DNA from: a virus
DNA length: 35,661 bases
IMG/VR virus record: IMGVR_UViG_3300044620_001311
Coordinates: 1 to 35,661 of that record
Reading direction: 5' to 3' (one strand)
The notes below the pieces were generated by a model. It made no database searches, was not told the DNA's origin, and worked only from the letters and a program-made list of their open reading frames with translations. The position numbers and the translations under genes are program-made. This document shows, one piece after another, positions 1-35,661 of this stretch. How positions within the stretch are numbered: position 1 is the first letter of the stretch; each line of letters opens with the position of its first letter.

Positions 1-61
1 GGGGCCGCCAAACGCGCTGGGGGGCTCTAGCGACAGACCAAAAAACCGCATTTTGTTTTCG

Positions 62-1615
62 ATGAAGCCGCAAATTGAACACGTTCCGACCGAGCACCTG
101 ATACCCTACGCACGCAACAGCCGCACGCATTCCGACGCCCAGGTTGCGCAGATCGCCGCCTCAATTCGGGAGTTCGGATTCACCAATCCCGTTTTGATCG
201 GGCAGGAGAACGACATCATCGCCGGGCACGGGCGAATTCTGGCCGCTCGCAAGCTCAACCTCGAAGAAGTCCCGTGCATCCGCCTCGGGCACCTGAGCGA
301 GACGCAGAAACGCGCCTACGTCATCGCGGACAACAAGCTCGCACTGAATGCCGGGTGGGACGAAGAGCTTTTGCGGGTGGAGCTCAAAGGCCTTGAGGAG
401 GACGGCTTCGACCTCGGTCTTGTCGGGTTCACCGCTGAGGAAATGGAGGAGCTTTTGCGCTGTGAGGGTCCGACCGCGACCAATTCAGCCGACGCGGACG
501 CAGTGCCGGAAGAGCCGCAAAAGCCGGTTTCTACCACGGGCGACGTTTGGCAACTCGGGCCGCATCGCGTGATGTGTGGAGACAGCACGGACGCCGCATC
601 GGTTGCGAAACTGATGGACGGGAAAACCGCCCTACTCATCCACGCCGACCCGCCCTATGGCATGGGCAAAGAAAAGGACGGCGTTCAAAACGACAACCTC
701 AAAGGCGACGCCCTCGACCGCTTCCAGATGGCATGGTGGCGCGTTGCGCGTTCAGTCACAGAGCCGAAAGGCTCCGCTTATATCTGGGGAAACGCTTCAG
801 AGCTTTGGCGCTTGTGGTATTCGGGAGGCCTCGGAAACAGCGAGCGTTTCGAGCTTAGAAACGAGATCGTATGGAACAAAGGAAGCGCGCCCGGCATGGG
901 ATGGGCTGACGGGCTCCAATATCAGACGGCCTCGGAGCGTTGCCTTTTTTTTCAGTTTGGGAACCAATTTTTAGGAAGCATCAACAAAGACGACTTCCCG
1001 GAATCGTGGGAGCCGTTGCTCCGCTCTATGGAAGAGCAGGCGCGCAAAGCCTCCCTGCAGGCCAGCGACGTGAAGCGGCTTTGTGGGTGCGGAATGTTTG
1101 GCCATTGGTTTACCCGCTCTCAATTCACGCTCATTCCCGAAAAACACTACACCGCCTTGGCCAAACACTACCCGCAAGCATTCACTCGCCCGTGGGCCGA
1201 CTTGAAAGCCGACTGGGATTGCGTCAAGGGAGGAGGCCGATCGGTTGTAAATGGGAAATTTTCGGAAACTCGCAGCTTTTTCGACAACACCCACGACGCG
1301 ATGACAGACGTTTGGGAATTTCCCCGCGTTGCGGGGGACGAGCGCCACGGGCACGCCACGCCCAAACCCGTCGCCATGATGGAGCGCGTCATGCGGTCCA
1401 GCCTCCCGGAAGCCGGGCTTGTCTTTGAGCCGTTCGGCGGCAGCGGCTCCACCCTGATGGGCGCGCAAAAGACGGGCCGCGTCTGTTTCTCGATGGAGCT
1501 TTCCCCGGCCTACGTGGACGTCATCGTTTCCCGGTGGCAGACCTTCACCGGCAAGCAGGCCGTCCACGCGGACACCGGCAAAACCTTCGAGGAGATGCGA
1601 GCGGCGCGCCTCTAA
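62..1615 (+). CDS. ParB-like domain fused to a beta-class DNA methyltransferase
   Basis: A 517-residue two-domain protein. Residues about 5-85 look like a ParB/Srx-type nuclease-like domain (IPYARNSRTHS, then a GHGR motif in IIAGHGRILAA). The rest is a DNA methyltransferase with the amino-methylation motif DPPY at 196-199 and the AdoMet-binding FxGxG motif (FEPFGGSGS) near 455-463. Motif IV before motif I marks the beta class, and DPPY rather than SPPY favours N6-adenine methylation. The long spacer between the motifs would hold target recognition. A TTG at 53 is possible, but the ATG at 62 is in frame and preferred. The gene ends 1 bp before the small terminase. ParB-methylase fusions beside terminase genes are common in phages; protection from host restriction is the likely role. 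The specificity cannot be read from the sequence. Confidence 0.88.
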   Translation: MKPQIEHVPTEHLIPYARNSRTHSDAQVAQIAASIREFGFTNPVLIGQENDIIAGHGRILAARKLNLEEVPCIRLGHLSETQKRAYVIADNKLALNAGWDEELLRVELKGLEEDGFDLGLVGFTAEEMEELLRCEGPTATNSADADAVPEEPQKPVSTTGDVWQLGPHRVMCGDSTDAASVAKLMDGKTALLIHADPPYGMGKEKDGVQNDNLKGDALDRFQMAWWRVARSVTEPKGSAYIWGNASELWRLWYSGGLGNSERFELRNEIVWNKGSAPGMGWADGLQYQTASERCLFFQFGNQFLGSINKDDFPESWEPLLRSMEEQARKASLQASDVKRLCGCGMFGHWFTRSQFTLIPEKHYTALAKHYPQAFTRPWADLKADWDCVKGGGRSVVNGKFSETRSFFDNTHDAMTDVWEFPRVAGDERHGHATPKPVAMMERVMRSSLPEAGLVFEPFGGSGSTLMGAQKTGRVCFSMELSPAYVDVIVSRWQTFTGKQAVHADTGKTFEEMRAARL

Positions 1616-1616
1616 T

Positions 1617-2177
1617 ATGGCCAACGAAAACGCATCCCCAACCGTCCCCGTGGGGACACTCGCCAAGCTTTTCAACCTGACGGACATGAGGGTTCAGCAG
1701 CTTGCGAAATTGGGCGTGGTCATCAAGGGAGAGCGCGGACGTTATGACCTGTGGGGGTCTGTGCGCGGTTACGTCCGATATTTGCAGGACCGCGCAGCCG
1801 GGCGCTCCGGGGGCGATGCAGCCGAGGGCGGAAGCTACGAGGCGCACCGGGCGCGCCTCTACGCAGCGCGAGCCGACAAGGCGGAGGAGGAGGCCAAGCT
1901 CATCAAAGGGAAATCGCACGACGCCGAGACCGTCGCGGAGGTCATGAATCAGTTCATGGCGAACATTCGCGCCCGATTGCTTGCGCTCCCGACGCAGGCC
2001 GCGCCGCTTGTCGCAAACAGCGACGACCCGAACAAGTGCAAGGCCATCCTCACCGACGCCATGCACGAGGCGCTTTCCGAGCTGGCGAACTATCCCGCCG
2101 CCGAGATTCACGCCCGACAGCTTCGACGCGAGGTTCCGACCTCCAGCCCGGACGAACTCGAAGAAGACGCGCCATGA
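1617..2177 (+). CDS. Terminase small subunit, Nu1-like
   Basis: This 186-residue protein begins with a winged-helix-like segment (GTLAKLFNLTDMRVQQLAKLG, about residues 12-32), the DNA-recognition fold of lambda gpNu1-type small terminases. A charged helical middle follows (YEAHRARLYAARADKAEEEA), then an acidic tail. Length and layout match the Nu1 family (about 180 residues). It lies just upstream of a lambda gpA-type large subunit, with one small gene between. Its role would be to bind the packaging start site and load the large subunit. The start codon is 1 bp after the methyltransferase stop with no Shine-Dalgarno site, suggesting translational coupling. Its 3' end overlaps the next gene by 4 bp (ATGA). 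Confidence 0.85.
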   Translation: MANENASPTVPVGTLAKLFNLTDMRVQQLAKLGVVIKGERGRYDLWGSVRGYVRYLQDRAAGRSGGDAAEGGSYEAHRARLYAARADKAEEEAKLIKGKSHDAETVAEVMNQFMANIRARLLALPTQAAPLVANSDDPNKCKAILTDAMHEALSELANYPAAEIHARQLRREVPTSSPDELEEDAP

Positions 2178-2449
2178 CCGAGCCTTCTGCTGCGTGGGTG
2201 GACCTTCAAAAGATTACCCGCCACGAGTATCTCCCAACAAACAGCGTGGGTCGGCTGTATTGTTGGCCGTGCTGGGATCGGCTTGAGAATGGGGAGCCGG
2301 AGTTGCACCAAAGCGGGCGCCCGGAAACGTGCGACCATTGCGGGCAAACAATCACACCCAACGCGGGGCATTGGTGGGAGCTTGAGCTTCCAGCAAACGA
2401 GCCGTGGTGGAAACGAGAGCCGCAAGCCTGCTTTGTAAAAGCGCCATGA
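2174..2449 (+). CDS. Small zinc-ribbon-like protein between the terminase subunits
   Basis: A 91-residue protein with four cysteines spaced C-x2-C-x19-C-x2-C (C30, C33, C53, C56), which reads as a treble-clef or zinc-ribbon zinc site. It is rich in tryptophan (WPCW, HWWELEL, EPWWKRE). It overlaps the small terminase by 4 bp and the large terminase by 4 bp, both as ATGA, so the three are one translation unit. I do not recognise a named family. Placement suggests an accessory to packaging; a nucleic-acid-binding regulator is also possible. The spacing does not match the P2 Ogr/Delta activator pattern. The alternative, that it is a chance frame, is unlikely because both junctions are precise overlaps and the cysteines are well ordered. 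Confidence 0.72.
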   Translation: MTEPSAAWVDLQKITRHEYLPTNSVGRLYCWPCWDRLENGEPELHQSGRPETCDHCGQTITPNAGHWWELELPANEPWWKREPQACFVKAP

Positions 2450-4389
2450 CCGAGCAAACGCTGGCCGTCTGGGAGCTGGCGGCTTGCGTGGCGAAAACGC
2501 TCGCCCCTCCTCCCAAGTGGACCGTCTCGCAGTGGGCGGACCACCGACGCCGCCTTTCCGGCGAGGCATCCGCCGAGCAAGGGCAGTGGCGAACGAGCCG
2601 GGCCGAATACCAGCGCGGAATCATGGACGCCATTTGCGATCCCGCGCTTGAAATGACCGTGGTCATGTCATCCGCCCAGGTGGGCAAATCCGAGATGCTC
2701 CTGAACGCGATCGGCTATTTCGTCGATTTCGACGCCTCGCCCATTCTCGTGCTCCAGCCTAACCTCGAAATGGCGGAAACGTTCAGCAAAGACCGCATCG
2801 CCCCGATGCTCCGCGACTCTCCCACGCTCCGGGGCCGCGTCCGAGATCCTCGCGCACGCGACGCAGGCAACACGACGCTCCACAAGCGTTTCCCGGGCGG
2901 ACACGTCACCCTTGCGGGCGCAAACGCCCCGGCCTCCCTGGCATCGCGCCCCATTCGCGTTCTCCTAATGGACGAGGTGGACCGCTACCCGGCCAGCGCC
3001 GGGACCGAGGGCGACCCGATGCGGCTTGCCATGAAGCGGACCAATAACTTTTGGAACCGGCGCGTCATGGCCGTTTCAACCCCGACGGTCAAAGGCTTCT
3101 CCAGGATCGAGAACGAATGGAGCCGATCCGATCGGCGCTTTTTCTTCATCCCGTGCCCGCATTGCGGATCCGAACACGTCTTGAAGTGGGGGAATGTCGT
3201 TTGGCCGGAGGGCAAGCCGGACGAGGCCGCGATGAAGTGCCCCGAGTGCAACCTCACATTCAGCACCGCGCAGAAAAACGCCGCCGTTTCCCGTGGCGTT
3301 TGGAAAGCGACCGCCCCTTTTTCGGGCGTTGCGGGCTTCCACATTTGGGAAGCTTACTCCCCGTGGCGCACCCTGGCCGAGATCGTCCGCGACTTCCTCG
3401 CCAGCAAAGACGACCCCTCCACGCTCCAGGTTTGGGTCAACACCTGCCTCGGGGAAACTTGGGAGGAAGCCGGGGACGCAGTGCAGGAGCACGACTTGAT
3501 TTCACGCTGCGAGGTTTTCCCCGCCGACGCCGACATTCCGCAGCGCGGCCTTGTGCTCACCGCTGGCATTGACACGCAGCCCGACCGTTTGGAGGTGGAA
3601 GTGGTGGCGTGGGCAGGCGGGGAGGAGAGTTGGTCGATTGATTACCGCGTTATTTTCGGAGATCCCGACATTCCCGAGGGCGCAGCGGGCAGCCCGTGGA
3701 ACGATTTGACCGACTACTTGAGAAAGCCGTGGCGACACGAAAGCGGCGGGCAACTCGTTATTGAGGCCGCGTGCATCGACTCGGGCGGACACAACACGCA
3801 AGCCGTTTACCAATACGCAAAAAGGCACCGCGGAGCCCGCGTGTTTGCAGTAAAAGGGAAGGGCGGGCCGGGCGTTCCAATCGTGGGCAACCCCTCCCGA
3901 CGCCGCGCAGGGGCCAAGACCAAGCGCCCCGTGGACGTTTATATCGTGGGCGTGGATCAGGCCAAAAGCGTCATCATGAAGCGCCTCAAGCTGACGGCCC
4001 CCGGCCCCGGCTACTGTCATTTTCCGATGGGCAGGGCCACGGACTATTTCAAGCAGCTCACCGCTGAAAAGATGCTGACCAAGTTCGTGAAGGGTTTCCC
4101 GCGCCGCGAGTGGGTCAAGGCCTCCGGCCAGCGCAACGAGGCGCTCGACTGCCGCGTGTACGCATTCGCCGCTTTGGTTCTTCGCGCTCCGCAGTTCGAC
4201 AAAATCGCCTTCCGCGTGCAACAGCGCGCACAAGCCGCCCGCGCAAACCCGGAACCGCCAGCGCCACCGCAGCAGCCTCAGGAGGACGCGAGCAAACGCG
4301 CACAAGACGACCCGAAGCCCGCATTGTCAAATGATCGGAAACCGCCGCCCAGAAAACGGGCGCGCATTCCTTTCATCTCTCAATGGTAA
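2446..4389 (+). CDS. Terminase large subunit, lambda gpA family
   Basis: A 647-residue ATP-driven packaging motor and nuclease. The ATPase has a Walker A (SSAQVGKSE, K81) and a Walker B (VLLMDEVDRY, D176/E177). A zinc-ribbon-like CPHCG...CPEC pair follows (DNA about 3160-3250), as in many gpA homologues. The C-terminal half carries the nuclease with acidic patches (TAGIDTQPDRLEVE, EAACIDSGGHNT). The start is taken at the ATG of the 4-bp overlap with the zinc-ribbon gene, not the in-frame GTG at 2404. The tail is basic and proline-rich and includes SKRAQDDPKP. That peptide is encoded by the first copy of the repeated late-promoter element. The last 7 bp overlap the next gene. Confidence 0.95.
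   Translation: MTEQTLAVWELAACVAKTLAPPPKWTVSQWADHRRRLSGEASAEQGQWRTSRAEYQRGIMDAICDPALEMTVVMSSAQVGKSEMLLNAIGYFVDFDASPILVLQPNLEMAETFSKDRIAPMLRDSPTLRGRVRDPRARDAGNTTLHKRFPGGHVTLAGANAPASLASRPIRVLLMDEVDRYPASAGTEGDPMRLAMKRTNNFWNRRVMAVSTPTVKGFSRIENEWSRSDRRFFFIPCPHCGSEHVLKWGNVVWPEGKPDEAAMKCPECNLTFSTAQKNAAVSRGVWKATAPFSGVAGFHIWEAYSPWRTLAEIVRDFLASKDDPSTLQVWVNTCLGETWEEAGDAVQEHDLISRCEVFPADADIPQRGLVLTAGIDTQPDRLEVEVVAWAGGEESWSIDYRVIFGDPDIPEGAAGSPWNDLTDYLRKPWRHESGGQLVIEAACIDSGGHNTQAVYQYAKRHRGARVFAVKGKGGPGVPIVGNPSRRRAGAKTKRPVDVYIVGVDQAKSVIMKRLKLTAPGPGYCHFPMGRATDYFKQLTAEKMLTKFVKGFPRREWVKASGQRNEALDCRVYAFAALVLRAPQFDKIAFRVQQRAQAARANPEPPAPPQQPQEDASKRAQDDPKPALSNDRKPPPRKRARIPFISQW
4290..4332 (+). promoter_or_regulatory. 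Late promoter element, copy 1 (upstream of connector and portal)
   Basis: Exact copy of GRGCAAACGCGCACAAGAC at 4290-4308 (R = A), followed after 18 bp by TCAAAT (4327-4332), a weak -10-like hexamer. It lies inside the 3' end of the large terminase gene. This is the one copy whose start codon is not at the predicted +1: the next gene starts at 4383, giving a leader of about 44 nt. The promoter role is inferred from the shared architecture of five copies. Confidence 0.6.
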
Positions 4390-4883
4390 CGATCAGCGCG
4401 GGCGAAACTCTCCAACTCACACAGGCCGCAGCGCCCGGTGCCGTTGTCACGTTCCTCTTTGCCGGGCCGTCTTCGCAGACGGTCGCGGCGACCGAGGGCG
4501 CATCCGGGGAGTTCTCAATCGCAGCCAACACCACCGCTTGGGCCGCCGGGGAATACCGCTTTGAAGTCCGCGAAGTGCTCGCGGGCCTTACCTCCATCGT
4601 GGCGCGCCAGCGCCTTCGCGTGCTCCCGTCCGCGTCCAGCATCGCCCCGGGCACGGACGTTCGGAGCGATGCCGCGAAAGCCGTGGCCAACATTACCGCC
4701 ATGCTTTCCGGGAGTGCCACGCTTGAAGCGCGCCGCTACCGCATCAACAACCGCGAGCTTGAGCGTTACACCATAAAGGAGCTTCAGGACCTCCTTGCTT
4801 TCTGGCGTCGAGAACTCGCTCGAGAGGACCGCGTGGGGGCCGGAATCAACGGCCTAGGGCCTCGCATCGCCGTGAGCGTTTAA
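4383..4883 (+). CDS. Head-tail connector candidate: beta-rich domain plus gpW-like tail
   Basis: A 166-residue protein in the place where lambda encodes gpW, between large terminase and portal. Residues 1-80 are a beta-rich Ig-like segment (ISAGETLQLTQ...FLFAGPSSQTV...GEYRFEVREV). Residues about 95-155 resemble the gpW/head-completion fold: an alpha segment (AKAVANITAMLSG), a basic beta hairpin (ARRYRINNRELERYTI) and a final helix (KELQDLLAFWRREL). gpW itself is about 68 residues, so this would be a gpW-like module with an added N-terminal domain. The start overlaps the terminase stop by 7 bp, and no in-frame start exists upstream before a stop at 4332. The assignment rests on order and secondary structure, not on strong sequence identity. 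Confidence 0.6.
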   Translation: MVTISAGETLQLTQAAAPGAVVTFLFAGPSSQTVAATEGASGEFSIAANTTAWAAGEYRFEVREVLAGLTSIVARQRLRVLPSASSIAPGTDVRSDAAKAVANITAMLSGSATLEARRYRINNRELERYTIKELQDLLAFWRRELAREDRVGAGINGLGPRIAVSV

Positions 4884-4887
4884 CATC

Positions 4888-6360
4888 ATGGGCCTCTTCG
4901 ACTTCCTCCGCAGCGCGCCCAAAAAAGCGCAACGCCACGCGCCTTCCGTTCAGATCCGCAGCATTGCGCAGGCCGCGCAAACGGGCCGCTTGGAAAGCTC
5001 TTGGGGCGTCACCCCGACCACGGCGGACGCTCAGATTTACCAGGAGTGGACGGCCTACGTTGCTCGCTCGCGCAAGGCCGCTGAGGACTACGACCACTTT
5101 CGCAAATTCGCGCAGCTCGTCAGAGACAACGTAGCAGGCCCCAGCGGCTTCTCCCTCGCCGCGCAGATCCGCGACCCGGGCGGCACGATGGACGTTTTAG
5201 CAAGCAGCGCCATCGAAGCCGCATTTGAGCAGTTCAGCCAGAAAGGCAACTTTGACGCCAGCGGCACGCTTTCGCGCTCCGACGCCGAGCGCCTTGCCAT
5301 TTCAACGTGGGCGACCGACGGCGAGGTCTTGGCCGTGGCAAAATACGGCCCGCAATACGCGCACGGCATCGCTTTTCAGTTCATTGACCCGGTTCGCCTC
5401 GATCCCACGCACTACGAGAAGACCCCGAGCGGAACGATGATCCGCCACGGGATCGAGATGGACGAGGACAACCGCCCGCTCGCCTATTATTTCCGCGACT
5501 ACGACGAGCGCCAAGTCGGCTACGTTTCGCATTCCGGGATCAAATACGTCCGCGTACCCGCAAAGGATGTCATTCATTGGTTTCTTCCCGAGAAAGTCGG
5601 GCAGAAGCGCGGCCTCCCACCGGGGCGAACAGCTCTGTGGCGCATGCGAATGCTCTCGGGCTTCGAGGACGCCGCCGTCACAAACGCCCGAATCGGAGCC
5701 GCGAAAATGGGCTTCTTTAAAAACCCGGACGCCTCCGAGGAGGAGGACCCGCTCAACATGGACGCAGAGCCGGGCGTCTTCGAGGACATCGGGAACCGCG
5801 ATTTCGTAGACTGGACGCCCCAATTCCCAGAGCAGACGATCGAGCCTTTCATCAAGAGCATGGTCCGCAGCTTGGGGGCCGGTCTGAACGTGTCCTACCA
5901 CAACCTCGCCAACGACCTGACAAGCGTCAATTTCTCCAGCATCCGCCAAGGCGCGCTGGACGAGCGCGAAGTGTGGAAGGGCTTGCAAACGTCATTTTGC
6001 AAGGGCGTTGTGGTTCCGATGTTCGAACGCTGGCTTGAGGTGGCGCTCCTCCGCCAGATCATCACGATCAACGGGAAGCCGCTCCGCTTCGAGCGCCTCG
6101 AAAAATACAAGGCCGTATCATTCACCGGAAGGCGCTGGCCTTGGATCGACCCCGCCAGCGAGCAAAGCGCCAACGAGCGCGCAGTTTCGCAGGGATTCAA
6201 GAGCCGTTCCGAGGTCATCCGCGAAACCTCCAACCGAGATCCCGAGGACGTGTGGGACGAGATCGAGCGCGAAAACCGCGAGCTTCAAAAGCGCGGCATT
6301 GTCCCGCTTGTGCCCGCAGGCTCCGCCCCTCCAGCGCCCGCGCCCGCTCCCGAGCCGTGA
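4888..6360 (+). CDS. Portal protein, lambda gpB family
   Basis: A 490-residue protein forming the dodecameric DNA gateway at the head vertex. Family hallmarks are an N-terminal SRKAAEDYDHFRKF segment, the FQFIDPVRLDP core, VIHWFLPEKVGQKRGLPPG, and the helical stretch GAGLNVSYHNLANDLTSVNFSS typical of lambda-type portals. Length is in the usual 480-550 range. The C-terminus is a proline/alanine tail (PAGSAPPAPAPAPEP) of low complexity. The start is 4 bp after the upstream stop with no clear Shine-Dalgarno site. Directly after the stop is promoter copy 2, so the capsid gene is probably transcribed independently as well. Confidence 0.93.
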   Translation: MGLFDFLRSAPKKAQRHAPSVQIRSIAQAAQTGRLESSWGVTPTTADAQIYQEWTAYVARSRKAAEDYDHFRKFAQLVRDNVAGPSGFSLAAQIRDPGGTMDVLASSAIEAAFEQFSQKGNFDASGTLSRSDAERLAISTWATDGEVLAVAKYGPQYAHGIAFQFIDPVRLDPTHYEKTPSGTMIRHGIEMDEDNRPLAYYFRDYDERQVGYVSHSGIKYVRVPAKDVIHWFLPEKVGQKRGLPPGRTALWRMRMLSGFEDAAVTNARIGAAKMGFFKNPDASEEEDPLNMDAEPGVFEDIGNRDFVDWTPQFPEQTIEPFIKSMVRSLGAGLNVSYHNLANDLTSVNFSSIRQGALDEREVWKGLQTSFCKGVVVPMFERWLEVALLRQIITINGKPLRFERLEKYKAVSFTGRRWPWIDPASEQSANERAVSQGFKSRSEVIRETSNRDPEDVWDEIERENRELQKRGIVPLVPAGSAPPAPAPAPEP

Positions 6361-6361
6361 C

Positions 6362-6404
6362 GAGCAAACGCGCACAAGACCGGCCGAGCGCAGGCGCATA
6401 AATT
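6362..6404 (+). promoter_or_regulatory. Late promoter element, copy 2 (upstream of protease-capsid)
   Basis: GRGCAAACGCGCACAAGAC at 6362-6380 (R = A), 18 bp, then TAAATT (6399-6404), then 7 bp to the ATG at 6412. With the usual 6-7 bp from -10 to +1, transcription would begin at or one base before the start codon, so the mRNA would have no leader. It starts 2 bp after the portal stop codon. Confidence 0.72.
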
Positions 6405-6411
6405 CGCCGCA

Positions 6412-8340
6412 ATGTCAGTCCTCAACAAATTCCTCGCGGAACCCATGCGGCGCGTTCTCAGCGTTGCAAGCGTGGACGCCGCAGCGCGAACCGTTGAACT
6501 TGCGTTCTCCTCTGACGTTGAGTTGGAACGCTGGCCCGGAGTCGCAGAAAAACTTTCCCACGCCCCGGGCGCTTGCGACCTCTCGCGCCTCAACGACCGG
6601 GCGAACCTCCTTTTCAACCACGACCCGGACGCAGTGCTGGGCGTGGTCGAATCCGCCAGAATCGACGCCGATGGATTTGGCCGAGCCGTGGTGCGGTTTG
6701 GAAAATCCGAAGACGCCGAGGAGGCATGGCAAGACGTACAAGACGGAATCCTGACGAAGGTTTCCGTCGGCTATCGCATCACCGAGGTGAAGCTCTTGCA
6801 GGAAAGCGAGAACGGCCCCGACGTGTACGAAGTCCGCAACTGGCAACCCTACGAGATCAGCCTCGTGACAATCCCCGCCGACCCCAGCGTCGGCATTGGC
6901 CGCAGCGCCGAGCCCGTCGAGGCCCCGGCAAAGAAACCATTCAATAGAAAAAACCTTATGAACCGTGAGCAATTGATTGCGCTCCTCCAAAAGCGCGGAA
7001 TTACCATCCCTGAAAACGCAAGTGACGCCGATTTGGTGAAGCTTGTGTCAGAAAACGAAGCGAGCCGCGTAAGCGTGGAAGCCGAGCGCAGCGCCGGACG
7101 CCAAGCCGAACAGGACCGCGTGAAGTCGATCCTTGCCGCTGGCAAGCAATACGGCATGAACGACGCCGCATTGCGCGCCATCGAAGAGGGCCGCTCGATC
7201 GACCAAGCCCGCGAGCTTTTCCTTGAGGAAATGAACAAGCGGAACAGCCGCGTTGCTGACGGTGCGAAACCTATCGGCCTCAGCGAGAAAGAAGCCCGAA
7301 GCTTCTCTTTTGTGCGCCTCCTCCGCGCACTCACCGAGCCAACCGACCGTGGCGCGCAAAACGCCGCCGCTTTCGAGCTGGACGCTTGCACCGCCGCAGC
7401 CGAGCGCGTGAATCATCGGGAGATCAAAGGGACGATGATCCCGAGCGACGTTCTTCTCCAGCCGCTCATGGGCCAGCGCGGAACCAATACCATTTCCATT
7501 GCGTCCGGCGCAGGCTACACCGGCACCGCTGGCAACACCGTTCAGACCACGCTCCTTGCGTCTAGCTTCATCGACCTCCTGAGGAATCGCACTGTGCTCA
7601 TGCAGCTGGGAACCGAGCTGGGAGGGCTTGTCGGCAACTTCGACATTCCGCGCCAGACCACCGGGACCAAGGGTTATTGGGTAGGGGAAGACGTAAACGT
7701 CCAGAAAGAAGACATCGACTTCGGCCTCTTGCAGCTTCGCCCGAAAACCGTCGGCTCCGTCTCCGAAATCACGCGCCGCACGATGATGCAGTCCAGCCTC
7801 TCCGTTGAGGCGCTTGTCCGCGCAGACCTTGCGCGAGGACTTTCGCAGACCATCGACCTTGCCGGTTTCTATGGCGACGGCACCGGGGCCGCGCCCGTCG
7901 GCATCCGCAACACTCCGGGCGTCAACACCGTGACCTTTGCCACCGCAGCCAAGCCGACCTTTGCCGAGCTGGTGCAGATGGAAACCGAGATTGCCCTCGA
8001 TAACGCCGATGTCGCCGCGATGGCCTACGTTGCAAACGCCGGATTCCGTGGGCACGCAAAAACCTCGCGCCGCCTCAGCACGAGCACGGATTCTATGGCC
8101 CTCTGGGAACCCGGCGGCACCGTCAACGGTTACCGCACCGAGATCACCAACCAGGTCGCAAACGGCCACGTTTTCTTCGGAAACTTTGCCGACTTCATGC
8201 TGGCGATTTGGGGCGGCGTTGAATTGACCGTCAACCCCTACTCGGGCGCGCGCTCCGGGCGCGTGGAAGTTGTGGCCATGCAAGACGTTGACTTCGGCGT
8301 CCGCCGCGCAGCGTCCTTCTGCTTCGGAAACGTAGCTTAA
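6412..8340 (+). CDS. HK97-type prohead protease fused to major capsid protein
   Basis: A 642-residue fusion. Residues 1-165 match the U35 prohead protease family: H70 in LLFNHDPDAVLG and S118 in LTKVSVGYRI are the expected catalytic residues, and YEISLVTIPADP is the conserved closing strand. Residues about 184-300 are charged and helical and fit the scaffolding delta domain. Residues about 335-642 are an HK97-fold capsid (GTNTISIASGAGYTG..., DLARGLSQTIDLAGFYGDGTG, IWGGVELTVNPYSGARSGRVEV). In most phages protease and capsid are separate genes. An internal ATG at 6958 (M183, MNREQLIALL) follows a conspicuously A-rich stretch and could give free capsid protein. The alternative is self-cleavage. 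Copy 2 of the late promoter sits directly upstream. Confidence 0.9.
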   Translation: MSVLNKFLAEPMRRVLSVASVDAAARTVELAFSSDVELERWPGVAEKLSHAPGACDLSRLNDRANLLFNHDPDAVLGVVESARIDADGFGRAVVRFGKSEDAEEAWQDVQDGILTKVSVGYRITEVKLLQESENGPDVYEVRNWQPYEISLVTIPADPSVGIGRSAEPVEAPAKKPFNRKNLMNREQLIALLQKRGITIPENASDADLVKLVSENEASRVSVEAERSAGRQAEQDRVKSILAAGKQYGMNDAALRAIEEGRSIDQARELFLEEMNKRNSRVADGAKPIGLSEKEARSFSFVRLLRALTEPTDRGAQNAAAFELDACTAAAERVNHREIKGTMIPSDVLLQPLMGQRGTNTISIASGAGYTGTAGNTVQTTLLASSFIDLLRNRTVLMQLGTELGGLVGNFDIPRQTTGTKGYWVGEDVNVQKEDIDFGLLQLRPKTVGSVSEITRRTMMQSSLSVEALVRADLARGLSQTIDLAGFYGDGTGAAPVGIRNTPGVNTVTFATAAKPTFAELVQMETEIALDNADVAAMAYVANAGFRGHAKTSRRLSTSTDSMALWEPGGTVNGYRTEITNQVANGHVFFGNFADFMLAIWGGVELTVNPYSGARSGRVEVVAMQDVDFGVRRAASFCFGNVA

Positions 8341-8353
8341 GCGAGTTCATCAC

Positions 8354-8382
8354 CGCCGCCCCGGCTCACACCCAGGGCGGCG
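8354..8382 (+). terminator. GC-rich hairpin after the capsid gene
   Basis: A perfect 8-bp inverted repeat, CGCCGCCC (8354-8361) and GGGCGGCG (8375-8382), with a 13-nt loop, lies in the 69-bp gap after the capsid stop. No U-run follows, so it may be a leaky terminator or an RNA processing/stability hairpin lowering expression of the genes downstream of capsid. Confidence 0.45.
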
Positions 8383-8409
8383 ACATGAGCCCGCAACGCA
8401 TCACACATC

Positions 8410-10041
8410 ATGCCAAACGATTATCAGATCCCTTTAATTACCGAGCGGCCGGACGGCACGCCCGGAACGCTCAAAACCCTCGACGACGGCGGGCTCCAGT
8501 TTGCAGGCTACGAGCCCAACGGCGGCAAAATGCTGGTGGGCACCGCCCGCGACAGGTTTTTCGAGAACTTCGCCACGTTCGACACAAGCCCGACCGGCGA
8601 TTGGGAAATTGTTCAGACCGGGGCGGGAATGACCATCACAGGCCCGTTGGGCGGAGCCGTGGCGGGCTCCGGCCCTTATCTCAACATCGCCTCCGGCGTT
8701 ACCGCCGCAAGCAAGACAATCATCCTGACGCGCTCAACTTTTTCGATGCCGCTCGATTTGCGCTATCAGGTCAGCGCGTCGCAGCGGATCGCAAACAATC
8801 ACCTTCTTGTCGGGTTTGTTCAGGTTGACGACGCGGGCGCGATTGTCACCGACACAAGCCGCTCGACCGCGCCGGAAGTCCTCAACGCACGCAACGCGGT
8901 TTTCCACCAGCACGACAGCATCACGGCAACCACCGCGCAACTTCGCGTTCGGGCAGGCGGAAGCGCCCTCGACACGCTGGCAAACGCATTCGGGACAGGG
9001 TTCACCACGGTCGCCACCGGCACAGGCCCCAATTTCATCCCTGCGACAACTTACGGGCTCATGCTGGAGCGAGACCGTCTTTCGGCGCGTTCGTGGGGGC
9101 AGAACGTTCTCACCAACACGGGCGGACAATTCGCCTACGACCGCCTTCTCGTGAACCCTAACCGGCGCTACAAGCTGGCGATCATCGTTGAGAACGTGGC
9201 CGCCCCCGCATCGTCCACAGATTGGCGGCTGCACCTCATAAACATCCTCGACGCCACCCGGTTTGATGTTTCGCCGCGCTCCGCAGGCACCAGCGACTTG
9301 TCAAAGGCGTTTACGGTAACCGGGGCCGTCGCAATTGCCCCAGCGCAGACGCTCGCAAGCGTCACGGCGGCAAACCTCGGGATTCCCGGCACCAACGCCG
9401 ACGTTTTTTCCTCGGCTCTCACCGCCACCGCGACAACGGCGGCTTTCACTCCCTCGTTTGGTTGCGCCTACGAGGTCAACATTCCTGTCACAGCGGTAAC
9501 CGGCACAAACCCAACTCTAGACGTTACCATTGAGGAATCCGACGACGGCGGCACCAATTGGTTCCGCGTTTACGATTTGCCCCGCATCACCGCGGCCGGC
9601 ATCTATCGCAGCCCGAAACTCCCTCTGACCGGGAACCGTGTGCGCTACGTGCAGACCGTGGGCGGAACGAATCCGAGTTTCACGCGAGCCATCAACCGCC
9701 TCCAATGCTCCGACATGGCTGACCCGGTGCGGCAGAACGTGGACCGCAGCGTTGTGTTGACCACGCTGAACAGCACCACCCCGAGCCTCAACGCGCAGAA
9801 CTGCCGCAACGCGCAGATCATAGTGAATATCGGGGCCGCCACCACGGCACCGGCGCTCCAGCTTGAGGGCTCGGACGACAACGGCGCGACATGGTATGCA
9901 CTCGGCTCGCCGCTCACGGCGGTCGCAAGCTCCACGGTTCGGGCCACCGTCAACGACGTGCAGGCCCAGCTCCTCCGGGCAAGGGTGAGTACAGCGGGAA
10001 GCGCAGTAACCGCCGGTTACGTGACCGTGAAAGGATTCTAA
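8410..10041 (+). CDS. Large beta-rich virion protein of unknown role
   Basis: A 543-residue protein rich in T, A, S, V and G with short alternating hydrophobic stretches, no signal peptide and no membrane segment; it reads as an all-beta structural protein. The last ~230 residues seem to hold two related domains, marked by TIEESDDGGTNWFRVYDLP and LEGSDDNGATWYALGSPL, each followed by strands resembling RVRYVQTVGG / LLRARVSTAG. The N-terminal part includes a segment (RDRFFENFATFDTSPTGDWEIV) like the start of sugar-binding or fibre domains. Its place after the capsid suggests a decoration or head-fibre protein, but a cell-surface adhesin role is possible. The family is not recognised. The gene follows a 69-bp gap with a hairpin. 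Confidence 0.65.
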   Translation: MPNDYQIPLITERPDGTPGTLKTLDDGGLQFAGYEPNGGKMLVGTARDRFFENFATFDTSPTGDWEIVQTGAGMTITGPLGGAVAGSGPYLNIASGVTAASKTIILTRSTFSMPLDLRYQVSASQRIANNHLLVGFVQVDDAGAIVTDTSRSTAPEVLNARNAVFHQHDSITATTAQLRVRAGGSALDTLANAFGTGFTTVATGTGPNFIPATTYGLMLERDRLSARSWGQNVLTNTGGQFAYDRLLVNPNRRYKLAIIVENVAAPASSTDWRLHLINILDATRFDVSPRSAGTSDLSKAFTVTGAVAIAPAQTLASVTAANLGIPGTNADVFSSALTATATTAAFTPSFGCAYEVNIPVTAVTGTNPTLDVTIEESDDGGTNWFRVYDLPRITAAGIYRSPKLPLTGNRVRYVQTVGGTNPSFTRAINRLQCSDMADPVRQNVDRSVVLTTLNSTTPSLNAQNCRNAQIIVNIGAATTAPALQLEGSDDNGATWYALGSPLTAVASSTVRATVNDVQAQLLRARVSTAGSAVTAGYVTVKGF

Positions 10042-10044
10042 ACC

Positions 10045-10275
10045 ATGCCGCAACTCACGATTACCGACATCTTCGCCACCGACGCGGACGGAATGCGGAC
10101 TGTGACCGGTTCGTGCAACGGCGTTGTCCGCAGAATCTCCGTCCCCATTTTGGAGTTGGAGCGGTTGACGTTTGAAGAGGCACAGGCGCGTTTCATTGCA
10201 GAGTTTCGCAAGCTGCTCGAATTGGACCCGAAGCCGTATCCGCTCCCGTTCTCCGAGTTCACCGTCGAGATATGA
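10045..10275 (+). CDS. Small protein of unknown function
   Basis: A 76-residue protein beginning MPQLTITDIF, 3 bp after the preceding stop and overlapping the next gene by 4 bp (ATGA). The N-terminal half looks like a small beta unit (TVTGSCNGVVRRISVPI), the C-terminal half an amphipathic helix (LTFEEAQARFIAEFRKLLEL). No signal, membrane segment or family is recognised. Tight packing with both neighbours supports it as real; it may be a virion or lysis-cassette accessory. Confidence 0.6.
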   Translation: MPQLTITDIFATDADGMRTVTGSCNGVVRRISVPILELERLTFEEAQARFIAEFRKLLELDPKPYPLPFSEFTVEI

Positions 10276-10556
10276 CACTAGAGCAAGCTCTAATCGCCGC
10301 CATCGGGTCCGTGACCACCGCGCTTGTTTGGGTTGCCAAACTCCTCTGGGGGAAGTCGGAGCAATGCGAGCGCGACCGGAACGAAATGAGGAAGGAAATC
10401 AACAAGATGAAGGGCGACCACGGCCTAGCCGTTGGCACCCTCAAGGCATACGAGAAATGCCCGGCAGAGTCCTGCCCGTTTCGCCGCGCAACGCTCGTGG
10501 GGCTTTTGGTGGGTTCAGCCGTGCTCTTCCTTTTCGGCGCTTGCGCCTCCTCATGA
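10272..10556 (+). CDS. Small membrane protein, holin candidate
   Basis: A 94-residue protein with two hydrophobic segments: residues about 5-25 (ALIAAIGSVTTALVWVAKLLW) and 72-90 (ATLVGLLVGSAVLFLFGAC), separated by a charged helical stretch (KSEQCERDRNEMRKEINKMKGD). Two membrane spans, small size and position two genes before a CHAP endolysin fit a holin that sets the time of lysis. The central helix also resembles an i-spanin-like coiled coil, so a spanin component is the main alternative. It overlaps its neighbours by 4 bp on both sides (ATGA), so the lysis genes are translated as one block. Confidence 0.62.
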   Translation: MTLEQALIAAIGSVTTALVWVAKLLWGKSEQCERDRNEMRKEINKMKGDHGLAVGTLKAYEKCPAESCPFRRATLVGLLVGSAVLFLFGACASS

Positions 10557-10987
10557 TCGGTTTCCAGTCCAGCGCCATCATTCGCCAGCTCCCGCGCCGC
10601 GAGATTATCGGGCGCGACCTTCCGCTCCGCTGGTGGGGCGAATTTCAGCGCGACCTAACTTGTCTTTCCGCAATCGCCGGGCGGCTTGTCATCCCGGACG
10701 GTTTTTTGACGGACGGGGCCAGCGTGCCGCGCCCGGTCTGGGCGTTGCTGGCCAACTCCGACCCCGACCTGCTCTATCCGGCATTTGTTCACGACTACCT
10801 TTATGCCGTGCAGGGCGACCTCTACACAAAGACGCTGACCCGCCAGCAGTGCGACGCCGTGCTCGCTGAGCAGATGCAGGCCGTGGGCGCTCCCGCGTGG
10901 AAAGTCGCCACGGTTTACAGGGCGCTCCGCATCGCAGGCGGTCCCGCTTGGAAACACGACGACCGCGCCAAGCTCGAAACCATATGA
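10553..10987 (+). CDS. DUF1353-like protein in the lysis cassette
   Basis: A 144-residue protein with the hallmarks of the DUF1353 family: an N-terminal strand region (LPLRWWGEFQRDLTCLSAIAGRLVIPDGFLTDGASVPRPVW) and the HDYLYAVQ motif followed by a helix with conserved acid residues (QCDAVLAEQMQAVG). Members are about 110-160 residues and occur in many phages beside holin and endolysin genes; their biochemical role is unknown. The conserved histidine-aspartate pair suggests a metal or catalytic site, which is inference. The start is the ATG of a 4-bp overlap with the holin candidate, and it overlaps the endolysin by 4 bp. Confidence 0.75.
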   Translation: MIGFQSSAIIRQLPRREIIGRDLPLRWWGEFQRDLTCLSAIAGRLVIPDGFLTDGASVPRPVWALLANSDPDLLYPAFVHDYLYAVQGDLYTKTLTRQQCDAVLAEQMQAVGAPAWKVATVYRALRIAGGPAWKHDDRAKLETI

Positions 10988-11484
10988 GCAACCCCAGGGC
11001 GATCATTGCCGACATCGCAGCGCAGTATGTCGGGACGCGGGAAACCACGCCCAACCGTTTTGCCGGGGTTGACAAATTCTGGGCCGCGACGAACTACCCC
11101 GACGGCGGAAAAAACCGTGAGCCGTGGTGTTCCGCTTTCGCCTCCTATTGCGTTCAGGAAGCCGACCGGCAGAGCGCCGCAATCCGTTTGCGAGTCCCTC
11201 CCAGGTTTGCATCCGTCCGCGATTGGCTCCCGTGGGCGCGGAAGGCCGGGTGCGTTGTGTTCTCCAACACCTCGACCGCCTACACGCCCGAGCGCGGGGA
11301 CATCGTGGTTTTTCTGCCGCGCCTCTCTCACATCGGGATTGTTTCCGGGTTTTCCGGTCGCGGCATCGTCGAGACCATCGAAGGCAACACGAATGCCGCA
11401 GGCTCCAGGGAGGGCGACGGGTGCTTCGAGAAATTCCGCAACCTCTCATTCTGCGGGTCATTCATTCGCATTCCTCCGCTCTGA
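10984..11484 (+). CDS. Endolysin, CHAP-type peptidoglycan hydrolase
   Basis: A 166-residue protein with a single cysteine-histidine amidohydrolase/peptidase domain. The nucleophile is C49 in REPWCSAFASYC, the base is H116 in RLSHIGIVSG, and a polar third residue is N135 in TIEGNTNA. The family cuts peptide or amide bonds in peptidoglycan. There is no signal peptide, so export depends on the upstream holin candidate. No separate cell-wall-binding domain is present, as expected for a phage of a Gram-negative-type cell. It overlaps the DUF1353 gene by 4 bp. Copy 3 of the late promoter begins 3 bp after its stop. Because this gene sits between capsid and joining genes, lysis is embedded in the structural operon. 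Confidence 0.85.
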   Translation: MSNPRAIIADIAAQYVGTRETTPNRFAGVDKFWAATNYPDGGKNREPWCSAFASYCVQEADRQSAAIRLRVPPRFASVRDWLPWARKAGCVVFSNTSTAYTPERGDIVVFLPRLSHIGIVSGFSGRGIVETIEGNTNAAGSREGDGCFEKFRNLSFCGSFIRIPPL

Positions 11485-11487
11485 GCG

Positions 11488-11531
11488 GGGCAAACGCGCA
11501 CAAGACCCCGGGGGAAGAGCGCGGCTATCCT
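11488..11531 (+). promoter_or_regulatory. Late promoter element, copy 3 (upstream of joining genes)
   Basis: GRGCAAACGCGCACAAGAC at 11488-11506 (R = G), 19 bp, then TATCCT (11526-11531), then 6 bp to the ATG at 11538. The geometry again puts +1 on the start codon. The whole gap between endolysin and the next gene (53 bp) is taken up by this promoter-like unit. Confidence 0.72.
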
Positions 11532-11537
11532 GCCCGC

Positions 11538-11729
11538 ATGAAACTCGTTCAGCTTCTAAAAAGCCTTTTGATCGGCGGGGAACCCGTCAAAGCCGGTGAA
11601 TCCGTGGAAGTCTCCGAAGCCGTGGCCCGCGAGCTTGTCGGGCGGGGAGTGGCCGTGCCGGTTCTTGCAACGCCCGCGCCTGAGCCCGAGCCCGAGCCCG
11701 CCGAGGAGCCAAAACCCCGCAAAAAATAA
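11538..11729 (+). CDS. Small phage protein of the DUF7210-like type
   Basis: A 63-residue protein: MKLVQLLKSLLIGGEPVKAG followed by ESVEVSEAVARELVGRGVAVP, then a proline/glutamate tail (PEPEPEPAEEPKPRKK). The pattern of a short beta element, a VKAGE turn and a VSEAxAxxLVxxG helix is common in small proteins near capsid and connector genes of many phages; the function is not established. It is the first gene after promoter copy 3 and, by the geometry of that element, would be read from a leaderless mRNA. The stop codon lies in a 24-bp tandem duplication. Confidence 0.65.
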   Translation: MKLVQLLKSLLIGGEPVKAGESVEVSEAVARELVGRGVAVPVLATPAPEPEPEPAEEPKPRKK

Positions 11730-11760
11730 GCCATGCAACCGCCTAAAAAATAAGCCATGC
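11721..11760 (+). repeat. Duplicated gene-junction sequence
   Basis: AAAAAATAAGCCATGC occurs at 11721-11736 and again at 11745-11760, a 24-bp period. Each copy contains a TAA stop and an ATG start. The first ATG (11733) opens a 6-codon reading frame closed by the second TAA (11751); the second ATG (11757) is the true start of the joining protein. Confidence 0.85.
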
Positions 11761-12047
11761 CCGAAAACCTCGCGGCCTTTTTCACCGGGCTGGACGCGCA
11801 GACGGCCACGTTCACCGTTGGCGGTCAACCGCGCCTTGTGCAGTGCTTCTTCGACAACGCCTTTTTTGACAGGTCCGTCGGGGAAACCGTGCTCGACACG
11901 ACCCAGCCGCGCATAACGTGCCAGATGGCCGCGCTTGCGGGCGTTGCTCGGGAGTCTCTGGTGGAGGTTGCGGGGCAGACGTTCTCAATAATTCAGATCC
12001 AGCCGGAGGGCACTGGCCTAGCAACCGTCACCCTTGCTCATGAGTGA
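11757..12047 (+). CDS. Head-tail joining protein candidate
   Basis: A 96-residue protein whose C-terminal strands (ESLVEVAGQTFSIIQIQPEGTGLATVTL) resemble the closing beta hairpin of lambda gpFII-type head-tail attachment proteins, which commonly end in a PDGTG-x-TxLxL pattern. The N-terminal helix starts MPENLAAFFTGLDAQTATF. Size and place, after the capsid genes and before a minor tail Z-like protein, agree. The protein would sit at the neck under the portal. It overlaps the next gene by 8 bp. A start at the second ATG of the duplicated junction is chosen because the first is closed after six codons. Confidence 0.68.
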   Translation: MPENLAAFFTGLDAQTATFTVGGQPRLVQCFFDNAFFDRSVGETVLDTTQPRITCQMAALAGVARESLVEVAGQTFSIIQIQPEGTGLATVTLAHE

Positions 12048-12549
12048 GTTTCTCGAAGTCCGAGCCGACGACCTTGAAAAAGTCGCGCTCCTCGCCGGGC
12101 GCGTTCTCGACGAGAGCACTCGCCACGCGATGAAAATCGCAATCGCTCGCGTCTCGCGCTGGGCCGGGAACGAGGTGCGGCGCAAGGTCGCATCCGCGAC
12201 AAAAGTAAAAGGGGGCGTCATCAAGGGCCGCATGTATGTCGGCGTCAGTGACAAACAGGGCCGCGTGTGGCTGGGCCTTTCGCCCATCAAGCTCAACCGC
12301 CTAAATCCTCGCCAAACCGCATCCGGCGTGACCGCAGGCCCGGCCAAGCGCCCCGGGGCGTTCATCATAGAAAAATTCGGGGGCAACGTGTTCGAGCGCA
12401 AAGGCAAGGCGCGTTTGCCAATCGAAAAAAGCGCCGGGCACGACATCCGCAGCGAAGGCGACGCGGCAATGGCCGCCGTCAAAGAGCAGATCGGGCCGCG
12501 CCTCCTCGCGGAATTTGAAAGGGCTCTCAAATGGGGACGCCAGAGGTAA
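12040..12549 (+). CDS. Minor tail protein Z-like
   Basis: A 169-residue protein similar in layout to the prophage minor tail protein Z family (lambda gpZ 192 residues): an N-terminal helix with a LRxAxxxxxxxAVNRxxxxAR-like pattern (RHAMKIAIARVSRWAGNEVRRKVA), a middle beta region (RMYVGVSDKQGRVWLGLSPIKLNRL), then GAFIIEKFGGNVFERKGKARLPIEKSAGHDI, which matches the typical 'F-R-R-G-K-x-R-L-P-I' segment. These proteins cap or connect the tail during joining to the head. The start is the ATG at 12040, overlapping the previous stop; the in-frame codon at 12034 is less likely. It overlaps the next gene by 19 bp. Confidence 0.75.
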   Translation: MSEFLEVRADDLEKVALLAGRVLDESTRHAMKIAIARVSRWAGNEVRRKVASATKVKGGVIKGRMYVGVSDKQGRVWLGLSPIKLNRLNPRQTASGVTAGPAKRPGAFIIEKFGGNVFERKGKARLPIEKSAGHDIRSEGDAAMAAVKEQIGPRLLAEFERALKWGRQR

Positions 12550-13052
12550 ACCTCACCAACCTTCACGCCGCCATGAAAACGGCCTTTCTGGCCGCGTTCC
12601 CTGGCGTTTCCGTGGACTACTACGACCGCCCCGGCGAAAAGCTCACCGTCCCCGCGATCCGTTTTGAGCTTGAGCAAATCGCACCGGCAAACCCCTACGA
12701 CAGCGGCACCGAGCAATTAGAGGTCGAGCTTCGATTCTCCGCCGAGTGCGTTTCGACTTACAAACAGGGCGGCAAGCTGGGCGTGCGACTCCTCGCCGCG
12801 CAGGTCGCGAAATTCGTGCAGGGCAACCGCTTTTCCAGCCCGCTAAGCCCGGGGCGTTTTGCGAGCGCCACTCCCGAAACGTTCTCCGAGGAGTATGAGA
12901 CATTCCGCGTGGAGTGGTCGCACACGGCATTTTTGGGCGCTTCCATTTGGGACGGCGCGAGCGTTGTTCCGACGCAAATCTTCCTCGGCGTGGCTCCTTA
13001 CATCGGCGTGCCGAATGAGCCTTACTATCGCCGCATCATCCCGCCTGAATGA
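12531..13052 (+). CDS. Tail completion or terminator protein candidate
   Basis: A 173-residue protein located between the Z-like protein and baseplate protein V, where contractile phages encode a tail completion protein. It starts NLTNLHAAMKTAFLAAFPGV and continues with alternating beta segments (PAIRFELEQIAP, EVELRFSAECVS), a helix (GVRLLAAQVAKFVQGN) and ETFRVEWSHTAFLGASIWD. This helix-beta-beta-helix-beta pattern resembles tail-terminator folds (lambda gpU-like and Mu gp37-like), but no clear family motif is visible. It overlaps Z by 19 bp and V by 4 bp, so it is co-translated. Confidence 0.6.
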   Translation: MGTPEVNLTNLHAAMKTAFLAAFPGVSVDYYDRPGEKLTVPAIRFELEQIAPANPYDSGTEQLEVELRFSAECVSTYKQGGKLGVRLLAAQVAKFVQGNRFSSPLSPGRFASATPETFSEEYETFRVEWSHTAFLGASIWDGASVVPTQIFLGVAPYIGVPNEPYYRRIIPPE

Positions 13053-13678
13053 GCGCCGCACGCATCGGAGAGCTTGAGCGCCGCCTTGCCAACGTGACCA
13101 GGGCGGGGACGATCCTTGAGGCGGATTATTCCAAGGCCCGCGTGCGCGTGAAGCTGGGCAAAAACACAACGGCCTGGCTTCCGTGGGTCTCCTCCCGCGC
13201 TGGCGGGGATAAAACGTGGCACGCTCCCGAGGTTGGCGAGCAAGTGCTCGTTCTCTCACCGGCGGGGGACTTGTGCGCGGGCTTTGTCCTCGGGGGCGTT
13301 TACAAACAGGACCGCCCGGCCAACGCAGACGCCGCGACGGTCTCACGCACAACTTACGCAGACGGGGCCGTTGTCGAATACGACCGCGCCGCGCACGCCT
13401 ACGCCATCACCATCCCGGCAGGAGGCAAGGCCACGGTGAAAGCCGGGGCATCCTCAACGCTTGAAGTCACCTCCGACGCAATCCGGCTCACCGTGGGCGG
13501 GACGCAGCTTGTTCTTTCCGCGTCCGGGATTCAAATCACGTCCGCGACCGGGCTCAGCATCAACGGGGCCGTCACGCAGACAGGCGGACCGCTGACGAGC
13601 AACGGCATTGCCCTCAGCACGCACACGCACGGCGGGGTCACGGGTGGAATCTCCAACACCGCAGGCCCCAACCCCTAG
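13049..13678 (+). CDS. V: Baseplate spike protein, P2 gpV-like
   Basis: A 209-residue protein with an N-terminal OB-like domain (AGTILEADYSKARVRVKLG, WLPWVSSRAGGDKTWHAPEVGEQVLVLSPAGDL) typical of P2 gpV / Mu gp45. A beta-helical stalk follows (KATVKAGASSTLEVTSDAIRLTVGG), then a C-terminal STHTHGG segment (H192, H194). The HxH pair is the iron-binding apex motif of these membrane-piercing spikes. It forms a trimer at the tip of the tail tube. The gene overlaps its upstream neighbour by 4 bp (ATGA), and its stop is followed 1 bp later by copy 4 of the late promoter. Confidence 0.9.
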   Translation: MSAARIGELERRLANVTRAGTILEADYSKARVRVKLGKNTTAWLPWVSSRAGGDKTWHAPEVGEQVLVLSPAGDLCAGFVLGGVYKQDRPANADAATVSRTTYADGAVVEYDRAAHAYAITIPAGGKATVKAGASSTLEVTSDAIRLTVGGTQLVLSASGIQITSATGLSINGAVTQTGGPLTSNGIALSTHTHGGVTGGISNTAGPNP

Positions 13679-13679
13679 C

Positions 13680-13723
13680 GAGCAAACGCGCACAAGACGC
13701 CCCCCGAAGGCCGCGCCTAATGT
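13680..13723 (+). promoter_or_regulatory. Late promoter element, copy 4 (upstream of baseplate W)
   Basis: GRGCAAACGCGCACAAGAC at 13680-13698 (R = A), 19 bp, then TAATGT (13718-13723), then 6 bp to a GTG start at 13730. An in-frame TAA at 13718 blocks any longer N-terminus, so the start and the -10-like box are tightly constrained relative to each other. Confidence 0.72.
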
Positions 13724-13729
13724 TCGACC

Positions 13730-14065
13730 GTGCGCGGGACGAATCAACAAACAGGCAAGGCCCTCTCCGGCGTGGAGCACCTCCGCCAGAGCATTCAAGA
13801 CATACTATCGTGCCCGCTTGGCTCGCGTGTCATGCTCCGCGATTACGGCTCGCGCCTCTTCGAGCTAGTCGACGCCCCGCTGAATCGCTCGACCCTCATC
13901 GAGCTTTACGTGGCCACGATTGACGCCCTCCAGAAATGGGAGCCGCGCCTTGCAATCGCTCGCGTTTTCGCAAGCGCCGTTTCCGACGGGCGCGTAACTC
14001 TGGAGCTTGAGGGCGTTTATTTGCCGACCGGCCAACCCGTCACCGTTGACGGCATCGTCATCTAA
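13730..14065 (+). CDS. W: Baseplate wedge protein, P2 gpW / T4 gp25-like
   Basis: A 111-residue protein with the hallmark sequence of the gpW/gp25 family: HLRQSIQDILSCPLGSRVMLRDYGSRLFELVD, then an ALQKWEPRLAIARV segment (EPR core) and closing strands (GRVTLELEGVYLPTGQPVTV). It forms part of the baseplate wedge near the sheath. The start is GTG at 13730; the ATG at 13720 is out of frame, and in frame there is a TAA at 13718. The gene would be translated from a leaderless transcript starting with GTG if promoter copy 4 works as modelled. It is followed 2 bp later by gene J. Confidence 0.9.
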   Translation: MRGTNQQTGKALSGVEHLRQSIQDILSCPLGSRVMLRDYGSRLFELVDAPLNRSTLIELYVATIDALQKWEPRLAIARVFASAVSDGRVTLELEGVYLPTGQPVTVDGIVI

Positions 14066-14067
14066 GA

Positions 14068-14970
14068 ATGAGCAGCTTCACGGCCATTGACCTTTCCAAC
14101 ATCCCCGCCCCGGAAGTGGTGGAGACGCTCGACTTCTCCGCGATCCTCGCCGCGATGGTCGCGGACCTTCAAGCGCGAGATCCCGCTTTCACGGCTTTTG
14201 TGGAGTCGGATCCAGCTTGGAAGATCCTTGAGGTTGCGGCCTACCGCGAGCTTTTGCTCCGCCAACGCATCAACGACGCCTCCCGCGCCGTCATGCTGGC
14301 CTTCGCCACGGGCGCAGACCTTGAGCACCTCGGCGCGCTTTTCGGCGTCACACGCAAAACGCTCGTCGCTGGCAACCCGTCCGTGATCCCGCCCGTGGAG
14401 GCAGTGATGGAAGCCGACGCGGACCTCCGTTACAGGATAACCCTGGCGCTTGAGGGGCTCAGCACCGCGGGCCCCGAGGGCGCTTATCTTTACCACGCGC
14501 TCAAATCAGAGAGCGTCAAGCACGCCTCCGTCACCGGCCCGCCGACCCTCTCACCGGGGCAGGTTCTCGTGACCCTCCTAGGGACCACCGGCAGCGGGGC
14601 CGTTTCCTCAACCGTCATTTCCGAGGTCGCCGCCATCCTCAACGACGAGGATGTCCGACCCCTGACGGATCAAGTCACGGTTCAGGGCGCAACCATCATC
14701 CCTTATACTATACAGGCCACGCTCTACACCTACGCAGGCCCGGACTCCGCCGTTGTCATCCAGCAGGCGCAGGCCGCCGCGCAGGCCTTCGCAGACGCTC
14801 AGCACCGCATCGGCTACGACATCCCGCGCTCTGGGATTTTCGCGGCTCTTCACGTCGCCGGGGTGCAGCGTGTGGAGCTGACACAGCCCGCCGCCGACAT
14901 CACCGTCAACTACGCGCAGGCTGCTTTTTGCACCGGCCTAAACATCACGCACGCGGGGGTCGCTGAATGA
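14068..14970 (+). CDS. J: Baseplate assembly protein J, P2 gpJ-like
   Basis: A 300-residue protein (P2 gpJ is 302). Family features: N-terminal LDFSAILAAMVADLQARDPAFTAFVESDPAWKILEVAAYRELLLRQRINDA, then LAFATGADLEHLGALFGVTR, a DADLRYRITLALEGLSTAGPEGAYLYHALK segment, and late beta strands (PRSGIFAALHVAGVQRVELTQP). gpJ forms the baseplate periphery. The gene starts 2 bp after W with no Shine-Dalgarno site and overlaps gene I by 4 bp. There are no unusual features. Confidence 0.93.
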   Translation: MSSFTAIDLSNIPAPEVVETLDFSAILAAMVADLQARDPAFTAFVESDPAWKILEVAAYRELLLRQRINDASRAVMLAFATGADLEHLGALFGVTRKTLVAGNPSVIPPVEAVMEADADLRYRITLALEGLSTAGPEGAYLYHALKSESVKHASVTGPPTLSPGQVLVTLLGTTGSGAVSSTVISEVAAILNDEDVRPLTDQVTVQGATIIPYTIQATLYTYAGPDSAVVIQQAQAAAQAFADAQHRIGYDIPRSGIFAALHVAGVQRVELTQPAADITVNYAQAAFCTGLNITHAGVAE

Positions 14971-15497
14971 GTCTCCTCCCGCCGAACAGCTCCGACCAAG
15001 AGCGCGCAATGGAGGCCGCAACGCAGCGCGCAACGGAATTGCCCGCGCCGCAACGCACGCTCTGGAATGCCGAAACATGCCCGGCAAACCTTTTGCCCTG
15101 GCTTGCGTGGGGCTTTTCGGTGGACGAGTGGAACGCCAACTGGACCGAGGAACAGAAACGCCGCGTCATCGCCGCTTCAATCGACGTTCACCGCCGCAAG
15201 GGCACCGTCGGCGCAGTGCGCAGCGTGCTCGAAAGCCTCGGCATCGGGAGCGCCTTTCAAGAGTGGTGGCAACAGACCCCGCCCGGAACCCCCCACACTT
15301 TCAAGCTTCTCGCTTCCTTCATCACAACCCCGGCAAACGTTCAAGACTCGATCTTCGAGGCCGTCAACCGCGTCAAGCCTGTCCGCTCGCAAATGGTTGT
15401 TGAGCTGGTCCAGGGCTTCCTCGGGGAAGTGAACACCGTGGGGATTCTCAACCCGACTCTCTACGACCGCCTCGAAGGCGCCGCCTCTTACCCGTAA
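14967..15497 (+). CDS. I: Tail protein I, P2 gpI-like
   Basis: A 176-residue protein of the P2 gpI family: SLLPPNSSDQERAMEAATQR, then WNAETCPANLLPWLAWGFSVDEWN and EEQKRRVIAASIDVHRRKGTVGAVRSVLESLG, all diagnostic. In the virion it links the baseplate to the tail fibres. It is 176 residues, the same as P2 gpI within a few residues. It overlaps gene J by 4 bp (ATGA) and is followed 3 bp later by the fibre gene, the P2 order. Confidence 0.92.
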   Translation: MSLLPPNSSDQERAMEAATQRATELPAPQRTLWNAETCPANLLPWLAWGFSVDEWNANWTEEQKRRVIAASIDVHRRKGTVGAVRSVLESLGIGSAFQEWWQQTPPGTPHTFKLLASFITTPANVQDSIFEAVNRVKPVRSQMVVELVQGFLGEVNTVGILNPTLYDRLEGAASYP

Positions 15498-15500
15498 CAA

Positions 15501-17033
15501 ATGCCCGCGCTAAATTTCCTCATCACCAACGCCGGAAAAGCCGCCATCGCAGCCTCCGGGAGCATCGGCCCCGTTGTGCTTTCTAAAGTGGCCATCGGCT
15601 CCAGCGGCTACACCGCGACCGGCTCGCAAACCGCGCTCGTCGCGCAGATCAAACAGATCACGCCCGAGGGCTCCAGCGTGCCGACTCCGGGGACGATTCA
15701 CATCACGGCCTCGGACTCCTCCGCCGACAGTTACACCGTCCGCGAGGTGGGGCTCATCACATCGACGGGAACCCTCTTCGCCATCTATTCGCAGACGGCT
15801 CCGATTCTCATTAAGGGCAGCGGATCAGTTGCGCTCTTCGCGCTCGATTTCGTCATGACCGGCGTTCCCGCTGGAAGCGTCACCATCGGCAGCGCCTCTT
15901 TTCAATACCCGCCCGCGAGCGAGACCGTGCAGGGAGTCGCGGAAATCGCCACGCAGTCCGAGACCGACGCGGGGCTCGATGACTCGCGATTTGTCACACC
16001 CAAAAAGCTCGCCGCCGTTTCCCGGTGGGTAAACAAGACCGGCGACACGATGACAGGCCCGTTGACCACCAACGGAACCTTCACGGTCAATGGCTCAATC
16101 CGAAACGTTCAGGGAACACTCAAGGGCGCGGGGGATAACTCCGCGTGGAGCATCGTTGCAGGCAGCTCAGACCCCGGCATTTCCACCTCTGGCGCGTGGA
16201 TTTCGCTCTATGGCGGCACGGCAGCGGGCTCTCCTGGCTTGTTGGTGTTTGGGTGCAATGGCTCAATAAACGGAGTTGTAACAGCAGCCGGAAACGTAGG
16301 ATACGGAACAGTCGCGCCACTAGCGAAGCTTCACGTTGCGGGCGAAAGTTTTATTATTCAGAACACAGGAGCGCCAGTCGATCGACGCATAACGCGCCTT
16401 TCAAATCAGAGCAACGGAGCAGTGATGCTTGAGCGCGTCAACGACGCCTTTACAGCGGGAACGCAGTTGATTGGGTTCGACGGCAACAACAACGCAGCAA
16501 TCCCGGGAGCGTTGAGTCTGGGAGGCCCGCTGACGTTGCCAGCGGACCCGACCGCCGCGCTTCACGCCGCGACAAAGCAGTACATCGACGGGCTTTTGCT
16601 CGGGATGATTTGCTTTAACGGGAGCGCAACCGAGGTGCCAGGCTGGCTAAGGTGTAACGGGCAGGCAGTTTCCCGCACGACATACGCGGCTCTTTTCGCA
16701 AGAATCGGAACGACCTTCGGCGTGGGCAACGGCTCAACGACGTTTAACCTCCCAGAGCTTCGCGGCGAGTTTGTGCGAGGCCTCGACGAAGGGCGCGGAG
16801 CGGACACAGGGCGCACTTTGGGCAGCGCACAAGCCGACATGCTGGAGGCACACAGCCACAACGTCGGCGCGTTCACGACGAGCGCATCCAACACCGGGCA
16901 AGGTGTTTTCAGCTTCTATTCCGTGACCTCACACGGTGGCGGCTCTTCGTTCAACGGCTACACAACGTCCAGCAACGGCGGCACCGAAACGCGCCCGCGT
17001 AACGTTGCCTTCCCGTACTTCATCAAATTCTAA
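15501..17033 (+). CDS. Tail fibre protein with collar domain
   Basis: A 510-residue protein at the P2 gene H position. Residues 1-150 match the N-terminal baseplate-attachment region of phage tail fibres (FLITNAGKAAIAASGSIGPVVLSKVAIGSSGY..., SYTVREVGLITSTGTLFAIYSQ). The middle contains NKTGDTMTGPLTTNG and ASLGG-type fibre repeats. The C-terminal part has a tail-collar domain (GMICFNGSATEVPGWLRCNGQAVSRTTYAALFARIGTTFG...FNLPELRGEFVRGLDEGRG), the receptor-proximal region. A 203-bp DNA stretch (16092-16294) is nearly identical to one in the second fibre-like gene. No dedicated fibre chaperone gene follows. Confidence 0.88.
   Translation: MPALNFLITNAGKAAIAASGSIGPVVLSKVAIGSSGYTATGSQTALVAQIKQITPEGSSVPTPGTIHITASDSSADSYTVREVGLITSTGTLFAIYSQTAPILIKGSGSVALFALDFVMTGVPAGSVTIGSASFQYPPASETVQGVAEIATQSETDAGLDDSRFVTPKKLAAVSRWVNKTGDTMTGPLTTNGTFTVNGSIRNVQGTLKGAGDNSAWSIVAGSSDPGISTSGAWISLYGGTAAGSPGLLVFGCNGSINGVVTAAGNVGYGTVAPLAKLHVAGESFIIQNTGAPVDRRITRLSNQSNGAVMLERVNDAFTAGTQLIGFDGNNNAAIPGALSLGGPLTLPADPTAALHAATKQYIDGLLLGMICFNGSATEVPGWLRCNGQAVSRTTYAALFARIGTTFGVGNGSTTFNLPELRGEFVRGLDEGRGADTGRTLGSAQADMLEAHSHNVGAFTTSASNTGQGVFSFYSVTSHGGGSSFNGYTTSSNGGTETRPRNVAFPYFIKF
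16092..16294 (+). repeat. Fibre module repeat, copy A
   Basis: 203 bp, nearly identical to 17735-17937 (about 11 mismatches and no indels in a hand alignment, roughly 95%). It encodes SIRNVQGTLKGAGDNSAWSI and onward to INGVVTAAGN within the tail fibre. Confidence 0.92.
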
Positions 17034-17371
17034 TGGCCGCGCAGACCTACAACCTAGAAATAAACCAGGGCGCGACGTTCTCGTTTGCGATGGTTTTTTA
17101 TGACGCCGGGGCGGGGCTCATGCCGCTTACGACGGCAACACTTGCCGCGCAGATTCGCCCAACGGCGGAAAGCCAAGCCATCCTTCAGGAATTCACCGTC
17201 ACGAAAGACCCGATTCAGACCGGGCGTGCCACGTTCTCTCTCACCGCAGCGCAGACGCGCAACCTGAGCTTTTCAACGGCGGTTTACGACGTGCTCGTCA
17301 CGTTCGCGGACGGGACCGCGCTTCGCGTGGCGCAAGGGTCGGTGACGCTCTCCAAACAAGTCACACGCTGA
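17033..17371 (+). CDS. BppU-like small baseplate or fibre-linker protein
   Basis: A 112-residue beta-rich protein: TYNLEINQGATFSFAMVFYD, TATLAAQIRPTAES, ATFSLTAAQTRNLSFSTAVYDVLVTFADGTALRVAQGSVTLSKQVTR. The pattern 'INQGATFxxxxxxxD-x-x-G-x-P-x-x-L-x-T-A-T-x-x-x-x-I-R' is typical of N-terminal domains of receptor-binding-protein holders in many phages. It would act as an adapter between baseplate and the following fibre-like protein. It overlaps the fibre stop by 1 bp (TAATG). The function is inferred from fold-like pattern and neighbours. Confidence 0.65.
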   Translation: MAAQTYNLEINQGATFSFAMVFYDAGAGLMPLTTATLAAQIRPTAESQAILQEFTVTKDPIQTGRATFSLTAAQTRNLSFSTAVYDVLVTFADGTALRVAQGSVTLSKQVTR

Positions 17372-17374
17372 CCC

Positions 17375-18475
17375 ATGCCTGACATAACCGTCACAGTCGA
17401 AACCACGCCGCCGCCGACGCTCAACGTTTTCACGGCGCTTCTTCCGACGCAGACCGGCAACGCGGGGAAGCTCCTGACAACGAACGGCTCCGCGCCCTCT
17501 TGGACGAGCGCGCCAACGCTCCAGCAGCTCAACATCGAAGGAAGCGTCTACCCATTTCTTCAGATCAAGAACACAGCCGCGCCGGTCGATAAGAAATTCA
17601 GCCGGTTAGCTCACGACGGGGCCGGGAATGTACACCTTGAGCGAGTCAATGACGGCTACTCGGCAGTGACCGCGATCTTGGCTAATTGGGATGCGTCCAA
17701 CAACACGACGCTTTCAGGCACGCTGACCGTTGGCGGCTCAATCCGAAACGTTCAGGGAACACTCAAGGGCGCGGGGGATCACTCCGCGTGGAGCATCGTT
17801 GCGGGGAGCTCAGACCCCGGCGTCGCAACGTCCGGCGCGTGGATTTCGCTCTATGGCGGCACGGCAGCGGGTTCTCCTGGCTTGTTGGTGTTTGGGTGCA
17901 ACGGCTCAATAAACGGAGTTGTAACAGCAGCCGGAAATTGGGGGGTTGGAACAACCGCCCCGCAAGCCCGGCTTCATGTTGCGGGCGGCAGTGTAAGAGT
18001 GGAGAACGGGAGCGGCTACCAATTCACCGACACGGCAGGAACCAACCCGAATTTTGCGTGTCAGAACGACAACAACTTTGTTTTTTACGGGACAAAGACA
18101 GACGGCACCCCAAAGGCTATTTTTTCGTGCTTCATGCGAAGCAGCACTTTAGAGCCGCTGCAATTTAGTGCGCCCGTGAAAATAGGCGGCAACGGCGGGG
18201 CAATTGGCAGCATTTTAACCGCTGGGTTTTATCACCAGCCGGGCGCAATTGCCGCCAACGGCGGTTCTCAGTTTTTGGACGTTACGTTAACGGGCGCGGA
18301 TTCAAACACGGTTTGCTTTGTGGAATGTAACGGGGGAATGAACGTCAACGCGATTATCCTAAAGGCCAACGTCATTTCAGGAAATGTCGTCCGCGTGTAT
18401 TGGATCAACCCGACCCCTTCTTCGGTTTCTCTTGCAGGCGCAAACTACCGGGTTTGTGCCGTCACTTTTTTATGA
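17375..18475 (+). CDS. Second fibre-like protein sharing modules with the first
   Basis: A 366-residue protein. After a short N-terminal part (TVTVETTPPPTLNVFTALL) it has a module (LQIKNTAAPVDKKFSRL...HLERVNDGYS) that matches IIQNTGAPVDRRITRL...MLERVNDAFT of the first fibre, then the SIRNVQG...TAAGN module that is nearly identical at DNA level. The two modules are in opposite order in the two genes. The C-terminus is different (FSAPVKIGGNGGAIGSILTA..., VISGNVVRVYWINPTPSSVS) and likely carries its own trimer tip. It may be a side fibre or an alternative receptor-binding protein. The stop overlaps the next ATG by 4 bp. Confidence 0.72.
   Translation: MPDITVTVETTPPPTLNVFTALLPTQTGNAGKLLTTNGSAPSWTSAPTLQQLNIEGSVYPFLQIKNTAAPVDKKFSRLAHDGAGNVHLERVNDGYSAVTAILANWDASNNTTLSGTLTVGGSIRNVQGTLKGAGDHSAWSIVAGSSDPGVATSGAWISLYGGTAAGSPGLLVFGCNGSINGVVTAAGNWGVGTTAPQARLHVAGGSVRVENGSGYQFTDTAGTNPNFACQNDNNFVFYGTKTDGTPKAIFSCFMRSSTLEPLQFSAPVKIGGNGGAIGSILTAGFYHQPGAIAANGGSQFLDVTLTGADSNTVCFVECNGGMNVNAIILKANVISGNVVRVYWINPTPSSVSLAGANYRVCAVTFL
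17735..17937 (+). repeat. Fibre module repeat, copy B
   Basis: 203 bp, the partner of 16092-16294, in the same orientation and reading frame. Most mismatches cluster in a single ~13-bp patch (around 17820-17834), with long exact runs on both sides, as expected from recent duplication or gene conversion. Confidence 0.92.
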
Positions 18476-18981
18476 TTCACATCTTGTCTCCAACCTCACT
18501 AACCATCCACGGAATGCAAGCGGGCGCGGTGGCCGACGCCGTCGCAAACAACAGGCACCTCGCCTCCGACATACAACACGCCCTTGTCGCCTACGACGAC
18601 GCGCAGAAAGCCGCGCACGCCGACGCCCTCAAATCGGCCTCCGAAAAACTCACCACGGAGCACGCCGAGACGCTCGCAAAACTCAGCGCGGAGCTTGACG
18701 CCGCGAAGGCCGAGGCCAAAGCCGCGCTTGAGCAAGTGGAAGCCAACGAAGCATTCCAAAAGCAGATCCTTGAACGCGCCGCCGTGCTCGTTCCGCAGGC
18801 CGCTGAATCCGGCGACTGGTCCGAAGTGGCGCAGCTCCTCGCGTTCGCGGGCAGCCCATTCGAGGAAAAGAAGCGCCTCGCAGAACTCGCGGAGATCGAG
18901 CGCCTTGAAGCCGAGGCCGCCGAGCGCCGCGCAAAGCTCGCGGGCAAACGCGCACAAGACCCCATCAAAGAAGCCGAATAA
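18472..18981 (+). CDS. Alanine/glutamate-rich coiled-coil protein
   Basis: A 169-residue protein. From residue about 20 it is one long charged helix with heptad-like spacing (AHADALKSASEKLTTEHAETLAKLSAELDAAKAEAKAALEQVEANEAF), a central break (LVPQAAESGDWSEVAQLLAFAGSPF), then a second helix (KKRLAELAEIERLEAEAAERRAKLAG). No family is recognised. Position between fibres and sheath suggests a tail accessory, such as a fibre linker or chaperone. The start at 18472 overlaps the fibre stop (ATGA); M15 (MQAGAVADAV) is an alternative start. Its C-terminal GKRAQDPIKEAE is the translation of promoter copy 5. Confidence 0.62.
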   Translation: MIHILSPTSLTIHGMQAGAVADAVANNRHLASDIQHALVAYDDAQKAAHADALKSASEKLTTEHAETLAKLSAELDAAKAEAKAALEQVEANEAFQKQILERAAVLVPQAAESGDWSEVAQLLAFAGSPFEEKKRLAELAEIERLEAEAAERRAKLAGKRAQDPIKEAE

Positions 18982-18984
18982 ATT
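18942..18984 (+). promoter_or_regulatory. Late promoter element, copy 5 (upstream of sheath)
   Basis: GRGCAAACGCGCACAAGAC at 18942-18960 (R = G), 18 bp, then TAAATT (18979-18984), then 6 bp to the ATG at 18991. The 19-mer lies within the 3' end of the coiled-coil gene. The -10-like box has the same sequence as in copy 2. Confidence 0.72.
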
Positions 18985-18990
18985 CACACC

Positions 18991-20478
18991 ATGCCCGAAC
19001 AATTTCTCCACGGCGTCGAGGTTCTCGAAATCCTCGACGGCCCGCGCCCCATCCGCACCGTTGCAAGCTCCGTTATCGGCCTAATCGGCACCGCGCCCGC
19101 AGCGGAGGCCGAGGTAAAAGCCACGCTGACCATCGGCACGGCAGCGGCAAACAACGGGATTCTCTTCACATCGAAAAAGACCGGCGAGCTGGGGAACAAA
19201 ACAGCCGTGCGCCTTCGCAATCCGATGGCGAACTCCGCGACCCTCTCCGTGAGCGTGTCCGGCGACCTCATAACGGTGAACCTCGCGACCGGCCCGACCG
19301 GCACCGTGACCACCACGGGCACCTTGCTTATTGCCGCCATCACCGCGAACACCGCAGCCAACGCGCTTGTGACCGCCGCCAACGTGGCGACCTCGACCGG
19401 CGCGGGCGTTGTGCTCGTGACAAACATGACCTTTCTTGAGGACGGCAAAAACGAGGCTTTCCCGCTCAACACGCCCGTCTTGGTGAGCGGCTCTCGCACC
19501 CTGGCAGCCCGCGCAGGCGCGACCGGCACGCTTCCCAACGCGCTCGACGGCATCCTCGATCAAGCCGGGGCCGCCGTTGTCGTTGTCCGTGTGACCGAGG
19601 GGGCCAACCTCGCCGCGACCGTCACGAACATTGTCGGCAGCTCCTCGCTGAAAACCGGCGCGTGGGCGTTCACCTCGGCGGAAACATCGCTGGGCGTTCG
19701 CCCTCGCGTTCTCATCGCCCCGGGCTTCTCCGATCAACAGGCCGCGACAAGCGAGCTTCTGGCGGTGGCAACCCGCCTCCGCGCCGTGGTCATCGCGGAC
19801 GGACCCAACACGACCGACGCCGCCGCGATCACCTACGCGCAGGGGTTCGGCTCCGACCGCCTGATGATCGTGGACCCGCAAGTGCAGGTTCTCCGCTCGG
19901 GCGTGCTTGTCAACGAGCCCGCCTCCTCGCGTGTGGCCGGTCTCATCGCCAAGAGCGACAACGACCGGGGCTTTTGGTGGAGCCCCTCCAACCAAGAGAT
20001 TCTCGGAATCTCCGGCGCATCCCGCCCCGTGGATTTCATTCTGGGCGACGTTAATTGCAGCGCCAACCTCCTCAACGCCGCCAACGTCTCCACGATCATT
20101 CGCCAAAACGGTTTCCGCCTCTGGGGCAACCGCAGCACAAGCGCCGACCCCGCGTTTGCGTTCCTGAGCGTCCGCCGCACGGCTGACCTCATCTATGACT
20201 CGATCCAGGCCGCGCATTTCTGGGCGATCGACCGCAACATCACAAAGACCTATCTCGAAGACGTTTCCGAGAGCGTCAACGGCTACCTCCGCAGCCTCAA
20301 AAACCAAGGCGCGATCCTCGGCGGCAAATGCTGGCCCGACCCGGACCTCAACACCCCGGCCAACATCGCGCAGGGCAAAGTCTACTTCAACTTCGACTTC
20401 ACCCCGCCTTATCCCGCCGAGCACATCATTTTCCGTGCGATTCTGACGAACGACTACATTGAAGAACTCACCGCCTAA
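18991..20478 (+). CDS. FI: Contractile tail sheath protein, P2 FI-like
   Basis: A 495-residue tail sheath protein. The start (MPEQFLHGVEVLEILDGPRPIRTVASSVIGLIGTAP) is the typical entry to P2-type sheaths. The core has FTSAETSLGVRPRVLIAPGFS and SSRVAGLIAKSDNDRGFWWSPSN, and the C-terminus has the diagnostic FLSVRRTADLIYDSIQAAHFWAIDRN, then NGYLRSLKNQGAILGGKCWPDP and KVYFNFDFTPPYPAEHIIFRAILTNDY. P2 FI is 396 residues; the extra length lies in an inserted beta domain at about residues 40-150. Preceded directly by promoter copy 5, as expected for a protein needed in large amounts. Confidence 0.95.
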   Translation: MPEQFLHGVEVLEILDGPRPIRTVASSVIGLIGTAPAAEAEVKATLTIGTAAANNGILFTSKKTGELGNKTAVRLRNPMANSATLSVSVSGDLITVNLATGPTGTVTTTGTLLIAAITANTAANALVTAANVATSTGAGVVLVTNMTFLEDGKNEAFPLNTPVLVSGSRTLAARAGATGTLPNALDGILDQAGAAVVVVRVTEGANLAATVTNIVGSSSLKTGAWAFTSAETSLGVRPRVLIAPGFSDQQAATSELLAVATRLRAVVIADGPNTTDAAAITYAQGFGSDRLMIVDPQVQVLRSGVLVNEPASSRVAGLIAKSDNDRGFWWSPSNQEILGISGASRPVDFILGDVNCSANLLNAANVSTIIRQNGFRLWGNRSTSADPAFAFLSVRRTADLIYDSIQAAHFWAIDRNITKTYLEDVSESVNGYLRSLKNQGAILGGKCWPDPDLNTPANIAQGKVYFNFDFTPPYPAEHIIFRAILTNDYIEELTA

Positions 20479-20481
20479 GCC

Positions 20482-20991
20482 ATGAGCACCGCCTCCCGCA
20501 TCCTTAAAAACTTCAACCTCTTCGCCGACGGTCGCGGCTACGCTGGCCAGATCGACGAATTGAAACTCCCAACCCTCGGCCTCCAGGTGGAAGACTTCCG
20601 CGCCGGGGGCATGGACACGCCGATTGCCGTCGAGATGGGGCAGGAGAAAATGGAAGCGAGCTTTGTGCTTTCAAGCTACGACTCCGACGCCATCGCGCTC
20701 TGGGGCCTTGGCGAAGGCGCAACGGTCCCGCTCATCGCACGCGGCGCGCTTGAATCGCTGGACGGCAGCGTTGAGCCGGTCAAGGTCACGATGGGTGGCA
20801 TCGTCCGCAGCGTGGAGCCCGGGCAATGGAAAGCGGGCGAAAAAAGCACGCTGACGTTCACGCTCGATTTGCGCTCCTACAAGTACGAGCAAGCCGGGAA
20901 AACGGTCCACGAAATCGACGCCGTGAACATGGTCCGCATCGTAAACGGGTCCGACCGCCTCGCCTCGCAGCGTTCCGCCATCGGAATCTAA
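20482..20991 (+). CDS. FII: Tail tube protein, P2 FII-like
   Basis: A 169-residue protein (P2 FII 172). Family features: ILKNFNLFADGRGYAGQIDELKLPTLGLQVEDFRAGGMDTPIAVEMGQEKMEASFVL and the C-terminal YKYEQAGKTVHEIDAVNMVRIVNGSDRLASQRSAIGI. It polymerises into the rigid inner tube within the sheath. It begins 3 bp after the sheath stop; no Shine-Dalgarno site is evident. Confidence 0.95.
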   Translation: MSTASRILKNFNLFADGRGYAGQIDELKLPTLGLQVEDFRAGGMDTPIAVEMGQEKMEASFVLSSYDSDAIALWGLGEGATVPLIARGALESLDGSVEPVKVTMGGIVRSVEPGQWKAGEKSTLTFTLDLRSYKYEQAGKTVHEIDAVNMVRIVNGSDRLASQRSAIGI

Positions 20992-20994
20992 AGC

Positions 20995-21282
20995 ATGAAA
21001 CCGACATTTTCCGGCGAACGCATTCAACTCAGCAGGCCCGCACAGATTGACGGCGTGACCGTGGACGCCCTCGCCATGCGCGAGCCGACCGTGGAAGACA
21101 TGCTCGTTGTCAAAAAAAGCGCGGGCAAAAGCCCCGAGGATCAGGAGCTTTCACTTTTTGCAAACCTCTGCGAAGTGGACCCGTCGGTCATTCGCGGCCT
21201 TACCCTCCGCGACTACAAGCGAGTGCAAAAAGCATTCGCCAAACTGACCGAGGACGAGGAGGGCGGCAGCCCTTTGGAATAG
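20995..21282 (+). CDS. E: Tail assembly chaperone E, P2 gpE-like
   Basis: A 95-residue protein of the P2 E / Mu gp41 chaperone type: an N-terminal beta hairpin (FSGERIQLSRPAQIDGVTVDALAMREPTVEDML) and helices ending ALKRVQ-like (LTLRDYKRVQKAFAKL). It lies between tube and tape measure, exactly as in P2. It coats the tape-measure protein during assembly. The last codons contain C-CCT-TTG (21270-21276), a canonical -1 slippery heptamer, leading into the E' frame. Confidence 0.88.
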   Translation: MKPTFSGERIQLSRPAQIDGVTVDALAMREPTVEDMLVVKKSAGKSPEDQELSLFANLCEVDPSVIRGLTLRDYKRVQKAFAKLTEDEEGGSPLE

Positions 21283-21410
21283 AGCGCGAGGAACTGCTTA
21301 GAGCGGTCCTCGTGCTGGCAGCGCACACAGGCTGGCAGCCCGACAACATCGGGCGACTGAGCTTTTCCGATTTTGTCGCATTCATCCGAATGATTCCGAA
21401 AAATGGCTGA
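20995..21410 (+). CDS. E-E' frameshift fusion chaperone
   Basis: At CCCTTTG (21270-21276) a -1 shift moves the ribosome from the E frame to the frame starting GGA at 21276. This gives GIEREELLRAVLVLAAHTGW, then QPDNIGRLSFSDFVAFIRMI and a TGA at 21408-21410. The fusion would be about 138 residues. The extension has the W-x-P-x-x-I...LSFxxF pattern seen in P2 E' (about 'GWTPAEVFALTLREA'). No independent start codon exists for the extension, so it is coded only through the shift. The E' end overlaps the tape-measure start by 8 bp. The shift itself is inferred from motif and homology of arrangement. Confidence 0.82.
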
Positions 21411-23175
21411 GGAGAAGAAATTCAAAGCGGTGATTGAAGTGGGGGGCGGAATCGGCTCCTCACTGAAAACCGCGTTTGCCGTTCTCAGCGGGAACACAAA
21501 AAAGCTAGGGGACAGCCTCAAGAGCCTTGAGGGGCAGTCCAAGAAGCTTTCACACCAGATTGGGAAAGGCTTAGGAGGCCCCGAAGCGGCGCGCTCGCTG
21601 GAAGTGCTCAACGGACAAATCCGCCGCACAGAGCGACACATCAAGGCCCTCAACTCAATTAAGTCCGCCAACGTGGGCGGAGCACTCGGGGCCGTGGGCT
21701 CTAGGCTCCGCTCTAGCGCGCTCATGATTGCCACGGCGACAGGGGCCGCAGCCGCTGGAATCGTTGCGCTCGGAAAAAGCGTGGGCGACTACGCCGACAA
21801 CGCCGCCGAAGCCGCTTCCTCCGTGGGGATGGGGACCAACGAGTTGATCCGCTACAAGTATGCGGCGGACGACGTGGGCACCGGCGCGGACACGCTGGAG
21901 AAGAGCCTTGCCAAAATGCAGCTTTCGCTGGAGAAGGCGCGCAAAGACGGGGGCGGAAACGTGTTCGCGTTGCTCCGACTCGACGCCCGCAAGCTCTCGC
22001 GGCAGGCCCCTAGCAAGCAGCTCGAAGCCATTGCCGAAGCGTTCAGCAAATACCAGGGCAAGGTCTCAAAGACCGCAATTGCAATGGCGCTTTTCGGCAA
22101 GTCCGGCTCGCAAATGGTCAATTTCCTGAGCCTAGGCAAAAAAGGCTTGGCCGAATACGGGCAGGAGGCCGACGCCCTCGGGCTCACGATCAGCGACAGC
22201 CTGATTGAAAAAGGAGACGAGTTCGGGAGAACGCAGTTGCGCGTGGGTGCGGCGTTGAAAGGCGCTACAAACCTGATGGCCGAAGGGATGCTCCCGGCCA
22301 TGAATCAGCTCGGAAACGAGTTTGCCAATTTCGTCAAAGAACACCCGGACAAGGTGAAGAAATTCGGGGAAGACCTCGGAACCGCGATGAAAAACGCAAG
22401 CGAGGCCGTCAAATCTTTCGGAAAGGCACTTGAAGCCCACGGGCCGCAAATTCATGCAACGCTTGAGCAATACGGAGGGCTAAAAACGGTTCTCGGTCTC
22501 CTTGTCGCCATTCCTGTCCTGGGATTCGTAAAGGACCTAGCGCTTTTAGGGTGGGCTCTTGGGAAAGTGGGTGTGGGGCTGGCCGTCCTGACGTATTCAA
22601 ACCCTTTCACCGCAATACTCGCGACCGCGTTGTTAGTAGGAAACGCCATTTATCAAAACTGGGACGTTTTGGTGGCTGCATGGAAGGCCGGCCTCGAATG
22701 GTTCAAAGGCGCGTGGTTCGACCTTGGGCAGAGTGCCGAGGCTTTCGCAAACATCCTAAAAGGGAAATTGCTGAGCGCGTTTGCGGCCATCAAAGCCGAC
22801 GCGGCGGCAAAGTTTGCGTGGCTCGGGGAAAAGCTCAGCGCCATCGGTGAAGCCTTCGGAAAGGTCAAAGGATGGTTCGGCGGAGGCGACAGCGCGAAGC
22901 CCGCCGACGCCCCGACAGTTGACGGTGCCCGCGCAATGGGTGGCCCGGTCTCCGCTGGCAAACGCTACCTTGTGGGCGAGCGCGGCCCCGAGATTTTCGC
23001 CCCGCGCTCCTCCGGCCAGATCATCCCCAACGGGGGCGGGAAATCCGACAACAGAACCTTCAACGTTACAATCCACGCCGCGCCCGGGATGAACGAGCGC
23101 ACCCTGGCGGACTTGGTAATTGCCCGCCTCAACGGCAGACAGGCCGCTTTGGCCGGTGGAGCCCTCTACGACTAG
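21403..23175 (+). CDS. T: Tape measure protein, P2 gpT-like
   Basis: A 590-residue protein that sets tail length. It starts with a charged helical region (KFKAVIEVGGGIGSSLKTAFAVLSGNTKKL) and has a glycine/alanine hydrophobic stretch at about 105-128 (LMIATATGAAAAGIVALG), a region common to tape measures (GTNELIRYKYAADDVGTGADTLEKSLAKMQ), and a cluster of hydrophobic helices at about 355-420. The C-terminus has the frequent motif GGPVSAGKRYLVGERGPEIFAPRSSGQIIPNG. P2 gpT is 815 residues, so the tail is predicted to be shorter than that of P2. The start overlaps the E' stop. Confidence 0.93.
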   Translation: MAEEKKFKAVIEVGGGIGSSLKTAFAVLSGNTKKLGDSLKSLEGQSKKLSHQIGKGLGGPEAARSLEVLNGQIRRTERHIKALNSIKSANVGGALGAVGSRLRSSALMIATATGAAAAGIVALGKSVGDYADNAAEAASSVGMGTNELIRYKYAADDVGTGADTLEKSLAKMQLSLEKARKDGGGNVFALLRLDARKLSRQAPSKQLEAIAEAFSKYQGKVSKTAIAMALFGKSGSQMVNFLSLGKKGLAEYGQEADALGLTISDSLIEKGDEFGRTQLRVGAALKGATNLMAEGMLPAMNQLGNEFANFVKEHPDKVKKFGEDLGTAMKNASEAVKSFGKALEAHGPQIHATLEQYGGLKTVLGLLVAIPVLGFVKDLALLGWALGKVGVGLAVLTYSNPFTAILATALLVGNAIYQNWDVLVAAWKAGLEWFKGAWFDLGQSAEAFANILKGKLLSAFAAIKADAAAKFAWLGEKLSAIGEAFGKVKGWFGGGDSAKPADAPTVDGARAMGGPVSAGKRYLVGERGPEIFAPRSSGQIIPNGGGKSDNRTFNVTIHAAPGMNERTLADLVIARLNGRQAALAGGALYD

Positions 23176-23179
23176 CCCT

Positions 23180-23620
23180 ATGATGATGGCACTCGGAGCG
23201 TTTCGCTTTTCGCTGGAGACGGCGGCTTACCAAAGCCTCGCCCGACAGCACGCTTGGGCGTGGGCCGAACAGGAACGCGTGGGGGATGCCCCGCTGATGC
23301 AATACACCGGCAAAGCCGCCGAACAGCTCAACCTCGACGGCGTGATTCTCCCGCATTTCAAGGGCGGGCTCGGGCAGGTTGCACTCATGCGTCTTCAAGC
23401 CGACCTCGGCCTTCCGCTCCCGCTCATCAGCGGGATGGGCAACTTTTTCGGGCTCTACGTCATCACCGATATTGCCGAGCGGCAGGAGGTTTTCCGGGGC
23501 GACGGTTCCGCAAACCGCGTGGAGTTTTCTTTGATCCTGAAGCGATACTGGGAGCCGACAATCAAACTCGGGCCGTTTCAGGTTTCCGGCTCTGGCCTAC
23601 TGGGGGCGCTGAGCCGATGA
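23180..23620 (+). CDS. U: Tail protein U, P2 gpU-like
   Basis: A 146-residue protein of the P2 gpU family: MMALGAFRFSLETAAYQSLARQHAWAWAEQERVGDAPLMQYTGK, then EQLNLDGVILPHFKGGLGQVALMR and YWEPTIKLGPFQVSGSGLLG. P2 gpU is 159 residues. Three in-frame ATGs (23180, 23183, 23186) compete as start. It acts in tail completion near the tail tip. The last bases overlap gene X by 4 bp. Confidence 0.9.
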   Translation: MMMALGAFRFSLETAAYQSLARQHAWAWAEQERVGDAPLMQYTGKAAEQLNLDGVILPHFKGGLGQVALMRLQADLGLPLPLISGMGNFFGLYVITDIAERQEVFRGDGSANRVEFSLILKRYWEPTIKLGPFQVSGSGLLGALSR

Positions 23621-23826
23621 GTATCTACACAACCAAAGCGGGCGACATGCTCGACGACATCGCATTCCGTTTCTACGGCTCGACCCTCGCCGGGCAGGTC
23701 GAGACCGTGCTTGAGGCAAACAGGGCGCTCGACCTGGGCCAATACATCACGCTTCCGGCAGGCCTTTCGTTGGAGCTTCCCGAGATCGAGCCCGCCCCCC
23801 GCGAAAACGTCCGGCTCTTCAATTGA
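23617..23826 (+). CDS. X: Tail protein X, P2 gpX-like (LysM fold)
   Basis: A 69-residue protein (P2 gpX 67): YTTKAGDMLDDIAFRFYGST...ETVLEANRALDLGQYITLPAGLSLELPEI. This is a LysM-like repeat found in tail proteins and baseplate hubs. It overlaps U (ATGA) and D (TTGA) by 4 bp each. The order U-X-D equals the P2 late operon. Confidence 0.92.
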   Translation: MSIYTTKAGDMLDDIAFRFYGSTLAGQVETVLEANRALDLGQYITLPAGLSLELPEIEPAPRENVRLFN

Positions 23827-24923
23827 CCGTGACCCCCGCCTTCAAAATCACAAACGCGGGGCAGGACATCACCGCGACCTACGCGGCGCGCCTCCTCGGG
23901 CTGAGCATCACCGACGAGGCCACTGAGCAGGCCGACTCCTGCACCATCGACCTGGCCAACGGCGACGGGCGAATCATCATCCCCGAATCCGGCGCAGTGC
24001 TCGAAATCTCGCTGGGCTACGTGGGCAACCTCCGCAACATGGGCCAATTCGTCATCGACGAAGTGAGGCTGAGCGGCCCGCCCGACGTTCTCACCATTTC
24101 CGGGAAAGCCGCGCCGTTTACATCCGCCGGAGGGCTCAAACCATTTCAGACGCGCAAAACGCGCAGCTTCGACAACATCACCCTGGGCGACCTTGTGCGC
24201 ACCCTCGCAGCCGACGCCGGTCTTGCGCCAGCCATCGCGCCCGACCTCGCCGCTGTGCAGATTGAGCACATCGACCAGACGAGCGAGAGCGACATGAACC
24301 TCCTGACGCGCCTTGCCCGCTCTTACGGCGCGCTCATGAAGCCGACCGCCTCCAGTCTCGTTTTCGTCCGACGTGGCCAAAGCCGATCCGCGACCGGGCA
24401 GAAGCTCGGGGCCGTGACCCTCAACAAATCCGAGTGCAGCGGCTACGAGATCCAGCTCGGGCAACGCCAGAACGTCACCAAAGTCCGCACCCGCCGACAC
24501 GACACGCAGACCGGAGAAGAGGTGGAAACGGAAGCTTTTGACGACCAGGGTAGCGAGGAGGAAGGCGCGGAGTACGAAACGCCCTTCCCGGTGGCGACCG
24601 AAGAGGAGGCCACCCGCTCCGCCGACGCCATCCGCGACCAACTCGCACGCGGCGCGCAGACCGTCCGCGTCACCACCTACGGACGCCCGGACCTCATCGC
24701 AGAGGGCTCAATCATCCTCGCCGGATTCCCGGCCCCGCTCAATGGGGAATGGTTGGTCAAAACCGTTTCCCACAGCCTCGACAAATCTGGGGGCTACGTG
24801 ACCGAGATCGAAGGCGAAAACTCGCAGGCGCGAGCACTGGCGCAAAAAGAGGAGCGCCAGAAAAAGGCAAAGGCGTCCAGCGGATCGAGCGGGGGAGACG
24901 AAGGCGGGGCCTTCGAAGAATAG
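23823..24923 (+). CDS. D: Baseplate hub protein D, P2 gpD-like
   Basis: A 366-residue protein (P2 gpD 387) of the late-control/hub family, related to VgrG N-terminal domains and T4 gp27: FKITNAGQDITATYAARLLGLSITDEATEQADSCTIDL, then IEISLGYVG-like LEISLGYVGNLRNMGQFVIDE, VRTLAADAGLAPAI, LLTRLARSYGALMKPTASSLVFVRRG. The start is TTG at 23823 within a 4-bp overlap with X (GTG at 23829 is an alternative). The C-terminus is low-complexity and charged (KASSGSSGGDEGGAFEE). It is the last rightward late gene; the next gene converges 2 bp later. Confidence 0.92.
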   Translation: MTVTPAFKITNAGQDITATYAARLLGLSITDEATEQADSCTIDLANGDGRIIIPESGAVLEISLGYVGNLRNMGQFVIDEVRLSGPPDVLTISGKAAPFTSAGGLKPFQTRKTRSFDNITLGDLVRTLAADAGLAPAIAPDLAAVQIEHIDQTSESDMNLLTRLARSYGALMKPTASSLVFVRRGQSRSATGQKLGAVTLNKSECSGYEIQLGQRQNVTKVRTRRHDTQTGEEVETEAFDDQGSEEEGAEYETPFPVATEEEATRSADAIRDQLARGAQTVRVTTYGRPDLIAEGSIILAGFPAPLNGEWLVKTVSHSLDKSGGYVTEIEGENSQARALAQKEERQKKAKASSGSSGGDEGGAFEE

Positions 24924-24925
24924 CC

Positions 24926-25738
24926 TCAAGGCTTCTCGTTCGGGGCTTTTGCAAGCTCAGCCTTTTCCGGCTCCCAGAGCTTCACATCGTCAAAGCGGAA
25001 GAAAAATTCGGGTTCTGTCATGGCTCCGTTTTCGGTGAGGCTGCCTTCGCTCATGTGGTCCCGTCTTTGCCCATCCGGGAAAAACGACCCGGAAAAAACC
25101 ACGGTTGCGTTTTTGGGCAGACTCGAAAGCACCGCATAAAGCGTGGAGGTTGGCGCAATCAGAGTTTTCCCGAGCAGAGCTTCCGAAAACTCGTTGTTCG
25201 ACGTTTTCAAAACCGCATTCGACCCCGTAAGTCGCACCTCGATGTAAGCCAACCCGTCCGAAGTGGTCCCCATCTTTTCCAGCGTCCCAACCCACCCGGA
25301 GACAGTTTTTGAGGGAAATGCCTTTTGCATTTCCGCCCGTCTCTCAACGCGAGCGGCTGATTTTTGCAGCTCGTTTTCAAGAGCGGAATAGCGTTCCGCA
25401 TACGCCCCGACGATCTTTCCGAAAAGCGCCTGCTGAGGCGGCACCGTGACAACCGGCTTTTTCGGTGGAGTCACCGGGCGCGCCGTGGCGGTTGCTGAGG
25501 AAGACGCCTTGGCGGGAGCCGTGGCGGGAGCCGTGGCCGCATCACCCGAGGAGCTTTTGCCCACGATTGCCAAGAGCACAATCAAAGCCAGCGAAAGAAC
25601 GATGATGATTCCAAGACATCCAGAAAGCGCCTTGGTTGCCTTCGTTTTCGGAGTCACGACTGGAGCGCCGCAACTCGGGCAGGTTTTCGCCTTGTCTGAG
25701 ATTTCCTTGCCGCATTCGGTGCATTTTATCAGAGCCAT
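24926..25738 (-). CDS. Zinc-ribbon, single-span membrane protein (accessory gene)
   Basis: A 270-residue protein encoded opposite to the virion genes. Residues 4-25 form a zinc ribbon (C6, C9, C20, C23, IKCTECGKEISDKAKTCPSCG), a common bacterial N-terminal domain. Residues about 39-60 are one membrane span, followed by an A/S/T/P-rich linker (65-105) and a soluble, probably periplasmic domain with beta segments (WVGTLEKMGTTSDGLAYIEVRL, TVVFSGSFFPDGQRRDHM). Similar architectures occur in bacterial genomes, so this is a likely host-derived moron expressed from the prophage; exclusion of other phages is one possible role. It converges with gene D, leaving a 2-bp gap. Specific function unknown. 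Confidence 0.75.
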   Translation of the reverse strand: MALIKCTECGKEISDKAKTCPSCGAPVVTPKTKATKALSGCLGIIIVLSLALIVLLAIVGKSSSGDAATAPATAPAKASSSATATARPVTPPKKPVVTVPPQQALFGKIVGAYAERYSALENELQKSAARVERRAEMQKAFPSKTVSGWVGTLEKMGTTSDGLAYIEVRLTGSNAVLKTSNNEFSEALLGKTLIAPTSTLYAVLSSLPKNATVVFSGSFFPDGQRRDHMSEGSLTENGAMTEPEFFFRFDDVKLWEPEKAELAKAPNEKP

Positions 25739-25745
25739 CCCGCCC

Positions 25746-25773
25746 AGCTAACAGGCCGACCGCGCACCGCCAA
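25746..25773 (-). promoter_or_regulatory. Possible promoter of the zinc-ribbon membrane gene
   Basis: On the minus strand TTGGCG (25773-25768), 16 bp, TTAGCT (25751-25746), then 7 bp to the ATG at 25738. The -10-to-start spacing is like that at the late promoters. Boxes are only moderately close to consensus. Confidence 0.35.
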
Positions 25774-25802
25774 GCCAAACGCGGAAACTTTCTTTCATTT
25801 AG

Positions 25803-25821
25803 TTGCAAATTTTGTTTGCAA
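25803..25821. promoter_or_regulatory. Inverted repeat in the divergent intergenic region
   Basis: TTGCAAA (25803-25809) and TTTGCAA (25815-25821) form a 7-bp inverted repeat with a 5-bp spacer, overlapping the -35 box of the rightward promoter. It is a candidate operator for control of the accessory cassette. Confidence 0.45.
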
Positions 25822-25844
25822 ACGAAAAGAGCCCGTGCAATAGT
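25816..25844 (+). promoter_or_regulatory. Sigma70-like promoter of the accessory cassette, leaderless
   Basis: TTGCAA (25816-25821), 17 bp, AATAGT (25839-25844), then 6 bp to the ATG at 25851. Spacing is ideal for a housekeeping sigma factor, and +1 would fall on the start codon. The gap is much more AT-rich than the flanks. Confidence 0.6.
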
Positions 25845-25850
25845 TCTCCC

Positions 25851-26150
25851 ATGAACAACACGAAACACACCAAACAATACCTCAACGGCCTCACCCCGCT
25901 TTATTCCGGAAAACTCCAGAAAATGGCGGAGCAGGGCCTTGTCTTCGTCTGCGAGTGCCGGGAAGAGGGTTGCGACCCTCTCCCTGAGGGTTTTGCCACC
26001 CTCGGAGAAGCCTGCGCCCGAGCGGAGGAGTTAAACGCCCTACCCCTCGATGCGGGGGACGAGGGGGAATGGTTTGCGGATCATGCGGTCTACCAGCTCG
26101 AACAGGACGAAGACGGCGATTGGTTCACCACATTCGAGCGCCTCAACTAA
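25851..26150 (+). CDS. Small acidic protein, accessory cassette
   Basis: A 99-residue acidic protein with about 20 D/E residues and few basic ones. The N-terminal third is basic (NNTKHTKQYLNGLTPLYSGKLQK), followed by VFVCECREEGCDPLPEGFATLGEACARAEELNALP and an acidic C-terminus (QLEQDEDGDWFTTFERLN). The cysteines (C34, C36, C41) could form a metal site. No family is recognised. Its location between tail genes and integrase and its own promoter suggest a gene expressed in the prophage or very early, such as a defence-inhibitor; this is inference. The start is set by the first ATG, 6 bp after a -10 box. Confidence 0.6.
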   Translation: MNNTKHTKQYLNGLTPLYSGKLQKMAEQGLVFVCECREEGCDPLPEGFATLGEACARAEELNALPLDAGDEGEWFADHAVYQLEQDEDGDWFTTFERLN

Positions 26151-26161
26151 CCAGTTCCCAC

Positions 26162-26188
26162 ACTGCCCCCGGACTCCCCGGGGGCAGT
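26162..26188 (+). terminator. Strong GC hairpin between accessory genes
   Basis: A perfect stem CTGCCCCCGG (26163-26172) / CCGGGGGCAG (26178-26187), extended by one A-T pair at 26162/26188, encloses a 5-nt loop. There is no U-run after it, so intrinsic termination may be partial. It lies 12 bp after the stop of the first accessory gene. Confidence 0.6.
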
Positions 26189-26211
26189 AGGGAGCCGGGA
26201 AAGCCGGACGA

Positions 26212-26229
26212 ACACACACACACACACAC
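26212..26229 (+). repeat. (AC)9 microsatellite in a 5' leader
   Basis: Nine AC units end 9 bp before the ATG of the next gene. The leader contains no Shine-Dalgarno sequence; it resembles the A/C-rich, G-poor leaders seen before several other genes here. Repeat-number changes could alter expression. Confidence 0.85.
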
Positions 26230-26238
26230 CAAAAACTC

Positions 26239-26460
26239 ATGAGCACCACACCAACCATCGCAGAAATTCTCGCCGCAAAGGCCGAAGCCGGTCCTGACGC
26301 TTATCTCTGGCTCCAAGCGGGCGCAGGGGATTGCATTCTCTGGGCGTCCGAGGAAGACGCGGAAAACGACGACGGAAGCAAAGCCCTCCAGCGGTGGCAA
26401 ATAACCGCTGAGGAAGCGGACAACGCCGAGCTTCTGGCGGAAGTAGACGACCTCAACTAA
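26239..26460 (+). CDS. Small, very acidic protein, DNA-mimic-like
   Basis: A 73-residue protein with about 17 D/E and only 3 K/R residues, so strongly negative. Acidic residues are grouped (ASEEDAENDDGSKALQRW, ITAEEADNAELLAEVDDLN). A short hydrophobic core (AYLWLQAGAGDCILWA) suggests a small folded beta/alpha unit. Size and charge fit known DNA-mimic inhibitors of restriction or CRISPR systems, but many small phage proteins are acidic and no family motif is present. It is preceded by the hairpin and an (AC)9 leader, so its expression can be set apart from its neighbour. Confidence 0.6.
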   Translation: MSTTPTIAEILAAKAEAGPDAYLWLQAGAGDCILWASEEDAENDDGSKALQRWQITAEEADNAELLAEVDDLN

Positions 26461-26469
26461 GCCCTGAAC

Positions 26470-26853
26470 ATGACAACGACCAAAAAAGGAAAAGTCGCTT
26501 TTCAGCTACCGGGCAGCGCAACCGCCCGCGAATACTGGCTGGAATGGGAGCGGGACTGGCTGACCGTCATTGACGGAGAAAGCCGCGCCGATTTTTTCGA
26601 CCTGAAAAAAGGTCAGGCGCTTTTCAAGTCCGGGGAAGGCGTTTGCGATGACTGGCAGGCCGCAGAATGGGAAGCGGTTTTTCGGCTCATGCGAGCCAAG
26701 GCAATAGGCCGCAAACCGCTTCCCGCTGAGCGGAAGCGCGTTCGGCTCAACACCATCGTCGCGCCGGAGACGCTCCAAAAAATCCGCGAGCTTTCCGAGG
26801 CCGGGAATCTCTCCCTCGGTCAAGTGGTGGATCAGTGGGCGGGCAAAAAATAA
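26470..26853 (+). CDS. Small protein with ribbon-helix-helix-like C-terminus
   Basis: A 127-residue protein. Residues 1-70 are acidic with tryptophans (YWLEWERDWLTVIDGESRADFFDLKKGQALF, DDWQAAEWEAVFRLM). Residues about 88-125 (KRVRLNTIVAPETLQKIREL, then SEAGNLSLGQVVDQWA) fit a ribbon-helix-helix DNA-binding pattern: a beta strand with alternating basic residues, then two helices linked by a glycine/asparagine turn. It may be an antitoxin-like or local transcription regulator. No toxin is visible next to it. It starts 9 bp after the previous stop. Confidence 0.6.
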   Translation: MTTTKKGKVAFQLPGSATAREYWLEWERDWLTVIDGESRADFFDLKKGQALFKSGEGVCDDWQAAEWEAVFRLMRAKAIGRKPLPAERKRVRLNTIVAPETLQKIRELSEAGNLSLGQVVDQWAGKK

Positions 26854-26869
26854 AACAACACCCAGAAAC

Positions 26870-27214
26870 ATGAACGAGAACGACGAAATGAAACAAGCGT
26901 GGTCAAAGGTGGAGCAATTGGGCAAAGACGTGCAGAGCGCTTACGCAGCTTTTCTAGACGCATCCGACATGCTCGCCCAAGGACTCATGTTTAAGCGTGA
27001 TTATGTGCTTGGTAAACTAATGCCTAACAAAATGACTCATGAGCAAAGGCGCGACGTGAGCCGAGTCGACGCTTTTTTGAAAAGCGAAAAAGATTGCTTC
27101 CGTAGATTTTGGGATAAGGAACAACAAGAACTCAAACGTGAGGCGCTTCTTGAACGCCTAGCACTGAGCCAAGCTGAAAAGAGGCTTCTTGGCATCGCGG
27201 ATCAAGAGCCCTGA
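26870..27214 (+). CDS. Unknown helical protein, AT-richer than its neighbours
   Basis: A 114-residue, all-helical, charged protein (MKQAWSKVEQLGKDVQSAYAAFLDASDMLAQG..., HEQRRDVSRVDAFLKSEKDCFRRFWDKEQQELKREALLERLALSQAEKRLLG). The DNA at 26980-27140 is clearly less GC-rich than nearby genes, a sign of recent acquisition. The leader is A/C-rich. The 3' end overlaps the end of the convergent integrase gene by 13 bp. No function can be assigned. Confidence 0.55.
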   Translation: MNENDEMKQAWSKVEQLGKDVQSAYAAFLDASDMLAQGLMFKRDYVLGKLMPNKMTHEQRRDVSRVDAFLKSEKDCFRRFWDKEQQELKREALLERLALSQAEKRLLGIADQEP

Positions 27215-28368
27215 GGTGTGAGATAGTGCGCCTCCGTGGTGGCGCTTGAGGTATGGCCTAGAGCCTCTTGCGCCGCCCTTACGCCCGCGAGCCGGGCCGC
27301 GATCGCGTCACGGGTGAGCGTGGCCACGTTGTCTGCGTAGAGACCCCGGAGCCGATGCAGCGGCTTGAGTGCGCCGACCCCGTGCGCGTGGAGCCATTGC
27401 TGCGGGGCTCTTTCAAACCACCGCGACCGCTCGACGGTCCCGGGCGACACCACAACCAGGGAGTCCGGTGGAGCCACGGCGGCAAACGCGGCGAGGTGCC
27501 GCGCAAGGCCAGCCTCTATGACCTCCGCCCGGTAGGGTTTGCCGGTTTTCGTCCACCATTTTTCCTCCGGGCGGTCCCTGAGCGAGATCCGCACGAGCGC
27601 GCCCTCGAGCTCCAGCCAACCGGCCCGGAGCGCCGCAATCTCCTCCCGGCGCATCCCCGCAAACCGGGCCAGCCCGACCACTAGCCAGAGCGCCGGGTCG
27701 ATCTTCTCCAGCGCCCGCCACGCCTCGACAAGCGCGGCATCATCGACCTTCGAGGGCGGCACGTAGGGCTCCGGGAGCATCACGGCCTCCCCGGCCTCCG
27801 TGCGGCAGTCCAGCCCTGCAGTACGATAGACGCGCACCAACGCAGGCAAAAACAGGCAGCGCGCCACCCGCACGGCGGAGTTGACCGCGATGTTTTCGCG
27901 GTAACGTGTGGCCAAGTCGAACCGGAGCCCCTGAGCCTCCAGGGCGGCGCGTTGGTAGCGTTGCCAGAGATCCGGCCCGACTTCGCGACAGGTGACGGCG
28001 GACAGCTCTTTCCCGAGCGCCAACCGGCACACCGTCCGCAGGCGGGAGACGTTATCTTTGGCGACGTTCGCCTTTGTCCGCTTGGGGGTCTCTAGGTAGA
28101 GCCGGGCGAGATCCTCCAGAGAGCCGCCGCCCCGGCCCGGCTTCCAGCCCTCCGCAGCGTGCTTTTCGAGAAATTCTTTCGCACGCGTTTTGGCTTCCGC
28201 AAGGTTCGTGGTCCCGGTCCAAAAGTCCACGGGGTGAGTTTTGGAGCGCGAGCGCATCCGCCAGCCGCGTTTGGCCTGAAATATGAGCGGCCACACCCTG
28301 CCGTCATGTTTCAGCTCGGCAGTTTTTTGAGGGCAGGATGAGGGCACATTTGAGGGCAGAGAGGCCAT
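27202..28368 (-). CDS. int: Tyrosine-recombinase integrase
   Basis: A 388-residue phage integrase. Catalytic residues are visible: R240 (FAGMRREEIAALR), a lysine in the following beta region (K274 or K277), H338-x-x-R341 (LHRLRGLYAD), H372 (EALGHTSSATTEAHY) and the nucleophile Y382. An arm-binding/core-binding N-terminal half precedes it (KEFLEKHA, NVAKDNVSRLRTVCRLALGKELSAVT). The ATG at 28368 is chosen; the frame stays open to 28533, but that part would translate the tRNA-derived att core. The first codons overlap three TGAGGGCA direct repeats. It integrates the genome at a tRNA-Leu(UAG) gene. It is leftward, adjacent to attP. Confidence 0.93.
   Translation of the reverse strand: MASLPSNVPSSCPQKTAELKHDGRVWPLIFQAKRGWRMRSRSKTHPVDFWTGTTNLAEAKTRAKEFLEKHAAEGWKPGRGGGSLEDLARLYLETPKRTKANVAKDNVSRLRTVCRLALGKELSAVTCREVGPDLWQRYQRAALEAQGLRFDLATRYRENIAVNSAVRVARCLFLPALVRVYRTAGLDCRTEAGEAVMLPEPYVPPSKVDDAALVEAWRALEKIDPALWLVVGLARFAGMRREEIAALRAGWLELEGALVRISLRDRPEEKWWTKTGKPYRAEVIEAGLARHLAAFAAVAPPDSLVVVSPGTVERSRWFERAPQQWLHAHGVGALKPLHRLRGLYADNVATLTRDAIAARLAGVRAAQEALGHTSSATTEAHYLTPQGS
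28328..28358 (+). repeat. Left-arm integrase-site-like direct repeats
   Basis: TGAGGGCA occurs at 28328-28335, 28339-28346 and 28351-28358, spaced 11 and 12 bp (one helical turn), inside the first codons of integrase. The related TGGGGGCA occurs in the same orientation on the other side of the att core. Proposed arm-type sites. Confidence 0.6.
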
Positions 28369-28418
28369 GCGGAGACTTTGCCTTAGTTTGGCGCTAATAC
28401 AACCCAACCTTGCGCTAG

Positions 28419-28444
28419 CCCGCTTAAACAAAAGGTTTAGCGGG
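28419..28444. repeat. Bulged inverted repeat beside the att core
   Basis: CCCGCTTAAAC (28419-28429) and GTTTAGCGGG (28435-28444) pair with one bulged T across a 5-nt loop. The motif TTAGCGGNG recurs at 28609-28617 and inverted at 28521-28529, so it may be an accessory-protein (Xis/IHF-like) site set. It also overlaps the likely promoter region of integrase. Confidence 0.4.
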
Positions 28445-28457
28445 GTTTTCGAGAAAA

Positions 28458-28515
28458 TGCCGGGGAGGGGACTCGAACCCCTACTCTGTAAAGAACCAGA
28501 TCCTAAGTCTGGCGC
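28458..28515 (-). other. attP: attP core: 3' part of a tRNA-Leu(UAG) gene
   Basis: Read on the minus strand this is a tRNA 3' portion: anticodon stem CCAGA/TCTGG (28512-28496) with loop CTTAGGA (anticodon TAG), a long variable arm, T stem-loop AGGGG-TTCGAGT-CCCCT (28482-28466), acceptor strand CCCCGGC (28465-28459) and discriminator A (28458). The 5' half does not form a proper acceptor or D arm (the 7 bases at the expected 5' end cannot pair with CCCCGGC), so it is not a whole tRNA. Phages carry such 3' halves so that integration restores the host tRNA. It lies next to the integrase gene. The exact core limits need the host sequence. Confidence 0.85.
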
Positions 28516-28558
28516 TGACTCGCCGCTAAGCATTCAGGGCAAAGGGTTTGCGCAGAGC

Positions 28559-28591
28559 TGGGGGCAATCGTGGGGGCAATTTGTGGGCGCA
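28559..28591 (+). repeat. Right-arm integrase-site-like direct repeats
   Basis: TGGGGGCAAT at 28559-28568 and 28571-28580 (12-bp period), then the weaker TGGGCGCA at 28584-28591. Same orientation and core (TGRGGGCA) as the left-arm set. No gene covers this stretch, which argues that the repeats are functional rather than codon-driven. Confidence 0.62.
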
Positions 28592-28598
28592 GTAATTA

Positions 28599-28627
28599 CC
28601 GGACACACTTTAGCGGAGTGTGTCCGG
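28599..28627. terminator. 11-bp perfect hairpin right of attP
   Basis: CCGGACACACT (28599-28609) and AGTGTGTCCGG (28617-28627) with a 7-nt loop. No U-run on either side. It could end the leftward BRCT transcript before it enters the att region, or be a protein-binding site. The remaining bases to 28790 (about 160 bp) hold no gene or clear signal that I can support. Confidence 0.5.
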
Positions 28628-28790
28628 GAATTCCGACGACACGGATTCAAGGGCCACCTCCGAACCCTTCCGTTGACGCGCACGGAATGCCTTTTTTGAG
28701 CGCCAAAAGGCTTTGTTTCCCATTGTGGGAACTCAACCAGGACGCCGCTTCCCGTTTTGGGAACCTCGCCGGGAAGCATCGGGGCCGGTG

Positions 28791-29465
28791 TCACAGGTAG
28801 GTTTTCCAATCGGTTTCCGAGATGATTGCGATGGGGTGGCCGCTCTGGCGGAAGCCGATTGCGCGCTCGATTTTGTTTCCCCAGACGCCGCGTTTCCATG
28901 CGGGAGAGACAAAGGAGCCAACCAGGACAAAGTCGGTGTCGGTGCGCGGCTGGGCGTGGATGGAGCCGCCCCGATCAACGATTGCGGCCTGAACCGCCGA
29001 GCGCGACCCGAAAGCAAAGCTCCCGGTGATGCAATAGGCCTTCTCATCGTGGAGGATGACGGGCGCGGGGTCATCAAACACGCCCGCAGCCGGTGCGGGT
29101 TGGCCGTAACCGGCAAGCCTGGGGTCTGTCTGGGCGGGCTTGATTTCTGCCAAGCCCCGCAGGATTCCGGCGAGCTCCTCGCACTCCTCCGGCGTGGCGA
29201 CGCCGTCGCTGAAAATGACTTTGAGCCGGGCCACGATGTCGCAAAAGGGCCACTCCGAGGCGTCCTGCGCGTTGGTGGCGATCCATTGGCGGAGGTAAAC
29301 CGCTTCTGCTGGCTGAACCTGACCGTCGGAAAGCAGCGCCCTGCATATTTCAAGCAAGACGTTCGCGGTGTCGGGCTTGAGCGGGCGCGTGTTGTGTCGG
29401 AACGGCTGGGCTAGGAGGTAGGTTTTCACGGACAAAAAAACATCCGAAACCTCCGCGAAAGGCAA
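28791..29465 (-). CDS. BRCT-domain protein
   Basis: A protein of up to 224 residues. Residues about 25-110 form a helical, acid-rich domain (ANVLLEICRALLSDGQVQPAEAVYLRQWI...DIVARLKVIFSDGVATPEECEELAGIL) with repeated D-G turns like a TerB/EF-type helical unit. Residues about 135-224 are a BRCT domain: KAYCITGSFAFGSRSAVQAAIVDRGGSIHAQPRTDTDFVLVGSF and a tryptophan near the end (SETDWKTYL), as in NAD-dependent ligase BRCT. Such proteins occur in phages and bacteria, role unproven; a DNA-end or replication partner is likely. The track start is TTG (29465); GTG at 29430 is an equally good start. It reads leftward, between repressor and attP. Confidence 0.78.
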   Translation of the reverse strand: MPFAEVSDVFLSVKTYLLAQPFRHNTRPLKPDTANVLLEICRALLSDGQVQPAEAVYLRQWIATNAQDASEWPFCDIVARLKVIFSDGVATPEECEELAGILRGLAEIKPAQTDPRLAGYGQPAPAAGVFDDPAPVILHDEKAYCITGSFAFGSRSAVQAAIVDRGGSIHAQPRTDTDFVLVGSFVSPAWKRGVWGNKIERAIGFRQSGHPIAIISETDWKTYL

Positions 29466-29521
29466 AGTTTGAATGCGTTAATGCGCGGCTTTCGCAAAGG
29501 CCGGAGCAGGAGCGGGGCTTT

Positions 29522-29953
29522 TTACTGCTTCCGAATCACAGCAAGGATGCTCCGAATAGCCATCCACACGCCGGGGTCCGTGGCGATGTGCTCGCAAAGC
29601 CAAGCGATGGCCTCCGATTGTTCCCGCGTGCATTTCGCGGTGGATGGCGTCGCCTCCTCCCTAAGAACCATCGTCGAAGACTCCTGAGCCGCAACCAAAT
29701 CAACGACGCGCACCAAATAAGCCGCGTTCGACGGTAGTTCGTCGCGCAGATGCGCCGAAGCCAAGGCCGCTTTGTCTTCGGGATCTTTCAGCGCCTCGAT
29801 TAGCTTTTGCAGGTGCTCAAATCGTGGCCGGTGCTGGCCGGTAAAATACCGGTGAATGTTCGACGGCTCAAGACCCGCCATCCGGGCAAGGTGAGCCTGA
29901 GGCCAGTTGTGGCGGTCGAGTATCAATTGCAGTGCGTTTGAAAATTGGCTCAT
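29522..29953 (-). CDS. XRE-family repressor, CI-like
   Basis: A 143-residue protein with an N-terminal helix-turn-helix (MSQFSNALQLILDRHNWPQA and HLARMAGLEPSNIHRYFTGQHRPRFEHLQKLIEAL, helices at about 19-45). The C-terminal half is helical (QSEAIAWLCEHIATDPGVWMAIRSIL) and has no visible LexA-type Ser-Lys peptidase, so induction is probably not by self-cleavage. It is transcribed leftward, divergent from the early operon, with inverted repeats in the 82-bp gap, which makes it the likely lysogeny repressor. The ATG at 29953 is chosen: the ORF opens upstream, but the -10-like box TTTATT lies 6 bp before this ATG. Confidence 0.82.
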   Translation of the reverse strand: MSQFSNALQLILDRHNWPQAHLARMAGLEPSNIHRYFTGQHRPRFEHLQKLIEALKDPEDKAALASAHLRDELPSNAAYLVRVVDLVAAQESSTMVLREEATPSTAKCTREQSEAIAWLCEHIATDPGVWMAIRSILAVIRKQ

Positions 29954-30035
29954 GTCTTGAATAAAACGCAATAAAGCAGGGCGCGCAACTTTTCTCTTGC
30001 GCGGTTGCGTTCGTCGCTTTATTGCATTCTCCGCA
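29954..30035. promoter_or_regulatory. Divergent switch region with nested inverted repeats
   Basis: Outer repeat: GCAATAAAGC (29968-29977) and GCTTTATTGC (30016-30025). Inner repeat: CGCGCAA (29982-29988) and TTGCGCG (29997-30003), 8-bp spacer. Leftward promoter: TTGCGC (29988-29983), 17 bp, TTTATT (29965-29960), 6 bp to the repressor ATG. Rightward promoter: TTGCGC (29997-30002), 17 bp, TATTGC (30020-30025), 10 bp to the ATG at 30036. The inner repeat supplies both -35 boxes, and the outer repeat touches both -10 regions. Proposed operators for the repressor. Confidence 0.68.
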
Positions 30036-30215
30036 ATGAGCGACACCAAACTTGATTTGATTACGAAGTTGCGAGACCTGGTTCAGGGACTCGCCCACGC
30101 CAACGGTTGCTCGGCTGAGCAGAGGCTTCTGCTGGCCAGAGAGGAAATTAGATACACGCGCCAAATTGCGAAACTGGCGCGCAATAAGCAGGAGCGCGAA
30201 GACGCTTCAAAATGA
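30036..30215 (+). CDS. First early-operon protein, small, unknown
   Basis: A 59-residue basic, helical protein (SDTKLDLITKLRDLVQGLAHANGCSAEQRLLLAREEIRYTRQIAKLARNKQEREDASK) at the place where lambdoid phages encode Cro or CII. No helix-turn-helix is obvious. The start at 30036 is 10 bp after a -10-like box, so its leader is at most a few bases. It could be an anti-repressor or small regulator; only the position supports this. Confidence 0.55.
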   Translation: MSDTKLDLITKLRDLVQGLAHANGCSAEQRLLLAREEIRYTRQIAKLARNKQEREDASK

Positions 30216-30219
30216 GCTG

Positions 30220-30450
30220 ATGGGAATTTTTGCAGCAAATCCCATGAGCTACGTATCAATAGCGATGCTGGCGCAGCACGCAGGGCGGACCCCGCAGGCG
30301 GTCCGGGACGCGCTCAAAGCGGCAGGCTACACGCCCGAGCGGTTCCCCGGGGTCCGGGGCTACCGACTCGCCTCAAAGGACGCGAACAAGTTCCTTTCCC
30401 GCCACTGGCCCCAGGTGGGGCCGATGACTCAACCGGGGGCCGTGAAGTGA
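30220..30450 (+). CDS. Winged-helix DNA-binding protein, Cro/excisionase candidate
   Basis: A 76-residue protein with a helix-turn-helix/wing pattern: NPMSYVSIAMLAQHAGRTPQAVRDALKAAGYTPERFPGVRGYRLASKDANKFLSRHW. The 'LAxxAGxTPQAVRxAL...RGYRL' layout resembles recognition helix plus wing of small phage regulators and excisionases. Place, second in the early operon, fits Cro or Cox. The start is the ATG at 30220, 4 bp after the previous stop; M9 (MSYVS) is another possible start. Confidence 0.6.
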   Translation: MGIFAANPMSYVSIAMLAQHAGRTPQAVRDALKAAGYTPERFPGVRGYRLASKDANKFLSRHWPQVGPMTQPGAVK

Positions 30451-30527
30451 GGCCCTCGACATCGGCGGCAATCATCGCCGCCGCCCTTTTCCTGACCGGG
30501 GCCGTTCTTTGGCTCCGGGCGAAGTAA
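30447..30527 (+). CDS. 26-residue single-span membrane peptide
   Basis: A GTG start at 30447 overlaps the previous stop (GTGA). The product (VRPSTSAAIIAAALFLTGAV then LWLRAK) is almost wholly one transmembrane helix with basic ends. It is short, but the overlap, the sequence bias and the 58-residue membrane protein next door support it. It might be a membrane toxin-like, lysis-control or host-inhibition peptide; this is not established. Confidence 0.45.
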   Translation: MRPSTSAAIIAAALFLTGAVLWLRAK

Positions 30528-30541
30528 CCAACGCAAAAAAC

Positions 30542-30718
30542 ATGAATACCACCCTGACAGCCCTTTTTATTCTTACCTGTATCACATCCGTTGCCGGTCC
30601 GGTCGCGGCCTACTGGCGAGGCTACGAGCGCGGACACGCCGAGGGGCACGACCTCGGGGCCGCTACGGGCTTCGTCCGGGGCCGTCGCTCCGAGCGCGAA
30701 GAGGCCCGGAACCTCTGA
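30542..30718 (+). CDS. Small membrane or exported protein
   Basis: A 58-residue protein with an N-terminal hydrophobic segment (residues 4-23, TLTALFILTCITSVAGPVAAY) and a charged C-terminus (RGYERGHAEGHDLGAATGFVRGRRSEREEARN). It fits a single-span protein with a cytoplasmic tail. It follows 14 bp after the 26-residue membrane peptide, after an A-rich leader (ACGCAAAAAAC). The function is unknown; superinfection exclusion is possible from type and place. Confidence 0.55.
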   Translation: MNTTLTALFILTCITSVAGPVAAYWRGYERGHAEGHDLGAATGFVRGRRSEREEARNL

Positions 30719-30720
30719 TT

Positions 30721-30743
30721 TTCCAACCAACCAACCAAACCAC
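30721..30743 (+). promoter_or_regulatory. (CCAA)n A/C-only leader
   Basis: The sequence before the ATG at 30744 holds four CAA/CCAA units (about 30723-30739) and no guanine at all. There is no Shine-Dalgarno site. It is one of at least five such unstructured leaders in the accessory and early regions (see also 26212-26238, 26854-26869, 31518-31545, 33836-33857). Confidence 0.6.
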
Positions 30744-31517
30744 ATGACAACAACCACACCAACAGGGGCCGCTCTGGCCATCACGGGAATTGACCAGTTT
30801 AGCGTGACCATAACACCGGAGGCAATAAGGGCCATGGGGCTTGCTATCGCGGACGCAAGGGACGTTTTCCAGGTCACGACAGATTACGAGCAGAACCAAG
30901 CCGTCAAGGTAGCAGGAGAGCTAAAAGCGCTGGCGAAGGCGTGCGAGAAAAGCCGGGCGGAAGTCAAAGCGCCCGTGCTCAACGCCGGGCGGATGATCGA
31001 CGCCGCCGCGAAGGAGTATCTCACGCCGCTGGAGACTGAGGTGCGCCGCCTCGAATCCCTCGCCGCCGCGTTTGTCCGCCAAAAACAAGCCGAGCTTGAA
31101 CGGAAGCGGAGAGAGGCGGAGGAGGCCGCGAGGGCCGAGGCGATTAAAGCAGAGCAGGCCCGCAGGGCGGCGGAAGAGGCAGAGCGGAAGATCCGCGAAG
31201 CCGCCACGCTTGCCGAGCGGCTCGCCGCGAAGGCCGAGGCCGCTCACCACGCAGAAGCGGAGCGCCAACAGGCCGCAGTGTTTTCGGAGGCAGCGGCGCG
31301 CCTTGCCGCGCCAGCGGTGAGCGTTTCCGTCGCCGGGGCATCCGTCGCGGAGGTTTGGGACTACTCCGTCGAGGACATCATCGCGCTGGCAGTTGCCCGC
31401 CCCGACCTTGTCGAGATCGTGCCGCGCCGGGCGGCGATTCTCCGCGCCATCAAAGACGGCCCGATTCCGGGCCTGCGGACGTTCAGCACAACCCGCGTCA
31501 CCGCCCGCGCAAACTGA
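30744..31517 (+). CDS. Coiled-coil protein upstream of the recombination genes
   Basis: A 257-residue protein with an N-terminal helical part (PEAIRAMGLAIADARDVFQVTTDYEQNQAVKVAGELKALAKACEKSRAEVKAPVLNAGRMIDAAAKEYLTPLETEVRRLESLAAAF), a long coiled coil (about 110-190, ELERKRREAEEAARAEAIKAEQARRAAEEAERKIREAATL) and a small C-terminal domain (VWDYSVEDIIALAVARPDLVEIVPRRAAILRAIKDGPIPGLRTF). Proteins of this shape are common in phages directly before an annealing protein, where they are thought to assist; the ending matches this type well. The leader is A/C-only. Function not proven. Confidence 0.65.
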   Translation: MTTTTPTGAALAITGIDQFSVTITPEAIRAMGLAIADARDVFQVTTDYEQNQAVKVAGELKALAKACEKSRAEVKAPVLNAGRMIDAAAKEYLTPLETEVRRLESLAAAFVRQKQAELERKRREAEEAARAEAIKAEQARRAAEEAERKIREAATLAERLAAKAEAAHHAEAERQQAAVFSEAAARLAAPAVSVSVAGASVAEVWDYSVEDIIALAVARPDLVEIVPRRAAILRAIKDGPIPGLRTFSTTRVTARAN

Positions 31518-31545
31518 TTTTCACACAACCACCCAAAAGGCAAAA

Positions 31546-32595
31546 ATGGACATCGCAGAAACACAACTGGAAATCATGGGCGGGGACGCCCTCGCGCAGA
31601 TCATCCGCGCAGAGACCGACACGCAAATCACGACCGCGAAGCGTTACCCGCGAGATTTTTCGCTCTCAAAGCGCAAAATGCTCAGCCTCGCCACGCTCGA
31701 CGAAGAGACGGCTGCGGGCTGCTTTTACAAGCTCAACCGTCAAGGGAAAACGATTGAGGGGCCAAGCGTCCGCATGGCCGAGATTGCGATAAGCTGCTTT
31801 GGAAACATCAAAGCCGGGGCTCGCGTGATTGCGAACGACGGGAAAACCATCACCGCCCAAGGCTTCTGTCACGACCTCGAAAACAACGTGGCCGTCTCCG
31901 TGGAGGTGAAACGCCGGATCACGGACAAGGCCGGGAAAACGTATTCCGAGGACATGCAGGTTGTCACCGGAAACGCGGCTTGCGCCATCGCGTTTCGGAA
32001 TGCGGCTTACAAAGTGGTCCCTATGGCTCTCATCAAGCCAGTTTACGAGGCCGCGAAAAAATGCGCGGTGGGCGACCTCAAGACACTGGCCGACCGACGC
32101 ACGGCGGCACTCAAGTATTTTTCGAGCCTTGGAGTGAACGAAAAGCAGGTGCTCGGATACCTCGGGAAAAGCGCGGTGGACGGCATCGACCTTGCCGACG
32201 TTGAAAACCTCATCGGCCTGAGCACGGCCATCAAGGAGGGGAGCACCACCGTTGACGAAGCGTTTTCCGAGAAAAGCGCGGGGCACGTTGTGCAGATCAC
32301 GCCGCTTCCGTCGGTTCAGATCACGCCGCGCACAGCGCAGGCCCCTCTAGCAGAGGAGCCGGTTGAGACTCAGCCAGAGGAGCCTAGGCGGCGCACGGTT
32401 GCGCCCAAAGCCACAGCGCAAGAGGGCCTGCGAAACCTCATGAACTCAGCAAAAGTGGAGGAAGCGGACCTGCTCCGCGTGCTCCAACCTGCCAGCAGGG
32501 CGCAGTCGCTCGACACTCTGACAGACGACGAGGCAAAGAACGCGGTCGCGCACTTCGCGGACGTTCTCGACATGCTGAAAGGGGGCCGCGAATGA
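31546..32595 (+). CDS. Putative single-strand annealing protein
   Basis: A 349-residue protein. The core, GKTIEGPSVRMAEIAISCFGNIKAGARVIANDGKTITAQGFCHDLENNVAVSVEVKRRITDKAGKTYSEDMQVVTGNAACAIAFRNAAYKVVPMALIKPVYEAAKK, has the 'GPSxRxAEixxxxxGNixxGxrvi' signature of phage proteins annotated near RecT/Erf recombinases. The C-terminal part is a proline/glutamate linker and a helical end (EEADLLRVLQPASRAQSLDTLTDDEAKNAVAHFADVLDML). It overlaps the RecE-like exonuclease gene by 4 bp, as in RecE-RecT pairs. The leader is A-rich. A RecT-type annealing role is inferred mainly from the pairing. Confidence 0.65.
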   Translation: MDIAETQLEIMGGDALAQIIRAETDTQITTAKRYPRDFSLSKRKMLSLATLDEETAAGCFYKLNRQGKTIEGPSVRMAEIAISCFGNIKAGARVIANDGKTITAQGFCHDLENNVAVSVEVKRRITDKAGKTYSEDMQVVTGNAACAIAFRNAAYKVVPMALIKPVYEAAKKCAVGDLKTLADRRTAALKYFSSLGVNEKQVLGYLGKSAVDGIDLADVENLIGLSTAIKEGSTTVDEAFSEKSAGHVVQITPLPSVQITPRTAQAPLAEEPVETQPEEPRRRTVAPKATAQEGLRNLMNSAKVEEADLLRVLQPASRAQSLDTLTDDEAKNAVAHFADVLDMLKGGRE

Positions 32596-33410
32596 GCGAC
32601 TTCTCAACGCCGACAATTCGCGGCTTTGGCCCGCCTGACATCCGCTTTGGAATGCCCGACGCAGATTATCGAAGCGCGCTCGGGGTCGCCAACAGCGACT
32701 TGAAACGCATGGAGCAGAGCCCGGCGCACTACCGCGCCCACATGCTCGCCAAAGGGACGCCCAGCAAACCCACGCCCGCGCAGGTTTTCGGGACCGTGCT
32801 CCACGGGGCTCTATTGGAGCCGGAGCGAGTGCTCCACGTTGTCCGCCCGGAGGGGCTTTCGTTCCAGACCAAGGAGGGGAAAGCGTGGCGGGACTCGCAA
32901 ACGCTCCCGATCCTGACAGCCGAGGAGGGCGCGGACATCGCCGGAGCAACCGCCGCGATGCAGGCGCACCCGATCGGAAGCGCGATTCTCCACAAGGCGC
33001 AAAAAGAGGTGAGCGTGTTTTCAAGGTGCCTCGACACGGGCCTTGCGATCAAGGGGCGGCTCGACCTTGTTTTCACCGACGAGACCGGGCGCACGGTCAT
33101 TGCCGACATCAAAACGTGCGAGGACGCCCGCGAGTTTCCGCGAGACGCTCGCAAGTGGGGATATCACCGGCAGGCGGCCTGGTATCTGGACCTCCTCGGG
33201 GCTTCCGCTTTCCTCTTCATCGCCGTTGAGAAGGCCGCGCCCTACGGCATCCGGGTTTTTCAGCTCGACGAGGAGAGCCTTGAGCGTGGCCGGGAGATTT
33301 ACCGGGCCAACCTCCGCACGCTGAGGGAATGCACGGACTCGGCATTCTGGCCGGGCTACTGCGGCGACATTCAGCCTTTGACCATCCGCCCGTGGAAGGA
33401 GGCCGCATGA
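32592..33410 (+). CDS. RecE/YqaJ-type PD-(D/E)xK exonuclease
   Basis: A 272-residue protein. Nuclease residues: GTVLHGALLEP (H71), E139 (KEVSVF), D158 (KGRLDLVF), D172-x-K174 (IADIKT) and Q194/Y198 (YHRQAAWYLD). This is the complete RecE C-terminal/exonuclease VIII-like set. It would chew one strand of linear ends, exposing ssDNA for the annealing protein encoded just upstream; together they can circularise, repair or recombine phage DNA. ATGA-type 4-bp overlaps on both sides place it in a tight operon. The 3' junction has AAGGAGG before the next start. Confidence 0.9.
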   Translation: MSDFSTPTIRGFGPPDIRFGMPDADYRSALGVANSDLKRMEQSPAHYRAHMLAKGTPSKPTPAQVFGTVLHGALLEPERVLHVVRPEGLSFQTKEGKAWRDSQTLPILTAEEGADIAGATAAMQAHPIGSAILHKAQKEVSVFSRCLDTGLAIKGRLDLVFTDETGRTVIADIKTCEDAREFPRDARKWGYHRQAAWYLDLLGASAFLFIAVEKAAPYGIRVFQLDEESLERGREIYRANLRTLRECTDSAFWPGYCGDIQPLTIRPWKEAA

Positions 33411-33658
33411 GAGAGGTTCTCGCCATCCTCAACGACAGGATCACGGTCAACTCGATAAACGGGAAGGCCGAGGCCGTTTCCGCTCTCCAGGAACTCCGCG
33501 AGGCGATCCTCGGGCCGATCCAAAAAGCCGAGCGCGACATCTTCAAGGCACTGACGCGCCTTGAACTCATAGAGGAGGCCCGGGAGGGCTGGATCGGTTA
33601 CGAGAAGCGCCAAGCCAAGGAGGAGCTCCGCGCCATCCGCCAAACGCTGAGCGCATGA
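33407..33658 (+). CDS. Small helical protein of unknown function
   Basis: An 83-residue protein (MREVLAILNDRITVNSINGKAEAVSALQELREAILGPIQKAERDIFKALTRLELIEEAREGWIGYEKRQAKEELRAIRQTLSA), predicted all-helical. A good Shine-Dalgarno site (AAGGAGG at about 33396-33402, 4 bp before the ATG) lies in the end of the exonuclease gene, and the genes overlap by 4 bp. No family recognised; likely a partner of the recombination or replication proteins by position. Confidence 0.6.
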   Translation: MREVLAILNDRITVNSINGKAEAVSALQELREAILGPIQKAERDIFKALTRLELIEEAREGWIGYEKRQAKEELRAIRQTLSA

Positions 33659-33861
33659 GCAAAGCGTACTACCAGCGCCCAGAGCGCGACGTTCCGACAA
33701 AGAAGGAAATGCAGGCCATCGGCGCAGCTTCAGACGCCGCGATTGACCGGCTCGGGCTGCGATCCCCAGGGGAAAAACGACAGCTCGAGCGAACCCGCGA
33801 GGGAGTCCGCAGACGCCAAGCCGCACGCAAAAACTCAACCACCAAACACACAGCAAAATGA
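33655..33861 (+). CDS. Small basic protein of unknown function
   Basis: A 68-residue, strongly basic protein (KAYYQRPERDVPTKKEMQAIGAASDAAIDRLGLRSPGEKRQLERTREGVRRRQAARKNSTTKHTAK). The C-terminus is rich in R/K and may bind nucleic acid. It overlaps both neighbours by 4 bp (ATGA). Its last codons also form the A/C-rich leader of the next gene. Confidence 0.55.
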   Translation: MSKAYYQRPERDVPTKKEMQAIGAASDAAIDRLGLRSPGEKRQLERTREGVRRRQAARKNSTTKHTAK

Positions 33862-34322
33862 GAAAGAACCACTTAATTGATCAACTCCGGGAGCATATGA
33901 TCGCCGACCTAGAGGCGGCAATCGGGGAGCAGCAGGAGGAAATCCTAAGGGCGATCACACGGGCCGCCGAGGCGCGCACGGATTCCGAGGAGCCGCTTAA
34001 ATTTAGCGTGAGCCTCCGGGGAGTTCTCAACCTCGACAAAGACGAGGTGGAAACGGCCTTTTCCTTTTCGACGAGGACCGCCGTAAAGGCCAAGCACCCG
34101 CTCGAAGACCCGGACCAGAAGAAGCTCCCGCTAGAGGAGGCAGAAGCAAAAGGGGTCAGAATGACAGTCCAGACGAGAACGCAAGACGGGAAGCTTTCTG
34201 AGCCGGTGCCATTGACGCCCGCGAGCCTCGACAGAGCGCGAAAGATGGTCGAAGCCACGCTTGCCGACGGCGGATTCACGCAGGGCGACGACGGGGTTTA
34301 TAGGAAGGAGGGCGAGGAATGA
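33858..34322 (+). CDS. Unknown early protein
   Basis: A 154-residue protein: N-terminal helix (LIDQLREHMIADLEAAIGEQQEEILRAITRAAEART), then beta segments (PLKFSVSLRGVLNLDKDEVETAFSFSTRTAVKAKHPLEDPDQKKLPL) and a C-terminal helix (SLDRARKMVEATLADGGF). The middle resembles small phage proteins of unknown role seen beside replication genes. It ends KEGEE, in the first copy of a duplicated 22-bp junction. No function assigned. Confidence 0.58.
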   Translation: MRKNHLIDQLREHMIADLEAAIGEQQEEILRAITRAAEARTDSEEPLKFSVSLRGVLNLDKDEVETAFSFSTRTAVKAKHPLEDPDQKKLPLEEAEAKGVRMTVQTRTQDGKLSEPVPLTPASLDRARKMVEATLADGGFTQGDDGVYRKEGEE

Positions 34323-34325
34323 GCG
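34304..34325 (+). repeat. Duplicated SD-start junction, copy 1
   Basis: 22 bp identical to 34600-34621. The unit contains AAGGAGG, the end of one gene (GAGGAATGA) and the start of the next (ATGAGCG). It therefore supplies a ribosome binding site and a coupled stop/start. Confidence 0.85.
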
Positions 34326-34618
34326 ATCCAAAGATCACGCTGAAGATTCCCAAAGAGGAATTTGCCGTGAAAATTGCGGAGGACATGGCCGTAAAAGTGC
34401 GCCAGATCCGAGGCTTTTCCGCAAAAGTCCAAGACAGAATCGTGGCCGGGTTTGTGGACGGCATGGCGGGCCGGACAATCCCGCATCCATCGATGGGAGT
34501 GTTAGTCCCAGAAGTTCGGCCCGCGTACGACCGCGACTATGAACGAGGCTACAAAGTGGGCGAAGGGTTCGCCTTGGCGCTCTCAGTGTTTGGACCACAG
34601 AAGGAGGGCGAGGAATGA
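34319..34618 (+). CDS. Unknown small early protein
   Basis: A 99-residue protein (MSDPKITLKIPKEEFAVKIA, EDMAVKVRQIRGFSAKVQDRIVAGFVDGMAG, then RPAYDRDYERGYKVGEGFALALSVFG and the end KEGEE). The N-terminal strand and helix pair look like a small oligomerising fold. The YDRDYERGYKVGEGFA part resembles tails of proteins that contact membranes or DNA but is not diagnostic. The end repeats the KEGEE of the preceding protein because the junction DNA is duplicated. Confidence 0.55.
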   Translation: MSDPKITLKIPKEEFAVKIAEDMAVKVRQIRGFSAKVQDRIVAGFVDGMAGRTIPHPSMGVLVPEVRPAYDRDYERGYKVGEGFALALSVFGPQKEGEE

Positions 34619-34621
34619 GCG
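34600..34621 (+). repeat. Duplicated SD-start junction, copy 2
   Basis: Second copy of the 22-bp unit at 34304-34325, 296 bp downstream, again with AAGGAGG and a coupled stop/start. Confidence 0.85.
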
Positions 34622-34920
34622 CCTTTTCCGAGCGCGACGCCGCCCTTGCGAGGGTGATGCCGAAGGCGGAGGAGGCTTGCCCAGGGTTTGCCGGTCTGGC
34701 CCGGGCGTTTGTGGTTTCGTTCCTCCGCCTGAAGGGCATTGCGACCGGCGAGGAGATCACCGACGCCGCGATTGAAGCGGGGATTCAACCGCACGACGCC
34801 CGCGCGTTCGGCGGGGTGTTCCTGAGCCTCTCAAAGCGCGGGGTCATCGAGCGGCGCGGCTTTGCCCTCCGGCGCAAGGGCCACAACACGCCCGGCGCGT
34901 CAATTTGGACGCTCAAATGA
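34615..34920 (+). CDS. Winged-helix-like early protein
   Basis: A 101-residue protein: a helix pair (LARAFVVSFLRLKGIATGEEITDAAIEAGIQPHDARAFGGVFLSLSKRGVIERRGFALRRKGHNTPGASIWTLK). The 'xxxxTGEEIxxxxIxxGIxPHDxRAFGxVFxxLxKRGxIxRxG' layout is a winged helix of the kind found next to phage replication genes. It likely binds DNA near the origin encoded in the next gene. It overlaps the next gene by 4 bp (ATGA) and has a good ribosome binding site from the duplicated junction. Confidence 0.62.
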   Translation: MSAFSERDAALARVMPKAEEACPGFAGLARAFVVSFLRLKGIATGEEITDAAIEAGIQPHDARAFGGVFLSLSKRGVIERRGFALRRKGHNTPGASIWTLK

Positions 34921-35661
34921 ACGCGCCTTTCTTCAAGTTCTTTCCCACGGATTTCATCGCCTCGACGGTGGCAATGAGCGCGGAGGAGGCGGGCGCTTAC
35001 ATTCGGCTCCTCTGCTATCAGTGGGAGCACGGGGCGATCCCGGACGACGCTGAGAAACTCGCCCGAATCGGGGGGTGCAGTGGCAGCGCGGTTGAATCGG
35101 TTTTGAATAAGTTTTGTATCCGTTCTGTATCGGGTTTGAAGAACGCCCGTATGGAGGAAGTAAGGGCCTCCATGATCGAGAACGGGGAGAAGAAACGGGC
35201 CAACATTGCCAAGCGTTGGGCCGGGGTGAGCAAAAAAAGCCAAAACGACCCCGAAAACTACAAACCCGATACAAGCACGATACAGACGGAATACAAACCC
35301 GATACAAATGTATCCGGTTTGAATATTCAAAACGCATACCTTCCAGAAGCCAGAAGCCAGATAATAGAAGAGAGAGAGACCCCCGCGTGCGAGGCCGTTG
35401 CAGGTCCGCACCCGACCGAGGAGCAAGTGCTCCGGCATGCCGCCGCCTACATGCCGCCAATTCCCGAGACGTTTGCGAAATCGTGGTGGGCCGAGGCCGA
35501 AGGCGCGGGATGGATCGACCGACACAAACGCCCGATTCACACGGCCCGCTGGAAACGTGCTTTTGAGTCCGCGTGGCTCAACTCTCAGCACGTATCGCAG
35601 GAAATCGCCGCGAGGCAGCGCAACGCGCCAGCCCGCCAGACGCAGCGCGAAAAGGAAGCCG
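34917..35661 (+). CDS. DUF1376 replication protein, 3' end outside the window
   Basis: At least 248 residues, open at the window end. The N-terminus MNAPFFKFFPTDFIASTVAMSAEEAGAYIRLLCYQWEHGAIPDD is the DUF1376 domain, a winged-helix-like domain common in phage replication genes. Residues about 60-160 are a polar linker with YKPDTxxxxYKPDT repeats, encoded by the iteron-like DNA. A C-terminal domain begins HPTEEQVLRHAAAYMPPIPETFAKSWWAEAEGAGWIDRHKRPIHTARWKRAFESAW. It is likely an initiator or helicase-loading protein whose origin lies within its own gene, as with lambda O. The open frame is not seen as a closed ORF because there is no stop before 35661. Confidence 0.8.
   Translation, partial: MNAPFFKFFPTDFIASTVAMSAEEAGAYIRLLCYQWEHGAIPDDAEKLARIGGCSGSAVESVLNKFCIRSVSGLKNARMEEVRASMIENGEKKRANIAKRWAGVSKKSQNDPENYKPDTSTIQTEYKPDTNVSGLNIQNAYLPEARSQIIEERETPACEAVAGPHPTEEQVLRHAAAYMPPIPETFAKSWWAEAEGAGWIDRHKRPIHTARWKRAFESAWLNSQHVSQEIAARQRNAPARQTQREKEA
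35112..35321. other. Putative replication origin: iterons and palindrome
   Basis: CAAACCCGATACA occurs directly at 35261-35273 and 35294-35306 (33 bp apart) and inverted at 35126-35138. A one-mismatch inverted copy is at 35309-35321 and a partial inverted match (TTTTGTATCC) at 35112-35121. The copies at 35294 and 35309 make a 28-bp near-palindrome around GATACAAATGTATC. The region after it (about 35322-35380) is AT- and A/G-rich, unlike the rest of the GC-rich window. This is the layout of a phage origin located in an initiator gene. Confidence 0.55.

Follow-up and report, generated by a model that had tools for sequence, protein, structure and literature searches.

Positions 28458-28515 of the window (the whole 35,661-nt stretch of viral DNA analysed here, an IMG/VR virus record) read, on the minus strand, as nucleotides 25-82 of an 82-nt tRNA-Leu(UAG) whose 5' half is absent. 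The fragment comprises an anticodon stem-loop (CCAGA CTTAGGA TCTGG, with the anticodon UAG in the loop CTTAGGA), a variable arm, a T arm and the 3' strand of the acceptor stem, CCCCGGCA, after which CCA is not encoded. ARAGORN called no complete tRNA at this site or elsewhere in the window. The Rfam tRNA model matches 28458-28540 on the same strand with a score of 28.2 bits, slightly under its gathering score of 29 bits, as would be expected where the 3' half of a tRNA is well preserved and a genuine 5' half is lacking. The initial annotation had described a 3' tRNA-Leu(UAG) fragment without a 5' half at 28458-28515, and the bacterial tRNA match presented below agrees with these limits to the base.

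The gene on one side of the fragment encodes a predicted tyrosine integrase of 388 amino acids (27202-28368, minus strand; PHROG 1 integrase, E 8e-8). The integrase contains the catalytic R...K...HxxR...H...Y set of tyrosine recombinases, and the corresponding motifs GMRREE, the K of WWTK, HRLR, GHT and HYLTP are invariant in five aligned integrase sequences. Searches of Pfam and NCBIfam with this protein gave no hits, PDB gave no significant match, and none of the 50,697 phage records of the phages collection matched it; its fold model is poor (pLDDT 43). On the other side lie genes for a conserved phage protein (28791-29465, minus strand; phrog_3989), a Cro/CI-type HTH regulator that is a candidate repressor (29522-30049, minus strand; PHROGs 8, 3 and 4, and Pfam HTH_3 above cut-off), an exonuclease VIII-like recombination protein (32592-33410, plus strand; phrog_412) and a DUF1376/primosomal protein (34905-35661, plus strand), the last of which is cut by the contig end. 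These gene matches agree with the setting described initially, in which the integrase stood on one side and the regulator and recombination/replication genes on the other.

The remainder of the window is occupied by genes on the plus strand for packaging and the virion. The first of these, at 62-1615, encodes a ParB-like/DNA methyltransferase protein (phrog_498, E 5e-130), and is followed by the terminase small subunit gene (1617-2177; phrog_57) and the terminase large subunit gene (2404-4389; phrog_15, E 6e-254). The terminase has at most 54.6% identity to any of the 50,697 records of the phages collection. Virion genes typical of a contractile tail extend from 4888 to 24923 and include those for the portal, protease/major head protein, endolysin, baseplate, tail fibre, tail sheath, head closure, tape measure and a tail protein. 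The region 24925-27215, which separates the tail genes from the integrase gene, can be aligned only in short pieces among relatives; this variable region may hold accessory genes.

The attP core and flanking repeats

When bacterial genomes were searched for tRNA-Leu(UAG) genes matching the 3' half in the window, as had been proposed, a single exact match was found, in a contig (L002) of a Chthoniobacter flavus MAG. All 62 bases of window positions 28454-28515 (minus strand) are identical to L002 positions 1218-1157, a segment that comprises tRNA nucleotides 25-82 and 4 nt past the tRNA 3' end. ARAGORN predicts an intact tRNA-Leu(tag) at 1133-1214 of L002, and its first bases, GCCGGGG, are those of the acceptor end that the initial annotation had named for a tRNA-Leu(UAG) target. 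An exact 53-bp part of the core was found in one stretch only of the genome_contigs collection (84,980 species), again this C. flavus contig, and so the 62-bp match is not attributable to chance. The MAG itself has one match to tRNA-Leu(UAG). We designate 28454-28515 the attP common core. A 56-bp portion of it (28455-28510) is 100% conserved in the related contigs G002, G003 and G004 and 96% conserved in G005. The integrase gene starts 85 bp downstream of the core (at 28368, minus strand) and is read in the same direction as the tRNA sequence.

Short repeats flank the core on both sides. On the integrase side, three copies of TGAGGGCA occur on the plus strand at 28328, 28339 and 28351 (28328-28358; spacing 11-12 bp), within the 5' coding end of int. 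On the regulator side, two copies of TGGGGGCA are found on the plus strand at 28559 and 28571, with a degenerate copy, TGTGGGCG, at 28582 (28559-28589). Relative to the tRNA end, the TGAGGGCA copies are at -130, -119 and -107, offsets that are kept in G002, G003 and G005, and the TGGGGGCA copies are at +101 and +113, as they are in all four relatives. The left cluster of G004 (L016, approximately 6619-6660) has four copies of TGGGGGC[A/G] in place of the three TGAGGGCA copies, and the motif survives there though the encoded integrase N-terminus has changed. Five of the seven copies of TGRGGGCA in the window are located within 251 bp around the core; 2.4 copies would be expected across the whole 35.7 kb. 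These conserved flanking repeats appear to be arm-type sites to which the integrase would bind. A 16-bp inverted repeat (94%; AATTACCGGACACACT / AGTGTGTCCGGGAATT) is also present just past the right arm sites, at 28592-28632, and is not in the relatives' alignment.

When integration was simulated with a crossover inside the core, attL yielded tRNA-Leu(tag), and attR and attP yielded no tRNA. It is hardly credible that the fragment is instead the decayed remains of a tRNA gene carried by the phage. Phages do carry tRNA genes, and the Rfam model almost attains its cut-off over 28458-28540, but the identity ends at tRNA nucleotide 25, includes the 3' flank and is exact to the host gene; decay would not be expected to leave one half perfect, and the integrase lies alongside with arm-type repeats on both sides. 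The shared core, the arm repeats, the neighbouring integrase and the tRNA restored in simulation together support the assignment of 28454-28515 as the attP of a temperate phage.

Since the putative arm sites span the start region of the integrase gene, as with IntS of KplE1, repression of int by its own product is predicted and is probable. The int frame is open through the whole of attP, from an ATG at 28533 and across the tRNA core, in five relatives. A longer Int started at this ATG would have its N-terminal stretch swapped on integration for one encoded by the host tRNA and, if made, would sense directly whether the phage is integrated; we consider this very doubtful. Translation from the upstream start is made less likely by changes in the amino acids encoded between the core and int (F/S, L/P, N/S, with further changes in G004).

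Genome ends and the source of the DNA

At the left end of the window, positions 1-14 (plus strand), GGGGCCGCCAAACG, form a putative left cohesive end (cos), and the motif CTAG is next, at 27. Among contigs with a related first gene, 19 sequences, the window and G005 included, have CTAG a short distance upstream of that gene. Twelve of the 19 contigs end 25-26 nt before CTAG, so that their ends differ by at most one base (two of these were counted after a sequencing-adapter remnant had been removed). In all, the ends of 11 other contigs coincide with base 1 of the window, which is the same end base as that of L046 and, after adapter removal, of G005. The coinciding ends upstream of the ParB-methyltransferase gene are those of the window (1-30), G005, G291, G295, G301, L053, L058, L060-L064 and L066. 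The same sequence is present at both contig ends in G295 and G301 (13 bp) and in G005 (14 bp), and contigs L097 and L098 bridge the two ends of G005 with the 14-bp repeat present once. The most plausible reading of base 1 is a cos end of the lambda type, with the repeated termini showing the pattern of filled-in overhangs. As in lambda, the putative cohesive ends, of 13-14 nt, begin with GG and lie upstream of the terminase genes, and the large terminase belongs to phrog_15; unlike lambda, a ParB/methyltransferase gene is situated between the putative cos and the terminase, and the overhang sequences differ.

Adapter-like remnants (CGGTGGTCGCCGTATCATT; CAGACGTGTGCTCGTCCGATCT) are joined to the cos base at the high end of G005 (IMGVR_UViG_3300034272_002031) and in the first 22 bases of L053 (IMGVR_UViG_3300032240_001309); we take them to be Illumina sequence. 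Such a junction means that adapter was left in public virus contigs, and it also marks a place where a DNA molecule physically ended. Coinciding ends of metagenome contigs can reveal cos, and can separate free-phage contigs from prophages without the use of long reads.

The right end of the window stops inside the gene at 34905-35661. G005, a contig of 37,991 bp, aligns colinearly with almost all of the window, and both G005 and G003 run on beyond its right end, G005 by about 2.7 kb before cos is reached. This additional DNA in G005 contains 11 more codons of the interrupted gene, then an IstB/DnaC-like gene, an unassigned gene, an SSB gene and an HTH-like gene, followed by cos. Judged from G005, the window is incomplete by about 2.7 kb at its right end, and it does not close on itself across its ends, a possibility raised initially. 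Joining the two ends does give a frame that has an ATGA overlap with the first gene, but such closure is ruled out since G005 and G003 continue with more genes. G292 (L119, G292:C1:5500-7700) has about 700 bp between the HTH gene and cos that is absent from G005 and is probably an HNH-type gene.

With cos terminal and the att site internal, the contig would come from packaged DNA, from a virion or cut from a concatemer; in a prophage the arrangement is the reverse. G005 shares the gene order of the window on either side of the att site, and G002 and G003 share it in the vicinity of the site; in all four relatives the same site has phage genes on whichever sides are covered. It is very unlikely that the window is instead part of a prophage or of tandem prophages, with the tRNA fragment as the attL/attR between them. 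A tandem lysogen would likewise have an att site flanked by phage genes, and IMG/VR includes prophages as well as free phages. However, the 38-kb G005 extends across the site in both directions as one genome, has a single integrase and a single terminase, and closes at cos; the window, for its part, has each module once and starts at the cos base, and no bacterial gene was recognised in it. The evidence supports derivation of the contig from packaged phage DNA and not from an inserted copy, so that the free-phage origin proposed initially now has the stronger support of a cos end at base 1 together with an internal att site.

Lysogens with attL and attR at tRNA-Leu(UAG) were also sought, in modest samples with one genome per species. 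No close integrase match emerged from 286 genomes belonging to the class of the MAG, nor from all 40 of its family, and the terminase gave only five matches in 388 genomes of the phylum, none above 44% identity. Among viral contigs, the exact core was found in known phage genomes only, with no host flank. Integration is accordingly a step that we infer from the phage side, no lysogen, attL or attR having been found in the genomes sampled.

Likely host and proposed life cycle

The exact tRNA match suggests that the likely host is a Chthoniobacter-like freshwater bacterium of the Verrucomicrobiota, a lead provided by one MAG and a conserved tRNA. It is also possible, though we think it unlikely, that the core is a former attP and that the phage now infects some other bacterium whose tRNA-Leu is similar. 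The sequences of tRNAs are conserved, partial matches were found in 113 of the 286 genomes of the MAG's class, the relatives' cores diverge beyond the shared 56 bp, and within these 56 bp G005 has two base differences; a caution in the literature is that att/tRNA matches resolve broad taxonomy only, giving phylum or class (PMC3861242). Against this, the exact 53-bp stretch is confined to this MAG among the 84,980 species, and the next-best match among the 286 genomes from its class has 91% identity.

Taken as a whole, the locus is very probably the attP of a temperate phage with a contractile tail and with a Chthoniobacter-like member of the Verrucomicrobiota as its likely host, a phage whose packaged DNA is cos-ended and which would integrate into tRNA-Leu(UAG) by means of Int. 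From the core, repeats, integrase and cos, for all of which the evidence is in the sequence, we infer a course of circularisation, Int binding, crossover and integration as follows. After infection, the linear cos-ended genome would close into a circle. Int, together with its arm sites, would then recombine attP with the tRNA-Leu(UAG) gene (attB), presumably in the anticodon stem-loop or close to it. The 3' end of the tRNA would then be supplied by the phage instead of the host, leaving an intact tRNA at the integrase-side junction (attL). The resulting prophage would be bounded by the core on each side and would have its cos joined and internal.

Relation to known systems

Attachment sites built from the 3' halves of tRNA genes are textbook for phages. 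A typical core is 30-45 bp long and rebuilds the tRNA, as illustrated by mycobacteriophage Omega with its 44-bp core in tRNA-Leu(CAA) (PMC10865867). The site described here resembles the mycobacteriophage tRNA attP sites in consisting of a tRNA 3' half with flanking arm-type sites (putative here) and in having the tRNA rebuilt at attL (by simulation here), but differs in its 62-bp core, in the use of another tRNA-Leu isoacceptor and in an unrelated host phylum (PMC10865867). Its integrase also differs from those of the mycobacteriophages, and is so divergent that no record of the phages collection matches it. In tRNA-dependent lysogeny, by contrast, a core of about 10 bp does not rebuild the tRNA and a phage tRNA gene compensates (PMC10865867); here, the 62-bp core does rebuild the tRNA, and there is no tRNA gene in the window.

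The KplE1 integrase IntS represses its own gene, and the att site overlies the promoter of that gene (PMC2951348). In common with this module, the tRNA, att and integrase are co-directional and the attL region lies over the start region of the integrase gene, whereas the putative arm sites of the present phage fall within the integrase coding sequence (PMC2951348).

The matching of att and tRNA sequences was published in 2013 as a way of assigning metagenomic phages to hosts, and a marine Verrucomicrobia phage of group G11 was among those assigned (PMC3861242). Like those phages, ours is an uncultured genome in which an integrase is accompanied by part of a tRNA that is identical to a host tRNA; it differs in pointing to a Chthoniobacter-like MAG as the host lineage and in having a cos end identified (PMC3861242).

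The phage group is new to the phages collection, given that the collection holds no match to the integrase and no terminase above 54.6% identity; its integration system is of a known kind and its biology is ordinary. To our knowledge, few temperate phages have been described for Chthoniobacter-like Verrucomicrobiota. With the present analysis, an uncultured temperate phage group gains a likely host, a precise integration target and a genome end. The C. flavus MAG also contains a 33-bp stretch (L004, G001:C28:26486-26518) that weakly matches the phage integrase gene at its 3' end (94%). The stretch is not beside the tRNA-Leu gene, and may be a remnant of the C-terminal end of a related integrase.
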